Shown: positions 1 through 64,000 of the stretch, in pieces
Numbering within the stretch: position 1 is the stretch's first letter
How the letters are laid out: each line of letters begins with the position of its first letter
DNA from: Blastocatellia bacterium
Lineage (GTDB): Bacteria > Acidobacteriota > Blastocatellia > Pyrinomonadales > Pyrinomonadaceae
DNA: 64,000 bases
Direction of reading: 5' to 3'
NCBI GenBank assembly: GCA_003168335.1
Contig: PMSM01000010.1
Coordinates: forward strand, 334,001 to 398,000
Made by a program: the position numbers and the translations under genes
Notes under the pieces: model-generated
The model's input: only the letters and a program-made list of their open reading frames with translations
Database searches by the model: none
What the model was told of the DNA's origin: nothing

Positions 1-10
1 ACGGCGCTTT

Positions 11-127
11 ATGTCCGACAAACTTTAGTTTGTCGCTTCAAGTTGAGAATCTATTGGAGCGTCGACAAACTGAAGTTCGTCGGACATCCAAAGCGGTGTC
101 GCGCTCCGCTTGCCACCGCACTCCAAA
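11..127. repeat. REP-like palindrome family A, extended copy A1
   Basis: Two arms, each itself a palindrome (CGACAAACTTTAGTTTGTCG near 16-35; a near copy at 62-82), face each other so that the whole reads ATGTCCGAC...GTCGGACAT at 11-88. A tail at 89-127 ending in TTGCCACCGCACTCCAAA is shared with the copy at 53500-53614. The element ends two bases before the TAG stop of the minus-strand sdhA gene. REP/BIME-like by architecture; mobility by a RAYT transposase is inferred. Confidence 0.85.
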
Positions 128-128
128 T

Positions 129-1925
129 CTATGCCTTCTTTGTTTCCTTCTTCTCGTGCGAATAGTCGCGCTTGCGCGGCGGAATCAGCGAGACGTCGAC
201 CGGTTCATAAGAGAACACGGGACCCTCTCCCGAGTATTCCGCAATCGTCGTCTTCAGCCAGTTCGGATCGTCGCGATCGGGAAAGTCCGGCTTGTAATGC
301 GCGCCCCGCGACTCGTTGCGATTGAGAGCGCCCAGGGTAATCACGCGCGCCAGATCCAACATGTTCTTCAAATGACGCGCATGCGGCAGGGCCATCGTCG
401 CCCAAAGATTCGAATCGTTAATCGAGATGCGTTCGTAGCGCTGCATCAACTCGCGCAGGTGATCATCTGTTTCCTTCAGCCGGTCGTTATAGCGGATCAC
501 GGTGACGTTGTCGGTCATGATCCGGCCCATCTCTTCATGCAGTTTGTACTGGTTCTCGTTGCCACTTTGGGTAATCAGCTTGTCGTTGATTTCCTGCTGA
601 CGTTTCGTTTGCTGTTCGTAAAGCCCGGAGCCGTTGCTGCCGCTGCGTTCGACGCCATTCGCCCAATTGATAGCCGCAGGCGCCGCGATAAAGCCACCAT
701 AGACACAACTCAACAGTGAATTTGCTCCCAGCCGGTTCGCTCCGTGAATCGAATAATCGCACTCGCCGGCCGCCAGCAACCCGGGGATGTTTGTGTGCTG
801 ATTGAAATCAACCCACAGCCCGCCCATCGAATAATGCACGCCGGGAAAGATGCGCATCGGCACGTGACGCGGATCGTCGCCGACAAACATTTCGTAGATT
901 TCCAGGATAGCGCCGAGCTTCTTGTCCAGGGTCTCAGCCGGAATGTGTGTGAGATCGAGATAGACCTGGTTCTCTCCAGACACGCCCATCCCGGAGAGAC
1001 AAACCTGAAAGATTTCGCGGGTGGCGATGTCGCGCGGGACCAGATTGCCGTACGCCGGATACTTCTCTTCCAGAAAATACCAGCGCTCGTTTTCCGGAAT
1101 CGATGAAGAAGACCGTTTGTCGCCCTTGGCCCGCGGGACCCACACGCGGCCACCTTCGCCGCGCGCCGACTCGCTCATCAAACGCAGTTTGTCTTCGCCC
1201 GGGATTGAAGTCGGATGCACCTGAATGAATTCGCCGTTGGCATACTTCGCGCCCTGCTGGTAACAAGCCGCCACGGCGCTGCCGGTGCATACCATCGAGT
1301 TCGTCGACTTGCCATAGATCAAGCCCGGGCCGCCGGTCGCGATAATCACCGCATCGGCAGGGAAAGCTTTCAACTCGAGCGAGCGCAGATTCATCGCTAC
1401 GACGCCGCGACAAACCTGATGGTCGTCGAGGATGAGCGACATCATCTCCCAGCCTTCGTATTTCTTGACGCGATCATCGACTTCATAGCGGCGCACTTGT
1501 TCATCCAGCGCGTACAAGAGCTGTTGACCGGTCGAAGCTCCGGCAAAAGCGGTGCGATGATGCTTGGTGCCGCCGAAGCGCCGAAAATCCAGCAGGCCTT
1601 CTTTGGTTCGTGAAAACGGCACGCCCATCCGATCGAACAGATAGATGATCGCCGGCGCCATTTCGCACATGGCTTTCGCCGGTGGCTGGTTTGCGAGAAA
1701 GTCTCCGCCGTAAACCGTGTCGTCGAAATGTTCCCAGGTCGAGTCGCCTTCGCCCTTGGTGTTGACGGCGCCGTTGATGCCGCCCTGAGCACAGACCGAA
1801 TGAGAACGCTTCACCGGCACGACGGAAAGGAGATCGACCTCGTGACCGGCTTCGGCGATTTTCATCGCCGCCGCCAGACCGGCCAGCCCACCACCAACTA
1901 CTACGATCTTGATTCCACTTGCCAT
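129..1925 (-). CDS. sdhA: Succinate dehydrogenase flavoprotein subunit
   Basis: This is the FAD-containing catalytic subunit of respiratory complex II, which oxidises succinate to fumarate on the cytoplasmic face of the membrane. The 598-residue product opens with a dinucleotide-binding motif (GGGLAGLAAA, residues about 10-20), has the SHSVCAQGG segment whose His normally carries FAD covalently, HRTAFAGASTG, the QVHPTSIPG active-site region, and a C-terminal flavoprotein domain. I chose the ATG at 1925 because the preceding in-frame extension lies inside sdhC and carries no family sequence. It follows sdhC on the same strand with a 100-bp gap filled by a palindromic repeat. The iron-sulfur subunit sdhB is expected beyond the left window edge, as in B. 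subtilis type sdhCAB operons. Confidence 0.96.
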   Translation of the reverse strand: MASGIKIVVVGGGLAGLAAAMKIAEAGHEVDLLSVVPVKRSHSVCAQGGINGAVNTKGEGDSTWEHFDDTVYGGDFLANQPPAKAMCEMAPAIIYLFDRMGVPFSRTKEGLLDFRRFGGTKHHRTAFAGASTGQQLLYALDEQVRRYEVDDRVKKYEGWEMMSLILDDHQVCRGVVAMNLRSLELKAFPADAVIIATGGPGLIYGKSTNSMVCTGSAVAACYQQGAKYANGEFIQVHPTSIPGEDKLRLMSESARGEGGRVWVPRAKGDKRSSSSIPENERWYFLEEKYPAYGNLVPRDIATREIFQVCLSGMGVSGENQVYLDLTHIPAETLDKKLGAILEIYEMFVGDDPRHVPMRIFPGVHYSMGGLWVDFNQHTNIPGLLAAGECDYSIHGANRLGANSLLSCVYGGFIAAPAAINWANGVERSGSNGSGLYEQQTKRQQEINDKLITQSGNENQYKLHEEMGRIMTDNVTVIRYNDRLKETDDHLRELMQRYERISINDSNLWATMALPHARHLKNMLDLARVITLGALNRNESRGAHYKPDFPDRDDPNWLKTTIAEYSGEGPVFSYEPVDVSLIPPRKRDYSHEKKETKKA

Positions 1926-1940
1926 AAGTTTCTTTAAAGA

Positions 1941-2026
1941 ATGTCCGACAAACTTCCGTTTATCGTTGAGTCCCGAAATAAGTTCATCATGCCCAGTAAC
2001 GACAAACCGAAGTTTGTCGGACTCAT
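1941..2026. repeat. REP-like palindrome family A, copy A2
   Basis: A degenerate pair of family A arms (ATGTCCGACAAACTTCCG at 1941 and CGACAAACCGAAGTTTGTCGG around 2000-2020) fills the gap between sdhC and sdhA inside the operon, reaching the sdhC stop codon. In the sdhCA transcript it would fold into a long hairpin. Confidence 0.8.
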
Positions 2027-2697
2027 CAGAGAATTCCTGCCAGCAATCCGCCGGGGCGAATGAAGGCCACCGCTGCGTTGATACCCACCGCCAGGAGCAC
2101 GATGCCGAATCCCAAACAAGCATAACCGGCGATCTTCTGCGCGCGCTCGCCGATGGTAATTCCCCAATCAACCAGAAACAGCCAGATGCCATTTGCCAAA
2201 TGCCATACCGTTGCGGTAATCCCAATTACGTACACGATGAAAATCGGCACGATGCGGAATTCGCGCGCCACGATCTGGAAAGATTCTTCCGGATGATTAG
2301 CAACCGAGAGCGTGTTCAGTCCCGGAATCAAACCAAAGCGGAAATTCAGCACGTGAAAGGTGATAAAGAAAAACAGGATGACGCCCGTCACTCGCTGAAT
2401 TGTGTAGAACCAATTTCGCGAGTAGGGATAGTGCAAGTTGTTAGGCCGTGCTTCGACCGTGATCACCATGCCGTACACGGCGTGATAGATTAGCGGAATG
2501 AAGATGCCGCCAATCTCGACCAACAGGATGTAAGGGATCGACTGAAGATCTTTGACGGCGGTATTAAAGTCAGCCGCCCCGCTTAATGCCTTGGAATTGG
2601 TGTAAAAATGTTCGAGTAGGAAAAAGCCCAGGGGCATGATGCCCGTCAACTGGTGCAGCTTTCGCAGAATGAAAGTTCTGCTCAGACGAATTGCCAC
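2026..2697 (-). CDS. sdhC: Succinate dehydrogenase cytochrome b558 membrane subunit
   Basis: This 223-residue membrane protein anchors complex II and carries haem b plus the quinone site. Five hydrophobic segments are visible, and histidines stand at expected haem-ligand positions (HQLTG, LEHFYT, IYHAVYG, TFHVLNF, VWHLANG). The length and pattern fit the single-polypeptide, di-haem anchor of Bacillus/Wolinella-type enzymes rather than the split SdhC/SdhD of E. coli. The start is a GTG at 2697 preceded by GAGGAG with good spacing. It is the first sdh gene in the window and precedes sdhA. Confidence 0.93.
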   Translation of the reverse strand: MAIRLSRTFILRKLHQLTGIMPLGFFLLEHFYTNSKALSGAADFNTAVKDLQSIPYILLVEIGGIFIPLIYHAVYGMVITVEARPNNLHYPYSRNWFYTIQRVTGVILFFFITFHVLNFRFGLIPGLNTLSVANHPEESFQIVAREFRIVPIFIVYVIGITATVWHLANGIWLFLVDWGITIGERAQKIAGYACLGFGIVLLAVGINAAVAFIRPGGLLAGIL

Positions 2698-2813
2698 GAG
2701 GGCTCCTCTCTGTGGAATGAACTGAGCAAGGCTTCTGGTCTCAGCGGGAACAAGTTAAGCAAAGAATGCCAAAAATGAAGGAACAGCTGAAATTATAGAG
2801 CGAAGCACCAGAA

Positions 2814-3134
2814 ATGCAAAACGACGACGACGATCTTAATCCTTTTCCGGAACCCGTCGAGATTGAAATCACGGATATTTTCGACTTGCACACCATTCCT
2901 CCGCGCCAGGTGAAACTGGTCGTGGAAGAGTATCTGCGCGAAGCTTATAGGAAGGGTTTTCCGGTGGTGCGGATCATTCACGGAAAAGGTATCGGCGTAC
3001 AGCGAGAGATTGTCAGGTCAATTCTGGCGCACACGTCTTTTGTCGCAGAGTGGAGCGATGCGCCGCCTGATGCGGGTGGCCTGGGCGCCACGATCGTGAG
3101 ATTTTCGCAGGGTATTGCAAAAGAGGAGATTTAA
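2814..3134 (+). CDS. Smr domain protein (MutS2 C-terminal-like endonuclease domain)
   Basis: A 106-residue stand-alone Smr domain. The characteristic DLHTIPPRQ motif (about residues 24-32), a basic YLREAYRKG helix and the HGKG loop (about residues 60-63), known as signature motifs of Smr nucleases, are all present. Stand-alone Smr proteins have been linked to DNA or RNA nicking and ribosome rescue; the substrate here cannot be told. It is divergent from sdhC and its TAA stop abuts the 3' end of a tRNA gene on the other strand. Confidence 0.85.
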   Translation: MQNDDDDLNPFPEPVEIEITDIFDLHTIPPRQVKLVVEEYLREAYRKGFPVVRIIHGKGIGVQREIVRSILAHTSFVAEWSDAPPDAGGLGATIVRFSQGIAKEEI

Positions 3135-3211
3135 TGGTGCCCCCGGCGCGATTCCAACGCGCGACCTCTCGCTTAGGAGGCGAGCGCTCTATGCAACTGA
3201 GCTACGGGAGC
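3135..3211 (-). tRNA. tRNA-Arg (anticodon CCT)
   Basis: On the minus strand the sequence folds as a complete cloverleaf: acceptor GCTCCCG/CGGGGGC, D stem GCTC/GAGC, anticodon stem CTCGC/GCGAG with loop CTCCTAA (anticodon CCT, reads AGG), T stem GCGCG/CGCGC, discriminator A and an encoded CCA. Its 3' end touches the stop codon of the convergent smr gene. Confidence 0.96.
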
Positions 3212-3232
3212 ACACCACCGCAATAGTACAAC

Positions 3233-3275
3233 GTCAGTTGTCAGTTGTCAGTTGTCAGTTGTCAGTTGTCAGTTG
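3233..3275. repeat. Heptamer tandem repeat (GTCAGTT)6
   Basis: Six perfect tandem copies of the 7-mer GTCAGTT start at 3233 and end at 3274. It lies in the 355-bp gap between the tRNA and the ligase gene. That gap also holds a perfect 14-bp inverted repeat, ACGATCCACGAAAT near 3330 and its complement near 3389. I see no gene there. Confidence 0.9.
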
Positions 3276-3566
3276 GGCCGTTACCCAGGCCTGTGTCCAA
3301 TTTGGTTTTTTGGTTTCTTTCCGATCGGACAAGAACGATCCACGAAATCACACGAAGCCGCACGCACAAACCAATTTCCGTTCGGGTATTTCGTGGATCG
3401 TTTTGCCTGGTAAGGAAATCTCTCAGAATCGGACATTACTGTTGCCTAACCACCGACACCCAACTACTGACAACTGCCCCTGGACCATGATAGGCTGCGC
3501 TTCCATTTCATCGCTTCGCGGCCGGCTCGATCAACAAATTATTTTTCATTGGGAATCCGAAAGCTC

Positions 3567-5066
3567 ATGATTCTTGATCTCCTGGAGAACGGCGACCCAT
3601 CACGCATCGCGATCAGCGTCGCTGGCGGCGGACCATCGGTCACGTATGATCAACTGCGACAGCAGGTCGAGGCTCTGATTAAGACACTCAACCAGCTCGG
3701 CCTCGGCCGCGGCGATCGAATCGCGATGGCTTTGCCGAACGGGCTCGAAGTGATCGCTTCGTTTCTGGCGGCGTCGATCGTGGGCACGGCTGCGCCCCTC
3801 AATCCGGCTTACACTCGCGATGAATTCAAGTTCTATCTCGCAGACACGGGCGCTCGGGCGCTGATTATTCCTCCCACTGGCTCTGATGAAGCCAGAGCCG
3901 CGGCGGCTGACAACGTGCTGCTTATCGAAGCTGAACTCGACAGCGCTGGCCAGGTTCGATTTTCATCGGCAGGAACTGCCGGCGCTCCTCGTTCATCCGA
4001 ACTTCCGCAGCCGGATAACATCGCCTTGATCCTGCACACGAGTGGGACCACCAGCCGTCCGAAGCGCGTTCCGCTTTCGCACGCGAACCTGATGACTTCG
4101 GCGCGCAATGTATCCGAAACCTATCAACTCACATCCGCAGACGTTTCGCTGTGCGTGATGCCGCTGTTTCACGTTCACGGTTTAGTGGCTTCGACCCTGG
4201 CCACGCTTTTCACAGGTGGAACGGTAGTCGTGCCGCCGAAATTCAATCCACTTTCTTTCTGGTCCATCGTCAGGGAGCACGGGGCGAGTTGGTATTCGGC
4301 CGTGCCCACAATTCATCAGGTGTTGCTGTCGAGAGCAAAAGGAGCGAGACCGTCAGGCGCAGAACAACTCCGCTTCATCCGTTCATGCAGCGCGGCACTG
4401 GCGCCGCAGACAATGGCCGACATTGAAGAGCGGTTCGGCGTCCCGATTCTCGAGGCCTACGGAATGACTGAGGCCGCGCATCAGATGGCTTCCAATCCAC
4501 TGCCACCCCGCGCGCGCAAGGCGGGCTCAGTCGGACGCGGTACGGCCGTGGAGATCGCAGTCCTCGATGAGGCCGGTGATCAATTGCCGCCAGGCACAGT
4601 TGGCGAAGTGTCGATCAAAGGGCCGAATGTTTTCCTGGGCTATGAAGGCAACGCTGAAGCCAATGCTGAATCATTTTCCCATGGCTGGTTCCGCACCGGC
4701 GATCAGGGCTATCTTGATGACGAAGGATATTTGACGCTGGTGGGCCGCATTAAAGAATTGATCAACCGCGGCGGCGAGAAGATTTCACCGCGCGAGATCG
4801 ATGAAACGTTGCTCACCCATCCGGCGGTGGCCGAGGCCGTGTGCTTTGGAATCGCGCACCGGGTCTACGGCGAAGAAGTGGCTGCGGCAGTTGTGCTGAA
4901 GGGCGCCGCGACCGAAAGCGATCTGATTGCCCATTGTCGTTTGTCGCTGGCAGACTTCAAATGCCCGACGGCAATTTACATCATGGAATCCATCCCGCGC
5001 ACCGCGACCGGCAAGACTCAGCGGCGGAATGTGGCGGCGGCGATTACCAAGTCTGACGATGCGTAA
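3567..5066 (+). CDS. Acyl-CoA synthetase, oxalate-CoA ligase-like (AAE3/PCS60 type)
   Basis: An AMP-forming acyl-CoA ligase of 499 residues. The P-loop region reads HTSGTTSRPKRVPLSH, followed by PLFHVHGL, WYSAVPTIHQ, RFIRSCSA, EAYGMTEAAHQMASNPLPP and RIKELINRGGEKISP, with the C-terminal catalytic Lys in TATGKTQRR. These blocks match, from memory, the plant AAE3 / yeast PCS60 oxalyl-CoA synthetases more closely than fatty acyl ligases. The start is set at the ATG at 3567; an in-frame TTG lies 18 bases upstream. Next come a PanE-like reductase and an oxalate/formate-family carrier on the same strand, supporting activation of oxalate to oxalyl-CoA. Another small dicarboxylate or acyl substrate cannot be excluded. 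Confidence 0.85.
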   Translation: MILDLLENGDPSRIAISVAGGGPSVTYDQLRQQVEALIKTLNQLGLGRGDRIAMALPNGLEVIASFLAASIVGTAAPLNPAYTRDEFKFYLADTGARALIIPPTGSDEARAAAADNVLLIEAELDSAGQVRFSSAGTAGAPRSSELPQPDNIALILHTSGTTSRPKRVPLSHANLMTSARNVSETYQLTSADVSLCVMPLFHVHGLVASTLATLFTGGTVVVPPKFNPLSFWSIVREHGASWYSAVPTIHQVLLSRAKGARPSGAEQLRFIRSCSAALAPQTMADIEERFGVPILEAYGMTEAAHQMASNPLPPRARKAGSVGRGTAVEIAVLDEAGDQLPPGTVGEVSIKGPNVFLGYEGNAEANAESFSHGWFRTGDQGYLDDEGYLTLVGRIKELINRGGEKISPREIDETLLTHPAVAEAVCFGIAHRVYGEEVAAAVVLKGAATESDLIAHCRLSLADFKCPTAIYIMESIPRTATGKTQRRNVAAAITKSDDA

Positions 5067-5150
5067 TTGATGAGTCCGTCACAGCGGACGAATGATAATA
5101 GCCCACCGATTCATCGGGGGGTCACGTCCGAAAAGAATTCGTAGTCCGTG
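5067..5150. repeat. Weak palindromic repeat between ligase and reductase genes
   Basis: The gap downstream of the ligase gene contains paired motifs such as GTCCGTCACAGCGGAC and TAGTCCGTGAAGCGGAC with CACCGATTCATCGGGGGG between them, resembling degenerate REP arms. No gene is seen between 5067 and 5269. Confidence 0.5.
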
Positions 5151-5269
5151 AAGCGGACGGTTGACGTCGAAGGTGTCGCGGACAGAGCGTTGCTCGATGA
5201 GTCCGGCCAGCGTCCTAAAGGTTCACCTTAGACTCGCTCTCTCACACATAGAATGAAGCCTAGATAGCC

Positions 5270-6247
5270 ATGAAATTTGCCATCGTCGGCGCAGGCGCCA
5301 TCGGCGCGTTTGCCGGCGCCATGTTAGCGAGGGCCGGTGAAGACGTGACGCTCGTCGCGCGCGGACCGCATCTGCGCGCGATGCAGGAGCACGGTGTGCG
5401 TGTGCGCGGGGAGATAGGCGACTTTGCAGCGCATCCCACGGCCACCGATGATCCGGCAGCGGTCGGCCCGGTTGACGTCGTGCTGCTAACGCTCAAAGCG
5501 CACAGCTTGACGGCAATGGCGCCGCGTCTGGCGCCGCTATTGGGTCCAGATACTTGTTTGTTGAGCGCGCAGAACGGGATTCCCTGGTGGTACTTCTACC
5601 GTCACGGTGGCGAATGGGAAGGGACGCATCTCGAGACAGTCGATCCCGGCAGAGTGATCGGCCAAAGCATCGATCCTGCGCGCGTGGTCGGCTGCGTGGT
5701 TTATCCCTCGACGACCATCGTCGAGCCCGGCATCGTTTGGCACATCGAAGGAACGCGCTTCGCCATCGGCGAGCCGGACGGGTCAAAGAGCGAACGCTGC
5801 CGGCGCATTGCCGCCGCGTTCATCAAAGCCGGCTTGCGCTGTCCCATACGCACGAACATTCGCCACGACATGTGGGTAAAGCTGATGGGCAACGTCGCCT
5901 ACAATCCGGTCAGCGCGCTCACTCGCGCGACCTTGATCGAAATCGTCCAATGTCCCGAAACGCGCGAACTGGCCGCGGCGATCATGACTGAGGCAGAGTC
6001 TGTCGCTGCAAAACTCGGCATCGACATGGGAATTTCTATCGAACAACGACTGGAAGGCGCCGAGAAGGTCGGCCATCACAAAACCTCGATGCTACAGGAT
6101 GTCGAAGCCGGACGGCCGATGGAACTCGACGCGATCGTGGGGGCGGTTGTGGAGTTGGGCAACAAGATGGGACTGTCGTTGCCTTACACAAACACAGTGT
6201 ATGCGTGTGTGAAATTGCTGGAGCTGCATGCAATCCGACAAACTTGA
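5270..6247 (+). CDS. PanE/ApbA-family reductase, candidate oxalyl-CoA reductase
   Basis: A 325-residue NADPH-dependent ketopantoate-reductase-fold enzyme. The N-terminus has the Rossmann motif VGAGAIGAFAGAML, followed by LKAHSL with a conserved Lys, QNGIPWWYF, and a helical C-terminal domain with KLMGNVAYNPVSALT and the SMLQDVEAGRPMELD segment of the family. True PanE enzymes usually show QNG followed by other residues; the WWYF stretch is unusual. In Methylobacterium a PanE paralogue (PanE2) is reported as an oxalyl-CoA reductase making glyoxylate. Position between an oxalate-CoA ligase-like gene and an oxalate-type carrier makes that role plausible; pantothenate synthesis remains the alternative. 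The last codons overlap a half-copy of repeat family A. Confidence 0.8.
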   Translation: MKFAIVGAGAIGAFAGAMLARAGEDVTLVARGPHLRAMQEHGVRVRGEIGDFAAHPTATDDPAAVGPVDVVLLTLKAHSLTAMAPRLAPLLGPDTCLLSAQNGIPWWYFYRHGGEWEGTHLETVDPGRVIGQSIDPARVVGCVVYPSTTIVEPGIVWHIEGTRFAIGEPDGSKSERCRRIAAAFIKAGLRCPIRTNIRHDMWVKLMGNVAYNPVSALTRATLIEIVQCPETRELAAAIMTEAESVAAKLGIDMGISIEQRLEGAEKVGHHKTSMLQDVEAGRPMELDAIVGAVVELGNKMGLSLPYTNTVYACVKLLELHAIRQT

Positions 6248-6265
6248 GTCTTTCGTGTCGGTTCT

Positions 6266-6440
6266 TCACTCCGCTAGGAGTGAGATGTTTATAGACCGCA
6301 ACACAAAACGCTCATCTGCTCCGTTCGGAGGAGCGGAAATCAATTAGACCTTTGCCACTCAGTTACATTCCGCTCCTCCGAATGGAGCCTGAAGGCTTTG
6401 GTTACCAAGGCTATAAACATCTCACCCCTGGCGGGGTGAA
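6266..6440. repeat. Long palindromic element family C, copy C1
   Basis: The outer arms CGCTAGGAGTGAGATGTTTATAG (about 6272-6294) and CTATAAACATCTCACCCCTGGCGG (about 6411-6434) are complementary over most of their length, with internal arms TCCGTTCGGAGGAGCGGAA and TTCCGCTCCTCCGAATGGA. It fills the gap between the reductase and carrier genes. The same architecture recurs at 43789-43962. Confidence 0.85.
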
Positions 6441-6528
6441 AACCCAGGGCTCTTTGCGTTCAGCATGAACCTGTCGGCTTTCATCTGTTTTTCCAGACAT
6501 ACTCCAGCGGGGTTGTAAGGAGAACTGT

Positions 6529-7815
6529 TTGACCACACCGCCAGAGAACAAACGTGATTCATCCCGATGGCGCGTACTAATCCCCTGCGTCATGGCGATG
6601 CTGGCCATCGCTAATCTTCAATACGCCTGGACGCTTTTTACCACCGACATCATGAAGAGTTTTCATGCGCGCCTGGATCAGGTTCAGTGGACTCTCACGT
6701 TTTTCATCATCGCCCAGACGGTGCTGTTTCCGATCAATGCCTACCTGGTCGATCGCTTCGGCCCGCGCCTGATCGTCACGATGGCCAGCTTACTGGTAGC
6801 AGTGGGATGGATTGGCTCGGGTCTGGTCAATTCGCTACCGGCATTGTATGCCGTCTACGCCATCGGCGGCATTGGCGCCGGCGGCGTCTATAGCGCCTGC
6901 GTGGGTGTGGCGATGAAGTGGTTTCCCGATCGCCGGGGCCTTTGTGTGGGCGTGGTCGCCGGCTCGTATGGATTCGGCACGGCGCTCACCGTCTTGCCGA
7001 TCTCTTACCTGATCGAGCACAACGGATATCGCACAGCTTTCATGATCTTCGGCGCGATTCAGGGTGTTGGGGTGTTGGTGGCCGCGCAATTCCTGCGCAT
7101 GCCGCCAGCGGGCTGGTTGCCTGCCGGGTGGGAGGCAATCAAAGCGAAAGTGCAGCGCAAGGTGCAGCAGTCATCCCGCGACTACACGCCCGGCGAAATG
7201 TTGCGGAGCGGATCGTTTTATTTGCTTTACTTGATGATGGCGCTGGTTACCGCCAGCGGATTGATGTTAACAGCGCAATTGAAACCGATCGGCGTCGCCT
7301 ACGGCTATGACAAGTACGCGCTGTTTGGCGGCTTCACGGTGCTGACGCTAACGCTGTCTCTAAATCAAGTGCTGAACGGATCGGCGAGGCCTTTCTTTGG
7401 CTGGGTTTCAGATCGCATCGGACGGTACGACACGATGGCCATAGTCTTTGTCATGGAAGCCATCACCATCACCATACTCACGCTGGTGGTGGCGCGGCCC
7501 GTTTTGTTCATTATCGTTTCAGCGCTGATGTTCTTTGCCTGGGGCGACATTTATTCGCTGTTCCCGGCGGCCATCGCGGACATCTTTGGGAGCAAACACG
7601 CTACAACCAACTACGGCATCCAATACACCGCGAAAGTGATCGGTATGATCCTGGCAGGCCCCGGCGCGGCTCTTTTGATGGCTGCGATGCACTCATGGAT
7701 TCCGGTTTTCTGGGGCGCAGTGGCGTGCAACGTCATCGCCGCTGGCCTCGCCCTGCTTTGGCTGAAGCCGCGCGTGGCACGTTTGGTGAGGGAGCAAGCC
7801 AGCGGTGATGACTGA
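6529..7815 (+). CDS. MFS transporter, oxalate/formate antiporter (OFA) family
   Basis: A 428-residue, 12-helix major facilitator protein. The first helix (ANLQYAWTLFTTDI) and the segment FIIAQTVLFPINAYLVDRFG fit the OFA subfamily, whose model member OxlT exchanges oxalate for formate; the GWVSDRIGRYD loop between helices 8 and 9 is the repeated MFS motif. It starts at a TTG after GTAAGGAGAAC, with a good ribosome binding site. It is the third gene of the co-directional set with the oxalate-CoA ligase-like enzyme and the PanE-like reductase and would import the substrate. OFA members also carry other monocarboxylates, so the substrate is inferred. Confidence 0.85.
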   Translation: MTTPPENKRDSSRWRVLIPCVMAMLAIANLQYAWTLFTTDIMKSFHARLDQVQWTLTFFIIAQTVLFPINAYLVDRFGPRLIVTMASLLVAVGWIGSGLVNSLPALYAVYAIGGIGAGGVYSACVGVAMKWFPDRRGLCVGVVAGSYGFGTALTVLPISYLIEHNGYRTAFMIFGAIQGVGVLVAAQFLRMPPAGWLPAGWEAIKAKVQRKVQQSSRDYTPGEMLRSGSFYLLYLMMALVTASGLMLTAQLKPIGVAYGYDKYALFGGFTVLTLTLSLNQVLNGSARPFFGWVSDRIGRYDTMAIVFVMEAITITILTLVVARPVLFIIVSALMFFAWGDIYSLFPAAIADIFGSKHATTNYGIQYTAKVIGMILAGPGAALLMAAMHSWIPVFWGAVACNVIAAGLALLWLKPRVARLVREQASGDD

Positions 7816-7818
7816 ACT

Positions 7819-8340
7819 TCACGATTGATATTTGATCAACGACCTCACATCGTACCCTTCCAGCTTTTTTCTTCCCGCCAGGAATTCGAGTTCGACGACG
7901 AAAACAAGTCCCTCGATCTTGCCGCCAAGACTTTCAACTAAATCGACGACGGCCCTGGCGGTGCCACCCGTGGCCAGCAGATCGTCCGCAATTATCACGC
8001 GATGCCCGTTGCCAATCGCGTCCCGATGAATCTCGAGTGTGTCCTGTCCGTATTCGAGATCGTAGGAGATCGAAGCTCTTTCCGCCGGCAGCTTCCTGGG
8101 CTTGCGCACCGGTACAAAGCCGGCCCCCAGGTGATACGCCAGGGCGGGCGCGAAAATAAAGCCGCGGGCCTCGATGCCTACGACGGTATCGATCTGCGCG
8201 CCGGCAAACTCCGCGGCCAGGGCGTCGACGGTTTTGCGCAGGCCGGCGGGATGTTTGAGCAACGTGGTGATGTCATAAAAGTTTATCCCCGGTTTGGGAA
8301 AGTCCGGCACTTCGCGAATTAGCTTTTTCAGTTCGTCCAT
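7819..8340 (-). CDS. apt: Adenine phosphoribosyltransferase
   Basis: Apt salvages adenine by joining it to PRPP to give AMP in the cytoplasm. The 173-residue protein is full length. It has [17 protein letters not shown] near the N-terminus, [14 protein letters not shown] for base recognition, RKPRKLP, and the PRPP-binding loop [14 protein letters not shown] at about residues 115-128. It is convergent with the carrier gene, with three bases between the stops, and stands alone. Confidence 0.96.
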
Positions 8341-8466
8341 AATCTCGTTAATCGACAGCGATCCGAGTCTGACAAATTAGAGTAGACCATCCCGTTTCCG
8401 GGTGCGGCATGATATCATCTCCGGCGATCTTCCCAGCTACCCCGACGCTCGAATCAGGAGCTTTTC

Positions 8467-10740
8467 TTGAGCATGCGACTTCAGAGCCTGCCAATGCGCA
8501 TCCTTCTCTTCTCAGCAGCATGCTGGCTGTGCGCTGCACCGGGAGCTGCTCAAGCGCAGGGTTCTGCCAATCAAAAACCCGATGTCGTTCGCGTTGACAC
8601 CTCGCTGGTGCAGACCGACGTGATGGTTTTCAACAAGCAGGGGGGTTTTGTCGATGGCTTGAAGCGCGATCAGTTTGTTTTGAAGGTTGACGGCAAACCC
8701 CGGGACATTTCTTTTTTCGAACGCATCGTGGCCGGGAGCCGAAACGAAGAAGCTCAACTGGCGGCCGCGCGCGGTAGCGCAGCCGGCGGCAACCCTGGCG
8801 CGGTCCCGCTCGATCGCGGACGCACGGTCTTCTTCTTCATTGATGACATCCACATTGCCTTAGGAAGTATGAAGCAGACGCGGCTGCTGCTCCAACGTTT
8901 CATCGATCGTGAAATGGGTCAGAACGACGAAGCGGCCATCACCTCAAGCAGCGGGCAGATTGGTTTTCTGCAACAGCTCACGGACGATAAAAGGGTTCTC
9001 CACGCAGCGACCGACCGGCTCCTGGCCAGGTCATACACGACCAGGGACTCCGAGCGCCCGCCGATGTCCGAATACCAGGCCCGCTTGATCGAAGCGAACA
9101 ATTACGATGTACTCGAATATTTCGTCGGTGAATTGATGCGGTTAGAGCCGCAGCTTCCTCGCAACATGGCCGCGGAAATAATCCAGGGCCGCGCTTCGCA
9201 GATGGCCCAACAAACGGGCTTCTTGAGCATGGCAACGCTTAACTCACTCAAGGCCCTGGTCAAGAACTCCGCCGGATTGCCGGGACGCAAACTCATTTTT
9301 GTGATCTCTGATGGATTTCTCCTGGACAACAGGAATTCAGACTCGTACGACCGCCTGCGACAAATCACTGCGGCGGCAGCAGCGGCGGGCGTCATTATTT
9401 ATTCGATTGACTCGCGCGGCTTGACGTCCGGACTGCCCGACTCAAGTAGCGAGCAACCGTTCGACCCTTCAGGCCGGCTGTCGCGCTCAACTGGAGGCGA
9501 ACAGGGCGCCCTTCAAGACGGGCTCAACGCTTTGGCAGTCGATACGGGAGGTCGCGCCTTCCGCAACAGCAACGCTCTTTCACCCGCGGTCACGACGGCG
9601 TTGAAGGAGACTTCTGCTTACTACCTGCTGGCATGGCGGCCCGAGAATGAAGAGCAACGCAACCAAAAACCTCGCCGCATCGAAGTCAGTGTCAACGGGC
9701 GTTCTGATCTGGTGGTCCGTCTCCGTCGCAGCTTTGGTGAGGTCTTACCTGCCGAATCCGCAGCGCTGAAGAAAAAGGAAAGCCAGGCAAGCCCTAAGCC
9801 GCCCAACCTAATGGGTGATGCGTTGCGATCTCCTTATCCGAAGAGCGATCTGCCGGTAGCGATTTCGCTGAACTTCCTTGACGTGGCCCAGCTAGGGCCA
9901 ACACTTACAACTTCCATCAAAATTTCAACCAGCTCTTTAGCGCTCGTCGAGGCCCAGGGAGGCTCGTCCATGGCAGAGATGGATGTCGCCGGCGGGGTAT
10001 TCGATGATCATGGCAAACCTGTCAGCACCTTTAATAAGCACCTGACTATCAAGTCAAAGCCCGGGAACGCGAAGGCCCAACCGCCCGACAGCGTCTTCTA
10101 CAATCATTTCTGCACCATCAAGCCCGGCCTTTATCAAGTTCGGGTAGCAGCCGTGGACAGCAAACATGGGCGCGCCGGAAGCGCCGTCCGGTGGATCGAG
10201 ATTCCCGATCTCGGGTCGAAAACGCTGACGCTCAGCAGCTTGATTGTCGGAGAAAGAAAGCTTGAATCAGAAAATCAATCCGCTCCGCCGGATGAAAGTG
10301 AAGCAGGCAAGACAGCAAGCGCTCTGCGCCAGGTCTTACTGAATGTCGACCACCACTTCGCCAGATCTTCCCATCTTCGCTTCTGGACGTTTGTTTATAA
10401 CGCGATCGGCAGTTCGGCGGGCGCCGGCCCGACATCGCTGCCGGCGAGCCAGGGGACGGCCGGGTCAGGTACCAGCGTGTCGGCGAGTTCTACCATTAGA
10501 CCCGGCAACGTTCCCGATCTGGCGGTACAAGTGCAACTGTTTCGCGACAACGAGCCGGTGATCACGACACCTTTGCACAAGATTCAGGTTGAAGGGACTT
10601 CAGATTTTCTGCGACTTCCCTATGCTGCCGAGGTGACGCTGGATGGACTACAACCCGGCCGATACGTGCTGCTGGTCACGGTAATTGATCGAGTGGCAAA
10701 AGCCAGCGCCTCCCAAAAGTTTGGTTTTCAGGTTGACTAA
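8467..10740 (+). CDS. Secreted VWFA-related protein of Acidobacterial type
   Basis: A 757-residue exported protein with an N-terminal signal peptide ending near AAPGAAQAQG. Residues about 40-90 (VRVDTSLVQTDVMVFNK, GLKRDQFVLKVDGKPRDISFFE) match the conserved opening of the VWFA-related Acidobacterial domain. A von Willebrand A-like core follows, with VFFFIDDIHIALGSM as a degenerate MIDAS strand, KLIFVISDGFLL, and ITAAAAAAGVIIYSIDSRG. The C-terminal half carries beta-rich, Ig-like sequence. The TTG at 8467 sits six bases after AGGAG; ATG at 8473 is the alternative start. The family is abundant in Acidobacteriota, and its role (adhesion or surface binding) is unproven. Confidence 0.85.
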   Translation: MSMRLQSLPMRILLFSAACWLCAAPGAAQAQGSANQKPDVVRVDTSLVQTDVMVFNKQGGFVDGLKRDQFVLKVDGKPRDISFFERIVAGSRNEEAQLAAARGSAAGGNPGAVPLDRGRTVFFFIDDIHIALGSMKQTRLLLQRFIDREMGQNDEAAITSSSGQIGFLQQLTDDKRVLHAATDRLLARSYTTRDSERPPMSEYQARLIEANNYDVLEYFVGELMRLEPQLPRNMAAEIIQGRASQMAQQTGFLSMATLNSLKALVKNSAGLPGRKLIFVISDGFLLDNRNSDSYDRLRQITAAAAAAGVIIYSIDSRGLTSGLPDSSSEQPFDPSGRLSRSTGGEQGALQDGLNALAVDTGGRAFRNSNALSPAVTTALKETSAYYLLAWRPENEEQRNQKPRRIEVSVNGRSDLVVRLRRSFGEVLPAESAALKKKESQASPKPPNLMGDALRSPYPKSDLPVAISLNFLDVAQLGPTLTTSIKISTSSLALVEAQGGSSMAEMDVAGGVFDDHGKPVSTFNKHLTIKSKPGNAKAQPPDSVFYNHFCTIKPGLYQVRVAAVDSKHGRAGSAVRWIEIPDLGSKTLTLSSLIVGERKLESENQSAPPDESEAGKTASALRQVLLNVDHHFARSSHLRFWTFVYNAIGSSAGAGPTSLPASQGTAGSGTSVSASSTIRPGNVPDLAVQVQLFRDNEPVITTPLHKIQVEGTSDFLRLPYAAEVTLDGLQPGRYVLLVTVIDRVAKASASQKFGFQVD

Positions 10741-10856
10741 CATCACTTTCGTGCGAGGGATTGTTTCCAGGTAAACCGGCAGTTTGATCGGGCAACTTCT
10801 CAAATCTGAGATCCCTGATCTCAAATCTCAACCCTTAAGTCAGTCCGGAAAAGTGG
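10741..10856. other. Intergenic gap with short ATCTCAA direct repeats
   Basis: Between convergent genes there is a short run around 10800-10832 (CTGATCTCAAATCTCAACCC) with two tandem ATCTCAA heptamers preceded by a complementary CTGAGATC. Similar runs occur at 19130-19165 and 22778-22800. No gene or strong terminator is seen. Confidence 0.6.
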
Positions 10857-12521
10857 TTATGGCACAGGTTCCACGATCACCTGTTTCTTTTCACGATTGC
10901 GGACCAGCGAAAGCACGTGCTTCTTGCGGCGATTGAACTCAAAGCCCGCGGCCCGAGCGCCGGGGCCGAGGATGCGCCCATCGATAGATTCAATCACGTC
11001 ACCCTCGCGCATGCCGCTGCGGGCGGCAATGCTTTCCGGTTCCACGGCTATGACCAACAGACCATTCTCAGCGCCCAGTTGCGACAGGTTCTTCGTCGAG
11101 ACGGCCATCGTCTCAACTCCAAGGCCTTCCAAACCACTTAGGTTCGTGGCTATCGCCGGCAGCTCAAAACGGTACTTGAAGATTTGACCAAATGAACCTC
11201 CAAGTTTCACATCTATCGCCAGCGGTGCCGGGGCAGTCGGCCGGCGAACCAAAAACTGCACCTGTTGGCCACTCCCGGCCTCGCCAAGCATCTTGGAAAA
11301 CTCTTCGCTACTTTCTATGTCTTCCTTATTAACCTGAACAATCACGTCACCCGGTTGCAATTTCGCAAAGGCGGCGGGTGTTCCCGTAATTACGGAGGTG
11401 AGCAGAATGCCGACCTGCTTCCGGATTAGTTCGGTTAACTGATCTTCGCGCCAGCCCTGGGCAAGGAAAGCCGCGCGCGCGGCGAATTCCACCGGCTCGC
11501 CAATCACACCAAGCAGAGGCCCCGGCACACTCGCCTGTCGCTCCAACACGCGGCGGGCAGCCGCGCGAACGGTATCGGCGGAAACGATGCGCGCGTCGTC
11601 GCCTTCCATCGCTTCCACGATGCCCAGCGTATTCCCCGCTTCATCACAGACAACTCCGCCAATGACCAGCGGCGAGAGTGTGGCGCCGCGCACGGTTAGT
11701 TGTTGCAGCTTCCCGGCACTGCTGTGCGCCAGCGCCGCGATCTTCGCATCCACCTCGCCTACCTTCACGTAGATGTTTCGAGCCGACCCCTCACCTTCCG
11801 GCGAAGTGCGCTCGGGCGCGAAAATTTGTACCGCTTGCCCCTGAGCCAGTTTTCTGCCGGCTTCTTCGGCAGCCGGCGGCATGACAACCGCGTTGACCTG
11901 CAGCACCGATAGTCCTGTTTCTCCGTCGAGCCCGATATAGCGGGCCCTCAGCTTTCGTCCATCCCGAGTAATCACCGTCAAATCAGGTTCAGTGCGCGGG
12001 AGTGGAAACGAACGTGGAGTTGTTGCAGGGGACAGCGCTCCGGGGACGTTGGCTGGCACGAGCAGGGTTTGTGCAAATTCGAACTCCGCGCCGGCCTGTG
12101 GCAGTCGCACAGCGATCGTCTTACCGTCGTCCAGGGCCCAGCCGGCGATGATGCTGGCATGCGCGTCGCCTGAGATCGCCTCAGTGTCGATGGTATAGAC
12201 GGTGCCGGGCTCGCCTCCCTGCCGCAGCAGGAACCGAAGCATCTTGACTCCGCTCAAGCGATGGACGACGGTCACCACTTGTGGCGCCACCCTGGTCTGA
12301 TCCGCGACCACTGTGACTGTGGCTGGCGGAGTTGCTGCCCGCCTGGGTGGCCGCCGCGGTTGCGTCCTTTCCGCCGCCGGCGCCGCTGGCGCGGTAGCCG
12401 GCGTTTGAACCACTGTTGACGCTGCCGGCGCGACTGTTTGCGCAGACGAAGCGAAGGCCCAAGACATCACCGCGGTCCCGGCAATCAACGTCATCAACAC
12501 TCGGTGGAAAATCGTCTTCAT
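10857..12521 (-). CDS. Exported two-PDZ protein with a degenerate HtrA-type protease domain
   Basis: A 554-residue protein with a signal peptide (cleavage near AFASSAQT) and a Pro/Ala-rich linker, then a trypsin-like barrel region and two PDZ domains at about residues 340-440 (ITGTPAAFAKLQPGDVIVQVN) and 460-554 (GLLVIAVEPESIAARSGMREGDVIESIDG). In HtrA the catalytic Asp lies in a DLAVL motif and Ser in GNSGGPL. Here the matching stretches read GLDGETGLSVLQVN and ATLSPLVIGGVV, and no HVV histidine is visible, so it is probably inactive as a protease. The ATG at 12521 is 20 bases after the anti-sigma stop, an operon arrangement like rpoE-rseA-mucD. Start could also be a GTG at 12536. Confidence 0.75.
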   Translation of the reverse strand: MKTIFHRVLMTLIAGTAVMSWAFASSAQTVAPAASTVVQTPATAPAAPAAERTQPRRPPRRAATPPATVTVVADQTRVAPQVVTVVHRLSGVKMLRFLLRQGGEPGTVYTIDTEAISGDAHASIIAGWALDDGKTIAVRLPQAGAEFEFAQTLLVPANVPGALSPATTPRSFPLPRTEPDLTVITRDGRKLRARYIGLDGETGLSVLQVNAVVMPPAAEEAGRKLAQGQAVQIFAPERTSPEGEGSARNIYVKVGEVDAKIAALAHSSAGKLQQLTVRGATLSPLVIGGVVCDEAGNTLGIVEAMEGDDARIVSADTVRAAARRVLERQASVPGPLLGVIGEPVEFAARAAFLAQGWREDQLTELIRKQVGILLTSVITGTPAAFAKLQPGDVIVQVNKEDIESSEEFSKMLGEAGSGQQVQFLVRRPTAPAPLAIDVKLGGSFGQIFKYRFELPAIATNLSGLEGLGVETMAVSTKNLSQLGAENGLLVIAVEPESIAARSGMREGDVIESIDGRILGPGARAAGFEFNRRKKHVLSLVRNREKKQVIVEPVP

Positions 12522-12541
12522 AATCTTTCTTAACACGGCTA

Positions 12542-13306
12542 CTACCAGCTGCGGCTGTTCGTTGAACTCACCGGAATTCGATTATCAACCAGCCGCTGGG
12601 CGCCAAAGCTAACCGGCGGCAAAGAAATTTTGTGCGTCGTGCCATGATCGTCCAGCATCGACACTATCATTGGCTTGAGCGGCGCGCTCAAAGAAACTTC
12701 GCCGGCCTTTTGTTCTCCCTGTCTGATGTATTCCGCTGGTGAGACGCCATAGTCAATGGCTTTTACGCCGGCCAGGGCAGGCTTACTATTGATCTCTCGA
12801 GGAAAGTTTTCTCCACGACCACTCCCCGGCTTCAGGTCGAGCTGTGCAGGAGGCACTCCGGTTTGTCCTGTGTCGCTTCCTCCATTTGAGGCAAGCTGCG
12901 GTTGGTCAGGAAGTTTGGGCGCTTCTTTGATCGGGACCGAAGCAGTGGGCGGCGCCTGACTTCTATTTCGCTGAGCCAACCAAACCAATGACATAGCCAG
13001 CATCACTACGAGCGCGGCCACGGCGATTGCCGGGGTACTCGTCACCAGGCGAAAAATAAACGGCTGTCGAGCGCGACTTTGCTGCTCACTTGCCAGGCGC
13101 GCCCGTAGTCGCAGGTCAAAGTCTCCGGGCGCGGCGACCGGCTCAAGGCTTCCGACTAACTCGCGCAGATTTCTTCGTTCCGCGTGAAAGCCGCGACACG
13201 AGTGACATGAGGCGACATGCGAGTGCGCTTGATCGCTCAACCTTTGGTTCAGTTCTGATTCGTCAATTTCTCGCCGCGTAGCGCGGCATTCTTTCCCATT
13301 CATCAT
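12542..13306 (-). CDS. Anti-sigma factor with N-terminal zinc-binding motif
   Basis: A 254-residue single-pass membrane protein. The cytoplasmic N-terminus has the zinc-binding anti-sigma motif (HSHVASCHSC, H-x3-C-x2-C, about residues 29-38). A membrane helix (about residues 95-115, IAVAALVVMLAMSLVWLA) is followed by a Pro/Gln-rich periplasmic part. The ATG overlaps the stop of the upstream sigma gene in ATGA, so translation is coupled. This is the usual layout for an ECF sigma factor and its membrane-bound inhibitor. The signal that releases the sigma factor is not visible. Confidence 0.87.
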   Translation of the reverse strand: MMNGKECRATRREIDESELNQRLSDQAHSHVASCHSCRGFHAERRNLRELVGSLEPVAAPGDFDLRLRARLASEQQSRARQPFIFRLVTSTPAIAVAALVVMLAMSLVWLAQRNRSQAPPTASVPIKEAPKLPDQPQLASNGGSDTGQTGVPPAQLDLKPGSGRGENFPREINSKPALAGVKAIDYGVSPAEYIRQGEQKAGEVSLSAPLKPMIVSMLDDHGTTHKISLPPVSFGAQRLVDNRIPVSSTNSRSW

Positions 13307-13968
13307 GGCACCACCTGGATGTAATTCCGCATCTTGTCGCGCAGAAAATTCCGGGCCCGGTTGATACGCGACTTCACCGTGCCCTCGCTCGTGCATAGGA
13401 TCGACGCAATCTCGTCGTAGCTCTTTCCCTCTACGTCGCGCAACACGAGCGGCGCGCGATATTTCTCCGGCAAAGTGCTGATGGCCCGTTTCACGACGGC
13501 ACGCTTTTCCGAATCGACGAGATTGACATCCTGTAAGGGCCGCTCGTCGGGCGCATCAAAATCCCTGGCTTCCTGTCCAGCTTCGGAAGAGAGCAAACCG
13601 GTCAGCGAAACCAGCCGCCTTCGCTTGCGCTTGCGCAATTCGCTAATCGCCAGGTTCGTCGCAATGCGATAGATGTAAGTTGAAAACGCGTGGGTCGTCT
13701 GATAGCGGCTAGCCGCACGATAAACCCGGATGAATGTCTCCTGGGCCAAATCGACTGCTCCGTCGTAGTCGTTTGTCATGCGGTAAATGTAACTCGTAAT
13801 CTGGTTGCGATAACGACGAACCAATTCGGCAAACGCGTCTTCGTCACCTGCTAGTGTCTCTTCCAGCAGCGCGTGGTCCGACGCCTTCTGAACGACGACA
13901 GTCGCAGAGACGGTCGACGGCATCGCGGCGGCAAAGTCCAACTCCTCAATCGAAGTTAGCGTTCTCAT
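13303..13968 (-). CDS. ECF RNA polymerase sigma factor (RpoE-like)
   Basis: A 221-residue group 4 sigma factor. Region 2 reads LAGDEDAFAELVRRYRNQITSYIYR followed by AVDLAQETFIRVYRA, and region 4 reads LPEKYRAPLVLRDVEGKSYDEIA with the helix-turn-helix SEGTVKSRINRARNFLRDKM. The open frame extends to a TTG at 14037, but that extension contains a 21-bp palindrome (13998-14018), so the ATG at 13968 is preferred. It forms an operon with the overlapping anti-sigma gene and the PDZ protein. Confidence 0.9.
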   Translation of the reverse strand: MRTLTSIEELDFAAAMPSTVSATVVVQKASDHALLEETLAGDEDAFAELVRRYRNQITSYIYRMTNDYDGAVDLAQETFIRVYRAASRYQTTHAFSTYIYRIATNLAISELRKRKRRRLVSLTGLLSSEAGQEARDFDAPDERPLQDVNLVDSEKRAVVKRAISTLPEKYRAPLVLRDVEGKSYDEIASILCTSEGTVKSRINRARNFLRDKMRNYIQVVP

Positions 13969-13997
13969 CTGGCAGGCAGGCTCTTCGGTCAATAGTG

Positions 13998-14018
13998 GCG
14001 CAAGCTGGCAGCTTGCGC
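13998..14018. repeat. Single palindrome GCGCAAGCT-GGC-AGCTTGCGC
   Basis: A perfect 9-bp stem with a 3-base loop sits just upstream of the sigma gene start, in the gap 13969-14206. It has the same geometry as the REP-like arms elsewhere in the window. The rest of the gap shows no gene. Confidence 0.8.
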
Positions 14019-14206
14019 GACGGTTCATCGCGAGCAAAATTATACACTCTCCGCGCGTCCGCCTCGGCAGTAGACACGCCCGGTTATACCGCTGGTTCCG
14101 AAAAGATGGGTTCTGTGGGTGTCAGACCGCGAGCAACTGGCGGGCAAAAGAGGGGAGAGCCCTCAAACCAACGGTATCGGCACAAGTGGATATTCCAAAT
14201 GAGGGC

Positions 14207-15043
14207 TTAAGGGTTTCCGGCCGAACTTGCGGCATCTGGGTTTTGAAATAGCGAATCTTCCATCTTCACGCCGTAGGTGATGGTCAGAATGCGTGTCTCA
14301 AGCATCTGCTTTCCGTCTTCCATCAAGACAGTTCGGTATGGCAACCAGGTGTTCTGCACTAGCCGATAGTCATAGAAGCGTTTCGTGTACTTCACCGCCG
14401 CGGATGAGCCCGGCGGAGTCTCTTCGTATTCGAGCCACAGCACACGAAAGGTCCGGGCACTCACGAAGTATCGCGTGCGGTGATTTCCTTTGTCCGTCAG
14501 ATCAACAACATAGACGTCGATTCCCTGCTGCTTGTCTTTGCCCGCCGCTGTCAGTTTGGATTCGTTTTCTTTGTAACGCAGAAGCGCGTCGATGCTGTGC
14601 GCCTGTTGGTTGATGAAGTCCGCCGTGGCGTCTGCGCGCGGCGTAAAGGGTGCCCCGTTGATGATGCCGAAGACACGGCCTCCACCATAAACCAGCGAGT
14701 ACTCGGATTGCGGCGTCTTGCTATCGAGGCGAACTTTGTCCTTTTCAGACTTGTCACCGCGCACAAAGCGCAGTTCGTATCGTGATTCCTCGGCGCGGCC
14801 ATTCTGACCGGGGCGGATAATCCGCCCGCGCTCAAGGCCATTGCGCCGAATCTGCACCAGGACCACGCGGCCCAGACCACCTCCCGTCAGCGCTATTACG
14901 GCTTCCGCAATCTGGTCAGCCGTAGGAGCCTTGGGATCATCGGCTTTAACCGGCGGGCTGAGAAACAAAAAGCCGGCAGACAATGATAGCGCTAAACCTA
15001 AGACGGTTAGGTTTCGAAAGTGCAAAGAGGCTTTAGATTTCAT
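14207..15043 (-). CDS. Exported outer-membrane-lipoprotein-sorting-like protein
   Basis: A 278-residue protein with a signal peptide (LTVLGLALSLSAGFLFLSPPVKAD). The mature part is beta-rich with repeated strands such as VVLVQIRRNG, YELRFVRGD, VDVYVVDLTDKGNHRTRYFVSARTF (read in pieces) and LVQNTWLPYRTVLMEDGKQ. This resembles the LolA/LolB-like fold of exported lipoprotein-binding proteins seen often in Acidobacteriota. I do not recognise a specific function. The ATG at 15043 is chosen because the signal peptide begins there; the upstream extension is not signal-like. It is a separate unit upstream of the sigma operon on the same strand. Confidence 0.6.
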   Translation of the reverse strand: MKSKASLHFRNLTVLGLALSLSAGFLFLSPPVKADDPKAPTADQIAEAVIALTGGGLGRVVLVQIRRNGLERGRIIRPGQNGRAEESRYELRFVRGDKSEKDKVRLDSKTPQSEYSLVYGGGRVFGIINGAPFTPRADATADFINQQAHSIDALLRYKENESKLTAAGKDKQQGIDVYVVDLTDKGNHRTRYFVSARTFRVLWLEYEETPPGSSAAVKYTKRFYDYRLVQNTWLPYRTVLMEDGKQMLETRILTITYGVKMEDSLFQNPDAASSAGNP

Positions 15044-15298
15044 GCTCACAAATACCTGAGAACCAAACTCTCCAATTTGTCGAGATTGTAACACAAGCCA
15101 ATCTGGAAATGGGATTTGCGCCTGCTCAGCATGCCGGCGTTGAGCTGTTGGATGTCTGTCGGGATTGATGAGTTTGACAACGCGCTCTGCGCCGCGTTAA
15201 GTAAGAGAGCGAACACCAGCAACCCGTGCGCCAGGATCGATGGTGCTGCGCCGGCAGCCGGAATCCGAAAGCGCGGTTATGAAAGGACATCTTGGTTC

Positions 15299-16375
15299 AT
15301 GAAAAAGGTTGGCATTTTGGTAGGCCGGGAGAAAACTTTTCCGGAAGCCCTGATCAGAAACATCAACGAACGCGGTAAAGGATCTGTATTAGCCGAATTT
15401 ATCACTCTCGGAGGCATTCGTCACGACGCGCCCCCGCTTTACGACCTGGTAGTTGATCGCATCTCGCACGAAGTGCCGTTCTATCGCGCCACCCTTAAGC
15501 GGATGGCGCTGGAAGGGACGATCATCATAAACAATCCTTTCTGGTGGTCTGCTGACGACAAGTTCTTCAATTACTCGCTGGCGCGCAAACTGGGTGTCGC
15601 GGTGCCAAGAACGGTGCTGCTGCCTCAGAAAGATTACATTGCCGGAATCACTGGCGAGAGCCTGCGCAACCTTGAATTTCCGCTCAACTGGCAAGCGATC
15701 ATTGATTACGTCGGACTGCCGGCGTTCCTGAAACCGTTTGACGGCGGCGGATGGAAGAATGTTTCGCGGGTTACTTCGCCGCAGGAATTGATCGCCGAAT
15801 ACGATCAGACTGGCACGCTGTGCATGACTTTGCAGGAGGCCATCGAATTCGATCAGTTCGTCCGGTGTTATTGCATCGGCCAGCAGGAAGTAATGATCAT
15901 GCCCTACGATCCGCGCAAAGCTTACCTTTCCGGAGAGCAGTACATCAACGATCCGAATTATCTGGCTCCAGAGATGTCACAGCGAGTCGTAAAGGACGTC
16001 CGAACGCTTTGCACTGCGCTCGGCTACGACCTTAATACTGTTGAGTTCGCGATCAAGGACGGAGTACCCTACGCAATCGATTTCATGAATCCGGCGCCGG
16101 ACGCCGAGCTGCAATCAGTAGGTGAGTTTTATCATGGCTGGGTTACTGAAGCAGTGACGAATCTGGTGTTCAGGCGCTTGAGCGAAACCACTGAGCGCCC
16201 CCGCTATCGATGGGACGCCTTTTTGAATCCTGAGCCGACGCGGATTGAAGCAGTAGCGTCAGTCCCTGAGCAGGCTGGTCGAACCGTTGCTCCTAAACCG
16301 CCGGCTCAAAAGAAAGGGGCAGCGAGGTCGCGGAGCTCTACGAAGAAAGATCAAGCCAAAGAAGCCACGGGGTGA
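15299..16375 (+). CDS. ATP-grasp domain protein, substrate unknown
   Basis: A 358-residue soluble protein. An N-terminal pre-ATP-grasp part (KKVGILVGREKTFPEALI) is followed by an ATP-grasp core with LPAFLKPFDGGGWKNVSRV as the nucleotide-binding strand-loop, IEFDQFVRCYCIGQQE, and the metal-binding end VPYAIDFMNPAPDAE. The last 50 residues are basic and Pro/Ser-rich (KKGAARSRSSTKKD). ATP-grasp enzymes join a carboxylate to an amine or thiol. The neighbours do not suggest a pathway. The ATG at 15299 is used because the upstream 61-codon extension is not conserved-looking and a weak AGGA lies 11 bases before it. Confidence 0.75.
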   Translation: MKKVGILVGREKTFPEALIRNINERGKGSVLAEFITLGGIRHDAPPLYDLVVDRISHEVPFYRATLKRMALEGTIIINNPFWWSADDKFFNYSLARKLGVAVPRTVLLPQKDYIAGITGESLRNLEFPLNWQAIIDYVGLPAFLKPFDGGGWKNVSRVTSPQELIAEYDQTGTLCMTLQEAIEFDQFVRCYCIGQQEVMIMPYDPRKAYLSGEQYINDPNYLAPEMSQRVVKDVRTLCTALGYDLNTVEFAIKDGVPYAIDFMNPAPDAELQSVGEFYHGWVTEAVTNLVFRRLSETTERPRYRWDAFLNPEPTRIEAVASVPEQAGRTVAPKPPAQKKGAARSRSSTKKDQAKEATG

Positions 16376-16471
16376 GTCTGAGGCGTTGATAGCGGGGTTG
16401 AGAGTACGACGTCAGTCGGGCTCGTGTGGGCTGGAAAAGAACCCAACTAAAGTTGGTACCCTAAACCCGGC

Positions 16472-17923
16472 TCAGGCATCACTGGTTGCCGCACGTCCTC
16501 TGGTTGCCAGAAGCCTTCTGGTAAGCAGCGAACCGGACCACGCAATAATCGAGGAGGAAGCAAACGCCCAGCCCAGGCCGGCGACCACCTGATCAACCGA
16601 AGTTCCCACCAGCGCAACCAGCAACGCGGCGAAACTAACGCGCGCCGCCAAATGCTGTACGCGGTTTGCTCCTTCCAACCAGTTCATGCGGCGCAGCTCG
16701 GCTGCCAGATAATCTTCGTCGCTATTCAGGCGCGAATAGTAGTCAGCCTCGCGCCGCGCCAGATTGGCCGTGGCTTTGTCTGGCGCAATTCGCGCCGCGT
16801 CGCTGTAATGATGAATCACGTGCGCCAATTTGCCGTCGGTCAAGGCGACTTCGGCCAACCCCAGTTGCGCGCGATATGCATTCTCGTCAAGGTCCAGTGT
16901 CCGACGGAATATTTTTGCCGCGCGGAATGGATCCCCGTACTCGAGGAAAGACTCGCCGATCCGCGCCAGCAGACTCGCATCATTCGGGCCCCGCGTGGCT
17001 GCCAGTCTGAGTGCGGCGCAAGCACGTCCTAACAAGCGCGCATCGCCAAATGCACTGGCCTGCGACTTCAGTAGTCGGGCGTATTCGTAAATGAGCCAGG
17101 GGTTCCGCGGCGAAATTAACAAGGCGCGGCGAAAGGCTTCCGCCGACTGATGCAAACAACCCGCGATGCGCAAATCGTTTGCTGACTTGCGCAGCAAGTT
17201 CGCCCGCTCGGCGTCCTCCGCCGAGGTTTGGCCGGCGTCCGGCGATGTTTGACCGGCAGAGATTGCTGCCCGATATTTGTCAACTCGCTTCGCATCGCTG
17301 GTTTCTTCCAGCACCGAGGTCGAGGCAATACCCAGCTTGGCCGCGTCACTGCGAACGATTTTTACACTCTCCACGTGATCGCGAAGTTCGCCCGCGCGCG
17401 CGTCAAGCTTGTAATCGCCGATCCGCGGCAACAGCACGCGCACCATCCGCCGAAACTCTTCACCGCCCGACGCCAGGACAAACGACAAACCTTTCCCGGC
17501 GATTTCTACCCGGTAGCGATAACGTACCTTGCCGCCGCGCCGGAGCGTGCGCAGAGTGGCAACTTCAACTCGCTCGACGTCGTCAACTGCGATGTTTTGC
17601 GCGCGCCCGCGCACCAGCCTGATGAGCAACGCGGCCAGGCCAGTTCTGGAAATGGTCTGCCCGTCAAAACTTAGCCGGTTGGTGAACACGAGCAATGGAA
17701 TGATCGTCCAGGTGCCGGCGACGAGGACCAGCGCGGTCAGATCGCGATGAGTCCGCAGGCACCAGAGCGCGGCAAAGGTCAAAAGCGCCGCAACCGCGAG
17801 ATACCCGCCAGGCGAGATGCGAATGCCCGCCAGCTTCTTGCGCTTCGCCGGAGCAACGTGGCCACGAACTGTTTCGACCAGTACTTCGCGCAGTTGATTT
17901 TGGGTTGAGTCGTTCAAAGCCAT
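16472..17923 (-). CDS. Membrane protein with tetratricopeptide repeats
   Basis: A 483-residue protein with two hydrophobic helices near residues 45-85 (YLAVAALLTFAALWCL, LTALVLVAGTWTIIPLLVF), a beta-rich PH-like stretch (about 90-180), a TPR region (about 240-400: SAEAFRRALLISPRNPWLIYEYARL, RAAKIFRRTLDLDENAYRAQLGLAE in part), and two C-terminal helices. TPRs usually mediate protein contacts, and the partner is unknown. The start at 17923 (MALNDSTQ) is chosen over a GTG/ATG seven codons upstream. It lies 22 bases after the DUF457-like gene on the same strand. Confidence 0.65.
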   Translation of the reverse strand: MALNDSTQNQLREVLVETVRGHVAPAKRKKLAGIRISPGGYLAVAALLTFAALWCLRTHRDLTALVLVAGTWTIIPLLVFTNRLSFDGQTISRTGLAALLIRLVRGRAQNIAVDDVERVEVATLRTLRRGGKVRYRYRVEIAGKGLSFVLASGGEEFRRMVRVLLPRIGDYKLDARAGELRDHVESVKIVRSDAAKLGIASTSVLEETSDAKRVDKYRAAISAGQTSPDAGQTSAEDAERANLLRKSANDLRIAGCLHQSAEAFRRALLISPRNPWLIYEYARLLKSQASAFGDARLLGRACAALRLAATRGPNDASLLARIGESFLEYGDPFRAAKIFRRTLDLDENAYRAQLGLAEVALTDGKLAHVIHHYSDAARIAPDKATANLARREADYYSRLNSDEDYLAAELRRMNWLEGANRVQHLAARVSFAALLVALVGTSVDQVVAGLGWAFASSSIIAWSGSLLTRRLLATRGRAATSDA

Positions 17924-17945
17924 TTCCTGAAATCCGAGCCACAAT

Positions 17946-19127
17946 CTAAGGCGCGGGACATTCGACCGAAACAGTCAGCGCGAAATTTCCTCGCGATGCG
18001 CCTGGTTCAGTGTAACGTAAATCGGCGAATTGAACGAGCGCTTGTCCGCTGCAGTTGTCACTTTCGACCCGGGCAATCGGAAACCTCGCAAAGCCCAGCA
18101 GGATTTGTGCGCGGGGATCCCGGGATGCCAATGATACCAGTCGCTCGGCCTGGCCCGTTGGCTTTTCGTAACGTTCACTTGCCGTCGGCGCACCGGATCG
18201 GTTTTCATTCGCGATTGAGTTTGGCAAATCCGCCGATGCCCGGTTACCTACACCAACCAGGAATCGATACATCGCGCGATCGGTTTCGGCGACGCACAGC
18301 CACTGAAACGGATTGGCGGCTGTCGGCATAGCCGCGACGCGGATGAAGCGTTCGCCCCGCTGCGCGGCCAATCCATTCGCCGCGATTACCGCGTTGCGAT
18401 ACGCCGCGTGATGCGCCCACCCGAGCGCGCCCCAGTAAAGAACGACGAAGGCCAACGCGCCCACCGCGATCGATTTGCCGAGACGTTTTTGAAGCCCCAG
18501 GGTGCGCGCCAGAATCAGCGCCAGTAAACCCGCGATCCAAATCGTGCGCGCGACGGCGAGACCACCGCCTCCCGCAGAGCGCTGCGGGGACACCCGGAGC
18601 ACGATGATCGTGACAACCACAGCCAGCAGCGACCAGCCGGCAATTTTCCAGCGGCGGTTGCTGGTGAGCAGGAAGCCGGCGCCGCCCAGAACCAGGAGCA
18701 GGTAGGGATCCACAATGAAAACCAGGTCGCCATAGAACCATCGACCATCCCACGGCAAGAGTGGCCGCACTCCATAATTATTAGTCCAATCCATTAACGG
18801 GTGGGTGGCCGCGGCAATCAACGACGCCAACACCAAACCGCGATATTGAATCCGCGGCCGTCGCTTGTGCCACTTCGCAATCGCCCGCTCAAGCCCGTAA
18901 AGAACTGACGGAATCAACAGACCGAGAACGAGCGTGCCAATTATCGAGTGAGTTATTCCACGATGATGTTGCAGGAGAGTCCAGCGGCCGCCAAAGAAAA
19001 TTGAAACGACATCAACGTCAGGAGCGTTCGCGGAAAGGATGCAGGCGGCAGTAGTGTACGGCGACAGACGATCAAGGCCGGCTTTGGTTGCAGCCAAGCC
19101 CACCAGCGAATGAGTCAGACCGTCCAT
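17946..19127 (-). CDS. YdjM/DUF457-family inner-membrane metal-dependent hydrolase
   Basis: A 393-residue membrane protein. The N-terminus MDGLTHSLVGLAATKAGLD, then APDVD, HRGITHS and ATHPLMDWTNNYGVRPL carry the conserved His/Asp residues of the LexA-binding, inner-membrane-associated hydrolase family (YdjM). About seven hydrophobic segments follow. The C-terminal 130 residues appear extracytoplasmic. The family has been linked to the SOS response in E. coli, but the substrate is unknown. It is the upstream partner of the TPR membrane protein gene. Confidence 0.8.
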   Translation of the reverse strand: MDGLTHSLVGLAATKAGLDRLSPYTTAACILSANAPDVDVVSIFFGGRWTLLQHHRGITHSIIGTLVLGLLIPSVLYGLERAIAKWHKRRPRIQYRGLVLASLIAAATHPLMDWTNNYGVRPLLPWDGRWFYGDLVFIVDPYLLLVLGGAGFLLTSNRRWKIAGWSLLAVVVTIIVLRVSPQRSAGGGGLAVARTIWIAGLLALILARTLGLQKRLGKSIAVGALAFVVLYWGALGWAHHAAYRNAVIAANGLAAQRGERFIRVAAMPTAANPFQWLCVAETDRAMYRFLVGVGNRASADLPNSIANENRSGAPTASERYEKPTGQAERLVSLASRDPRAQILLGFARFPIARVESDNCSGQALVQFADLRYTEPGASRGNFALTVSVECPAP

Positions 19128-19163
19128 TCTGAGATCTTAAATTTGAGATCTGAATTGAAAATC

Positions 19164-19973
19164 TCAAAAAGGCAGACCGGTCGCCGCGGGCGGGGGCGTC
19201 AACTGGGCGTGACGCGCCGGATCGATCTTCAGCAATTTCTGGGTGGCCTCACGCGATGCCGATGACTCCGTTACCGGCTTGCCATCCTTGTCTTTGGCCT
19301 TGCGGGCTGTATCGACAATATTAAAGAGCAGATCCGCCGCTTCCTTTTGCTTGCCCTGTTTGTCGTAAACGGAAGCTAAACGAACGTTCGCGGTTTCGGC
19401 GGTCACGATGGCGGAGCCCTGTTTGGCAATCTCCCCGTAAAGTCTGGCCGCCTCGTCGAGGTTGCCATCGGCTTCCTTTGCTTGCGCCAACGCAAATTTT
19501 GAGAGGGTGGCTATTTCTCCGTTGCCCGAGCTCAAAGCCTGCAACTCGGTCTCGCCTTTGGCCCGATCTGTTACCAGCAAGTTAGTGGCTATGAAATAGC
19601 GGGCCTCAGAGCGATAAGGCTCGCCGTACTTGGCGACGATCTTTTCAAACTCTTCGATGGCCCGCTGGGAGCGTTCCTGCTGACTGGTAAAGCTCGGATC
19701 CTTCGAGCCCGGGACCGGCGCCGGTGATATTTCTGCGCCATTTATCGTGATTGCGCGACCCATCGCCGCTTGCGCTTCGTCGGAATGCTTCTGTCGCCAG
19801 CGGATCACGCCATAGACGGCCGCCGCAATTACCACCAGGGCCAGCAGGCCATAGAGAATCTGTCGACCACGCCCTGCGATCCGATCGGCGAGCTTGTCCG
19901 CGAGCAGCATCGTGGTATCGCGAAACCGGTCGTGCTTCAGTTCCCGAGCTCGCTTCTTCTTGTATTTTGCCAA
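19164..19973 (-). CDS. Membrane-anchored TPR protein, YfgM-like
   Basis: A 269-residue protein with a basic N-terminus (AKYKKKRARELKHDRF), one membrane helix (residues about 38-58, ILYGLLALVVIAAAVYGVI) and helical TPR-type repeats up to a Pro-rich end. The layout resembles YfgM/TPR_21 proteins, which attach to the Sec translocon region. The TTG at 19973 is chosen as start because AGAGGAA stands about six bases before it; the longer open frame reads into non-coding sequence. It is divergent from the second sigma factor gene. Confidence 0.65.
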   Translation of the reverse strand: MAKYKKKRARELKHDRFRDTTMLLADKLADRIAGRGRQILYGLLALVVIAAAVYGVIRWRQKHSDEAQAAMGRAITINGAEISPAPVPGSKDPSFTSQQERSQRAIEEFEKIVAKYGEPYRSEARYFIATNLLVTDRAKGETELQALSSGNGEIATLSKFALAQAKEADGNLDEAARLYGEIAKQGSAIVTAETANVRLASVYDKQGKQKEAADLLFNIVDTARKAKDKDGKPVTESSASREATQKLLKIDPARHAQLTPPPAATGLPF

Positions 19974-20251
19974 CTGTGTTCCTCTTGCAAGAACGCACGG
20001 CCACGAGCGTTCATTTTGGTGTATGATCGCGGAAACAGCGAATTTAGCGACCGCTCGGAACGTTGTCAAGGAGGCTGCCGCGATCACAACGCTAACCGCC
20101 CCGATAGTCATCCAACAAACGGTGTAGATGTGATGAAAGCCGAGCTGAGTCAGCGGGAACAAAACAAAGTTAGCAGGTGTCTAACTGAGCGTCTGTCCGG
20201 GAAGCCACAGCGGACGACGAATTTGAAGCTTCCCGTCCACGGAGGTCCCAG

Positions 20252-20911
20252 GTGAGCTACGGAGAGCAAATAGCACTCCGCGGGCATGCGGACTTGGAGG
20301 AAGTTGCTTCGGCAACTACGGTCGAAGTCCGATCGACCGCTGAGGATCAGTTCCTTGAAAGACTACGGCAGGGAGAGACGGCAGCGTTTGAGCGGCTGGT
20401 CGCTGAGCACTCTGGTGATGTTTACGCGTTGCTCTATCGATTGACAGCCGACCCGGAGGAAGCTCGTGATCTGACGCAGGAAACGTTCCTGCGGGCTTTT
20501 CAAAGCATTAGTCGCTTTCGCGGCGATGCGAATTTGAAAACCTGGATGTATCGGATCGCGGTCAACCAGGCACGCAATCGCTGGCGGTGGTGGCGTCGTC
20601 GTAAACGTGATGTCACTGTTTCGCTGGACGCCACTGATGACTGTCACGAACAACCCCTGGCCGCGACGCTGCGAAATGACGATGCGGTTGATCCCGAACA
20701 AGAGACGCTCGCGCGAGAGCGAGAAGGTCAACTGCGCGAGGCCCTGCTGGGATTGCGGCGGTCTTATCGAGAAGCCGTGATTCTGCGCGACGTCGAAGGA
20801 TTTAGCTACGAAGAAATCGCGGACACGCTCCAGATCAGCATCGGCACAGTGAAGTCACGAATTTCGCGAGGCAGATTGGAGCTGCGCCGCAAGCTTGAAG
20901 GATCTTTGTAA
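20252..20911 (+). CDS. ECF RNA polymerase sigma factor, second copy
   Basis: A 219-residue group 4 sigma factor. Region 2: TAAFERLVAEHSGDVYALLYR, then EARDLTQETFLRAFQSISRFRG and TWMYRIAVNQARNRWR. Region 4: LRRSYREAVILRDVEGFSYEEIA and the recognition helix ISIGTVKSRISRGRLELRR. The start is a GTG at 20252 with GGAGGTCCC just upstream. The cognate anti-sigma gene follows on the same strand after a 325-bp gap, which is unusually wide for such a pair. Confidence 0.92.
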   Translation: MSYGEQIALRGHADLEEVASATTVEVRSTAEDQFLERLRQGETAAFERLVAEHSGDVYALLYRLTADPEEARDLTQETFLRAFQSISRFRGDANLKTWMYRIAVNQARNRWRWWRRRKRDVTVSLDATDDCHEQPLAATLRNDDAVDPEQETLAREREGQLREALLGLRRSYREAVILRDVEGFSYEEIADTLQISIGTVKSRISRGRLELRRKLEGSL

Positions 20912-21236
20912 TGACGAATGGTTGGCCCGCCCCGGCTTCACAAGAACTCGGTGCCAATTGGGTCGAAGTGACGGTTTGGGAACGGGTGAAAAGGCGATTC
21001 AACCAGCGACGGAATGATTTGAAAACGTGGCCAGCAACAACCCGTAGATTTCGTTCCGGCTCTGATGATGAGCACGCCCGGGATTTCCAGATCGGCGTTG
21101 CTTTCCCGAATTTGAGGGGAGCAGCCGGGGTCGGCCAGCCATTCGAATCAGTGCCAATTGTTGATTGCCGATTGCCGATTCAAAACGAACATCGTCACCA
21201 TCGGCAAAATTGACAATCGGAAATTGGAAATGCGTT
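20912..21236. other. Gap between sigma and anti-sigma genes, with short direct repeats
   Basis: No convincing gene is seen. An open frame of 100 codons starts at an ATG overlapping the sigma stop (20911-21213) but is Arg/Gln-rich without recognisable features. Around 21155-21230 there are GATTGCC heptamers (TTGATTGCCGATTGCCGATT) and a complementary GACAATCGGAAATTGG, a repeat pattern like those in other gaps. Confidence 0.55.
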
Positions 21237-22040
21237 ATGTCTTGTGAAGAAATTCAACAATCGCTTTCGCTTTACGTTGATGACGGCTTAACGCCGGACG
21301 CGCGTGTTGCCGGCTACCGGCATTTGGAAGTTTGTCCGGTTTGTCGAGCCCGCGTCGCCGAATTGCGATCAATCCGTAGTGGTCTGGCCAGCCTCTCTCG
21401 ACCAGCGCCGCCCGTCGATTTGATCCCGTCGATCAACCGGGCTTTGATTGTCGCAGCGGCCATGCAAAGGGCGCGTCAAGAAACCACCGTCGGCGACGTG
21501 GTCTCCGCATGGCTGCAACCGGTGATGATGCGTTATGCCTTCAGTTCCCTCGCCTCAGTGATCATTTTTGTCTCGGTGTTCGCTGCCATGCGGCCGCACA
21601 TGATCGCGCTGCACGAAGCGGCCCTGGCGTTCGACCAGGTCCCGGTCACGATCGAGCCCGCCGATCCTTTTCGCCCGGACATCAACAAGCCGGTTTCACC
21701 CGAAAGCTATGCCGCGTTGCGAAATCCGTTTAATGCTGAGTCGCCGAGCCTGAATCCTGGCGGCGCGCTCGCAACGCTCACCTCTGAGCCGACCCGTTTG
21801 CGAGGCAGCGGGCGCGAGGGCGATGACAACATGATGGTAGTCGCGGACGTGTTTACTAATGGCTCGGCGTCGCTGGCAGATGTGATGCAGGCGCCGCGCG
21901 ACCGTCGCATGCTGGAAGATTTTGAGAAGGCACTCCGGAAGAATGCTGCGTTCGTCCCGGCCGCGCTCGATCGCCGGCCCGAAACCATGCGGGTAGTGTT
22001 TTCAATCCAGAGGGTTGACGTCTACGATCGTGATTACTGA
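21237..22040 (+). CDS. Anti-sigma factor with zinc-finger domain
   Basis: A 267-residue protein beginning MSCEEIQQSLSLYVDDGL, the usual opening of cytoplasmic zinc-binding anti-sigma domains. HLEVCPVC (H-x3-C-x2-C) stands at about residues 32-39. A membrane helix follows near residues 105-123 (FSSLASVIIFVSVFAAM), then a periplasmic part of unknown fold. It is the presumed inhibitor of the sigma factor encoded upstream. ATG at 21237 is chosen because the zinc-finger domain starts there. Confidence 0.85.
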   Translation: MSCEEIQQSLSLYVDDGLTPDARVAGYRHLEVCPVCRARVAELRSIRSGLASLSRPAPPVDLIPSINRALIVAAAMQRARQETTVGDVVSAWLQPVMMRYAFSSLASVIIFVSVFAAMRPHMIALHEAALAFDQVPVTIEPADPFRPDINKPVSPESYAALRNPFNAESPSLNPGGALATLTSEPTRLRGSGREGDDNMMVVADVFTNGSASLADVMQAPRDRRMLEDFEKALRKNAAFVPAALDRRPETMRVVFSIQRVDVYDRDY

Positions 22041-22045
22041 ACGAG

Positions 22046-22214
22046 CGCGCGACAGGCAGGGTACGGAACCGCTTGCGGTAGCAAGCGGGTAATCTCAGTC
22101 ATTAGATCTAATCAAAACAATCCAGGACAGTCTCAAAAGTATTAATGCAGTAGGTGGGGCTGGCACGGTTAGCCGCTTGCTACGGCAAGCGGTTCGGTAC
22201 CGGTTGTCGCGCTC
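22046..22214. repeat. Inverted palindromic repeat, family H
   Basis: Outer inverted arms GCGCGACAGGCAGGGTACGGAACCGC (22047 onward, described in part) and GCGGTTCGGTACCGGTTGTCGCGC (to about 22212) enclose inner palindromes CCGCTTGCGGTAGCAAGCGG and CCGCTTGCTACGGCAAGCGG. The right arm overlaps the last codons of the CYTH gene. Confidence 0.85.
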
Positions 22215-22770
22215 GATCTCGGACCGAGCGCGCGAACCGGGCTTCGATGACTCCGCCTCGTTTTTGGCCCAGCCTGGCCGTGAGCAATGGATAGGTTTCC
22301 ATTACGGCCGGCAGAGTTTCAGCCTCCAACATCTTCTCAACCCGCGCAATTTCCTTCTCAGTGCCTTCAATCTCCATGAACAATCCGAACGGCAACTCGT
22401 CGAGGGCCACCTCAGCTTTGCCGAGATGCCAACGTATCCGGCGCTTTTCGTAAACCAAAGCCGGCCGAAACTCGAGTGATCGCAGAATCGCCGCCAAAGC
22501 ATCCGCGTCAGCCACTGCGGTCTCTTCTTCCCGTTGATGCTTGATTGCGGACTTGGTAGGAAAGCGTTGTTTGAAAGTCAGGAGCGCGCGACCGTTAACG
22601 CGACGTAACCGCAACGCGCAGCCTCCGAGGTCGAGCCGCCCACCACGATAAAGAGTGTTCTCTTCGAATTCGAGTTCACTCGCGGACGCTCCCAGCTTGC
22701 GCAAACGTCGGACGAGTGCTTCGCGCTGTCTTTTCGTCAGCCGGTACTTCTTTTCAATCTCGATTGGCAT
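22180..22770 (-). CDS. CYTH domain protein (class IV adenylate cyclase/ThTPase-like)
   Basis: A 196-residue CYTH-fold protein. It begins with the signature EIEKKY (ExExK), followed by ENTLYRGG, the basic strand CALRLRRVNGRALLTFKQ, KHQREEETAV and ELPFGLFMEIEGTEKEI. The fold binds triphosphate groups inside a beta tunnel. Members act as adenylate cyclases, thiamine triphosphatases or inorganic triphosphatases, and the sequence alone does not decide. The last dozen residues (RDRARQPVPNRLP) are encoded by a palindromic repeat, so the C-terminus has probably been replaced by repeat insertion. Confidence 0.85.
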   Translation of the reverse strand: MPIEIEKKYRLTKRQREALVRRLRKLGASASELEFEENTLYRGGRLDLGGCALRLRRVNGRALLTFKQRFPTKSAIKHQREEETAVADADALAAILRSLEFRPALVYEKRRIRWHLGKAEVALDELPFGLFMEIEGTEKEIARVEKMLEAETLPAVMETYPLLTARLGQKRGGVIEARFARSVRDRARQPVPNRLP

Positions 22771-22815
22771 TCAGGGGTTCTGCGATCTCAAATCTCAAAT
22801 TTGAAATCAAGATTA

Positions 22816-24153
22816 TCAGGCCTGTCTTACCCAGCGCCAAACCTCAGGAATCGTGGCCTTCTTGCCCGTCATCAACATGCCGACGCGATAGATACGTGAC
22901 GCCAACCAAACCAATCCCACGATGGTCGCGACCCCGATCCCGAGCGACAACAGAATCTGCCACAGCGGTGGCGTTTCGGTGACGATCCGCACCAGCATCG
23001 TAATCGGCGCGAAGAACGGGAACATCGAAGCCCAGAACGCCAGCGGTGAACTAGGGCTGCGAATGATATTGAACGAGAGGTAAAACCCCGCCACCAGCAT
23101 CAGGACCACCGGCAACGCGAGTTGTCCTCCTTCCTGGGTCGTGGTGACCATAGAGCCGACCACGGCGTAGACCGTGGAGTAAATGAAATAGCCCATCAAG
23201 AAGAAAATGATGAAGTAGACGAACACCATCGGCGCGATATGCGGCAGAGTGATCGAAGACCCGCTGGCCGCCCAGAGAGAAAATATCGAAAATGCCGCCG
23301 CCCAAATTCCCAGTTGAGTCAGCGCCACGAGGGAAACACCGATGAGTTTGCCCATCATCAGCGGAAACGATCGCATTGAGGAAAACAGGATCTCGGCTAT
23401 GCGCGTTTCCTTTTCTTCAATTACGGCCCCCAGCACAAACTGCCCGTAGAGCAGAACGCTCATGTAAATCAACAAGCCCAAACCGAAGACAAGGAAAAAG
23501 CTCGCGTCGCCTTTGCTCTCTTTGCCCCCGGCCTCAATCGTCTTCAGATCCACCGGCTCTGAAGCCTTCGCCACAGTTTTTTCGTCGATTCCGGCTTCGA
23601 CTAGTCGCTGCCCCCGGACGGCGCGACTGATGGCGCTCTCAACATTGCTCTTGGTGAAAAGATCCGCGGCATTGCGCGCGCGGAATTCCGGCTGCCCATC
23701 TTTGAGCAGGTTCGGTGGCAACAAGACATAGCCCTCGAGTTCCCTGTTCTGTACCCTCGCCTCCAGTTCCTTTCTGACTTCAGCAATGGAACGATTGTCG
23801 AGGCGGGCCTGTTCGATGACGAAGGTTGGCTTAATTAACTTACCGGCCTGGTTGATTTGCTCCTTTGAGTTGTTGGGTCCGATCGGCTGCTGCGAGGGAG
23901 GCTCCATCGTCGCTACGTTATTGCGCGTCTCCTTACCGCTCATGAGTTCCTTCGCGACGCGCTCATACATCTTGCCGGTCTGGTCCACGAGCGCCAGCCG
24001 GGTCGGCCCACCGGCTTTGATACCGAACATCAACGCCGGCACGATGGTAAACGCGGCCATCAGCACCGGACCCAGAATGGTGGCCACGACAAAAAACTTT
24101 GTGCGCACACGCTGAACGTATTCGCGTTTGACGACGGCGAAGAATTTTCTCAT
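22816..24153 (-). CDS. ABC-2 family transporter permease (NatB-like)
   Basis: A 445-residue permease. It has a first membrane helix (FFVVATILGPVLMAAFTIV), a large extracytoplasmic domain (about residues 50-215, including GYVLLPPNLL), then about five helices, with the ABC-2 hallmark EEKETRIAEILFSSM between the second and third. NatB-type proteins export sodium ions or drugs with a NatA ATPase. The ATG overlaps the stop of the ATPase gene in ATGA, so the two are co-translated. Confidence 0.88.
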   Translation of the reverse strand: MRKFFAVVKREYVQRVRTKFFVVATILGPVLMAAFTIVPALMFGIKAGGPTRLALVDQTGKMYERVAKELMSGKETRNNVATMEPPSQQPIGPNNSKEQINQAGKLIKPTFVIEQARLDNRSIAEVRKELEARVQNRELEGYVLLPPNLLKDGQPEFRARNAADLFTKSNVESAISRAVRGQRLVEAGIDEKTVAKASEPVDLKTIEAGGKESKGDASFFLVFGLGLLIYMSVLLYGQFVLGAVIEEKETRIAEILFSSMRSFPLMMGKLIGVSLVALTQLGIWAAAFSIFSLWAASGSSITLPHIAPMVFVYFIIFFLMGYFIYSTVYAVVGSMVTTTQEGGQLALPVVLMLVAGFYLSFNIIRSPSSPLAFWASMFPFFAPITMLVRIVTETPPLWQILLSLGIGVATIVGLVWLASRIYRVGMLMTGKKATIPEVWRWVRQA

Positions 24154-25064
24154 GCGACTTCTCTGACTTTCTCGATAAAGATGTCGTGCAAACTCGGCTC
24201 GACTAACTCGAACCTGGTGACCGCGGCGCCTGAGTCCACCAGACGCTTGAGCAATTGCTGCGGGTTCGCGCCGGGAACGAGCAACACCTCAGTGTCGTCG
24301 CCGTTCTGACGGATGTTCGCGACCAGCTCGGGATCGTTAAGCAAACCCTCGTCGCCCTGGAATTGCAGCGCCACCGCGTTGCGCGAGAAGCTCCGCCTGA
24401 TCTCACGCAGCTTTCCGTCCAGCACTTTTCGCGAACGATTGATCATGCAGACATCGTCGCAAAGTTTTTCGGCAATTTCCATCTGATGAGTCGACAGAAT
24501 AATCGTCTTGCCCGCCGCCTTCTGTTCCAGGATGGTTTCTTTCATCAACTCGACGTTAACCGGATCCAGACCTGAAAACGGCTCATCAAGAATTACCAGA
24601 TCGGGATCGTGGATCACCGCGGTGATGAACTGGACTTTCTGCTGCATTCCTTTCGAGAGCTCTTTTGTGCGCTTCTCTTTCCAACTGAAAAGGTCGAGTT
24701 TTCTCAGCCAGGCATCAATTCGCTTATCTGCTTCGGCGCCGCGCAGATCTTTAAGTTCGGCAAAGAAGCGTAGCTGCTCGCCAATCTTCATCTTCTTGTA
24801 AAGCCCGCGCTCTTCCGGCAAATAGCCGATGCGATCCTGCATCGCGGTGCTCATTGGTTGGCCGAACAGTTCGATCCGGCCCGAATCAGGAACGGTGATG
24901 TTGACGATCATGCGAATCGTCGTGGTCTTGCCGGCGCCGTTCGGGCCGATAAGCCCAAAGACGCGACCGGGGCGAACTTGCAGACTGAGATCACTGACGG
25001 CAGCAAAATCGCCGAAGCTTTTCGAGACGCGGTCGAGGACCAGTGTAGGCTTGCTGTCTTCCAT
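24150..25064 (-). CDS. ABC transporter ATP-binding protein (NatA-like)
   Basis: A 304-residue ATPase. Walker A GPNGAGKTTT (about residues 39-48), Q-loop region GYLPEERGLYKKM, signature ELSKGMQQKVQF (a variant of LSGGQ), Walker B LVILDEPFSGLDPVN and switch STHQM are all present. The C-terminal 80 residues form the extra domain typical of NatA/DrrA exporters. It pairs with the permease whose gene overlaps its stop codon. Substrate unknown. Confidence 0.92.
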   Translation of the reverse strand: MEDSKPTLVLDRVSKSFGDFAAVSDLSLQVRPGRVFGLIGPNGAGKTTTIRMIVNITVPDSGRIELFGQPMSTAMQDRIGYLPEERGLYKKMKIGEQLRFFAELKDLRGAEADKRIDAWLRKLDLFSWKEKRTKELSKGMQQKVQFITAVIHDPDLVILDEPFSGLDPVNVELMKETILEQKAAGKTIILSTHQMEIAEKLCDDVCMINRSRKVLDGKLREIRRSFSRNAVALQFQGDEGLLNDPELVANIRQNGDDTEVLLVPGANPQQLLKRLVDSGAAVTRFELVEPSLHDIFIEKVREVA

Positions 25065-25201
25065 GTTGCTGTTTGTTACGCTGTCGAGTGGCTCACAGTT
25101 TCAGTTGTAGCATAGCCTTTAGTCTGTGATTGTTGATTGCGATGAAGGGTTCGAACACAGATTAAGGGAATGTCTGATCAAGTTGGAAAAGTGCCTGGTT
25201 T

Positions 25202-25295
25202 CTTCCCCTCCCTTTGGGAGGGGTTAGGGGAGGGTGCACAGCTTGACGCGGACAAGCCCTCTCCCCTGCCCTCTCCCAAAGGGAGAGGGAGAAAA
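25202..25295. repeat. Inverted repeat CCCTCCCTTTGGGAGGG type, family G
   Basis: The arms CCCTCCCTTTGGGAGGGG (25207 onward) and CCCTCTCCCAAAGGGAGAGGG (to about 25291) form a long hairpin in the gap between the ABC ATPase and acylphosphatase genes. This palindrome type occurs widely in bacterial intergenic regions. Confidence 0.85.
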
Positions 25296-25314
25296 AACTT
25301 TAAAGCTGTGCCGC

Positions 25315-25596
25315 TCAGCTTTCAATTCGAAAAGCCGAGTAACTTCCCGAGGGATCAAGGTTGAGCTCTTCGATCTGATCCACGGAAGAGAAACGCGGGC
25401 CGGTTAACAATTCGTGCTTGAACGCTTCCACCTTCGGGGCCGGACCCTCAGCCAGCACTTCGACGCGACCGTCATCGAGGTTTCGCACATAACCAACTAC
25501 CTGGTGCCGCGCCGCGGCGCGCTGGGCGAAGAAACGATAACCAACGCCCTGCACGTCACCACCCACGAAAAACTTTCGCCCAACTCTTTCAGCCAT
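25315..25596 (-). CDS. acyP: Acylphosphatase
   Basis: A 93-residue acylphosphatase, close to the usual 90-100 residues. It hydrolyses carboxyl-phosphate bonds of acyl phosphates. The catalytic Arg lies in GDVQGVGYRFF (residues about 13-23) and the catalytic Asn in GYVRNLDDGRVEV. ATG at 25596 is chosen; the longer open frame adds 16 residues from the upstream gene's end region. It lies 22 bases downstream of the large secreted protein gene on the same strand. Confidence 0.93.
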   Translation of the reverse strand: MAERVGRKFFVGGDVQGVGYRFFAQRAAARHQVVGYVRNLDDGRVEVLAEGPAPKVEAFKHELLTGPRFSSVDQIEELNLDPSGSYSAFRIES

Positions 25597-25618
25597 TGAT
25601 GTGAAGCGAGGCTTTATC

Positions 25619-28375
25619 TTAGCGTGTGGTCGCAAGCTCGACAACCGCGATCCCGCCGGCGGCGATGTTGACAGAGACGCTATCGGGACTGCCGGCTTGC
25701 TTCTTCACGGTCAGCGTTTGCTCTGAAGTCCATTCCGTCGCGCTTGAAACGGTGGCGCCATGCAAGCTTACCGTCACGTTCACATTCGCGCTGCGATCGA
25801 CCTGGGACAGACCCTGCTGTGGCTTGAACACTCCGTTGTCGTTAAAGAGCGTCACGATCCATCCGCGGGCGGAGCGATTGATCAGGTATTCGACGTCGCC
25901 TTGAACCTTGATCGGCGTCGCATCAGAAGCGAGATGTGCGAGCAAGTGGGCCGCGAAAGGCACCAGGCGTTCGTCTTCGCCCAGGAGGTCCGGCAAAGCG
26001 ATAAAGATTACCCGACCACGGCCAACTTTGTTCACCGTCACGAGCGGATCGCCGGTGGGCACGGCAATCAGGACCTCGGCGCCATTTGCTTCCACCCGAT
26101 CATAGCGAAATATTTGTCCGCTCAAATCCTGTTCTGGTTCGTTTGGAGACAAGCATTTCGCGTTATGCGCTTCGGCGGTGGCGCCGGTCAATCGAACGCC
26201 GAGTAGATCGGCGGGCAGGCCTTTGGTTTGAGCAGAATTAACAACCATCGTGCCACCGTTGCGAACATAGGTTGCCAGTTTATCGGCCCACGCTTTTGAC
26301 CAATCAATGCGTCCGCCAACGATTACCGCGCGATAATTATCGATCGCCTCCTTGTGCGTTTCGGACGCGACCAGCACGTCAAAAATATTGCCGAAGATTC
26401 CCGGAACGAACGCCTGTCTTTCGCCGCTGGCTGGCTCGCCTTCGCGCACGGGCCCGGGATAGTAAGCCGCGCCAAACAACTCGCGCAGGGCGCGATCGCT
26501 GCGATTGATCTGAGAAACTTCGAACGGCCAGTGCGGATAATCGGTCATCTCCCAGCCGTGGGCCGGATCGAGCAGAAAAGCGATCGGCGTGTACGGGACG
26601 CCCGGATCGGGATGCTTCCCGGCGAACCGCACGAACTCGTCCGTGATGCGGCCCAGCGGATTAAGCTGAAAGAGATGTTCGCCCGGCCCCGGCTTAAAAA
26701 ACTGATCGAAGCCCTGCTCGAGATAGATCGCCGAAGCGCCGGACATGTAATAGAGATAGTAGCTCTTGCGATACCACGACAGCGACGGACCCATCGTCGC
26801 GCCATAGCGCGAATGAAAAAAATTGTCGGGCCCGGCAAAGTTCTGCTGCTTGGTGAACGTGGTCGCCGTGTCGCCAAAGTTCGGCGCGTGATAATAGAAG
26901 ATGTTGCCGCCGAACTGCCGGGCCGCGCCGCGCGTGAACGCGAGGCGCATCGCGGTCATCGGCTGCACCGCCGCCGTTTCCATGCCAAAAGATCGCACAC
27001 CCCATTCGCCCAGCGCATGCGCAAACGAGGTGCTCGAAGTTGATTGGGCCGGAATCATCTTGTTCCACATCGGCCCGGTGGGCGTCTTGAACATCGCGCT
27101 CCACTTGCGCGCGAGCGCGTCCGTGTAGAACGTTCGGTGCGCGTCGAGCAACTGCGTGCGCGTCATATCCGGCGATATCTTTAAATACTGCGGAGCTTCA
27201 CCCCAGACAAAGCCGACGCTCTCTCCGGAAATCCAACCGAGGAATTGATCGCGCAACTCGCCATTCAAAAGCTGCCAGGCAGCCTGCGCCTCGGCATCTG
27301 AAGCGAAGTTCGCCGCGCCGTAATTAATCAAGACCGCAAAGGGAGATTTCGTTTCGGCAAGATACCGACGAAAGGCACTGCCGGCTTTCAGCAGCTCCGG
27401 CAGATCGTTGATGTAAACGGTCGGGACCACCAGCTTCGAACTAAAGATCGGAACGTCGCGTTTACCGGCGTAGGCTTTGACGAACTCGTCAATCGGCTCA
27501 GCGTTGAATGGATACAGCGGCCGTTCGGCCGGCGGCTTGTCGTAAAGCTGCCAGAACTCTTTCGCGATGTTCCAGGGCATCACAAAGTCGCGGCCCGCGA
27601 TCTTTGGCCGCGACCATGACGGCGTCACATCGTTTCGCGTTGGGGTTTCGATCAGCGGCTTGAGCGGCGCGCGAGTGCTCGCCCAATCACGCAGATAACG
27701 CAGCGCCGCAAAATCAGGTTTACGTCGTCCCTGGGGAACGTATTCGAGATCGTTGGTTACCAAAACACAATCGACCTGACGTCGGGCCTGTGCGGCTTTA
27801 TCAAGCTCGATCGAAATTCGCGCCGGGCCCTTAGCCAAAGTTGCCGGTGCGCCATCCCAGGCGAAGGCCCAACTCCAATACATGCTGACTTCATCATGCG
27901 CATCGATTACATCCCTGGCGCCAAACTCATGCCGGGCGACATCGCGCCCTTGCTGGGTAATCCGGACGACGAAGTTTTCGTTCTGGTTGGCAAAATCCGC
28001 ATACCGCACCCACACTTTGTATTCTCCGGCGCGCGGTATTTCGATCTCCTGAGAGATGGCGCCGCGCGTTTCGTCCGCGGCCGCGGCCACTGAATTCCAT
28101 TCGCTCTCGCCGCCTTGCGACCATTCCGCCGAAACGCCCGGACCGCTGATCGACCATCCGGGCGCCTTGGCCGCCGACAATTCCAGATAAGAAGGATTCA
28201 GCAACGGTTCATGTCGCGACGTTTCGGTAATGCCGCGCATGTTCTCAGCTTCGTACCAGAGGTACTCGTGAGTGACGCGCGGCTGGGGAACTTGAGCACG
28301 AGACGAACGGTCGACATGAACAGCAGCGAGAACGGCGCAGGCCAAAAAAAGAAGTATGGATCGGAAAGACTTCAT
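25619..28375 (-). CDS. Large secreted protein with N-terminal carbohydrate-binding-like module
   Basis: A 918-residue exported protein with a signal peptide (SILLFLACAVLAAVHV). Residues about 38-190 look like a carbohydrate-binding beta sandwich (YEAENMRG, ISQEIEIPRAGEYKVWVRY, ARISIELDKA). A central region of some 450 residues contains RAPLKPLIETP, VMPWNIAKEFW and YYLYYMSGASAIYLEQG, possibly a TIM-barrel glycosidase-like domain. Near residue 700 a GATase-like stretch (AVIVGGRIDWS, YVRNGGTMVVN) and a beta-rich C-terminus follow. I infer polysaccharide processing, but no known glycosidase family is identified and no catalytic pair can be named. It probably shares a transcript with acyP. Confidence 0.6.
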   Translation of the reverse strand: MKSFRSILLFLACAVLAAVHVDRSSRAQVPQPRVTHEYLWYEAENMRGITETSRHEPLLNPSYLELSAAKAPGWSISGPGVSAEWSQGGESEWNSVAAAADETRGAISQEIEIPRAGEYKVWVRYADFANQNENFVVRITQQGRDVARHEFGARDVIDAHDEVSMYWSWAFAWDGAPATLAKGPARISIELDKAAQARRQVDCVLVTNDLEYVPQGRRKPDFAALRYLRDWASTRAPLKPLIETPTRNDVTPSWSRPKIAGRDFVMPWNIAKEFWQLYDKPPAERPLYPFNAEPIDEFVKAYAGKRDVPIFSSKLVVPTVYINDLPELLKAGSAFRRYLAETKSPFAVLINYGAANFASDAEAQAAWQLLNGELRDQFLGWISGESVGFVWGEAPQYLKISPDMTRTQLLDAHRTFYTDALARKWSAMFKTPTGPMWNKMIPAQSTSSTSFAHALGEWGVRSFGMETAAVQPMTAMRLAFTRGAARQFGGNIFYYHAPNFGDTATTFTKQQNFAGPDNFFHSRYGATMGPSLSWYRKSYYLYYMSGASAIYLEQGFDQFFKPGPGEHLFQLNPLGRITDEFVRFAGKHPDPGVPYTPIAFLLDPAHGWEMTDYPHWPFEVSQINRSDRALRELFGAAYYPGPVREGEPASGERQAFVPGIFGNIFDVLVASETHKEAIDNYRAVIVGGRIDWSKAWADKLATYVRNGGTMVVNSAQTKGLPADLLGVRLTGATAEAHNAKCLSPNEPEQDLSGQIFRYDRVEANGAEVLIAVPTGDPLVTVNKVGRGRVIFIALPDLLGEDERLVPFAAHLLAHLASDATPIKVQGDVEYLINRSARGWIVTLFNDNGVFKPQQGLSQVDRSANVNVTVSLHGATVSSATEWTSEQTLTVKKQAGSPDSVSVNIAAGGIAVVELATTR

Positions 28376-28404
28376 TGGGTTGTGACTAAGAGCGAAGCTG
28401 CAAC

Positions 28405-28628
28405 GAGCCCGCGATAGCGGGCGGCATATTGGTAGCCCCGGGCGTAAGCCCGGGGTGCGGGCCTCCCACATCGAACATCAAGCCCGCAAAGCGGGCGACA
28501 TAAATTGAGTTGAGAATCACTGCGACCGAAAATCTCTTTCGCCCCTTGCGGGGCTCGGAATCCTTTTGTTGGTAGAACCCCCGGGCTTACGCCCGGGGCT
28601 ACTCACATACCGCCTGCTTCGCAGGCTG
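28405..28628. repeat. REP-like inverted repeats, family F (GTAGCCCCGGGCGTAAGCCC)
   Basis: The arm GTAGCCCCGGGCGTAAGCCC at about 28432 and its complement CCCGGGCTTACGCCCGGGGC at about 28580, plus lesser hairpins (GCCCGCGATAGCGGGC, AGCCCGCAAAGCGGGC, GCCTGCTTCGCAGGC), fill the 305-bp gap between the secreted-protein gene and the DUF2585 gene. No gene is seen in the gap. Confidence 0.85.
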
Positions 28629-28680
28629 GTCGACCGATTCATCTAAGCTTGGAAAACTTTGTCAGAAAACTCTCTTCCCC

Positions 28681-29253
28681 TCAATGTCCCACTTGCCAAA
28701 CCTTGATCGCATTGATCGGAGAGACCAACATTATTATTTCCAAGAGCAGACTATCCCTTATCGAAATTAGCAGCACCGCCTCAGTGACGAAGAAGACGAT
28801 GAGCGATCGCCACCACCCAAGTTTGCGCGCGAGCATGAATCCGATCCCGCAACACATGATGTCGCCCAATGAATTCATCACCGTGTCGCCCCGGTACCCG
28901 AGAGATGCCGTCGCGGCCCGATAGTGTTGGATCACGATGTCCGTATTCTCGATCAATTCCCAGACAGCCTCCAGCGTGATCGCGATGCAGAGACGCCCGC
29001 TGGTCGGCAGTCCGCGGACGAGCACTGTCAGCAGGCCGCAGAACATCAACCCATGCAGGATGTGCGTGAAGCTGTAAGGGTCAAGGAAGCTCTGCGAAGT
29101 CAGCGATCCCCAGGCATTGCTGGTCCAAAAAAACGCGCGACCGCAGGAACACCACCATAAGCGGCCCTGGTTGTGAAGTTGCAAGGCGGTGGCGATCAGG
29201 ACAAATACGATCACCAGCCACGGCCACAAGTTTCTTTTGTTTGGTGCGAACAC
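28681..29253 (-). CDS. DUF2585 (UPF0314) membrane protein
   Basis: A 190-residue integral membrane protein with about five helices. Recognisable family blocks are RLWWCSCG, SQSFLDPYSFTHILHG, TLEAVWELIENT and GYRGDTVMNSLGDIMCC. The conserved acidic and His residues suggest an enzyme of the membrane, but no activity is known to me. It starts at GTG 29253, 24 bases after the HemQ gene on the same strand, so the two are probably co-transcribed. Confidence 0.8.
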   Translation of the reverse strand: MFAPNKRNLWPWLVIVFVLIATALQLHNQGRLWWCSCGRAFFWTSNAWGSLTSQSFLDPYSFTHILHGLMFCGLLTVLVRGLPTSGRLCIAITLEAVWELIENTDIVIQHYRAATASLGYRGDTVMNSLGDIMCCGIGFMLARKLGWWRSLIVFFVTEAVLLISIRDSLLLEIIMLVSPINAIKVWQVGH

Positions 29254-29277
29254 TGTTGGCGTGCGCCCGAGATGCGA

Positions 29278-30051
29278 TCAGCCGAGCGCATCCAGACACT
29301 CGGCCAGGGTGCGCCGGCGGCAGGTGAACATGGGCGTGTCGCGCAGCGTGAAACAACTCGCCTTGGCTTCGCGCAGTTCCTGAACCAGATCCAGAAAGTC
29401 GGAAGGGTTATTGGTCTCGAAGGCGACGACAAACTCCTGATCATCGAGGCCGAACGAGTAGGTCGTGTGCAGCTTCACCGAACGATATTTCGAGCCGATG
29501 CGCACATTCTCGTCCATCATCTCCTGGCGCTGCTCCTGCGGGCGCGAATACCACTCGCGGGTTCTGAGCAAAGGACAAACAAACAGGTAATCCGACTGGC
29601 CGGGCACGATGTGTACGCGATCCTCTGATTGCTCAGGACAGTCCTTCTCGATATACATTGAGCGCTTGGTCATGGAAAGAAACGACTGAGTGGGCTCAAG
29701 GTACTTCGCCATCGCCGTCTGATTCAGCCGGCCAGTCATTTCCTGCATGGGTTCGAGGTCAGAACCGATCCGCCAGATCATGAAGTCCGCGCTGGTGCGC
29801 AATCCCACGGTTGAATAAGTGTGAATCAGGAGTTGTCGCCGCGAGTCATCGACGGTTTCAATGAAGCCCTGCTTGCTCTGGCACTTTGCGCCGTCGTCCA
29901 GCAGTCTCCACTCAGGCCGGGCGCGATAAAAAATGAAGTTGACGAACTGGCGGGGCAGCTTACTCTTGTGCTCTTCGAGTTCTTCAACGTTAGGCGCCAG
30001 ACGCAGCGAGCCACGTGTAGAGTTATTCGTTTGATCGCGTTCAGTGCCCAT
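29278..30051 (-). CDS. hemQ: Chlorite-dismutase-fold protein, probable coproheme decarboxylase HemQ
   Basis: A 257-residue protein of the chlorite dismutase superfamily. FVNFIFYRARPEWR opens the first ferredoxin-like domain; the second has YLFVCPLLRTREWY and KLHTTYSFGLDDQEFVVAFE, where the His is in the proximal haem-ligand position. HemQ converts coproheme III to haem b in the coproporphyrin pathway. True chlorite dismutase is the alternative, but it usually has a distal Arg, a signal peptide or a perchlorate context, none of which is obvious here. It is followed by DUF2585. Confidence 0.8.
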   Translation of the reverse strand: MGTERDQTNNSTRGSLRLAPNVEELEEHKSKLPRQFVNFIFYRARPEWRLLDDGAKCQSKQGFIETVDDSRRQLLIHTYSTVGLRTSADFMIWRIGSDLEPMQEMTGRLNQTAMAKYLEPTQSFLSMTKRSMYIEKDCPEQSEDRVHIVPGQSDYLFVCPLLRTREWYSRPQEQRQEMMDENVRIGSKYRSVKLHTTYSFGLDDQEFVVAFETNNPSDFLDLVQELREAKASCFTLRDTPMFTCRRRTLAECLDALG

Positions 30052-30244
30052 CGTCTGAATCGTTCGTCAGAAAGAGTTCGCCCGGTTTTTTTTGCTGCGA
30101 TAGAAATGCCTGAGTCTTGGCGCCACCTATCATGCCTTTTGTCTTTACCTGTTTGCAACCGGGCAGGAAGAATCCGCTCGGAGCATGTTATACTCCTGCT
30201 CCGTTCTCAAAAACCTAACGCTTGATTACGCGGAGAATTTCAGG

Positions 30245-30658
30245 ATGAATCGTCAGACACTCGTACTGATTTCAGTTGCGCTTCTGCTGCTTATGACCGC
30301 GTGTCAAACTGATAAGACGGCGACAACGACGGCAAACACCAATCGTGCTGCTGTTTCGCCAACGCCCGATCAGTTTGCCGCAGTCCGCGCAACCTTCGAA
30401 AAGAACTGCAAGCTTTGCCACGGCCCCAAAGGTGATGGCGGGCCGGTGAAGCTCGAAGACGGAACGAAACTGAAAGTGCCGAGTCTGCGCGACGATCGCG
30501 CGGTTCGTCATCCCGATTCAGATTTCCTCAAACAGATCAACAAGGGCGGCGACGGGATGCCGGCTTTTGGCGAGAAGCTCAAGCCGGAAGAGATCAATGA
30601 CCTGATTCGTTTCATTCGACACGAGTTTCAGGGCGGGCAGACGCCGCCCACAAAGTGA
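30245..30658 (+). CDS. Lipoprotein c-type cytochrome
   Basis: A 137-residue monohaem cytochrome c. The N-terminus is a lipoprotein signal (VALLLLMTACQ, lipobox LMTAC). The mature part has a Thr/Ala-rich spacer, the haem-binding CKLCHG (CxxCH) at about residues 54-58, and a probable axial Met in GDGMPAFGEKL. A terminal helix INDLIRFIRHEF fits class I cytochromes. It is expected to be membrane-anchored on the outer face of the cytoplasmic membrane or in the outer membrane and to carry electrons. ATG 30245 has GGAG upstream. Confidence 0.9.
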   Translation: MNRQTLVLISVALLLLMTACQTDKTATTTANTNRAAVSPTPDQFAAVRATFEKNCKLCHGPKGDGGPVKLEDGTKLKVPSLRDDRAVRHPDSDFLKQINKGGDGMPAFGEKLKPEEINDLIRFIRHEFQGGQTPPTK

Positions 30659-30774
30659 TGACCTTTGAACTTCGATCTTAGAACTGTGTCCTTTGATTTC
30701 GGTGCCAAGGTCGCTTTCTTAAGAGCCAGGTTTCAAAGCTCGAAGTAGAAAGATCAAAGTTCGTTTTATGTTGT

Positions 30775-30851
30775 GCACCCATAGCTCAGTTGGATAGAGC
30801 GTCTGACTTCGAATCAGAAGGCCGCAGGTTCGAGTCCTGCTGGGTGCACCA
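30775..30851 (+). tRNA. tRNA-Arg (anticodon TCG)
   Basis: Complete cloverleaf: acceptor GCACCCA/TGGGTGC, D stem GCTC/GAGC, anticodon stem TCTGA/TCAGA with loop CTTCGAA (anticodon TCG, reads CGA), T stem GCAGG/CCTGC, discriminator A and encoded CCA. A strong terminator follows directly. Confidence 0.97.
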
Positions 30852-30857
30852 GAATCA

Positions 30858-30894
30858 AAAAGAGCCGGCGCAGGTGCCGGCTCTTTCTTTTTTT
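30858..30894 (+). terminator. Rho-independent terminator after tRNA-Arg
   Basis: A 9-bp GC-rich stem (AGAGCCGGC / GCCGGCTCT) with a 6-base loop is followed by a T-rich tract (TTTCTTTTTTT). It is placed seven bases after the tRNA 3' end. Confidence 0.93.
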
Positions 30895-30941
30895 GCACGT
30901 GTGAACTGGCTCGCAGTTCTGAGCCCTTGCTTTCACGCGGG

Positions 30942-31871
30942 CTACCGCCCGGAATTCTTAGCTCCCTTTGCGTCAGTAGCAGACTTCTCCGTTTTCTCGG
31001 TTGCGGCCGCCGGCTTGTTTTCACTCGCAGCAGAACTGGTAGCTGCGCTTTCCCCGCGCGTCAGTCGCACATTTCCGTTGATGCCGCTGAGGGTAATCGG
31101 CGCGCCACCGGTTCCGATGCGCGCGGAATAGCGCGAGCCGTGATCTCCCTCGTCGACGGTGATCTCTGGAATATCCGAACGAACCTTGCCGTTCATTCCC
31201 CGGGCAGTTAGATCGGCGTTCAATCCGTTTCCGAGACGCAGCTCGATGCCGCCATTAATTCCGCTCAGGCGCGCACCGCGCTCGCCCAACTGTTTCAGAC
31301 CCACGACGACGCTTCCGTTAATGCCGCCAATCTCTGCGGACTCACTCGCCTGGCCCAACTCGACACGGCCGTTGATTCCCTTAGCTTCAATCGTGCCGTC
31401 AATGTCTCCGCTCGTCACGTGACCATTGATACCCTTCAATGACAGAGCAATTTGGCGCGGCGCTTTGATGGTTACCTGCTCGTTGGGATTGCTGCCAAAC
31501 AGATGCTCCCAAACTCCGACGTGACGCGCCTCTTTGCCGCGCACCAATAGGCCAGTGGCTGTTTGCTCAATGACCACTTCGCGCCGGCTGAGAGACTCGC
31601 TGTCTTTCGCGGTCCGTAGCACATAAACTTCAGCGGTCTTGGTATCTGAGGTTTGAATCTCGACTTTGCCGTTGATGCCCTGCACGTCCAGGCGAGCGCC
31701 GGGTTGAAGCTCAAAGCTCTTGCGCGTCTCATCGCGAGCCTCGCCCTGCGAATCCTCGCTCGAGATGCCCACGGCTTTGCTCAAACCAGCACGAACGCCG
31801 CCGTGCGATCGCCAAAGGCCCAACGTTGCCGCCCCAATAACCAGGACCACTACGATTAATACACGTTTCAT
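30942..31871 (-). CDS. DUF4097-type beta-helical repeat protein
   Basis: A 309-residue protein with one N-terminal membrane helix or signal anchor (VLIVVVLVIGAATLGLW). The body is built from repeated beta strands with the motif G(I/M)NG: VQGINGKVEI, LKGINGHVTS, AKGINGRVEL, IGGINGSVVV, LSGINGGIEL, ARGMNGKVRS and LSGINGNVRL, seven copies. This is the DUF4097 pattern, a small right-handed beta-helix expected outside the membrane. The last 40 residues are Ala/Lys/Glu-rich. Function unknown. Confidence 0.82.
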   Translation of the reverse strand: MKRVLIVVVLVIGAATLGLWRSHGGVRAGLSKAVGISSEDSQGEARDETRKSFELQPGARLDVQGINGKVEIQTSDTKTAEVYVLRTAKDSESLSRREVVIEQTATGLLVRGKEARHVGVWEHLFGSNPNEQVTIKAPRQIALSLKGINGHVTSGDIDGTIEAKGINGRVELGQASESAEIGGINGSVVVGLKQLGERGARLSGINGGIELRLGNGLNADLTARGMNGKVRSDIPEITVDEGDHGSRYSARIGTGGAPITLSGINGNVRLTRGESAATSSAASENKPAAATEKTEKSATDAKGAKNSGR

Positions 31872-31999
31872 TGAATTTCTCCTGAAGAGTCTAATGTCGC
31901 GCGTCTTCGCGAGCTTTGCTTGCTGAACGAAGTTCAGAGCACACAGGTTCCGGCAAACTTCGTTTAGCCCGGGGATTTCGACGCGATACGGTGAGTTGG

Positions 32000-32917
32000 C
32001 TATTGAGATGACTTAAGTCGGTCAATGAGAATCAGCGACAGGCGGGACATTAAAAGATAGCCTGGATTGTCCACTGACCAGATGACCTCCGGCATGTCGT
32101 CAACCGTGATCGCCATCGCGATCCGGCCACGCTTGGAATAGACGATGGCCACGCAACTGCGAAGGCTGTCGAGAGCGCCATACTTACTGGCCATGGGCAC
32201 ATCCCAAATCGTTCGGCCAATCGCATAGCGTGCCTGTTCGCGTTTCATCAGGTCGATCATTTCTTTGGCAGCGGTCTTGCTGACAAGATCTCCGGCATCC
32301 AACTTTTCCAGAATCTGCACCATCTCGTGCGGCGTGGTCGCTCCGAGACCAAAGCGTTTGTTGTCGGGCTCTTTCCCTTCCTTGCTCTCGCCGCCGCCCC
32401 CAATCCTCCGCATAATGCGAGTCTCCTTAAACCCGAGGGTGTTCATCCGCGAATTGACTGCATCCGTCGTCAGATAGTCGAGCACCATATTGGTTGCGGT
32501 GTTGTCGCTGACCACCATCATCAGATTTACGCAGTCACGCAAGGTAAGACGCAGGCCATCAGCAAGCTCCGGCAGCACTCCTGAGCCTCCATACCTGGCT
32601 GCTTTCGTCAACACCAATTCATCCGTCCATTTTGCCCGTCCCTCAGCGACGCGCGTGAAGGCTTCGATCATGACGGCGACCTTAATCGTGCTGGCGGTGC
32701 GCACGCGCTCGTCTCCGTTGAAAGAATAGGTCACACCGGTGTCGAGGTTCCTGGCAAATAAATAGACTTTACCTTTGAACGGAGTGATCTCGGCGCGAAC
32801 GAGCGCGTCAAGTGAAGGCGCGGAAGAGGCCGGCGTTTGAGCCGGCATCGAAGTCGAGACCAAAGCCACCACGATCCAAGCTGTCGCTATTCGAACTGTA
32901 ACTCTCATCTTTGTCAT
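32000..32917 (-). CDS. Exported serine hydrolase, class A beta-lactamase-like
   Basis: A 305-residue protein with a signal peptide (AWIVVALVSTSMPAQ). Class A penicillin-recognising motifs are visible: STIK (S-x-x-K), VSDNTATN (SDN) and SKYG at the KTG position. EPDN followed by GLGATTP lies where the omega-loop Glu of class A enzymes sits. It may be a beta-lactamase or a related D,D-peptidase-like hydrolase; resistance cannot be inferred from the sequence. ATG 32917 is used; a TTG three bases upstream and an ATG nine bases downstream are alternatives. Confidence 0.8.
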   Translation of the reverse strand: MTKMRVTVRIATAWIVVALVSTSMPAQTPASSAPSLDALVRAEITPFKGKVYLFARNLDTGVTYSFNGDERVRTASTIKVAVMIEAFTRVAEGRAKWTDELVLTKAARYGGSGVLPELADGLRLTLRDCVNLMMVVSDNTATNMVLDYLTTDAVNSRMNTLGFKETRIMRRIGGGGESKEGKEPDNKRFGLGATTPHEMVQILEKLDAGDLVSKTAAKEMIDLMKREQARYAIGRTIWDVPMASKYGALDSLRSCVAIVYSKRGRIAMAITVDDMPEVIWSVDNPGYLLMSRLSLILIDRLKSSQ

Positions 32918-33048
32918 CAACGGCCCACGGGTAAGTGTTCTGAGAAATCGAGACCCCGGCGATCTAACTAGGGAGCGCGGACGATGTCAACAAAAATGGC
33001 GCCAGCTCTACAGCTCGCGCCATTCTACCCGGCTTCGATTTCTTCGGT

Positions 33049-34491
33049 TTAGTAACGCACGCGAACGCGATACGACAGGATAGCTTCTCCGTCCTTTGCG
33101 ACCGGCACATTGAATTGCGCTGCGAAGGCCGCGGTCTTCTTCGCTTCGAACGTCGATGAAACCATTTCCCAGTCGCCGCCGATCGGCTCATTCACCACCA
33201 CCGTGACGGGTCCGTCCTTGTGATTACGAATCTTGATTTCATAAGCGTATTCATAGACATTGCGGGCGATGACTTTGTAGTCCGTCTGTTTTCTTTCGGC
33301 CACAATGTCAAATGCGTCGCCGACTTTTACGCGCACGTCTTCGTCTTTCGGCGTGTGATCGATTTTGTCTTCGCCAATGAACTGCTGATTGCCTTTGTCG
33401 TCTTTCTTGTAAAGACGAATCGTACCCGCGGGCAGGGGCATCCCGAGTTTGTTCGGTTGCGAATTCCGAAATTGAATATACACGCCGACCTTTTCCTTGA
33501 TCGATTGGCCCGGTGAGTTATAGCCGGCGTAGTAGTAATGCTGGCCGTTGAGCACGAATTCTTTTTTCACCTCAAAGCCCGCGGCTGCGAGCAACGACAC
33601 CTGTTTGGTCTCGTTATCGCGAATGCTCGTCGGTCGCTGTAACGTGTACATGTGATATTCGAAGAAGCCCTGCTCCTGAAATTGCGACTCGCTCTCCGCT
33701 GACTTTCTGGCCATCGCGCCCGCCAGCGCGTAGGTCCGCTCTTCCGAAACCCGGTTCACATCGCCAGCCACCAACTGTAGCCGCGCATCTTCGAACGTGG
33801 CGCCGCTGCCGTTGGTCAAAGTCACCCATCCCTGCAAATCGCCCTTCGTGTCGTCGGCGTTGACGAGCAGAACATAATCAGCTCGCCAGTTCATTCCTGC
33901 CGTCAGGTAGCTCGCCTCGACACTCTGTGATCCGCTCTCGCGGTTCTCAAGATCCCAAACCAACGTGGGCGTCGCCACCAGATTTTTCGGCAGGTCAGGA
34001 AAACGCATTTCGGTGATGTTGGCCGGGTTGATTACGATTTGGCCATTGATGCGCCACACCTGACCACCATTGTTCGACAGCAAAGTCGCCTGGACCGGCT
34101 CGAAAGTTTCCGTGTTGTTCTGATAGCGCCGCATTACCAGCGTGATTTCCTTGCCGACAAACTTGTCCAGTAACTTTCCCGGGTTCAGCAAGTCGTATTG
34201 ATAATTCTGCTCGAGGATTCTCAGCGACGCCGGCGCCGTCAGGGAAGCCAGATGGACTGTCTCAGGACGAATCTGTGCGGTGACGTCAGCGAATCTCAGT
34301 GCAATTTGACCCTGCGGCAGCGTCAACCTCCGTGTCTCGCGCACGAGACCAAGGTTCGAGTTGTAAACCGTGATGTTGACTGACTGACGATCGCGCGCTG
34401 TCGTAGTCTGTTCCAGGGTCTGTGCTACGGTAGCCGTGATGCTGGCGCAGCACAAAACAACCGCAAAGAGAAATTTGTTTATACGTGACAT
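33049..34491 (-). CDS. Exported DUF4139-like protein
   Basis: A 480-residue protein with a signal peptide ([16 protein letters not shown]). The body is beta-rich and contains [15 protein letters not shown], an early segment typical of DUF4139/mucoidy-inhibitor-like proteins, [31 protein letters not shown] and a C-terminal repeated-strand domain ending [10 protein letters not shown] do not know its function. ATG 34491 has GGAGG ten bases upstream, so the extra 10 codons of the open frame are not used. It is followed downstream, on the same strand, by the serine hydrolase gene. Confidence 0.72.
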
Positions 34492-34734
34492 CGAAAAGTA
34501 ACCTCCAAAACTATTTAGCAACAGAGCGCATCAGTGAAGTGCGCTCGGAGTTAGAACGCCCGGCTACGGGTAGGCTTGCGCGGAATATCAGGAGAAGTCC
34601 CGAGCGCCGCAAGACCCAGCCTTAGAAGATGACGGGTTCAATCTTCTATAATCAGCTTGGCCAGCTTTTTGAGAATCATCGAAGCCTGAGAAGGTCCCGG
34701 CGATTCCCGCAAGCCAGACGAGGTGCCCAACTAA

Positions 34735-35304
34735 ATGTCCGACCACGCCAAGCGCCGAAACCGCATCGTGATTGAAACTCCGACGGCGCGCCAACAGCGC
34801 GGCGCGCGTCCAGCCGGCCGACAGCCGAGACCCGGCCGCCGAGAAGGAATGGTAGCGCTCACAGTAATTGGCGCGGCCGCCCTCGCCACGTTCGTCGCGC
34901 TCTTCTTAACCAGCCGACCGTACGACCCAATGAACTCGACGCTTGCTCCGGTGCAAACTATTCCCGCCGGATCTCTGGCCACACAGCCTTCGCCAAAACC
35001 TTCGCCGGCGATTTCGCCCTCGCCCAAACAAAATCAGCCCGCGACCGCACAGCTATCGCCTGCGCCTGCGGACGAGGCCGCAACTGACGACGCTGGAATT
35101 CAATCCCAGATCGAACGAATGCTTACCTCAGATCCAAGCCTGTCGAAACTGGATGTAAGCACGCTGGTTGAAGGCGGCAAGGTCACGATCGTTGGCTCGG
35201 TAAGATCGACTGACTTGAAACAGCGAGTCGAGCGGGCCCTGCGCTCGGTCAAAGGCGTCGCCAGCGTGGACAATCAGCTGGTCGTTACCGAAGCGACGCC
35301 ATAG
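34735..35304 (+). CDS. Single-pass BON domain protein
   Basis: A 189-residue protein with a basic N-terminus, one membrane helix (about residues 40-60, VALTVIGAAALATFVALFL), a Pro/Ser-rich linker (SPKPSPAISPSPK) and a C-terminal BON domain (about residues 120-187: IQSQIERMLTSDPSL, TLVEGGKVTIVGSV, LRSVKGVASVDNQLVV). BON domains bind membranes or phospholipids in the cell envelope. It stands alone between the DUF4139-like gene and a repeat of family A. Confidence 0.82.
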   Translation: MSDHAKRRNRIVIETPTARQQRGARPAGRQPRPGRREGMVALTVIGAAALATFVALFLTSRPYDPMNSTLAPVQTIPAGSLATQPSPKPSPAISPSPKQNQPATAQLSPAPADEAATDDAGIQSQIERMLTSDPSLSKLDVSTLVEGGKVTIVGSVRSTDLKQRVERALRSVKGVASVDNQLVVTEATP

Positions 35305-35320
35305 TTAGCTCAGACAATCA

Positions 35321-35406
35321 GTGTCCGACAACCTTCAGTTTGTCGTTTGTCTCTTCGCGGCGTTCGTCTTAGTTGGTCAAGCGACAAACTGAAGTTTGTC
35401 GGACAT
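35321..35406. repeat. REP-like palindrome family A, copy A3
   Basis: The arms GTGTCCGACAACCTTCAGTTTGTCG (from 35321, described in part) and CGACAAACTGAAGTTTGTCGGACA (to 35406) lie between the BON gene and the TPR gene. The left arm carries one mismatch against the family core. Confidence 0.88.
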
Positions 35407-35517
35407 CACAGGCTGCAGCTTGTGCCACTCGGGATGCGCTCTCGTCCAACCGCTGCTATCATAGTCGCATCGAACTTTTCCCAGCGGAATTCACAGACAA
35501 CTTAAGGATTTTCGGTA

Positions 35518-37320
35518 ATGATTCAAAAGAAATTAGCGGTTTTGTTGGCAGCCGTGGCGCTGGTTCTGGCTTTGCCTGCCGGGTCGCGAAACGCGGCGGC
35601 CCAGACGAGTCAGTCGGCTGAAATAGTGCTGGTACTTCCTTTCGAGAATGTTTCAAATCATCCGGAGTACAACTGGATTGGTGAAAGTTTTGCTGACTCG
35701 CTCTCGGCCTTGCTCAATAAACCGGGACTAATCGTGGTGACCAGCGAAGAGCGCGCCGTTGCCTATCAGCGTTTGCGGCTGCCGCTGACGGTTCTTCCTT
35801 CACGCGCGACCGCCATCAAGATCGCGCGCGAACTCAAGGCCTCGATGATCGTCATCGGAACCTACAACGTCGTGGTTCCTCCCTCAACCTCGGATGACAA
35901 GTCAACACCTCCGGTCGACAAGCCTTTGGCCACGATTGCCGGCGAGGCCCGGGTGGTTCGAGTTAATGAAGGTCGGATGGCCGGCGATATTTTTGACGGA
36001 GCCTGGGCACCTCGCGTGTATGACTTCAGCGACCAAGTGACAAATCTGCAAAGGCTGCACGGAGAACTTGCCTATCAGATCCTGTTCCAGCGGGACAAGG
36101 CACTTTCGTTTTCGCGAAATCAGTTAATCCAGGAGGCCACTAAGGTGCCGCCGCAGGCGTACGAGGCGCTTCAGAAAGGGCTGCTCAGCCCAGAACGTGA
36201 CCCGACGAGGGCCATCTACTTCAAGAACGCCCTCCTGCTCTTTGGAAAAGAAAACGGCGGCGAGGTCTATCCACAAGCAGCATTCGAGCTGGGACGCTTC
36301 TACTTCAACCAGGCGCAATTGAAAGAAGCGATCGAGTACTTTACGATGCTGAAAAGAAAGGACCTGCACTACGGTGAGGCGCAATTCTATGCGGGTCTCG
36401 CGTATTGGAAGACGGGTGATATCGCGAATGCGCTCGCGACGCTGATTCCCCTGGCGGATGAAAAAGTGATGCCTTTGGTTGGCGTTTACAACAACGCCGG
36501 GGCCGTGTCCGTGGAAGCAGCTCGCGGCGAAAAGAAGCCGGCGGAACAAACGCGTCTCCTGGGCCAGGGGATCGCGCTGCTAAAGCGCGCCGTCGACTCC
36601 TCACCTGATGACACGACGGTCCTCTTCAATTATGCCTACGCTCTTTTTCTCGCCGAGAAATACCCCGAGGCTGCCGAGAAGCTTGAGACAGTGATTGCCG
36701 CCAACCAGAGAGATGGCCAGGCGTACTTTCTCCTGGCCAAAGTTCAGGAGCGCGCCAGCCACGCAGAAGCCGCCAATGCCGCGGACAATCAAGCGCGAAA
36801 ATATATGCCGCAGCAGAGCTATGCGAAATGGCAAACTGACTGGCAGAAGTCCCAGTCACTTGCAACTCTCGCCTTACGCTCGCGCGACGTACTTAATCAA
36901 ATTGACATATCAGACTGGAATCGCACCAAGGCTATCGAAGCGACCAACGCAAACAACACCCAGGATGCGCTGAACAAGATTCGCGATCTATACCAACAGG
37001 GTCGGGATGACGAGGCGCTGGCGGAAATCGGAAAAGTCCTGATAGTCGAGCCGACCAACGCAGAGGCGTTTCTCCTGAGCGGCCGAATAAATCAACGTCG
37101 TGGCGATCAAGAGGCCGCGATCGCGGCGCTGAAGACCTCGATCTTTTGGGATCCGCCACCGAAGATGATTGATGCTCATATCCTGCTGGGTCGGATCTTT
37201 CTCGAGCGTGGAGATCTCGGGGAAGCCAGGAAGTACGCAGCCAGTGCGATTAACATCGATCCCAGCAACCAGGAAGCGATGGCGCTGCAACGGCAGGTGA
37301 CGATGGGCAGACGACCGTAA
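35518..37320 (+). CDS. Exported TPR protein with N-terminal TolB/FlgO-like domain
   Basis: A 600-residue protein with a signal peptide (LAVLLAAVALVLALPAGS). Residues about 35-175 (IVLVLPFENVSNHPEYNWIG, LIVVTSEERAVAYQRLRL, SMIVIGTYNV) resemble the regulatory-type TolB N-terminal fold. TPR repeats occupy the rest (AFELGRFYFNQAQLKEAIEYF, NYAYALFLAEKYPEAAEKLE, EAFLLSGRINQRRGDQEAAI). TPR scaffolding in the periplasm is likely; the partner is unknown. ATG 35518 has AAGGA upstream. It is followed by the tandem structured element. Confidence 0.78.
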   Translation: MIQKKLAVLLAAVALVLALPAGSRNAAAQTSQSAEIVLVLPFENVSNHPEYNWIGESFADSLSALLNKPGLIVVTSEERAVAYQRLRLPLTVLPSRATAIKIARELKASMIVIGTYNVVVPPSTSDDKSTPPVDKPLATIAGEARVVRVNEGRMAGDIFDGAWAPRVYDFSDQVTNLQRLHGELAYQILFQRDKALSFSRNQLIQEATKVPPQAYEALQKGLLSPERDPTRAIYFKNALLLFGKENGGEVYPQAAFELGRFYFNQAQLKEAIEYFTMLKRKDLHYGEAQFYAGLAYWKTGDIANALATLIPLADEKVMPLVGVYNNAGAVSVEAARGEKKPAEQTRLLGQGIALLKRAVDSSPDDTTVLFNYAYALFLAEKYPEAAEKLETVIAANQRDGQAYFLLAKVQERASHAEAANAADNQARKYMPQQSYAKWQTDWQKSQSLATLALRSRDVLNQIDISDWNRTKAIEATNANNTQDALNKIRDLYQQGRDDEALAEIGKVLIVEPTNAEAFLLSGRINQRRGDQEAAIAALKTSIFWDPPPKMIDAHILLGRIFLERGDLGEARKYAASAINIDPSNQEAMALQRQVTMGRRP

Positions 37321-37330
37321 CAAGGATCGC

Positions 37331-37500
37331 GGCACGAGAAGTGCTGAGCATAGGGACGGCTAGCACGAAATGAAACGTGCCCCCGCCGCCATCACTTCTC
37401 TGAGCGCTGCATGCCGCTGCGCCAGCCGCCCGCCGAGCAACCCTACAGTTTAATCCCCCCGAATTGGAACCCGGTCAGAAATGACCGGGTTCTCCCGCAT
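37331..37500 (+). ncRNA. Candidate structured RNA element, copy 1
   Basis: About 170 nt that recurs at an exact 240-bp spacing downstream, with four mismatches over the common length. Base-pairing potential: GAGAAGTG (37336-37343) with CACTTCTC (37393-37400), enclosing GCACG-AAATGAAA-CGTGC (37363-37380), and a distal 11-bp hairpin GAACCCGGTCA-GAAA-TGACCGGGTTC (37467-37492) closed by a GNRA tetraloop. Intermediate GC-rich sequence (GCGCTGCATGCCGCTGCGC) can also fold. No open reading frame of note. No known family is recognised, and the strand is assumed. Confidence 0.6.
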
Positions 37501-37570
37501 TAAGAGTTCATCAATTCCGATTTTTCTTCAGTCATACATTTTAGCCTTCGCAATTCATCGCAGAAGTCAT

Positions 37571-37740
37571 GGCACGGTAAGTGCTGAGCATAGGGACGGC
37601 TAGCACGAAATGAAACGTGCCCCCGCCGCCATCACTTCTCTGAGCGCTGCATGCCGCTGCGCCAGCCGCCCGCCGAGCAACCCTTCAGATTAATCCCCCC
37701 GAATTGGAACCCGGTCAGAAATGACCGGGTTCTCCCGCAT
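37571..37740 (+). ncRNA. Candidate structured RNA element, copy 2
   Basis: The second copy, identical to copy 1 except at about four positions. One change falls in the outer stem (GGTAAGTG against GAGAAGTG), shortening it to five pairs; the GNRA-capped 11-bp hairpin is conserved exactly. The remainder of the gap up to lnt (37741-38167) has a small hairpin GTCACTTTGACAGTGAC near 37888 and otherwise nothing I recognise. Confidence 0.6.
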
Positions 37741-38167
37741 TTAGGGCTCATCGATTCTGATTTCTATTCTGGAATGCTTTGCCAGGCCTTGTCATTCACG
37801 TTGTCAGTCCGGTCAGAGTGGAACTGCGTCGACCGATTGAAGGCGCGCGACGCTAACTCTCGAGCGGTCAGAACGACGGATTTTGTCACTTTGACAGTGA
37901 CGGTTTTTGTCGTTTGACCTCGAATTTGAGGCACTGGCGACTTCCTTTACTTGCCTTCCAGAAAAATCCGATCTTATTTTTTCATCCGCAGCGATGGCTT
38001 CCAGAATTTGCTCTGTTGACCAGTTTCAGGGCCGGGCTCTCGCGGACCCTTTAGTATCGAGATAGCGCTTTGCGCGCAGCAAGCCCGCCGCTAGACTTTG
38101 CGTCCGGTTGTCCCAGCCCACATCTAGCCGCTTAGTGCTACTGCGCGATACTGCTAAACTCGGTGAC

Positions 38168-39796
38168 ATGCACGACGCGGTCGCTGTTGAGGCGCCCAAG
38201 CGCAAGTTACCAGTCGTGGCGGCTGCTCGCGCCAGCGCTCCTACGCTTGCCGAGGTTTCTTTGGTGATGGCTTCGGCGCTTCTGCTGATCCTTTCCTTTC
38301 CAAATTTTGAGCTGTGGCCGCTGGCATGGATCGGGCTGGTTCCATTTCTCCTGGTTACAGCTCGACCTTTGAAAGCTGGGCGCGCCCTTTTGCTGGGTTG
38401 GTTGTGGGGCGCAGTCTTCTTTTATGGAACATGCTGGTGGCTCACGTATCCGATGATTCACTACGCGCATATTTCCGCCTGGCTTGCCTATCCGCTTCTA
38501 GTAGTGCCGATTTCATTGGTCGCCCTGTTCCCCGCTCTCTTCAGTCTGTTCTTGTCTCGCCTGGTCGCGCGTTTTGGTCTCGGGGCAATTTTCGCGGCTC
38601 CGCTCTTGTGGGTTTCCTGTGAATGGGCCCGCTACGAGGTGACGGGCCAACTATGGAACGCGCTCGGCTACTCGCAGGCATTTCACCCGCTGCTAATTCA
38701 GCCCGCCCGCTGGGGCGGTGTGTACGCAATTAGTTTTCTCCTGCTGACCATAAATGTCGCGATCGCTTTCATCGTGCTGCGACGAAGCGCAGCGGCAGTG
38801 ATTCTCTCGTTAGCGCTGCTGATATTGACGGCGCTGGCCTTAGCCGGAGCTTTCGGTCAGGCGATCACCAAGCCGGTTTTGAGCAAGGCAACGAGCACAT
38901 TGGTGATCGCGGTACAACCCTATGTTCCGATGGAGGGATCAGACGACCCAGCTGCTATGGAGCGACTCTTGAATCGTCATCTTGAGCTTAGCCTTCAGGG
39001 ATTGCACAACCAGTCTGCGGATGCGTTTGCTAATCGACTGGTCATCTGGCCTGAGTCGCCGATGAACTTCAGTTACTCGCGCGATCCACATCTCCGCGAC
39101 GTCATTACCAACTTTGCAAGGAGCAACCACACGTTTGTCTTGCTCAACTCTCTGGAACCCGCCCCAAACGAAGGTGGATACAATTCTGCCGTGATGATAA
39201 ATGAGGAGGGTCGGATCGTGGCGCAGTATGATAAAATCCGCCTGATGCCTTTTGGCGAGTACGTGCCGCTGCCCCACTGGCTACCGGGCGCGAGTTCGGT
39301 ACGCGGAATCGTCGGCGATTTCACGCCCGGCAGGTCATATACGCTGATGCCCCTCGGCGCTTTTCGTGCCGGGGTTTTTATTTGTATCGAGGCCGCTCAT
39401 CCCGGAGTTGCCCGCGCATTCACCGGAGCAGGAGCCGAGGTGCTGATTAATATTTCAAACGACGGATACCTCGGACCAACTCCGGTGATGCGACAGCATC
39501 TGGCCAATGCCATCTTTCGCGCCGTCGAGAATAATCGGCTGTTGCTGAGGGTGACCAATAACGGTATCTCGGCTTACATCGACCCGAGCGGCAAAGTGAT
39601 GGAAGAAACATCAGGTTTCGAGGCGACTGTTCGCGCTTGGCCGGTGCGCCAAAATACGGAAGCCAGGACTTTCTATACGGCCCATGGCGACCTGCTCGCC
39701 TATGCCTGCGCATTAATTACTTTGGGTCTTATTTCGGCCACTTTCATGACCAGGCGGAAGAGATTTAGGAATTCGGTGTCCGAAGCCCGACCGTAA
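38168..39796 (+). CDS. lnt: Apolipoprotein N-acyltransferase
   Basis: Lnt adds the third acyl chain to lipoproteins in the cytoplasmic membrane. The 542-residue product has about seven membrane helices (N-terminal cluster LLILSFPNFELWPLAWIGLVP in part) and a nitrilase-type periplasmic domain. Catalytic residues are visible: Glu in VIWPESPM, Lys in YDKIRLMPFGEYVPLP and Cys in VFICIEAAHP. ATG 38168 is preferred to a TTG at 38108. The TAA stop and last four codons lie inside a palindromic repeat of family B. Confidence 0.93.
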   Translation: MHDAVAVEAPKRKLPVVAAARASAPTLAEVSLVMASALLLILSFPNFELWPLAWIGLVPFLLVTARPLKAGRALLLGWLWGAVFFYGTCWWLTYPMIHYAHISAWLAYPLLVVPISLVALFPALFSLFLSRLVARFGLGAIFAAPLLWVSCEWARYEVTGQLWNALGYSQAFHPLLIQPARWGGVYAISFLLLTINVAIAFIVLRRSAAAVILSLALLILTALALAGAFGQAITKPVLSKATSTLVIAVQPYVPMEGSDDPAAMERLLNRHLELSLQGLHNQSADAFANRLVIWPESPMNFSYSRDPHLRDVITNFARSNHTFVLLNSLEPAPNEGGYNSAVMINEEGRIVAQYDKIRLMPFGEYVPLPHWLPGASSVRGIVGDFTPGRSYTLMPLGAFRAGVFICIEAAHPGVARAFTGAGAEVLINISNDGYLGPTPVMRQHLANAIFRAVENNRLLLRVTNNGISAYIDPSGKVMEETSGFEATVRAWPVRQNTEARTFYTAHGDLLAYACALITLGLISATFMTRRKRFRNSVSEARP

Positions 39797-39843
39797 GGGA
39801 GGGCTGCTACCGAAAGAGGCCCTCGCTTACGATCGGGCTTCTG
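39781..39843. repeat. REP-like palindrome family B, copy B1
   Basis: The inverted arms GAAGCCCGACCGTAAGGGAGGGC (39782 on) and GCCCTCGCTTACGATCGGGCTTC (to about 39841) flank a short spacer. The left arm supplies the end and stop codon of lnt; prfB begins 38 bases further on. The related copies are at 50586-50612 and 63050-63112. Confidence 0.88.
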
Positions 39844-39880
39844 ACCCGACGATGTTGCTGTTTAGGAGAAGAGGTTAAGA

Positions 39881-40991
39881 ATGATTGCAACCGTATCAAT
39901 TCAGGATTTGAAAACTTCTTACGAGGATTTGCGGAAGCGAGTCGAACAACTCGGGAGGTTTCTTTGATGTCCCGGAGCTGCAGGCAGAACTAGAAAAGAT
40001 CGAGGCCCAGGCTTCCGCGCCTGATTTCTGGTCGAACCAGGAAGCTGCGCAGAAGCTCCTGCAGCAGCGCAGCCGTCTGCAGCGGATCATCGAGCGGCAG
40101 GAAAAGTTCGAGAACGAAGTGTCCGACGCCGCGGTGCTCTTTGAATTTGCCGAAGAAGATGAAACTTCGTTGCCCGAGTTACGAGAGCTGCTTGGGCGCC
40201 TCGAACACGAAATCCTGCAAGCTGAGACTGAGACGCTGCTCGCCGGTGAAAACGATGCGCGTAACGCTATCTGTACGATTCACCCCGGCGCCGGCGGAAC
40301 GGAATCACAGGACTGGGCAGAGATGCTTTTGCGTATGTATCTGAAGTGGGCTGAGCGCCGTGAATTCAAGACTGAGATTATTGACCATCAGCCGGGTGAA
40401 GAAGCCGGCATCAAAAGTGTGACGTTCAAAGTCGAAGGCGAATACGCGTATGGCTTGCTGGCCGCCGAAGCCGGCGTGCACCGACTGGTGCGCATCTCGC
40501 CATTCGACCAGGCTGCACGACGGCATACATCGTTCGCTTCGCTCTTCGTCTATCCTGAGGTCGACGAAGATATCGAAGTCGCGATTAACGACAAGGATTT
40601 GCGCGTTGATACCTATCGGGCGACCGGCGCCGGCGGGCAACATATCAACACCACGGATTCCGCTGTCCGGATCACGCATATGCCAAGCGGCATCGTCGTG
40701 CAGTGCCAGAACCAGCGCTCGCAACATCAGAACCGCGCCGTAGCCATGCAGGTGCTGCGTTCTCGTCTTTATGAAATGGAGTTGGAGAAGCGGCGCGCGG
40801 AAACGAAGGAATTGGAAGCAAGCAAGCAGGATATTTCTTTTGGCTCGCAGATTCGCAACTACGTGCTGGCGCCTTACCGATTGGTGAAAGACGCCCGCAC
40901 CAAACTTGAACGCGGCGACGTCGACTCAGTGCTCAACGGCGATCTGGATGATTTCATCAAGGAGTTTTTACTGCTGCGCCGCGCGGCGTAA
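39881..40991 (+). CDS. prfB: Peptide chain release factor 2 with programmed +1 frameshift
   Basis: RF2 releases peptides at UGA and UAA codons. Frame 0 starts at ATG 39881 (AGGAGAAGAGG upstream) and ends after 28 codons at an in-frame TGA (39965-39967). The preceding context GGGAGGTTTCTTTGAT combines a Shine-Dalgarno-like GGGAGG, the slippery CTT and TGA, as in known prfB genes; skipping one base continues at GAT 39966 to 40991. The joined product is about 369 residues. The GAGGQHINTTDSAVRITH motif and VRISPFDQAARRHTSFAS (SPF recognition element) confirm RF2. Expression is autoregulated by RF2 levels. Confidence 0.96.
39952..39967 (+). promoter_or_regulatory. prfB +1 frameshift signal
   Basis: The site comprises the Shine-Dalgarno-like GGGAGG (39953-39958), the spacer TTT, the slippery CTT (39962-39964) and the TGA stop (39965-39967). 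The spacer between SD-like element and slip codon matches the E. coli arrangement in length (three nt). Confidence 0.9.
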
Positions 40992-41014
40992 GTCCGACAA
41001 ACTTTAGTTTGTCG
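40992..41014. repeat. REP-like family A half-copy A4
   Basis: A single arm, GTCCGACAAACTTTAGTTTG, extended by TCG starts directly after the prfB stop codon. No opposing arm is present before ftsK starts at 41072. Confidence 0.85.
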
Positions 41015-41071
41015 TTCAACGTTGCTTAGTAAAATAAAACCACCACAGACTTTAAGTTGCTCTGACAAGCT

Positions 41072-43570
41072 ATGGCTACAATCTCAAACGAAATTGACGT
41101 ACAGCCGGTGAAGAACACACGGGCCAATGAGATCACTGCAATCGCCCTCGCGGCGCTGGGAGTGCTGCTAGCCCTGTGTCTGGCATCTTACGATCCAAAC
41201 GATCCCTCATGGAATGCGGCGGGACAATCCGATGCGCACAATTGGATCGGAGCTGTCGGCGCTAACGTCGCCTCGGCGTTGTTTCAGGGCGTTGGGCTGG
41301 CGGCATACCTGCTTCCTTTCTTACTGGTTGCGGCTTCGTGGCGGCGTTTTCGTTCGCGACGCATAAATGCTCCCTTGTTGCGCCTGGCGGGACTATTTCT
41401 GCTGGTTTTGTCCAGTTCATCTCTGCTTGCTCTGGCAAACACTCACCCGCTGAAAGATTCTAGTTACAACGCCGGTGGTTTGGCAGGCACCATCGTCGCA
41501 CACGTTCTCTCTAGCGGTCTTAACACTGTCGGTGCAGCCATACTTCTGGCAGCCATCGCGGCCACCGGCATTTTGCTGGCTACTAACTTTTCGTTCGCGC
41601 TCTTCTACGAAAACATTTCGTTGTCACTGGGCACTCGCTTCGCCGCCCTGCGATTAATTCCCGAGAAATTCCGCGCCTGGAGACTCGCGCGACGCGAACG
41701 ACGGCAACAACGCCTGGAGATGCGCCGTCAGGCCAAAGCCGAATCGGCAACCGGCGGCGCCCAGGCTGCTGCGGCCGTCGGGACTCAGATCATCACCAAC
41801 GAGCGCGAAGCCGCAACGATCGGGAGCAGAACTGACGGGAGTGAAATCGCAGCCGCGTTCGCGACCTTTACCGCTGAAACTGGCCAGAAGACCATGTCCG
41901 CAGCCGCTGGCGCGGCGACAGCTCCGGCGAAGCGCTCAACCTTCCTGGCCGGACGCGGCAAGTCTTTAGAAGCTTCAGAGTCTGCCCTGGTCGAAGCGAT
42001 GGTGCGCGAGGCTGCGGTCAAGCGCAAGACTGAAGCACCTGCCAGCGGGTCCCTGCCATTCGATGGCCAGCGCAGAGTTTCGACGACGAAGACCGCGGCG
42101 TCCGATTATCGTTTGCCCTCAGTCGATCTCTTGAACGAGGCGCCGCTGCGTCGCGAGCAGGCGGATGATGAATTGCTCAACATGGCCACCAAGCTCGCCG
42201 AAAAATGCCGCGAGTTCAATGTCACCGGTCAAATCAAATACATCTGCCCCGGCCCGGTCGTTACCACTTATGAGTTCAAACCCGATCCGGGAGTGAAGTA
42301 TTCCCGCGTCACGGGTCTGGTCGACGATCTCTGTCTGGCTCTGAAGGCCGAGTCCATTCGCATCGACCGGATGCCGGGCAAGCCACACGTCGGCATCGAA
42401 GTCCCGAATCCGCGGCGCGAAACAATCTACCTGCGCGAAGTGATCGAGTCGCGGGCCTTCAAAGAGTCGCCTTCCAAACTCACGATCGCGCTGGGCAAAA
42501 CCATCGATGGACTGAATTATGTTTCTGACCTGACCAAGATGCCCCACTTGCTCATCGCCGGCACGACCGGCTCGGGTAAGTCAGTTGGCGTCAACTCGCT
42601 CCTGGTCTCGATCCTTTACCGGGCGCGACCCGACGAAGTGAAGGTGATCCTGATCGATCCGAAACGGCTCGAGCTCGGTCTCTACGAAGACATCCCGCAC
42701 CTGGCGACGCCTATTATCACCGACCCGAAACCCGCAGCCCGAGCGCTGCGCTGGGCAGTCGGAGAGATGGAACGACGCTATAAGGAACTGGCCAGTTGGG
42801 GCGTGCGCAACATAGACGGCTATAACGCGGAGCGCGAACGCCGTAACACAGTCAAGGATTTTGGCGAAACCGGCGAGCCTTGGACGCGCATGCCTTACCT
42901 GGTAATCATCATCGACGAACTCGCCGATCTGATGATGACCTCGGGTCACGAAGTGGAAGATTCGATCACGCGACTTGCGCAAATGGCTCGCGCCGTCGGC
43001 ATTCACCTCGTGCTCGCCACGCAGCGGCCTTCGGTCGATGTCATCACCGGATTAATTAAGGCAAATTTCCCTTCCCGCATCTCTTATCGCGTCTCTTCAA
43101 AGGTCGATTCGCGCACCATCCTCGATACCAACGGCGCGGAACATCTGCTGGGACGCGGCGACATGTTGTTCCTGCCGCCTGGCTCTTCGCGTCTGTTGCG
43201 TGTTCACGGCGCCTACATTGACGAGACCGAAATCAACAAAATCGTCACCCACATTAAGGGTCAATGGGAGCCGGACTACGACGAAACCATCACGCAATCC
43301 GATGAAGAAGCGATGGGCCTGGAAGATTCCGGCGGTGAACGCGATGAATTATTCGAAGAGGCCCTGCGCATCTGTGTCGACATGAAGCGGGCTTCGACCT
43401 CCGTTCTGCAACGCCGCCTGCGCATCGGTTATGGTCGCGCCGCTGCCGTGTTGGATCAGATGGAACGCGAAGGCCTGATCGGTAAAGCCGACGGCGCCCG
43501 CCCGCGTCCGGTGCTCGCCCGCTCGTTTGAGTTGGTCGCAGAGTGGGATGAGCAGGAAGCATCGCAATAG
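41072..43570 (+). CDS. ftsK: DNA translocase FtsK/SpoIIIE
   Basis: An 832-residue hexameric DNA pump that clears chromosomes from the closing septum. The N-terminal 190 residues contain about four membrane helices (IALAALGVLLALCLASY and others), followed by an Ala-rich linker (residues 200-340), the alpha/beta motor with Walker A GTTGSGKSVGVNS and Walker B YLVIIIDELADLMM, and a C-terminal gamma winged helix (RASTSVLQRRLRIGYGRAAAVLDQMEREGLIG, read in part) that recognises KOPS. Full length for a short-linker FtsK. It starts 58 bases after a repeat arm following prfB. Confidence 0.96.
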   Translation: MATISNEIDVQPVKNTRANEITAIALAALGVLLALCLASYDPNDPSWNAAGQSDAHNWIGAVGANVASALFQGVGLAAYLLPFLLVAASWRRFRSRRINAPLLRLAGLFLLVLSSSSLLALANTHPLKDSSYNAGGLAGTIVAHVLSSGLNTVGAAILLAAIAATGILLATNFSFALFYENISLSLGTRFAALRLIPEKFRAWRLARRERRQQRLEMRRQAKAESATGGAQAAAAVGTQIITNEREAATIGSRTDGSEIAAAFATFTAETGQKTMSAAAGAATAPAKRSTFLAGRGKSLEASESALVEAMVREAAVKRKTEAPASGSLPFDGQRRVSTTKTAASDYRLPSVDLLNEAPLRREQADDELLNMATKLAEKCREFNVTGQIKYICPGPVVTTYEFKPDPGVKYSRVTGLVDDLCLALKAESIRIDRMPGKPHVGIEVPNPRRETIYLREVIESRAFKESPSKLTIALGKTIDGLNYVSDLTKMPHLLIAGTTGSGKSVGVNSLLVSILYRARPDEVKVILIDPKRLELGLYEDIPHLATPIITDPKPAARALRWAVGEMERRYKELASWGVRNIDGYNAERERRNTVKDFGETGEPWTRMPYLVIIIDELADLMMTSGHEVEDSITRLAQMARAVGIHLVLATQRPSVDVITGLIKANFPSRISYRVSSKVDSRTILDTNGAEHLLGRGDMLFLPPGSSRLLRVHGAYIDETEINKIVTHIKGQWEPDYDETITQSDEEAMGLEDSGGERDELFEEALRICVDMKRASTSVLQRRLRIGYGRAAAVLDQMEREGLIGKADGARPRPVLARSFELVAEWDEQEASQ

Positions 43571-43788
43571 GCCCTACAGACGCAGAAGCCACGACCTTCC
43601 ACACAATCTGTGGAAAACTTTGTGGAGATCTCCTCGTCGCCTGTTACAACTTTCTTACGGTGCAACACTTCCAGCAGATTGCACTCACCAGCGGCGTTCG
43701 GTGATTCCCTTTTCGATCAGTCACTTGCATGCATGAAACAGCGACTTGAAGGAAACACGAGAGTTCATTGGTAGTTGTCATATCTTCC
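43571..43788. other. Gap after ftsK with DnaA-box-like sequence
   Basis: The stretch TTCCACACAATCTGTGGAAA continued by ACTTTGTGGAGA (43600-43629) contains TTTTCCACA on the minus strand, a match to the relaxed DnaA-box consensus, and related CCACA motifs nearby. There is no cluster of full boxes and no gene between 43571 and 43998. Confidence 0.35.
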
Positions 43789-43962
43789 TGAGTCCCGTAG
43801 GGACGGAATGTTTATAGCCTTCCTTCGATACTTCCTGCCCGGAGATCCAAGGAGCGGAATATTAGCTGGCTGACTGCTCGACGTTTGCCACATTTCGCTC
43901 CTACAGAGCTATTGATTTGATTGGCTGACTGAACTATAAACATTCGGCTCCTACGGAGCTTT
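43789..43962. repeat. Long palindromic element family C, copy C2
   Basis: The outer arms AGTCCCGTAGGGACGGAATG followed by TTTATAG (43791-43817) and CTATAAACATTCGGCTCCTA (43935 on) mirror the copy at 6266-6440; inner arms are AAGGAGCGGAAT and ATTTCGCTCCT. Internal sequence of about 100 bp does not encode a protein. Confidence 0.85.
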
Positions 43963-43998
43963 TACGACGCAGACGCTTCACATAGACAAACTCCGCGT

Positions 43999-44349
43999 AT
44001 GACACCGCCAACGCTTTCCTTCTCGCTGACTCGGCCGGTAATACTTGCGCTGCTAAGCCTCGCGCTCGGTCTTTCCCTGATTGGCTGTGTAAAGCGCTCG
44101 AATCATCAGGCTCCTGCTCGAGCAAACTCGGCTGGGCTTTCTCAAAATGAGTCTCAAAGAATCAATATCAACATCGCCTCGGCAAAGGAGTTGGAGAAGC
44201 TGCCCGGAATTGGAAAAGGGTTTGCTGAACGCATCGTCGAACACCGCGAACGGTTTGGCCCGTTTCGCCGCACTGAACATCTGATCATCGTGCGTGGGAT
44301 CAGCGACAAGCGTTTCCGCGCCCTGCGGGATTTAATCACGGTGGAGTAA
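43999..44349 (+). CDS. ComEA-like helix-hairpin-helix lipoprotein
   Basis: A 116-residue protein with a lipoprotein signal (LSLALGLSLIGC, lipobox LIGC) and a C-terminal helix-hairpin-helix DNA-binding domain (ININIASAKELEKLPGIGKG, then AERIVEHRERFGPF and LIIVRGISDKRF). This is the DNA-binding part of ComEA competence receptors. It would face the periplasm and could bind incoming DNA for ComEC, encoded 3 kb away. Confidence 0.88.
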   Translation: MTPPTLSFSLTRPVILALLSLALGLSLIGCVKRSNHQAPARANSAGLSQNESQRININIASAKELEKLPGIGKGFAERIVEHRERFGPFRRTEHLIIVRGISDKRFRALRDLITVE

Positions 44350-44360
44350 GCGCCACAATT

Positions 44361-44415
44361 TGGAGTGCGGCAACTAGTTGCTGCTTTTGAAAGCGCCGAC
44401 TAGTCGGCGCACTCC
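44361..44415. repeat. REP-like inverted repeat, family E
   Basis: The arms GGAGTGCGGCAACTAGTTGC (44362 on) and GCGCCGACTAGTCGGCGCAC TCC (to 44415, written in two parts) are inverted and each contains its own palindrome (GCAACTAGTTGC, GCCGACTAGTCGGC). The core CACTCC is also the end of family A tails. Confidence 0.82.
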
Positions 44416-44427
44416 ATACCGGAATCC

Positions 44428-45789
44428 ATGCCTAATCTCACTCAATTCCGGATGGCCGCGCGCGAAATCTTTGATGAAGCATTACTTGCCGTGGATGCGG
44501 GCGAGGCTATTCGCCGCGCAGTTCGTCTGCAAGGATTACTGTTGCACGCCCGCGACGAGACATTCGACCTCGGGAATCGCAAAGTTTATTCGATTGCGAT
44601 CGGTAAGGCGGCCGTCACAATGGCCTCGCCTCTGGAGGAAATACTTACCGGAAAACTAGTGGCCGGCGTGGTCGCCGGCAATCGGTCAGGCGGCAGACCC
44701 GGCGGAGACGAGCGGGTCAAGCTCTCTTCTCGCTGGCAAATCTTCCAGGGCGGACACCCGGAACCAAACGACCAAAGTCTCGCCGCCGCGCAAGCCTCTT
44801 TCGCCCTGCTCAAACATGCCAATGAAGAACGCGCCCTCGTTATCTTGCTCATCTCAGGTGGCGGCTCGGCGATGATCGAATGGCCAATTAATGAAAGCAT
44901 CACGCTCGCGGATTTGCGTGCCGCCAACAAAGCACTGGTTAATTGCGGCGCATCAATCAGCGAGATAAATGCCGTCCGCCGCGCGTTTTCGGCAGTCAAA
45001 GGCGGACGCCTGGCCGCCCGTGCGCCAGATTGCGACCAAATCACTCTGATCGTTTCGGACGTGCCCGCCGGTGAAGAACGGACCGTGGCGTCGGGTCCAA
45101 CTCTCCCGCCACCGGATGATGCACCAAACGCCCTTGATGTGATCGCCCGTTACAATCTCCGCGCTCATTTGCCTGAGACAATTCTTCGCGCTCTCGAAAC
45201 TGAATCAAAACCTGATAGCGAACGAACATCGTTGCGCGAGCACTTCGTTCTGGTCGATAACCAAAGCGCGCTTGAGGCTGCCGGCGCAGCCGCGGGGCGT
45301 CAAGGCTTCGCGACTGAAATAGCCGGCGATGTCTCCGATCAGCCTATTGCGGAAGGCTGCGCGCAACTCCTCAGCCGGCTTAACTCGCTTCACGAGCGAG
45401 CGAAGACTCAGGAATCGAGCCGGATTGATGCGGTATGCCTAATCTCCGGCGGTGAGTTCGCGTGCCCGGTGACGGGCGAAGGCATGGGTGGCAGAAACCT
45501 GGAGACGGCTTTGCGGCTGGCATCAGCGAGAAACCCAGGTTTGTCGGAGTCCGGACTTTTCGTAGCGCTTTGCGCGGGCACGGACGGCATCGACGGCAAC
45601 AGTCCCGCAGCCGGCGCAATCGTGGACAACACAACCATCCAGCGCGCCCGGGCGATTGGCCTTGACCCGTCAGATTTTCTCAAACGCAGTGATGCCTATT
45701 CATTCTTTATCGCGCTCGGCGACGCCATCGCAACCGGTGCGACCGGCACTAACGTGCGCGATCTGAGAATTCTGCTGAGCACAGCTTGA
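44428..45789 (+). CDS. Glycerate 2-kinase (MOFRL/GckA type)
   Basis: A 453-residue cytoplasmic kinase that phosphorylates D-glycerate, normally to 2-phosphoglycerate. The N-terminal domain (about residues 20-260) includes AIGKAA, GGHPEPNDQSLAAA, LISGGGSAMIEWP and SDVPAGEERTVASGPT. The C-terminal MOFRL domain contains LISGGEFACPVTGEGMGGRN and CAGTDGIDGNSPAAGAIVD. All blocks of the GckA/TtuD family are present. It stands alone but would suit the glyoxylate/glycerate arm of oxalate assimilation proposed for the 3.5-7.8 kb genes. Confidence 0.92.
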   Translation: MPNLTQFRMAAREIFDEALLAVDAGEAIRRAVRLQGLLLHARDETFDLGNRKVYSIAIGKAAVTMASPLEEILTGKLVAGVVAGNRSGGRPGGDERVKLSSRWQIFQGGHPEPNDQSLAAAQASFALLKHANEERALVILLISGGGSAMIEWPINESITLADLRAANKALVNCGASISEINAVRRAFSAVKGGRLAARAPDCDQITLIVSDVPAGEERTVASGPTLPPPDDAPNALDVIARYNLRAHLPETILRALETESKPDSERTSLREHFVLVDNQSALEAAGAAAGRQGFATEIAGDVSDQPIAEGCAQLLSRLNSLHERAKTQESSRIDAVCLISGGEFACPVTGEGMGGRNLETALRLASARNPGLSESGLFVALCAGTDGIDGNSPAAGAIVDNTTIQRARAIGLDPSDFLKRSDAYSFFIALGDAIATGATGTNVRDLRILLSTA

Positions 45790-45820
45790 ACAATCAGCTT
45801 GCGGCCCTGCCGCTCCGCAG

Positions 45821-45945
45821 TGCGGTAAGGCTTGCCTTACCGGCGACGTTATCTTCTTGCTGAGGCGGCGAGGCTGAACCTCACCGCAAGTCCCAGAGTG
45901 ACTATGCTCGGTCAGGCCAAGCCTGACCGCACTGGAAAGCGGCAA
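45821..45945. repeat. REP-like hairpins, family J
   Basis: Three hairpins in the gap downstream of the glycerate kinase: GGTAAGGCTTGCCTTACC, an internal GGCGAGGCTGAACCTCACC, and GGTCAGGCCAAGCCTGACC. The outer bases CCGCAGTGCGG and CCGCACTGG are related to the GTGCGG/CGCAC motif of other families. Confidence 0.75.
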
Positions 45946-45966
45946 CGCTCATCAAAAAGTTAAATC

Positions 45967-46608
45967 ATGTCGAGTCTTGACTCCGCATTGCGCGCGGAAT
46001 ATAAACCTAGTGTGTCAGCAGTAAATCAGGAGGCCACGTTGGCAGCTAAACTCCAGCACCAGAACGAAACAACTTCTGAACCTGCCCGTAGTCTTTCTTT
46101 TCAAGATTTAGCCGAAGTCCTTTTGGCGCAACAATCCGTCCCTTCCCTGCCAGAGCTGGAACGTCTGGTCGCACGCACCAAAATTTCTCCGCACGAGTTG
46201 CACCCGTACCTGGGATTCAAAGTTGGTAACTACTGCCGCCATCGGGTCGTGCGCAACGAGTTTGTCGAGATGCTCGTGCTCTGTTGGAAGCCGGGACAGC
46301 GCACGCCGATTCACGATCACAACGGTTCGCACGGCGCGGTGTTTGTTTACGAGGGCATCCTTTGGGAAACGACTTTTGATTATGACGCCGAGACCGGCCT
46401 CGCCTACAAAGCCCACCGCGAGTTGCGTGATGGGGGCTTGACCGGTTCAGAACTTCCGGACATTCACCAGATCGGCAATCCCGATGTCAGCGGCCGGGAT
46501 TTGATCACGATTCACATCTACGGGCCGCCTCTCGGCGTGCTGAAGACCTACAAGCTGGGCAGTGCGACAATCGATCTCTACACGCCTGCCGATCCTGATT
46601 TTTTGTGA
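45967..46608 (+). CDS. Cysteine dioxygenase (type I)
   Basis: A 213-residue cupin that oxidises cysteine to cysteine sulfinate. The metal ligands are visible: PIHDHNGSHGAVFV gives two His (H-x-H) and TIHIYGPPLGVL the third. YLGFKVGNYCRHRVVRNEFV and LCWKPGQRTP are also characteristic. The bacterial enzymes of this family are around 200 residues. It lies alone in front of the relic transposase region. 3-mercaptopropionate dioxygenase is a less likely alternative. Confidence 0.9.
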   Translation: MSSLDSALRAEYKPSVSAVNQEATLAAKLQHQNETTSEPARSLSFQDLAEVLLAQQSVPSLPELERLVARTKISPHELHPYLGFKVGNYCRHRVVRNEFVEMLVLCWKPGQRTPIHDHNGSHGAVFVYEGILWETTFDYDAETGLAYKAHRELRDGGLTGSELPDIHQIGNPDVSGRDLITIHIYGPPLGVLKTYKLGSATIDLYTPADPDFL

Positions 46609-46613
46609 TTCGA

Positions 46614-46700
46614 GTGGCACAGACTTCAGTCTGTGATTTCAAGTGGCACAAACGTTCATTTGCGAATCAACAAAATCACAGACTGAAGTCTGTGCTCACT
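46614..46700. repeat. REP-like palindrome family D, left of RAYT relic
   Basis: The arms GTGGCACAGACTTCAGTCTG TG (46614-46635) and CACAGACTGAAGTCTGTG (46678-46695), in inverted orientation. Each arm is itself an 8-bp palindrome with a 2-base centre (CACAGACT-TC-AGTCTGTG). The right end touches the stop codon of the transposase relic. Confidence 0.9.
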
Positions 46701-46987
46701 TAGGTCAATGCCGCAAAATCATTAAATCCTCGACGCTTTCTTTCTGAAGCCGAAGACCATGGCCAATCCTCGGCCATCTTCACCAAGCCAGCCTTAACCG
46801 GGTTATTCTCTATGTAATCGACGATGCGAGAGAACTCGGCTCGGTCGCGAGACCAGTGGTCAAACGATTCGTCTTGGCAAAATGGACTTCCTGTTCGTTC
46901 GAGCAGTCGATTAGCGGGAGACTTCGGTGATAGAAGGATCTTGTTGACTCGTTCATTCTTACTGAAGTTATGAGCTTGAGTTTGTCG
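46700..46987 (-). pseudogene. REP-associated tyrosine transposase (RAYT) remnant, C-terminal end only
   Basis: On the minus strand a 95-codon stretch, open to an in-frame TAG at 46990, ends in TAA at 46700. It reads KSPANRLLERTGSPFCQDES, FDHWSRDRAEFSRIVDYIEN, NPVKAGLVKMAEDWPWSS. This is the conserved C-terminus of Y1/HUH-family RAYT transposases that mobilise REP palindromes. The HUH motif and catalytic Tyr, which lie N-terminal, are missing and no start codon is present, so it is a relic. Both sides carry family D palindromes. Confidence 0.85.
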
Positions 46988-46998
46988 CTACTTCATAT

Positions 46999-47020
46999 CA
47001 CAGACTGAAGTCTGTGCCAC
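46999..47020. repeat. REP-like family D arm, right of RAYT relic
   Basis: TCACAGACTGAAGTCTGTGC CAC starts 46999. It sits within the stop-codon end of the comEC side, so the relic is bracketed by palindromes in a RAYT-like arrangement. Confidence 0.88.
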
Positions 47021-47024
47021 GTCA

Positions 47025-49760
47025 CTAACGCACAAACGTGCTCACATTCAAGACGTGTCCGTCCGTCACAACTGAAATTGTTCCTCGCTGACCGGTGGTC
47101 ATAACTTCGGCGCCGCTCGCGCGCCAGCGCTCGACTACCTCTTTGTTGGGATGGCCAAACATAGAGGTGCGGCCGACTGAGATAATCGCCAGCGACGGAT
47201 GCGCGGCCGCCACGAACGCCTCGATTGAAGAGGTCCGGCTGCCATGGTGTGCGACCTTGACGAGATCACTCCTGAGACCGATTCCCTCTCGCAGAACTGC
47301 CGCCTCTCCCTGCTTCTCGATGTCTCCAGTCAATAAGAGACTTTTATCTCCATAGCGGACCAGCAGCATTATCGAATCGTTGTTCCGGGAAGGCGCGTTT
47401 TCATCTCTGCTGGGAGGAGGCCAGAGCACTTGCGCCGAGACGTCACCAAAACGAAGCACATCGCCGGCGCCAATCTTGTCGACCGGCACGCCGACTTCTC
47501 TCATCGTCGCGGCAAAGCGCACGTACTCGGCATCATCCGGCGGCGTGCGCGCGACCATCGCGCTACGCACCCTGAAATTGCGCACCACGTCGCTCAGTCC
47601 ATCGATGTGATCCGCATCAGCGTGCGTAGCCAGAACGTAATCCACCCCGTCCATTCCGCGTGACCAGAGATACTGCGACACCACGCCCTCTCCGATCGAG
47701 CGCGTGTCGCGCTCAAAGACCTGCTCAGCCTCGACATCGTCTGCGTTACTCTGATTGATGTTCGGACGCCCGCCGCCATCGACCAGCATTGTCGTCCCAT
47801 CCGGCATCGTCAGCAGGGCCGAATCGCCCTGGCCTACATCCAGAAAGTCGACGTGAAGTTTGCCATCTGGCCGCACGGCGCTGAGAGGATGCAGAACGAT
47901 CACAGACAGCAGCACCACAAACGCAGCGCCGGCGAGGCGAAACCTTCTGACCGAAACCATCCCGCTATTTGCCCCGCTGATAAAAGCAGGACGCAGCGGG
48001 TCCCAGCTTCCCAGTGCCAGAACCAGGAAACCGAGCAGCGGATAATAAAGAACGTAGACGGCGCCGGACCAACCGGCATAATGTGGCAACCGAATCGAAG
48101 CGACGCTGAAATGCGTGAAGGGATCTACCAGATGAATCATCATCCAGTTGGTTTTCTCAGTCAGCACAATTAGCGGCGACGCCAACCACAGACTCAGATG
48201 CGCGACGGCCACTGCCGCGAGGGCGACGAATGCCAGGGCCGCCATCAAAACGCCCACAAAGATATTGAGCGCGAGCGAGGCTATGGAAAGACGGTGAAAG
48301 TAAATCACCATCAGCGGCAGCAGTCCGATTTGCACGCTGGCCGAAACCACGACCGCGGCGCACGCAAAGCGAAAGAGCCTCTGTATGTGCCACCGCTCGA
48401 GCCTGGCCGCGATCGACGTCTTGAACAGCCTGTAACTAATGTTTGACGCCGCGATTTCCGCACGCCACTCCCGCTCGCTCCAAAACAGCGCTTCTGAAAG
48501 GACGCGGAACCAACCGGGGCCCGCCGGCGGGTAAGGCGTCTCGCGCGTCGGCCTCCAGGAACCAACGCGCTGCATTCTCTGCATGACCGGAACGGCGAGC
48601 AAGACAATTGCCAGCACCGAAAGAAAAGTTAACTGAAACGATGGATCGAAGAGATTCTCGGGCTGCCAAACAAGCAGCGCCAGGGCCGAGGCCCCGATTA
48701 CGTTCAGCGAGTTCGTCCGTCGCCGAACGACCGGAGCAAATACCACCAGCGTAAACATCAGGGCGGCGCGCGCAACAGAAGGATCGCCTCCCACGGCGAT
48801 CGTGTATGCCCACATGAATGTGGCCGCGATGACAAACTGTAAGAGTTTGCGCCTGGTCAGCCGGTGAGTCACGAAGATCACCAGCCCGCCAATGAAAGCG
48901 ATTTGCATTCCGCTGATAACGAGGACATGAAACGTGCCCCCCGCGCGAAAGCGCTCCGCCGCATCACGCGAAATGTTGTACCGGTTGCCGAGCAACGCTG
49001 CCTCAAGAACGCCGGCCGTCTCCGCTGAAAACCTGGCGGCGAATTCATGCTGCAATTGTTCGCGCCACTGGTAAATCCACGCTAACGGCAAAAACACAAC
49101 GGCGTCATCAAGTCGTTCAATCAGCAAAGGGCTCTTCACCACGCCCGTAGCGTCATAACCTTTGCGTTCAAGATATTCAGTAAGCGGCAAGACTCCCGGG
49201 TTGCGAAAGTTCTCGTCGCGATCGAGTGTGGTCATCACGCGCATGCGGGCCCCGTGACGCAACTCCAGCGCTTCATATTCTCTGCGCACTTGCGGTTCGC
49301 GCACATGCGCCACCAACAGCACGGTCCCGGACGCCTCGCGCACAGTTCCCTTGAAGCTGATCATTTCAGTTTGCAGAGTGAGATAGAAACTGTCCGGCGC
49401 CGGTTCCGGCTGGCCAGAGACAATTCCCGTTAGCTCAACGGGCTCACCGTATGTAAAGCGGCCTTCGTCGTACATTCGCGAGATGCGATCAGGCGCCGCA
49501 GCGCGACTGTCGATGAATGAGAGAACCAGCCCCGCGAAAAGGAACGCTCCGATCAGGAGCCCAGCAGCGATTGTCGTTTTGTTCCTCGCGAGAAAAGCGA
49601 TCGAGAGGAAAGAAAGACTGATACCTATAACGAGGGTGCCGATGAGCACTGACTTCGACCTGGGCGTGATGTAATGCGCCAGCGTGATACCGGCGGACAT
49701 GGCGACTGCCAACACCGCCAGCGGACTGGGAGCAAAGCGAGCCTGTGGGAGATCCGCCAT
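47025..49760 (-). CDS. comEC: DNA internalisation competence protein ComEC/Rec2
   Basis: A 911-residue membrane channel for DNA uptake. It opens with helices near ITLAHYI and SVLIGTLVIGISLSFLSI, has a DUF4131 segment with GTVLLVAHV, a Competence domain with VLEAALLGNRYNIS and HVLVISGMQIAFIGG, and a C-terminal beta-lactamase-fold domain with VDFLDVGQGDSALL, YVLATHADADHIDG and VKVAHHGSRTSS. All expected parts are present, so this is a full-length protein. A ComEA-like lipoprotein is encoded 3 kb away on the other strand. Confidence 0.95.
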   Translation of the reverse strand: MADLPQARFAPSPLAVLAVAMSAGITLAHYITPRSKSVLIGTLVIGISLSFLSIAFLARNKTTIAAGLLIGAFLFAGLVLSFIDSRAAAPDRISRMYDEGRFTYGEPVELTGIVSGQPEPAPDSFYLTLQTEMISFKGTVREASGTVLLVAHVREPQVRREYEALELRHGARMRVMTTLDRDENFRNPGVLPLTEYLERKGYDATGVVKSPLLIERLDDAVVFLPLAWIYQWREQLQHEFAARFSAETAGVLEAALLGNRYNISRDAAERFRAGGTFHVLVISGMQIAFIGGLVIFVTHRLTRRKLLQFVIAATFMWAYTIAVGGDPSVARAALMFTLVVFAPVVRRRTNSLNVIGASALALLVWQPENLFDPSFQLTFLSVLAIVLLAVPVMQRMQRVGSWRPTRETPYPPAGPGWFRVLSEALFWSEREWRAEIAASNISYRLFKTSIAARLERWHIQRLFRFACAAVVVSASVQIGLLPLMVIYFHRLSIASLALNIFVGVLMAALAFVALAAVAVAHLSLWLASPLIVLTEKTNWMMIHLVDPFTHFSVASIRLPHYAGWSGAVYVLYYPLLGFLVLALGSWDPLRPAFISGANSGMVSVRRFRLAGAAFVVLLSVIVLHPLSAVRPDGKLHVDFLDVGQGDSALLTMPDGTTMLVDGGGRPNINQSNADDVEAEQVFERDTRSIGEGVVSQYLWSRGMDGVDYVLATHADADHIDGLSDVVRNFRVRSAMVARTPPDDAEYVRFAATMREVGVPVDKIGAGDVLRFGDVSAQVLWPPPSRDENAPSRNNDSIMLLVRYGDKSLLLTGDIEKQGEAAVLREGIGLRSDLVKVAHHGSRTSSIEAFVAAAHPSLAIISVGRTSMFGHPNKEVVERWRASGAEVMTTGQRGTISVVTDGHVLNVSTFVR

Positions 49761-49956
49761 GCTTTTACGAGCAACCTCTCGGATAAACCATAGTGATGCG
49801 TCGGCGAGAACATATCAAATTCCCTCACAGCGTCAAGCGAGATCTCTCTTGCAATTCCTTTGGCAAGGACAAAGTTGGGCGACTATTAAAGTAAAGAGTC
49901 GTTGTGCTGATCGTGGCAAAGCAACTGGGTGAAAATCGGCGCGTACTCTTATCGGC

Positions 49957-51195
49957 TTACGCTACAACAAGGTGGACTACAGTCTCGACATGATGCGTCT
50001 GCGGAAACATATCAAATGCGGCGAGCGAGTGCAGAGTGTAGCCTCCGGCGAGCAGCTTTTTCAGATCGCGGGCCAGCGTTGCGGGATCGCACGAGACGTA
50101 GCTGATCCGTCTTGGCTTCAGGCCAAGCACGCCCGCGATGACGCGCGACTCAGCGCCGGTGCGAGGCGGATCGAGCAAGACGAAATCCATTTGACCCTGG
50201 AGTACGGCGGCTGACTCTTCAGAGAGCCTTGATAAGTCATGGCGCTTCACGTCGTCGAGCCAGACACCGACGTCACGAATGGCGACCTCAGCATTAGTCA
50301 GACGGGCATTCGCTAAATTCTCACGGGCGAAACTCGCCGCGGCAGGATCGGATTCGACGCCGACGACGTGCTTGAATCGCCGCGCGAGTGGAAGTGTAAA
50401 GAGCCCCACACCACAATAGAGATCTAAGGCTGTCTCGCCGCTCGCCTCACCGATGGCGGTGTCGATCAGTTGCGGCAGCAAACCATCATTCGCCTGGAAA
50501 AACGATTCGGCATTCAAGCGGTAGGTCTCGCCGTGAATTGTGCGGGTGATGTCGCGAATCTCTGCGCTGTCCTTTATCGAATCGGAGCCCTCCCTGACGG
50601 TCGGGCTTCTGATACTTGGCGCGATGGATACTGCTTCGTCACCCACGACAGCGCGAAAGTCGCGCGCACTATCAGGGAGTAAACCCTCCTGCATCCGTGC
50701 TCGCAAACTCTCCAACGTGTTCTCTAGTTCAGGAGCCAGCACCGCGCAGGCTGCGACATCGCACAGTTGACGTGACCCGCTTTCAAAATAACCTAGCGTT
50801 TGCCTAATCGAATCGTATTGCCACTGAGCACGCGAGCGATAGTGCCAGGGATTTGGCGCCGCCGTGATCTGAAAGTCAGGGATGTTTTCAATGCGAGCCA
50901 GACGGCGCAGACAGTCCTTAATGATCTCCGCCTTCGCCTCGAGCTGCGCTTGATAATGCATTTGCTGGAAGTCGCAACCGCCGCAACGACCAAAGTAAGG
51001 ACAAGGTGGTTCAACTCGAAGCGGGGATGGCGTGAGAATTTCCTCTATCGAAGCGAACGAGACATTACCCTTCACTCGATCAATCTGAACCCGCAGACGG
51101 TCACCCGGTGCGGCCAGTGCAACCATCACGGTTTTCCCTTCGGCGTGGGCCAGACCCAAACCACCGGGAAGAATGCGTTCAATTGTGACTTCCAT
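49957..51195 (-). CDS. rumA: 23S rRNA (uracil-5-)-methyltransferase, TrmA/RumA family
   Basis: A 412-residue SAM-dependent RNA m5U methyltransferase. An N-terminal TRAM domain (GGLGLAHAEGKTVMVALAAPG) is followed by the 4Fe-4S cysteine cluster CPYFGRCGGCDFQ and the methyltransferase domain with LDLYCGVGLFTLPLA, QMDFVLLDPPRTGA and the nucleophile in YVSCDPATLARDLKKL. The late segment HHVETVVHL is typical. Residues about 194-212 (SIRSPTVREGSDSI) are encoded by a family B repeat that was inserted in frame. It ends the birA-coaX operon; the substrate uridine (23S or tRNA) is not certain. Confidence 0.9.
   Translation of the reverse strand: MEVTIERILPGGLGLAHAEGKTVMVALAAPGDRLRVQIDRVKGNVSFASIEEILTPSPLRVEPPCPYFGRCGGCDFQQMHYQAQLEAKAEIIKDCLRRLARIENIPDFQITAAPNPWHYRSRAQWQYDSIRQTLGYFESGSRQLCDVAACAVLAPELENTLESLRARMQEGLLPDSARDFRAVVGDEAVSIAPSIRSPTVREGSDSIKDSAEIRDITRTIHGETYRLNAESFFQANDGLLPQLIDTAIGEASGETALDLYCGVGLFTLPLARRFKHVVGVESDPAAASFARENLANARLTNAEVAIRDVGVWLDDVKRHDLSRLSEESAAVLQGQMDFVLLDPPRTGAESRVIAGVLGLKPRRISYVSCDPATLARDLKKLLAGGYTLHSLAAFDMFPQTHHVETVVHLVVA
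50586..50612. repeat. REP-like family B copy inside rumA
   Basis: AGCCCTCCCTGACGGTCGGGCTTCTGA at 50586-50612 (described in part) matches the family B arm of 39781-39843 and 63050-63112. It lies within the rumA reading frame, adding about nine codons without breaking it. Confidence 0.8.
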
Positions 51196-51204
51196 TTCGT
51201 TTGA

Positions 51205-51921
51205 TCAGAGAAAGAACAGACTGAGCCGCGGCACTCCAAAATGCTCGCGCAGACGCTTGCGCAGAAGATTCTCGCGCGTCTGCTCGAACGCGGCCTTATC
51301 CATGTGACGCTGGTACGGTTTCACTTGTGCATCAATCTCAGCCTGGGCCGATTCCAGTTCGCTTTCAGTCACGGCCTCCCGAATCGCCTCGTCGAGCGTC
51401 CGCTCAAGCCCAGTCAGAGAGTCTTCCAACTTGCGGGCTTCGGGATGGGCCGCAGAGGCATAGTCATCTTTGATTTCGGCGAGCAACGTTGTCGCGCGTG
51501 ACAGCGCCTCGCTCAATCCATCCGCATTGGTCTGCCGGCGCTCTTCATAAAGCTCGCTTAATTGGTCGAGCGAACGAGCAAGATGGGCCAGAACTGCTTC
51601 GCGTGGAAAAGGTGACTTGCTTTGATCCGGGGTTTCCGCGTCTTGCTCTTCGTGGCTGCCGATACGCGACTCGAGCCATTCGGCATATTGTGCTTCGATC
51701 TCCTCCTGACAATAAAGGAGAGTTTTAACCGCTCGCTTGCGCTGCTTTGACTCGTACGAGTCAAAGGCGTGCTCGATCGCCCGCACGACGACGTGGAGCG
51801 GCACGCCACGCTCTTTCCAGCCTTCGATCAGGACCCAGTCCATCGGACTAAGGATGAGATGCTTGCCGCGCCGGCGAATGAAGGTGTCTTCGATTTCTGA
51901 GAAGTAGCTGAAGTAGTTCAA
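51205..51921 (-). CDS. Conserved-looking helical protein, function unknown
   Basis: A 238-residue soluble, mostly helical protein. Residues about 10-75 contain YFSEIEDTFIRRRGKHLILSP in part and DWVLIEGWKERGVPLHVVVR, with an acidic linker after; the C-terminal half (LARSLDQLSELYEERRQ, LERTLDEAIREAVTESELE) is coiled-coil. I do not recognise a family. It lies between coaX and rumA with nine bases before rumA, and probably belongs to the same operon. Confidence 0.7.
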   Translation of the reverse strand: MNYFSYFSEIEDTFIRRRGKHLILSPMDWVLIEGWKERGVPLHVVVRAIEHAFDSYESKQRKRAVKTLLYCQEEIEAQYAEWLESRIGSHEEQDAETPDQSKSPFPREAVLAHLARSLDQLSELYEERRQTNADGLSEALSRATTLLAEIKDDYASAAHPEARKLEDSLTGLERTLDEAIREAVTESELESAQAEIDAQVKPYQRHMDKAAFEQTRENLLRKRLREHFGVPRLSLFFL

Positions 51922-51964
51922 CGCAGTGAAACCTGGTGCTTTAGTTGTTTAGAGGCGGGAAAGT

Positions 51965-52732
51965 TCATTTGGCGACGCGTTCGTAAATCAACCGCAGCCC
52001 CTCCAGCGTCAGCGTCTCGTCCACCTGCTCGATGAACTCAGATCCGGTGGCGATCAACGACGCAAGGCCTCCAGTGGCAATCACGTGCACCGTGCCGCCC
52101 AGCTCCTGGATCATCTTCCGCAGGATGCCATCAACCAAACCGACATAGCCGTGATAGAGACCGGACTGCATGGCTTCGACTGTGGCCGATCCAATAATTT
52201 TTTGCGGGCGCTTGATTTCGACGCGGGGCAGCTTGGCCGCGCGCTCGAACAACGCATCGGCAGAGATCGTTATGCCCGGCGTGATTACTCCTCCGAGATA
52301 CTCACCTTTCGAATTGATCGCGTCGAATGTGGTGGCCGTGCCAAAGTCGACCACGATGCACGGCGCGCCGTATTTGTGAATTGCGGCCACCGCGTCAACG
52401 ATTCGATCAGCACCAACATCCGATGCCGGCCTGTACAGAATCGGCAAGCCCGTGTCGACAGTGTGATCGATGAAGAGCGGTGTCAGGTGAAAATAGACTT
52501 CAGCCATACGCTTCAACGTAAAGTTAAGCGGCGGCACAACCGAAGCAATCGCTATCGCATCGATTGATTTGAAGTCCAGGCCAGCCAGTGCGAACAGATT
52601 GCGCGCCAGCACACCCCATTCGTCGCCGGTGCGCGACCGCACAGTCGTCAAACGCCAATGAGCGGCCAACGTTTCGCCGTCAAAAACGCCCAGCGATGTA
52701 TTCGTATTCCCGATATCGATTACCAAAAGCAT
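51965..52732 (-). CDS. coaX: Type III pantothenate kinase
   Basis: CoaX catalyses the first step of coenzyme A synthesis. The 255-residue ASKHA-fold protein has the phosphate-binding motif VIDIGNTNTSLGVF at residues 3-16, YRPASDVGADRIVDA, VVDFGTATTFDAI and LGGVITPGI, and VIATGGLAS near the C-terminus. Type III enzymes are not feedback inhibited. It starts two bases after birA; the birA-coaX pair is widespread. Confidence 0.96.
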   Translation of the reverse strand: MLLVIDIGNTNTSLGVFDGETLAAHWRLTTVRSRTGDEWGVLARNLFALAGLDFKSIDAIAIASVVPPLNFTLKRMAEVYFHLTPLFIDHTVDTGLPILYRPASDVGADRIVDAVAAIHKYGAPCIVVDFGTATTFDAINSKGEYLGGVITPGITISADALFERAAKLPRVEIKRPQKIIGSATVEAMQSGLYHGYVGLVDGILRKMIQELGGTVHVIATGGLASLIATGSEFIEQVDETLTLEGLRLIYERVAK

Positions 52733-52734
52733 AG

Positions 52735-53493
52735 TTACGTTGTCGTTGCGCGCAACGCGGTAACGTCGCCGGCGCGAACTAACCTCATCTTCCCGCCGGC
52801 AGTTTCTACCCGCAGCGCACCGTCGCTTTCAAGCCCGCGCGTGGTGCCTTCGAAGGTATCATTCTCCAGCGCGATCCGCACCCGCCTACCAATCGCATAC
52901 GAGGAATTAGCGCACCATTCGCGAATCGTGTGCTCCCTTCCCTGCGGACTTTGCAGCAGATCGTACCGCTCGCCGATCGCCTTCAAAAGCTCTTCGAGCA
53001 CCCGTGCGCTATCCGGTTTAGCCGCCGTCGCTGACTCTACGGATGTTGCAAGATCGCTCACCGTCGCGAGCAAACTGTTCGCTTTCAAATTGATTCCGAT
53101 GCCCACGATCGCCGCTGAGCCGGTTTCTGTCTCAACTGTCTCAGCCAGGATCCCGCAAAGTTTGCGTTCGTTAACACAAAGATCGTTAGGCCATTTGATA
53201 TCCGCACGCAGGCTGCAAGCTTTCAGCAGCGCGTCAGACACTGCGAGTGCGGCCATCAAAGTAATCAGCGGCCAGGCATTCATCTCCAGCGTCGGCCGCA
53301 GAACTATGCTGAAGTAAAGTCCTGCATCTGGCGGCGATTGCCAGCTGCGATCGAGGCGTCCGCGACCGGCAGTCTGCTCGCGGGCGACAATACACAAACC
53401 CTCTTGCGCACCGGCCCTGGCCTGCCGCACCGCTTCGAGATTGGTTGAGTCAATCGAAGCGAAGCGGAGAATTGTCGGCTGAAGCAAGGTCAT
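52735..53493 (-). CDS. birA: Biotin--[acetyl-CoA-carboxylase] ligase
   Basis: BirA activates biotin and attaches it to the biotin carboxyl carrier protein. The 252-residue protein consists of the catalytic and C-terminal domains only, lacking the N-terminal winged helix that makes E. coli BirA a repressor. Motifs: FASIDSTNLEA, the biotinyl-AMP loop EQTAGRGRLDRSW, IKWPNDLCVNERKLCGIL and GIGINL. It leads the operon with coaX. Confidence 0.94.
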   Translation of the reverse strand: MTLLQPTILRFASIDSTNLEAVRQARAGAQEGLCIVAREQTAGRGRLDRSWQSPPDAGLYFSIVLRPTLEMNAWPLITLMAALAVSDALLKACSLRADIKWPNDLCVNERKLCGILAETVETETGSAAIVGIGINLKANSLLATVSDLATSVESATAAKPDSARVLEELLKAIGERYDLLQSPQGREHTIREWCANSSYAIGRRVRIALENDTFEGTTRGLESDGALRVETAGGKMRLVRAGDVTALRATTT

Positions 53494-53499
53494 CGGATG

Positions 53500-53614
53500 A
53501 TGTTCGACAGACTTTAGTTTGTCGCTTCAACTTGAGTGAACGCACTCGCAACGACAAACTGAAGTTTGTCGGACATAAAACGGTGTTGCGCTACGCTTGC
53601 CACCGCACTCCAAA
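53500..53614. repeat. REP-like palindrome family A, extended copy A5
   Basis: Two arms at 53502-53524 and 53551-53575 (CGACAAACTGAAGTTTGTCG) with a tail GCTTGCCACCGCACTCCAAA at 53595-53614 as in copy A1. It ends six bases before the stop codon of the minus-strand M28 peptidase gene, the same orientation and position as A1 beside sdhA. Confidence 0.9.
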
Positions 53615-53619
53615 ATAGT

Positions 53620-55092
53620 TTATCTCGGCAAGGGCTGCGGCATATTCGCCAGAGTGTACGCCAACGCCGCGACCACGGCGCAGTTCTCCTGCAATTCTTT
53701 CGGGTTTACTTTGTCCAGCGTATCGGCCGCCGTGTGATGATAATTAAAGTAAGCGCGCGAGTCCTGGATCGGAGCAAACGTCGGCACGCCGGCTTCCCCA
53801 AGTGGCGCAACGTCAGTGCCTGTTTCATCCACCATTCGCGTCACGCCGGCTCCCTGGCTTTGCAGAATCGTCGCCAGCGGTTGCAGCACAGTCAGCAGCT
53901 CGGGCTTGCCTTGCGCGTAAAACCCCAGCGGATGGCCCGCGCCAAGATCGCATTCGATCGCGGCAAAGTGATTCGCGAAATCGTCTTTGTGATCCTGTGC
54001 GTAGGTGCGCGCGCCCATCTGCCCGTTCTCTTCATTCATCCACGCGATGACGCGCAGAGTCCGTTTCGGACGCAGGTTGAGCTGTTTCAGCAACTGCGCA
54101 GTCTGCATTGCGACCACTACTCCTGCTCCGTCATCGATCGCGCCCCGGCCCAGGTCCCACGAATCCAGATGGCCCGAGACGATAACGATCTGTTCCGGAT
54201 GTTCACTTCCCTTCAGATCTGCGATCACGTTGTAACTCACGGCGTCCGGCAAAGTTTGCGGCGTGAGCACGAGGTGCATTCGCACTTTGCCTTCGCCGGC
54301 AAGATGCGCGATCGTTTCCGCGTCTTCTGAAGTCACCGCCGCCGCGGGAATCTTGGGCGCATCATCCGCATAGCGCAACGCGCCGGTGTGCGGCAAGCGA
54401 TAGTCCGCGCCGCCGGCAGATCGGTTGAGCGCCGCGACCGCGCCGAGCCGCGCCGCCGCACTGGCCCCGATGCCGCGATAGATCACGGATTGACCGTAGG
54501 CCGGGCCCGCGAATCCATTGTCGGCAAGCTGCTGGTCAAACTTCGCATTGAATAGAACGATCTTTCCCGCGACGCGATCACGACCCAGCGCCTGCAGCTC
54601 GTCAAAATTGTTAACGACGACAACTTCCGCAGTGAGGCCTTCGTTCGGCGTGGCCACGCTGCCACCCAGTGCGGTCAGGACAATCTTCTGCGTCGTTCCT
54701 GGCGACATCCCGGGATATTCTGTGAGCGCGCCCGTCTCTTCTCCGCGCACCCAGTGGGGCACCATCACCTTCTCAAGTTGCACTTCGAGGCCGAGCTTGC
54801 GCAGCTCGGCCGCCACGTACTCAACCGCTGTTTGCGCTTGCGGCGAGCCGCTGAGTCGCGGTCCGATGTTGTTCGAGAGATGTGCCAGCTGGCGATAAGC
54901 GTAATCGCTTTCGAACGCGGCCTGCTGAACTTTCTTGATCTCCGAAACGAACTGTGGCGAGTACTGCACCGGTTGCGCCGCGGACGGTCGAGACAACTGT
55001 GCCGGCGTATCGGCACCTACGGAGAAGAGAACAGCCACAGACACAGCAAGCAAAAGTCGCGCACATCTTTTCCAGTGAGTAATGGCAATCAT
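53620..55092 (-). CDS. Secreted M28-family zinc aminopeptidase with PA domain
   Basis: A 490-residue exported peptidase. The signal peptide is near ARLLLAVSVAVLFSVGAD; a PA-domain insertion follows (GLTAEVVVVNNFDELQ). The zinc-binding M28 residues are visible: HLDSWDLGRGAIDDGAGV (H and D), MNEENGQMGA (EE pair), ECDLGAGHP (D) and HHTAADTLDKV (H). These enzymes remove N-terminal residues in the periplasm or outside. ATG 55092 is chosen because the signal peptide starts there. Isolated gene, flanked by repeat A5. Confidence 0.9.
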   Translation of the reverse strand: MIAITHWKRCARLLLAVSVAVLFSVGADTPAQLSRPSAAQPVQYSPQFVSEIKKVQQAAFESDYAYRQLAHLSNNIGPRLSGSPQAQTAVEYVAAELRKLGLEVQLEKVMVPHWVRGEETGALTEYPGMSPGTTQKIVLTALGGSVATPNEGLTAEVVVVNNFDELQALGRDRVAGKIVLFNAKFDQQLADNGFAGPAYGQSVIYRGIGASAAARLGAVAALNRSAGGADYRLPHTGALRYADDAPKIPAAAVTSEDAETIAHLAGEGKVRMHLVLTPQTLPDAVSYNVIADLKGSEHPEQIVIVSGHLDSWDLGRGAIDDGAGVVVAMQTAQLLKQLNLRPKRTLRVIAWMNEENGQMGARTYAQDHKDDFANHFAAIECDLGAGHPLGFYAQGKPELLTVLQPLATILQSQGAGVTRMVDETGTDVAPLGEAGVPTFAPIQDSRAYFNYHHTAADTLDKVNPKELQENCAVVAALAYTLANMPQPLPR

Positions 55093-55232
55093 ACATCGAG
55101 CCTCAAGATAGAATGTCTGGTCATTGTAATTGCTTCGAATCCGCAGCATAAACCAAACCGCGAACACACGCTAGCCAATCGAGTCCGCAAGAAGATTTCG
55201 CTTGCTCTAGACTGCTACTTATTCATAATCTA

Positions 55233-55260
55233 AACACAAAGACACAAAGGACACTAAGAT
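55233..55260. repeat. Left flank of the GxxExxY unit, ACACAAAGACACAAAG
   Basis: AACACAAAGACACAAAGGAC at 55232-55251 is the reverse-complement counterpart of CTTTGTGTCTTCGTGTCTTT at about 55722-55741 downstream. The two bracket the small GxxExxY gene. Confidence 0.75.
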
Positions 55261-55265
55261 GATAA

Positions 55266-55655
55266 TTTTTTGAGCCGCTCCCTCAGGACATCGAGCATCT
55301 AGCGAAGGTAGTTGTTGATGCGGCCTACAAAGTACATTCGAGTCCAGGCCCCGGCTTGCTTGAATCCGTTTACGAAACATGCCTCGCTCACGAGCTGACG
55401 AAGCGCAGGATTCCCTCGAGGCGCCAAGTAAAGATTCCGGTTATTTACGATGGAATTCGACTCGAAGCTGGTTTACGCATCGACTTGCCGGTTGACAACA
55501 AATTGATTCTAGAGATTAAGGCCGTAGAGGGGATGAATAGAATCTATAAAGCACAGGTCCTGACCTATTTGAAACTCACCGAGCTTCGCCTCGGGTTGCT
55601 CATCAACTTCAACGTAGCGCTTATCAAGAGTGGGATTGAGCGGGGCATTCTATAG
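55266..55655 (+). pseudogene. GxxExxY family protein with an N-terminal frameshift
   Basis: The reading frame from 55266 to 55655 encodes DIEHLAKVVVDAAYKVH, GPGLLESVYETCLAHEL, RIDLPVDNKLILEIKAVEGM and LRLGLLINFNVALIKSGIE, the complete GxxExxY signature (GPGLLESVYE). In its own frame no ATG, GTG or TTG precedes the catalytic part, only a TTG at 55356 (99-residue product). An ATG at 55259 reads MIIF and hits TGA; one T fewer in the T6 run at 55266-55271 would join it in frame to give about 132 residues. It is probably frameshifted, or the read has an error. Confidence 0.75.
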
Positions 55656-55754
55656 GAGTTGGGTAGTTAAACAAGCAAGGGTCCAGAGTACTACTCCGAA
55701 CCCTCGGGTTGGTCTTGCTTGTCTTTGTGTCTTCGTGTCTTTGTGGTGAAAAGT

Positions 55755-57017
55755 TCAGCCAAGCACACCGCGGAACTTCGCACTGCTGCCGGTATAGCCC
55801 GGGAAGACACTCTTCAGGTTCGTGGTGCCGAGGTGCTTCGTGGCAATCTCGCCGAACACGTCGCGGAAATCGGTGGTCAGAGCCAGGTCGCGGCCTTCAT
55901 ATAACTGATCGCCTTTCAAGCCCGGCCAGTCGCCATAAACTTTTCCGCCGCGCACGCCATTGCCAACTACAAACATCGCATTCGCATGCCCATGGTCGGT
56001 GCCGCGGTTTCCGTTTTCCTTTGCAGTGCGGCCGAATTCAGACATCGTCAGCACCACTACATCATCCATGCGCTGACCGAGATCCGTGTAGAGCGCCGCG
56101 ATCGCTGTGCTGAACTGTCTCAGCAGGTTACTAAGTTGGCCCTGCTGATTGCCTTCGTTAACGTGAGTGTCCCAACCACCGATGTCGGTAAAGGCGACTT
56201 CCAGACCCACGCCGGCTTTGATCAACTGTGCAATCTGCAACAGCGCGTTGCCGAACGGGGTGCGCGGATAGTTGGCGCCGTTCTCGGCTTTGTATTGAGA
56301 CGGGTTTACCTGTTTCAGATAATTAACTGCCTCGAACGTTTCTTTGCCCGTGCCGTGCAGCGCATCGTTCACGGTCTGATCGTACATCGCCTCAAAGCCG
56401 CCCTGCATTGACGCGGAACTTTGGCCGGCGCGAATGCTGAAGTCCGCCAGGTTCGAGATCGCCAGCGTCGGCGACTTGCCCTGCATGGCGCGCGGCATGT
56501 TCTGCGTCATCGACACCGCGCGGAACAGGGACTTTTGCGAATCAGCCTTGCTCTGCAGGTAACGATTGAGCCAGCCATCCGGCGTTGACTTCACGCCAGG
56601 CGTCGCCGACTCCATGTAATCCTGCGCGTCAAAGTGCGAGCGCGTGCTGTCGGGCGAGCCGGACGCATGAACGATCGCCAGGCACTTCGAATCCCACAGC
56701 GGCTTGAACGACTGCAATGAAGGATGCAAACCGAAGTAGCCATCAAGATTGATCGCCGACTCTGCACCACCATCGGGTTTCGGAATCGCGATATTGGGTC
56801 GCAGATCGTAGTAGCTGTGCTCGCCATACGGCACCACCACATTCAGACCATCGACCGCGCCGCGTTGAAAGATGGCGATGAGCGTCTTGCGGCGGCCACC
56901 GGTAACTTTGTCGATGGTTTCGGCCAGCGCGCGCCCGAGAAAAGTCGGCGCCGATGTCATCAGACCAAATGAGGCAAGCGCGATGCCGCCGGATTTAATG
57001 AAATATCTTCTGTTCAT
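55755..57017 (-). CDS. DUF1501 protein with twin-arginine signal
   Basis: A 420-residue exported protein. The N-terminus MNRRYFIKSGGIALASFGLM carries a twin-Arg motif. The body shows LIAIFQRGAVDGLNVVVPY, LFRAVSMTQNMPRAM, VAFTDIGGWDTHVNEGNQQG, VVVLTMSEFGRTAKENGNRG and TDHGHANAMFVVGNGVRGG, the motifs of DUF1501 (sulfatase-like fold). Its partner DUF1800 is the next gene in the same direction. ATG 57017 follows GAGG. The exact role is unknown. Confidence 0.9.
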   Translation of the reverse strand: MNRRYFIKSGGIALASFGLMTSAPTFLGRALAETIDKVTGGRRKTLIAIFQRGAVDGLNVVVPYGEHSYYDLRPNIAIPKPDGGAESAINLDGYFGLHPSLQSFKPLWDSKCLAIVHASGSPDSTRSHFDAQDYMESATPGVKSTPDGWLNRYLQSKADSQKSLFRAVSMTQNMPRAMQGKSPTLAISNLADFSIRAGQSSASMQGGFEAMYDQTVNDALHGTGKETFEAVNYLKQVNPSQYKAENGANYPRTPFGNALLQIAQLIKAGVGLEVAFTDIGGWDTHVNEGNQQGQLSNLLRQFSTAIAALYTDLGQRMDDVVVLTMSEFGRTAKENGNRGTDHGHANAMFVVGNGVRGGKVYGDWPGLKGDQLYEGRDLALTTDFRDVFGEIATKHLGTTNLKSVFPGYTGSSAKFRGVLG

Positions 57018-57089
57018 GGTCGTAAACCTCACTAACTTCCTGTTGATCTGCTCTCCGACTTCTGATCTCTGACGTCTGACCTCGGAATC

Positions 57090-59222
57090 TCACTGCCTCT
57101 GAAATTCAGGCGATCCGAGAATCAGGCCGGCAATCTTCACCAACGGATTGTCGATGGCCGCAACATCCACCCTCGCAAGCTGCTGTTGTTGCTGCTGCTG
57201 ACCGCCGCCGGGGGCAAGAATGCCTCTTTGAAAACCAGCTTCAAACGGATTTGGAGGCGCGCTGTTTGACGCCACCTGCGTCCGCGGCATCGTTGCGGGT
57301 AAGGTAACCTGATCGCTCAGTTGCTTCAGGAGCGTCTCCCGCGTCTTCGGCGAGATCTCGCCGCCCACAATCAGCGTCACAAATCGATCCAGCAGTTTTT
57401 CCTTGTCGATCGCCTTACCGTTCATATCGCCCACGAAGCGCGATAGATCGACGTGCGTTCCCGGAATCCGGTTACTAACCAGCGCCAGCCCGAAATTCAT
57501 CCGCTCGAGCAGCGCGCCGGTGTTCACCCAGCTCTCCGCCACGTCCGAATAACCATTCGGCGTCTGGAAGCCATAGAGCGGTTGACCCATGCGGGCAATC
57601 CATTGATGGAATTGCGGTCCGCCGTTGGTGTCCGCGCCCAGCGTGCGCACCGCACTCACGGCGAGTTCGAACGGCCGTTTAACTTTCGCGCGGTAAGCGC
57701 CCGCGGAATTGAATTCCGGCGAAAAGAAGATCGCTTTCAGAACTTCGCGGATATCACCATCTGTCTTGACAAAGGTCTGGGCTACTCGATCAACCAGCGC
57801 CGGCGGTGGATCGTCTGAGACAAAGCGGCGGACCAGCTTGGTGGCGATGAACTTTGCGGTCGAAGGATGATGCGCCACGATATCCAGGACCATCAGGCCA
57901 TCCTTTATTCCTCCACCGGCCGGAATCTTGTGACCCAGCACGATCTTTTCGCCGTTGTCGTGCACGAACGGTCTGAAGATGAATTTACCGGCGCTGTCAC
58001 GGGCATCGCGTCCCATCACGGCAGCCGCCGCCGCGCCTCCGCCGCGCGGCTGCAGAATGGTCCAACCGGTGAAGCATCGCGCAACTTCCTGCACGTCCTT
58101 TTGTGTGTATCCGCCGTCGACCCCGAGGGTGTGCAACTCCATCAACTCACGCGCGTAATTCTCGTTGATGCCGCGCGGTCGCTGCTGTTGAGGCCGCTGC
58201 TGCTGCGGGTTATTGCTCATCAGCACCCCGAGTGGACCCCGAGCGGCGCCCGGTCGTTGTTGCGGTAACTGAGCATTCGGGCTCACGCTCTGAAAATTGT
58301 CTAGATAGAAAAGCATTGCGGGGCTTTGCGCGTCGGCCAACAACAGATCGTAAAACTTTCCGAGCGTGTGCGGCCGAATTGTGTCGCGGTCGTAAGAGGT
58401 CAACAACCAACGATCCGCGCCTTTCGCGGCGAACACATTGAAGTGGTTAGTCCAGAAATCAACCATCACTTCCTGCAACTGGCGCTCGCTGTAGACCGCC
58501 CGCAGGATGCGCGACATTTGCAACTCGCCAGTCAGAAATTGCGCCGGACGGAGATTGTTCTCTTTGTAGTACTCCATCACGGCTTTCCGGTATTCCGGAT
58601 TGTTCATCGGGTTCGCATCGTTGTTGGCCGGCACATTGGTCTTGGCAGAGCCTTTCGCCATCTCCGGACCCTGCATCTCACCCGGTGCCTGGCCTGGCAT
58701 AGCATCGCTTGTCTTCGGCGAGTTCGCCCCGGGCGTCGCATTCGCGCCGCCCTTGACGCGATTGTCGCGGGCCGCGGCGAGATCCGCAGGCAGGGCACCA
58801 CGCTGTTGCAGCTGTCTGAGCAGTTGTCCTGGTTGCGGGTACTTTTCGTAAAGCTCAGCCGTACTCATGCGCAACGTTTCGAGATTTTGCAGCTTAGCCT
58901 CAGACGCCGAATCATCAATCTTTTCGGGAAACAACTGTTGGGCAATGTAGTTATCGACGCCCAAAGCCTTCACGCGCTCGACGTCGCCTGGCCGCACGCC
59001 AAACCCGAGTCGATTGAGCACATGCAGGACGCGCTGATCTTCGCTGAGCTTTGCGGCTGATTTGGTGCCTGGCGCTTTCATGTTTTGCGCACTGATGCCG
59101 GCGACAAAGGTGCTGGTAAGCAATGCGACCAGAGTTAGAATCGCGCCGGCGCGACGCCAATTGCGGCGCCAATTGTTGGGCATCACCGAAACGTGCTGGA
59201 TAGAGTGACTTTTGCTTCTCAT
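57090..59222 (-). CDS. DUF1800 protein
   Basis: A 710-residue exported protein. A signal-type helix is near GAILTLVALLTSTFVAGISA. Family motifs include HVLNRLGFGVRPGDVERVKALG in part, LQEVMVDFWTNHFNVFA, GINENYARELMELHTLGVDG, QKDVQEVARCFTGWTI, KIVLGHKIPAGGGIKDG and ATKLVRRFVSDDPP. A Gln-rich patch is present (QQRPQQQRP). DUF1800 and DUF1501 are paired in many bacteria, and their genes are adjacent here with 72 bp between. Start ATG 59222 has AGGAA upstream. Confidence 0.9.
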   Translation of the reverse strand: MRSKSHSIQHVSVMPNNWRRNWRRAGAILTLVALLTSTFVAGISAQNMKAPGTKSAAKLSEDQRVLHVLNRLGFGVRPGDVERVKALGVDNYIAQQLFPEKIDDSASEAKLQNLETLRMSTAELYEKYPQPGQLLRQLQQRGALPADLAAARDNRVKGGANATPGANSPKTSDAMPGQAPGEMQGPEMAKGSAKTNVPANNDANPMNNPEYRKAVMEYYKENNLRPAQFLTGELQMSRILRAVYSERQLQEVMVDFWTNHFNVFAAKGADRWLLTSYDRDTIRPHTLGKFYDLLLADAQSPAMLFYLDNFQSVSPNAQLPQQRPGAARGPLGVLMSNNPQQQRPQQQRPRGINENYARELMELHTLGVDGGYTQKDVQEVARCFTGWTILQPRGGGAAAAAVMGRDARDSAGKFIFRPFVHDNGEKIVLGHKIPAGGGIKDGLMVLDIVAHHPSTAKFIATKLVRRFVSDDPPPALVDRVAQTFVKTDGDIREVLKAIFFSPEFNSAGAYRAKVKRPFELAVSAVRTLGADTNGGPQFHQWIARMGQPLYGFQTPNGYSDVAESWVNTGALLERMNFGLALVSNRIPGTHVDLSRFVGDMNGKAIDKEKLLDRFVTLIVGGEISPKTRETLLKQLSDQVTLPATMPRTQVASNSAPPNPFEAGFQRGILAPGGGQQQQQQQLARVDVAAIDNPLVKIAGLILGSPEFQRQ

Positions 59223-59276
59223 AATCTTAATTCCTGCCTGCCTGGGAACTGATTGGCTGCTAACCGAAACCTCCAA

Positions 59277-59617
59277 CGAAACCTTGTTGACCGTTCATTT
59301 AGACGCACGTATCGGGGCATTGGTTGAGTAAATCCGGAGGTTTAATTGGTCGTCGAGGCTTCTTAACCGTGAACCTCGCTTGTGCCTTCGTTAATTAAGC
59401 ACGCCTCTTGGCGCAAGGCAAGCCCGCTTCCGAGGCGGGTCTCGTAATCGGTAAGTCAGGTGTCCCAAAGTATCCCGAATTCGCAACCAAATCATTTCAT
59501 GGTTGTCATCTTTCGCGCGCTTGGCGTTTGAGATGAAACGATCCTCAATCAAGACACAACGGGCAGGACCGAAATCCTGCCCGTTCTCCTTCAGATCGAG
59601 ACTGATGAGTCTTACCT
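59277..59617. other. Gap with a GC-rich hairpin downstream of the papain-like gene
   Basis: No gene is found. At 59558-59592 the sequence ACGGGCAGGA...TCCTGCCCGT forms a 10-bp stem that may end transcription of the leftward papain-like gene, though its T-tract is weak. Another GC hairpin (AGCCCGCTTCCGAGGCGGGT) lies near 59425. Confidence 0.5.
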
Positions 59618-60304
59618 TTATCCCACCATCGGGAAGGTCGCGTCTCCATGTTCGGCCAGCAGGTGCGTGAGCGTGGCGAAGGAAAACCAGAACGTGCCAT
59701 CATGCAATCCGCCCCACGTCGGCCCCCACGACTGATAACACCAAACCCGCTTTTGTTCGACGTCCAGCCGAAACATTTCTATCTCGTGGCCGCCGCGGAT
59801 GGAGGAGCCCGGTGTCAACGGGCACTCGCCCGTGGATAGAGGAGAGTCGAACGACGAGTACCAGTATATTCCCAGCAAGCCTGGTCTCTGCGACAGACCA
59901 TGCGTCAGTTGATCGAACCCGAAGGCGTGCTCGTAACCTTTGATCCACCCTTCTTTCTTTGCGGCCTTGGCTACGGCCAGGCCGCTGCTTCCCGTGTCAT
60001 CAGGCGGATAACTCCCCCGATATTTGTCGAGGTGCGTTGCCTCGCCATATAGACGCACGGCATCGGATTCAGTCAGCATCCGGCCGGCCTTCCAAAATGG
60101 ATCCGTCATCAATACACCGGCCATCGCGTTGCCCGTGCATGCGCCCAGGCTGCCCTGATCGAATGGCGGACAGTTCCGCTTGAAAGTCGCGCTCTTGGGT
60201 GCTGTCGTAAGTCGCGCGACGGCAAAGTTCTTGCTGCGCTCATCGTGTTCGATGTGCCGTCCCAGACGATTTCTCTCGGTAATTGCTCTAATGCGTTCAG
60301 CCAT
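59618..60304 (-). CDS. Papain-like C1A-family protein, possibly with altered active site
   Basis: A 228-residue cytoplasmic protein without signal peptide or propeptide. The active-site region reads FDQGSLGACTGNAMA with Gln and Cys in papain positions, and RGGHEIEMF holds the His. The usual Asn of NSWG is replaced by Gln (YQSWGPTWG). Bacterial C1A homologues of this length occur as intracellular peptidases; activity here is unsure. A strong RBS (AAAGGAGGGG) precedes ATG 60304. Confidence 0.75.
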   Translation of the reverse strand: MAERIRAITERNRLGRHIEHDERSKNFAVARLTTAPKSATFKRNCPPFDQGSLGACTGNAMAGVLMTDPFWKAGRMLTESDAVRLYGEATHLDKYRGSYPPDDTGSSGLAVAKAAKKEGWIKGYEHAFGFDQLTHGLSQRPGLLGIYWYSSFDSPLSTGECPLTPGSSIRGGHEIEMFRLDVEQKRVWCYQSWGPTWGGLHDGTFWFSFATLTHLLAEHGDATFPMVG

Positions 60305-60793
60305 TTTCCCCTCCTTTGTGCCAGGTCATCTCACAAGATGATCCTCGACATCATTGTTTGCTTGTTGATGTTAAGTCCGCTTACGAAGCGGACATTGGTA
60401 GTGCGAACAAGGCACTATCAAATCCGTGCGGGCCTCCTGCGCGGATTGGTAGCAGACGAGTTCAAGGTGTCGGCGTCGGGAAGTCCGGATTTCCAGTCAG
60501 AAGGCTTGGATAATTTCTCGTGCTTTCGCAACCTGTTCAGGCACGGGTAAACACCTCAGATTCGACTTGAGTTTAGTCCCCCTCTTTTGGCTGGTTGTGA
60601 GTTACTGCCGGCACGTTGAGAGTACTGGGAGTAACTGAGGCCAAGGTTGAAACGACTCGGGGAGACTAATACAAAAAAGAGAAACTAGCAAGCGCTTTTG
60701 TAATCAGAGCAGAACGCTTTGCGCATTAGCAGGTTATCAGCCACGGCGGCGGCGTTGCGCCGCGGAATCGAGGGAGAAACTCACGCGATGACC
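60305..60793. other. 489-bp gap with a small REP-like hairpin
   Basis: AGTCCGCTTACGAAGCGGAC near 60374 is a perfect 9-base-arm hairpin of the type that occurs in other gaps. Farther on there are frame-less stretches such as GAAGGCTTGGATAATTTCTC. I see no convincing gene in the gap. Confidence 0.5.
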
Positions 60794-62293
60794 TCAGTTC
60801 GGGGTGGGACTACTTGCCGGCCGCGTCCGGGCCAGTGGTCGCGGATAACTGACCGGGCTACGATTCCCTTCCTTGTCGACGGCGCGCACGCCAAAGAAGT
60901 AATTGTCTTTCGACATCCCTTTCATCGTGTAACTGTTGACGTTGCCGACGGCGCGCGAGTTGATCCAGGTCGCCTCGGTCGTATCTCGCCAGACAATTTC
61001 GTAGCCGGCGATATCGGGTTCCTTATTATCGTCCCACTTGATCGGCGTATCGTCGGACAAACTGTTCGGAAAGGTCACATTCTTTGGTCGCGCCGGCGCG
61101 GAAGCCAACGCTGCCAGGGATGCGGCATTCACGCGCGCGACGTTCGCGATGTAAACGAAGTCGTCGAACTGTGGCAAGTCGCCGTACTGAATCCCGTTTT
61201 CGATGCGCACGTTCTGATGTTGATGATGATAGTCCTCGTTCGGCTCAGTGAAACGTACTGCAGCATAGCCACGCTCAAGAAACGGCTGATGATCGCCACC
61301 ACGCCCGTATCGATCGCGGCGATAGATCATCAAGACTTTCATCGCCGGGACGTAATGCTCACTCGTTTCCTTGATGAAGCGAGCAAGTTGGCGCGAGGGC
61401 GAATCATTTTCGCCACCCACACTGCGGCGAGTGGTCGCTTCCGCTGGCGTCTCGTTTGACGGCACCCCTTCAGAAAACACTCGCACCGTGTGCGGGTCGC
61501 GCACGCCGTTGCCTCCCAGCGAACTGCCGATGATGTCATTGGTGAACATGGCTTCGATATCCATGTTGCCCTTCTTCGCTTCTTCGGCGAAGTGTGTCGA
61601 ACCAAGCAAACCCTGTTCTTCACCCGGGACCGTCATGAAAACAATCGTGGCGTCAAAACTGTATTTAGCCATCACGCGGGCCATTTCTAAAACGGCCGCG
61701 GTGCCTGACGCGTCATCATTGGCTCCGGGAGCGTCACACTTTGCATCAGTGGGGCTGGTGCACATCGAATCATAGTGGCCGCTGACGACATAAACTCGAT
61801 TGGCCGACTCAGGTTGAGTCCCTTTGAGCGTCGCCACCACGTTCGTGAGCATTGTCGGCTGCGGAACGCGCGCTGCTTTGGGCTGTTCGAATGTTTGTTT
61901 TTCTACAGTCATTCTCCCGCCCGATTGTTGCGCGGCCTTCATGAATTCGGCGTAGAGCCAATCGCGCGCGGCGCCGATGCCTCGATTGGGATCGTTTTGA
62001 TCAGACAGAGTGTTGCGGCTGCCGAAACTTACCAGTTTGCGGATCGTGTTTTCGATGTTCCGAGCGTCAATCTCAGAAACGATTTTTGAAATCTGCGCGT
62101 TGCGCACTGGCGCGGCCCTGCCGGTAGTCGAACGACGCGGACGCGATTTGCTCGGCGCAGGCACCGGAAATTTCGCTGGAGCCGGTTTAGCAGGTTCCTG
62201 CTCCGCCCACGAAAGAGGAACGACGAAGACCAGAGAGATGAACAGCAATAGGTAAAAGGAAAGCAGACGCAACGTCCAGTTGCTCGGTCGCAT
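60794..62293 (-). CDS. Secreted M28-family peptidase with C-terminal fibronectin type III domain
   Basis: A 499-residue exported protein with a signal helix (LLSFYLLLFISLVFVVPLSW) and a Pro/Lys-rich linker. The zinc-peptidase core (about residues 150-370) includes VVSGHYDSMC (His and Asp), APGANDDASGTAAVLEMA, TVPGEEQGLLGSTHFAEEA and FTNDIIGSSLGGN. A C-terminal Fn3-like segment (IKWDDNKEPDIAGYEIVWRD) follows. The catalytic His near the end is in DYHHQHQNVR. ATG 62293 is chosen as the start of the signal; the open frame runs 36 codons further. Confidence 0.88.
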   Translation of the reverse strand: MRPSNWTLRLLSFYLLLFISLVFVVPLSWAEQEPAKPAPAKFPVPAPSKSRPRRSTTGRAAPVRNAQISKIVSEIDARNIENTIRKLVSFGSRNTLSDQNDPNRGIGAARDWLYAEFMKAAQQSGGRMTVEKQTFEQPKAARVPQPTMLTNVVATLKGTQPESANRVYVVSGHYDSMCTSPTDAKCDAPGANDDASGTAAVLEMARVMAKYSFDATIVFMTVPGEEQGLLGSTHFAEEAKKGNMDIEAMFTNDIIGSSLGGNGVRDPHTVRVFSEGVPSNETPAEATTRRSVGGENDSPSRQLARFIKETSEHYVPAMKVLMIYRRDRYGRGGDHQPFLERGYAAVRFTEPNEDYHHQHQNVRIENGIQYGDLPQFDDFVYIANVARVNAASLAALASAPARPKNVTFPNSLSDDTPIKWDDNKEPDIAGYEIVWRDTTEATWINSRAVGNVNSYTMKGMSKDNYFFGVRAVDKEGNRSPVSYPRPLARTRPASSPTPN

Positions 62294-62436
62294 TGGCGGT
62301 ACCTCGTTCTTTAGTGGCTGTCCGAACGAAACCAGACTGTACCAACTCAGGATTGTGAGAGCAACACCCAGGTACAGAACCCGCGCGGTTGATGACATCA
62401 AGTCAGGATTGAGACGCAGCGTAACTAATTTACTAA

Positions 62437-62958
62437 CTATCTCTCGAGTTTCTCGGCGGTGGTGCGATCCCGGGCCTCAGACGGGGTGCCGTAAGGTTCG
62501 AAAAAACGAGTCGTGCCTTCGGTCACGCTGGGCACTCCCTGGAGCCGTGCCGTCGAAGGTTGCGGGAGTTGAGCTACTGAAGGATTACCGAGCGCATTGG
62601 ATCGCCTCGGCTGCGTTTGGGTACCTGAGGAGAGCGACGTGTTGATTATTTTGGTTAGCAGCCGGACCAGAAAGATATCCGTGATTAGAATTGTCAGCAT
62701 TCCGGTGATCACGATTCCCGTGATCCCGTCCGGATCGAGCCGAGCAGCTCGCGAAAGCTCAACTGCGCCTGAGATCAGAACCCCAAAACCTCCCAGCGTC
62801 AGCAGGGTTAGGATCGCGCCGAGGACAATCGCCGGCTTGGTTAAGCTAATGGGTACAATTTGAGGTTGCGTCGCCAGGTCACTACCCAGGTTGGCCCCGC
62901 AACGATGGCAGTACTTCAGCTCGATCGTGTATTCAGTGCCGCAGGATGGACAGTACAT
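62437..62958 (-). CDS. Small membrane protein with N-terminal zinc ribbon
   Basis: A 173-residue protein. The N-terminal zinc ribbon MYCPSCGTEYTIELKYCHRC has two C-x2-C pairs, followed by two membrane helices (AIVLGAILTLLTLGGFGVLI, GIVITGMLTILITDIFLV) and a Pro/Thr-rich tail. I do not recognise a specific family; similar zinc-ribbon membrane proteins are common in Acidobacteriota. Confidence 0.7.
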   Translation of the reverse strand: MYCPSCGTEYTIELKYCHRCGANLGSDLATQPQIVPISLTKPAIVLGAILTLLTLGGFGVLISGAVELSRAARLDPDGITGIVITGMLTILITDIFLVRLLTKIINTSLSSGTQTQPRRSNALGNPSVAQLPQPSTARLQGVPSVTEGTTRFFEPYGTPSEARDRTTAEKLER

Positions 62959-63049
62959 GATGTTGAATGGTAAATCCGAACTACTTAATAGTAAACAATT
63001 CCGTCAATCGTACGGTTTATCGGGACTTGATGTTCACAGGGATTTGTCG

Positions 63050-63112
63050 GAAGCCCGCGCGTCAGCAAGGGCTCGGTTCCCTATCAGGCCCTCCCTGGCG
63101 GTCGGGCTTCTG
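63050..63112. repeat. REP-like palindrome family B, copy B3
   Basis: The arms GAAGCCCGCGCGTCAGCAAG GGC (63050 on) and GCCCTCCCTGGCGGTCGGGC TTC (to 63110) face each other in the gap between the zinc-ribbon and low-complexity genes. Confidence 0.87.
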
Positions 63113-63137
63113 ACACATTCTGGGATTGATCAGAATC

Positions 63138-64000
63138 TCAGCGAATCGAGTAGGCCTTGTTCTTCCACACGACTATGACCTCGCCGCCGAGTTGCTGCGC
63201 AATCGAGCGGAGTCCGGAATCAAGCGCGTCAAATTCGCTGGATCCGCGTGAGATACTCTTCACAGTCATGGAAGACTTGAACTTTGCGTCAACCCAGGCG
63301 TTGCCTTGATGCTTGAATTTTCGTCCTCCAACTGAGCGAGTTTCGGGCGCCTTTTCTTCCGCAGACTCGCGGTTCGCATCGGCAGCAGGTTGAGCCTTTG
63401 CCGCATTACCGCGAGCTTCGTTTGAACTCCGGTTATTCGCCACGGAGTTGTCTTGATCTCTCCTCGGGCCTTTAAACTTTTCATCCGCAGGTCCGCGGTT
63501 CGCGGGTGCCTGATTGACGGTCGCGCGCCGGCTATCATCCTCGGCCTGAATGTCTTTGCCCTGACCCGCTCGTGCACCATTAATCGTGCTGCTGGGTTTA
63601 TCAGCTACCTGCTGTTCCGATTTGCGGGGTCCAGACACTGAGGCGACCCGGCCAGGATTCTGTTGTTGCCGAGATCGATCTTGCGCGCGTTCAGTCTCAA
63701 CGGGTGGTGGCGGCGGGGAATAAGACTGCGACGACTCGCCTGGTTCCGCAGCTTTCTTAGCGGCCAACGCCGGACTGGATGTCGTGTCTGTTTCCTTCGC
63801 CGGCTTTGCAGGAGATTCAGTCTCGGCAGTCTTGGATTGGTCTGACTTTGAGAGCTGATCTGAATTCTGCGAAGACTGGGCAGCAGGTAGCGGGCGATCT
63901 GCCAGAGCTTGTTTTTCTTGGGGGCCGCTTTGTGACGCGCCTTCACTGGTTGGCTTCACCGCGCTCAAAGGCACCTGCTTTGTCTGTTCGTTCTGCGCTA
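63138..64000 (-). CDS. Low-complexity protein, C-terminal part (cut by window edge)
   Basis: The minus-strand frame is open to the window end, so the gene is incomplete at its 5' end; a GTG at 63974 is a possible internal start but is not needed. The visible 286 codons are rich in Pro, Ser, Lys, Gln and Asp (GESSQSYSPPPPPVETE), then end with a short folded-looking segment (KSISRGSSEFDALDSGLRSI, GGEVIVVWKNKAYSIR). The function is unknown; disorder suggests a periplasmic linker or surface protein. Confidence 0.55.
   Translation of the reverse strand, partial: AQNEQTKQVPLSAVKPTSEGASQSGPQEKQALADRPLPAAQSSQNSDQLSKSDQSKTAETESPAKPAKETDTTSSPALAAKKAAEPGESSQSYSPPPPPVETERAQDRSRQQQNPGRVASVSGPRKSEQQVADKPSSTINGARAGQGKDIQAEDDSRRATVNQAPANRGPADEKFKGPRRDQDNSVANNRSSNEARGNAAKAQPAADANRESAEEKAPETRSVGGRKFKHQGNAWVDAKFKSSMTVKSISRGSSEFDALDSGLRSIAQQLGGEVIVVWKNKAYSIR

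Follow-up and report, generated by a model that had tools for sequence, protein, structure and literature searches.

Several homologous small RNAs driven by sigma-54, the Qrr RNAs of Vibrio, act by pairing with their targets. The enterobacterial GlmY and GlmZ are a homologous pair of small RNAs, of which GlmY has a sigma-54 promoter under the QseE/QseF two-component system and is tied to the supply of the cell envelope (PMC7073468). CrcZ and CrcY of Pseudomonas are multi-copy small RNAs that have an RpoN promoter and repeated unpaired motifs (PMC4063720). The tandem element described here, from a Blastocatellia bacterium of the family Pyrinomonadaceae, is like GlmY/GlmZ in forming a homologous small RNA pair with a predicted sigma-54 promoter, but it has no sequence or Rfam match to them and its copies are in tandem next to lnt. 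The sigma-54 promoter, the multiple copies and the repeated unpaired motifs are shared with CrcZ/CrcY, whereas CrcZ carries A-rich Hfq-binding repeats and the present RNA is C-rich and has a complementary small RNA in one clade. It differs from Qrr in the lack of an Rfam match and in structure, phylum and genomic context. The complementary small RNA, found in a sister clade and directed at a conserved block, recalls sponge (anti-sRNA) RNAs, except that the partner is predicted to be a conserved gene in its own right, equipped with a promoter and a terminator, and not a processed fragment. The element combines a -24/-12 motif at a fixed distance (112/116 copies), a genome that encodes sigma-54 and a conserved non-coding structure. 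By the tests run, it is a putative new family of sigma-54-dependent small RNA, outside GlmY/GlmZ, Qrr and CrcZ.

The window, a 64,000-nt stretch of contig PMSM01000010.1, contains two 170-nt copies of the element (37331-37500 and 37571-37740) at an exact 240 bp period. The copies are 97.6% identical over the 170 nt, and their four differences agree with the original prediction. Weak similarity continues for 40 nt into the spacer, giving 210 nt at 92%. The repeat lies between the gene for a 600-aa TPR protein and lnt, all on the plus strand (Table 1). No copies besides these two turned up when all 5.16 Mb of the genome (G000) were searched. The repeat is probably a pair of small regulatory RNA genes of a kind not described before, both with a sigma-54 promoter of their own.

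Relatives were found by BLAST in most genomes of Pyrinomonadaceae. A covariance model, R1, was built from 55 copies of the RNA part only, leaving the promoter out, and it matched 103 of 119 Pyrinomonadaceae genomes, including 66 of the 69 near-complete ones, for a yield of 118 distinct RNA copies. In lnt-anchored loci from named genomes, including Pyrinomonas methylaliphatogenes K22 (L053), the RNA is located just upstream of lnt. In a 199-genome sample of Acidobacteriota, searched with stricter filters, matches were confined to the 14 Pyrinomonadaceae genomes, and in a sample of the class, searched at E-values up to 1, there were only marginal, non-significant matches outside the family. The homologues sought in Blastocatellia exist, within this one family. 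No Rfam 15 family was matched at gathering or relaxed thresholds, including 6S, Qrr and GlmY/GlmZ, in the Rfam search that had originally been proposed. 6S RNA was rejected as an identity; the 6S RNA of the window's genome is a separate locus. We did not find a paper describing small RNAs in Blastocatellia in the open-access literature.

Table 1. Features of the tandem small RNA locus (positions in the window).
Feature	Position	Strand	Basis
Upstream TPR-repeat protein gene, conserved neighbour	35518..37320	+	Pfam TPR; upstream of 104/118 copies
Putative sigma-54 -24/-12 promoter, copy 1 (CGGCACGAGAAGTGCT)	37330..37345	+	Aligned to promoter block of 116 relatives
Small RNA copy 1, predicted +1 at 37356	37356..37504	+	Covariance model match, 159 bits
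Copy 1 hairpin P1, CGGC/GCCG outer and CACG/CGTG inner	37357..37388	+	CACGG/CCGTG vs CTTGA/TCAAG between clades
Copy 1 hairpin P2, GCGCTGC/GCTGCGC	37401..37424	+	Compensatory changes
Copy 1 unpaired C-rich conserved block, candidate pairing region	37425..37466	+	Invariant unpaired columns
Copy 1 hairpin P3, 11 bp, GAAA loop, terminator-like	37467..37492	+	Compensatory change in 8/10 pairs
Putative sigma-54 promoter, copy 2 (TGGCACGGTAAGTGCT)	37570..37585	+	One of two exact TGGCACGN5TGCW matches in genome
Small RNA copy 2, predicted +1 at 37596	37596..37744	+	Covariance model match, 160.9 bits
Copy 2 unpaired C-rich conserved block	37665..37706	+	As copy 1
Copy 2 hairpin P3, terminator-like	37707..37732	+	As copy 1
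lnt, apolipoprotein N-acyltransferase, conserved downstream neighbour	38108..39796	+	Pfam LNT_N and CN_hydrolase; downstream of 109/118 copies

The original prediction made no mention of a sigma-54 promoter. The alignment upstream of the RNA is unconserved except for TGGCACG-N4/5-TGCW, which is followed by an 11-nt variable spacer. This block fits the sigma-54 consensus, since GG and GC stand at the right spacing. A -24/-12 motif of the form TGG[C/T]A[C/T]-N6-TGC is present in 112 of the 116 copies with readable upstream sequence, and 111 of these 112 sites precede the RNA by 25-27 nt (~26 nt). As background, TGG[CT]A[CT]N6TGC has 195 matches in 1.8 Mb with both strands counted, the true sites among them. 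The predicted +1 was placed 12 nt after the C of the -12 element, and with this spacing it falls on the first base of the RNA model. The gene rpoN is present in the window's genome and in 68/69 near-complete genomes of the family. The -24 box of copy 1 is CGGCAC, not TGGCAC (first base T to C), with the GG and GC cores intact. The exact sequence TGGCACGN5TGCW (TGGCACGNNNNNTGCW) occurs twice in the window's genome, once at copy 2. The other site (L178, C1:388678-388693, minus strand) is shortly upstream of a 177-aa short ORF (MREPMRSNKRYTNTTF...). Separately, an RNA copy in L020/L047 has lost the sigma-54 promoter (CGTCGCCTGATGTTTT), and this loss may be real or an assembly artefact.

We did not identify a conserved upstream activator site in the window's genus. 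One candidate, GTTCCAAATAGTGTAAC, was rejected because it overlaps the C-terminal codons and the stop of the TPR gene. At the end of the TPR gene in ~40 genomes (e.g., L148 and L026), TGTTCCAAATAGTGTAACT is conserved at the nucleotide level across the stop and 7 nt beyond, ~160 nt upstream of the -24 box. A motif that recurs ~20-30 nt upstream of the -24 box in several genera (L011, L012, L013, L016, L043 and others), AATC-N8-TTTCCAGAAAA, may serve as an activator or bending site.

Copy 1 is predicted to fold more stably than shuffled sequences do (z -4.0), and unguided RNAalifold recovered P2 and the 3′ hairpin P3 together with the outer P1 stem. The two clades differ in the inner P1 stem, which reads CACGG/CCGTG in one of them and CTTGA/TCAAG in the second. 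With this inner stem included, the main alignment has 28 pairs and 95.9% of its cells are paired; 16 of the 28 pairs show compensatory change on both sides, and none of 500 shuffles matched the alignment in pairing, in compensatory counts or in covariation score. Another 45 copies, known only via the model, made up a second alignment, which gave the same fold de novo with compensatory change in 16/29 pairs, although the covariance model itself selects for the fold to some extent. The three hairpins are thus supported by compensatory changes in two separate alignments. Where the P3 tetraloop is present (38 copies) it is a GNRA loop, varying among GAAA, GCAA, GCGA, GUGA and GUAA. The sequence CTCCYGCNTTTT follows P3, and a U-run occurs only 6-8 nt after the conserved stem, so that P3 is a candidate intrinsic terminator at most. 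The folded small RNA pair without a protein frame that was originally proposed passes the covariation test, and the hairpins named there are present and conserved: GCACG/CGTGC, the GC-rich one in the middle, and the 11-bp stem with its GAAA loop. The 8-bp outer stem is a chance match within the promoter. It forms in copy 1 only, where it pairs the promoter with the RNA, and since promoter-RNA pairing across 113 relatives is no better than with random partners, the stem does not belong to the structure.

Between P2 and P3, the sister-clade RNA has an unpaired block that is almost invariant (ACCUUCCGAGCGUUCCUUCAGUUGUCC), and a search of sister-clade genomes for its complement found intergenic sites. 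Most are located 8-12 kb downstream on the opposite strand, by the comEC 3′ end and usually after purH. Each of 29 genomes carries there a predicted gene of ~65 nt, with a sigma-70-like promoter (TTGACA-N17-TAWAAC), a short 5′ tail, and a terminator hairpin with a U-run. These loci are unannotated (L230:8732-8845 on the minus strand, L280, L282, L239, L243 and ~24 other genomes) and matched no Rfam family. The partner is complementary to the conserved block over 17-28 nt. The predicted duplex with the sigma-54 RNA of the same genome has -29 to -51 kcal/mol in 24/25 genomes tested, compared with ~-18 kcal/mol for shuffled partners (mean z -7.3; z below -5 in 24/25), and the single exception is a mis-picked segment. 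The duplex would cover CCGAGCGUUCCUUCAGUUGUCC. No strict covariation between partner and block was seen; the partner differs at a few positions with no matching change in the block, which is invariant. The complementarity between the two small RNAs speaks for action by base pairing, the mode that we regard as best supported; direct support from sequence is confined to the sister clade. The surroundings of comEC in the window (comEC 47025-49760, minus strand) showed no such partner, and none was seen there in related genomes whose RNA is of the window's type. The only exact 14-mer complements of the block in the window's genome are the copies themselves, and searches of the window and, downstream, of related genomes with the same RNA type (a seven-genome set, the last two left out) gave weak, mostly coding-looking matches. 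The intergenic region next to the comEC homologue in the window (46613-47018) contains several copies of the palindrome CACAGACTGAAGTCTGTG.

The C-rich block can also be read as bait for a protein. Its repeated, highly conserved and unpaired motifs (CCGCC or CCUUCC) would then sequester an RNA-binding protein in a CrcZ- or Csr/Rsm-like manner, as the sigma-54-driven CrcZ does with Hfq (PMC4063720). Titration would not require what the sister clade shows, a block whose complement, over 17-28 nt, lies in a second conserved small RNA, and we consider titration unlikely. Our preferred reading, which we hold with reasonable confidence, is that these are sigma-54-driven tandem small RNAs whose C-rich block would pair with targets in trans.

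The position of the RNA is very constant. On the same strand, 109 of the 118 copies are upstream of lnt, usually 250-400 nt before it, and the TPR gene is the upstream neighbour of 104. Such tight synteny is unusual for a purely trans-acting RNA and counts against the preferred reading. It speaks for the regulatory leader first suggested for lnt, in which the element would be a 5′ untranslated region whose last hairpin attenuates lnt transcription. However, the element is neither confined to the 5′ region of lnt nor conserved up to the gene: identity to relatives is 83-97% in the RNA and drops to 56-63% in the next 300 nt, against a shuffled baseline of 53%. The lnt start shows no peak of complementarity to the RNA, the 3′ end is terminator-like, and each of the two tandem copies carries its own predicted promoter. 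In several genomes, extra copies with unrelated neighbours, away from lnt, have promoter and fold intact (L117, L118, L119, L120 and L136); two further copies away from lnt are diverged (L123) or degenerate (L125). Retention of the promoter in such distant paralogues points to a small RNA that is autonomous and acts in trans, and a leader is accordingly not favoured; we give it a small chance. L117, L118 and L136 (position 3001 on) share a 3′ hairpin of another type (GAAGCCCG...CGGGCTTCTCGCCTTTT) and form a subtype among the paralogues.

A short mRNA for a small protein is highly improbable. One frame is open for 25 codons in 97/115 copies, as expected of C-rich sequence, but there is no conserved start codon or reading frame (core-spanning ORFs occur in 48/115 copies, in mixed frames and with different starts), core indels are not in threes, and the stems covary. 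In the tree, the window's two copies are sisters (100/95) that join the single copy of G004, and the tandem pair of G005 is a separate duplication event. In other genera the upstream copies are orthologous across species, as are the downstream copies, and therefore older tandem pairs persist there. The 11-nt promoter spacer differs between species and is identical in the window's two copies, which fits recent duplication or gene conversion. Of the recently duplicated mobile unit that was also considered originally, the recent duplication stands and the mobility does not; the near-identity of the tandem copies would suit a mobile or repeat element, which is already contradicted by the synteny fixed across Pyrinomonadaceae and by the presence of only two copies in the genome, leaving it a negligible chance.

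Under the preferred reading, trans-acting RNAs from sigma-54 promoters, each repeat would be the gene for a small RNA of ~145-165 nt. Sigma-54 RNA polymerase would start the RNA 12 nt after the -12 element when a putative enhancer-binding activator is switched on. The RNA would fold into two hairpins, a C-rich single-stranded block and the terminator-like 3′ hairpin, and would pair in trans with its targets through the block; hfq is encoded in the window's genome. Near-identical tandem copies may raise the dose, or allow promoters of differing strength, with the -24 box of copy 1 weakened. More tentatively, and with somewhat less than an even chance in our estimate, the family as a whole may possess a two-RNA switch. 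A stress- or nutrient-inducible sigma-54 RNA would be opposed by the ~65-nt sigma-70-driven, near-perfect antisense RNA encoded next to comEC, 8-12 kb away on the other strand; one would sequester or destroy the other, the tandem copies would set the ratio, and the window's partner would have diverged or relocated.

The finding would connect sigma-54 signalling with a locus next to lipoprotein maturation, and the RNA itself may be linked to envelope lipoprotein maturation (lnt). It provides a near-universal RNA of Pyrinomonadaceae, for which a covariance model is available and one host, P. methylaliphatogenes K22, is in culture. In the sister clade it adds a defined RNA-RNA pair that can be put to the test. 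The several separate tandem duplications offer material for studying why such RNAs multiply.
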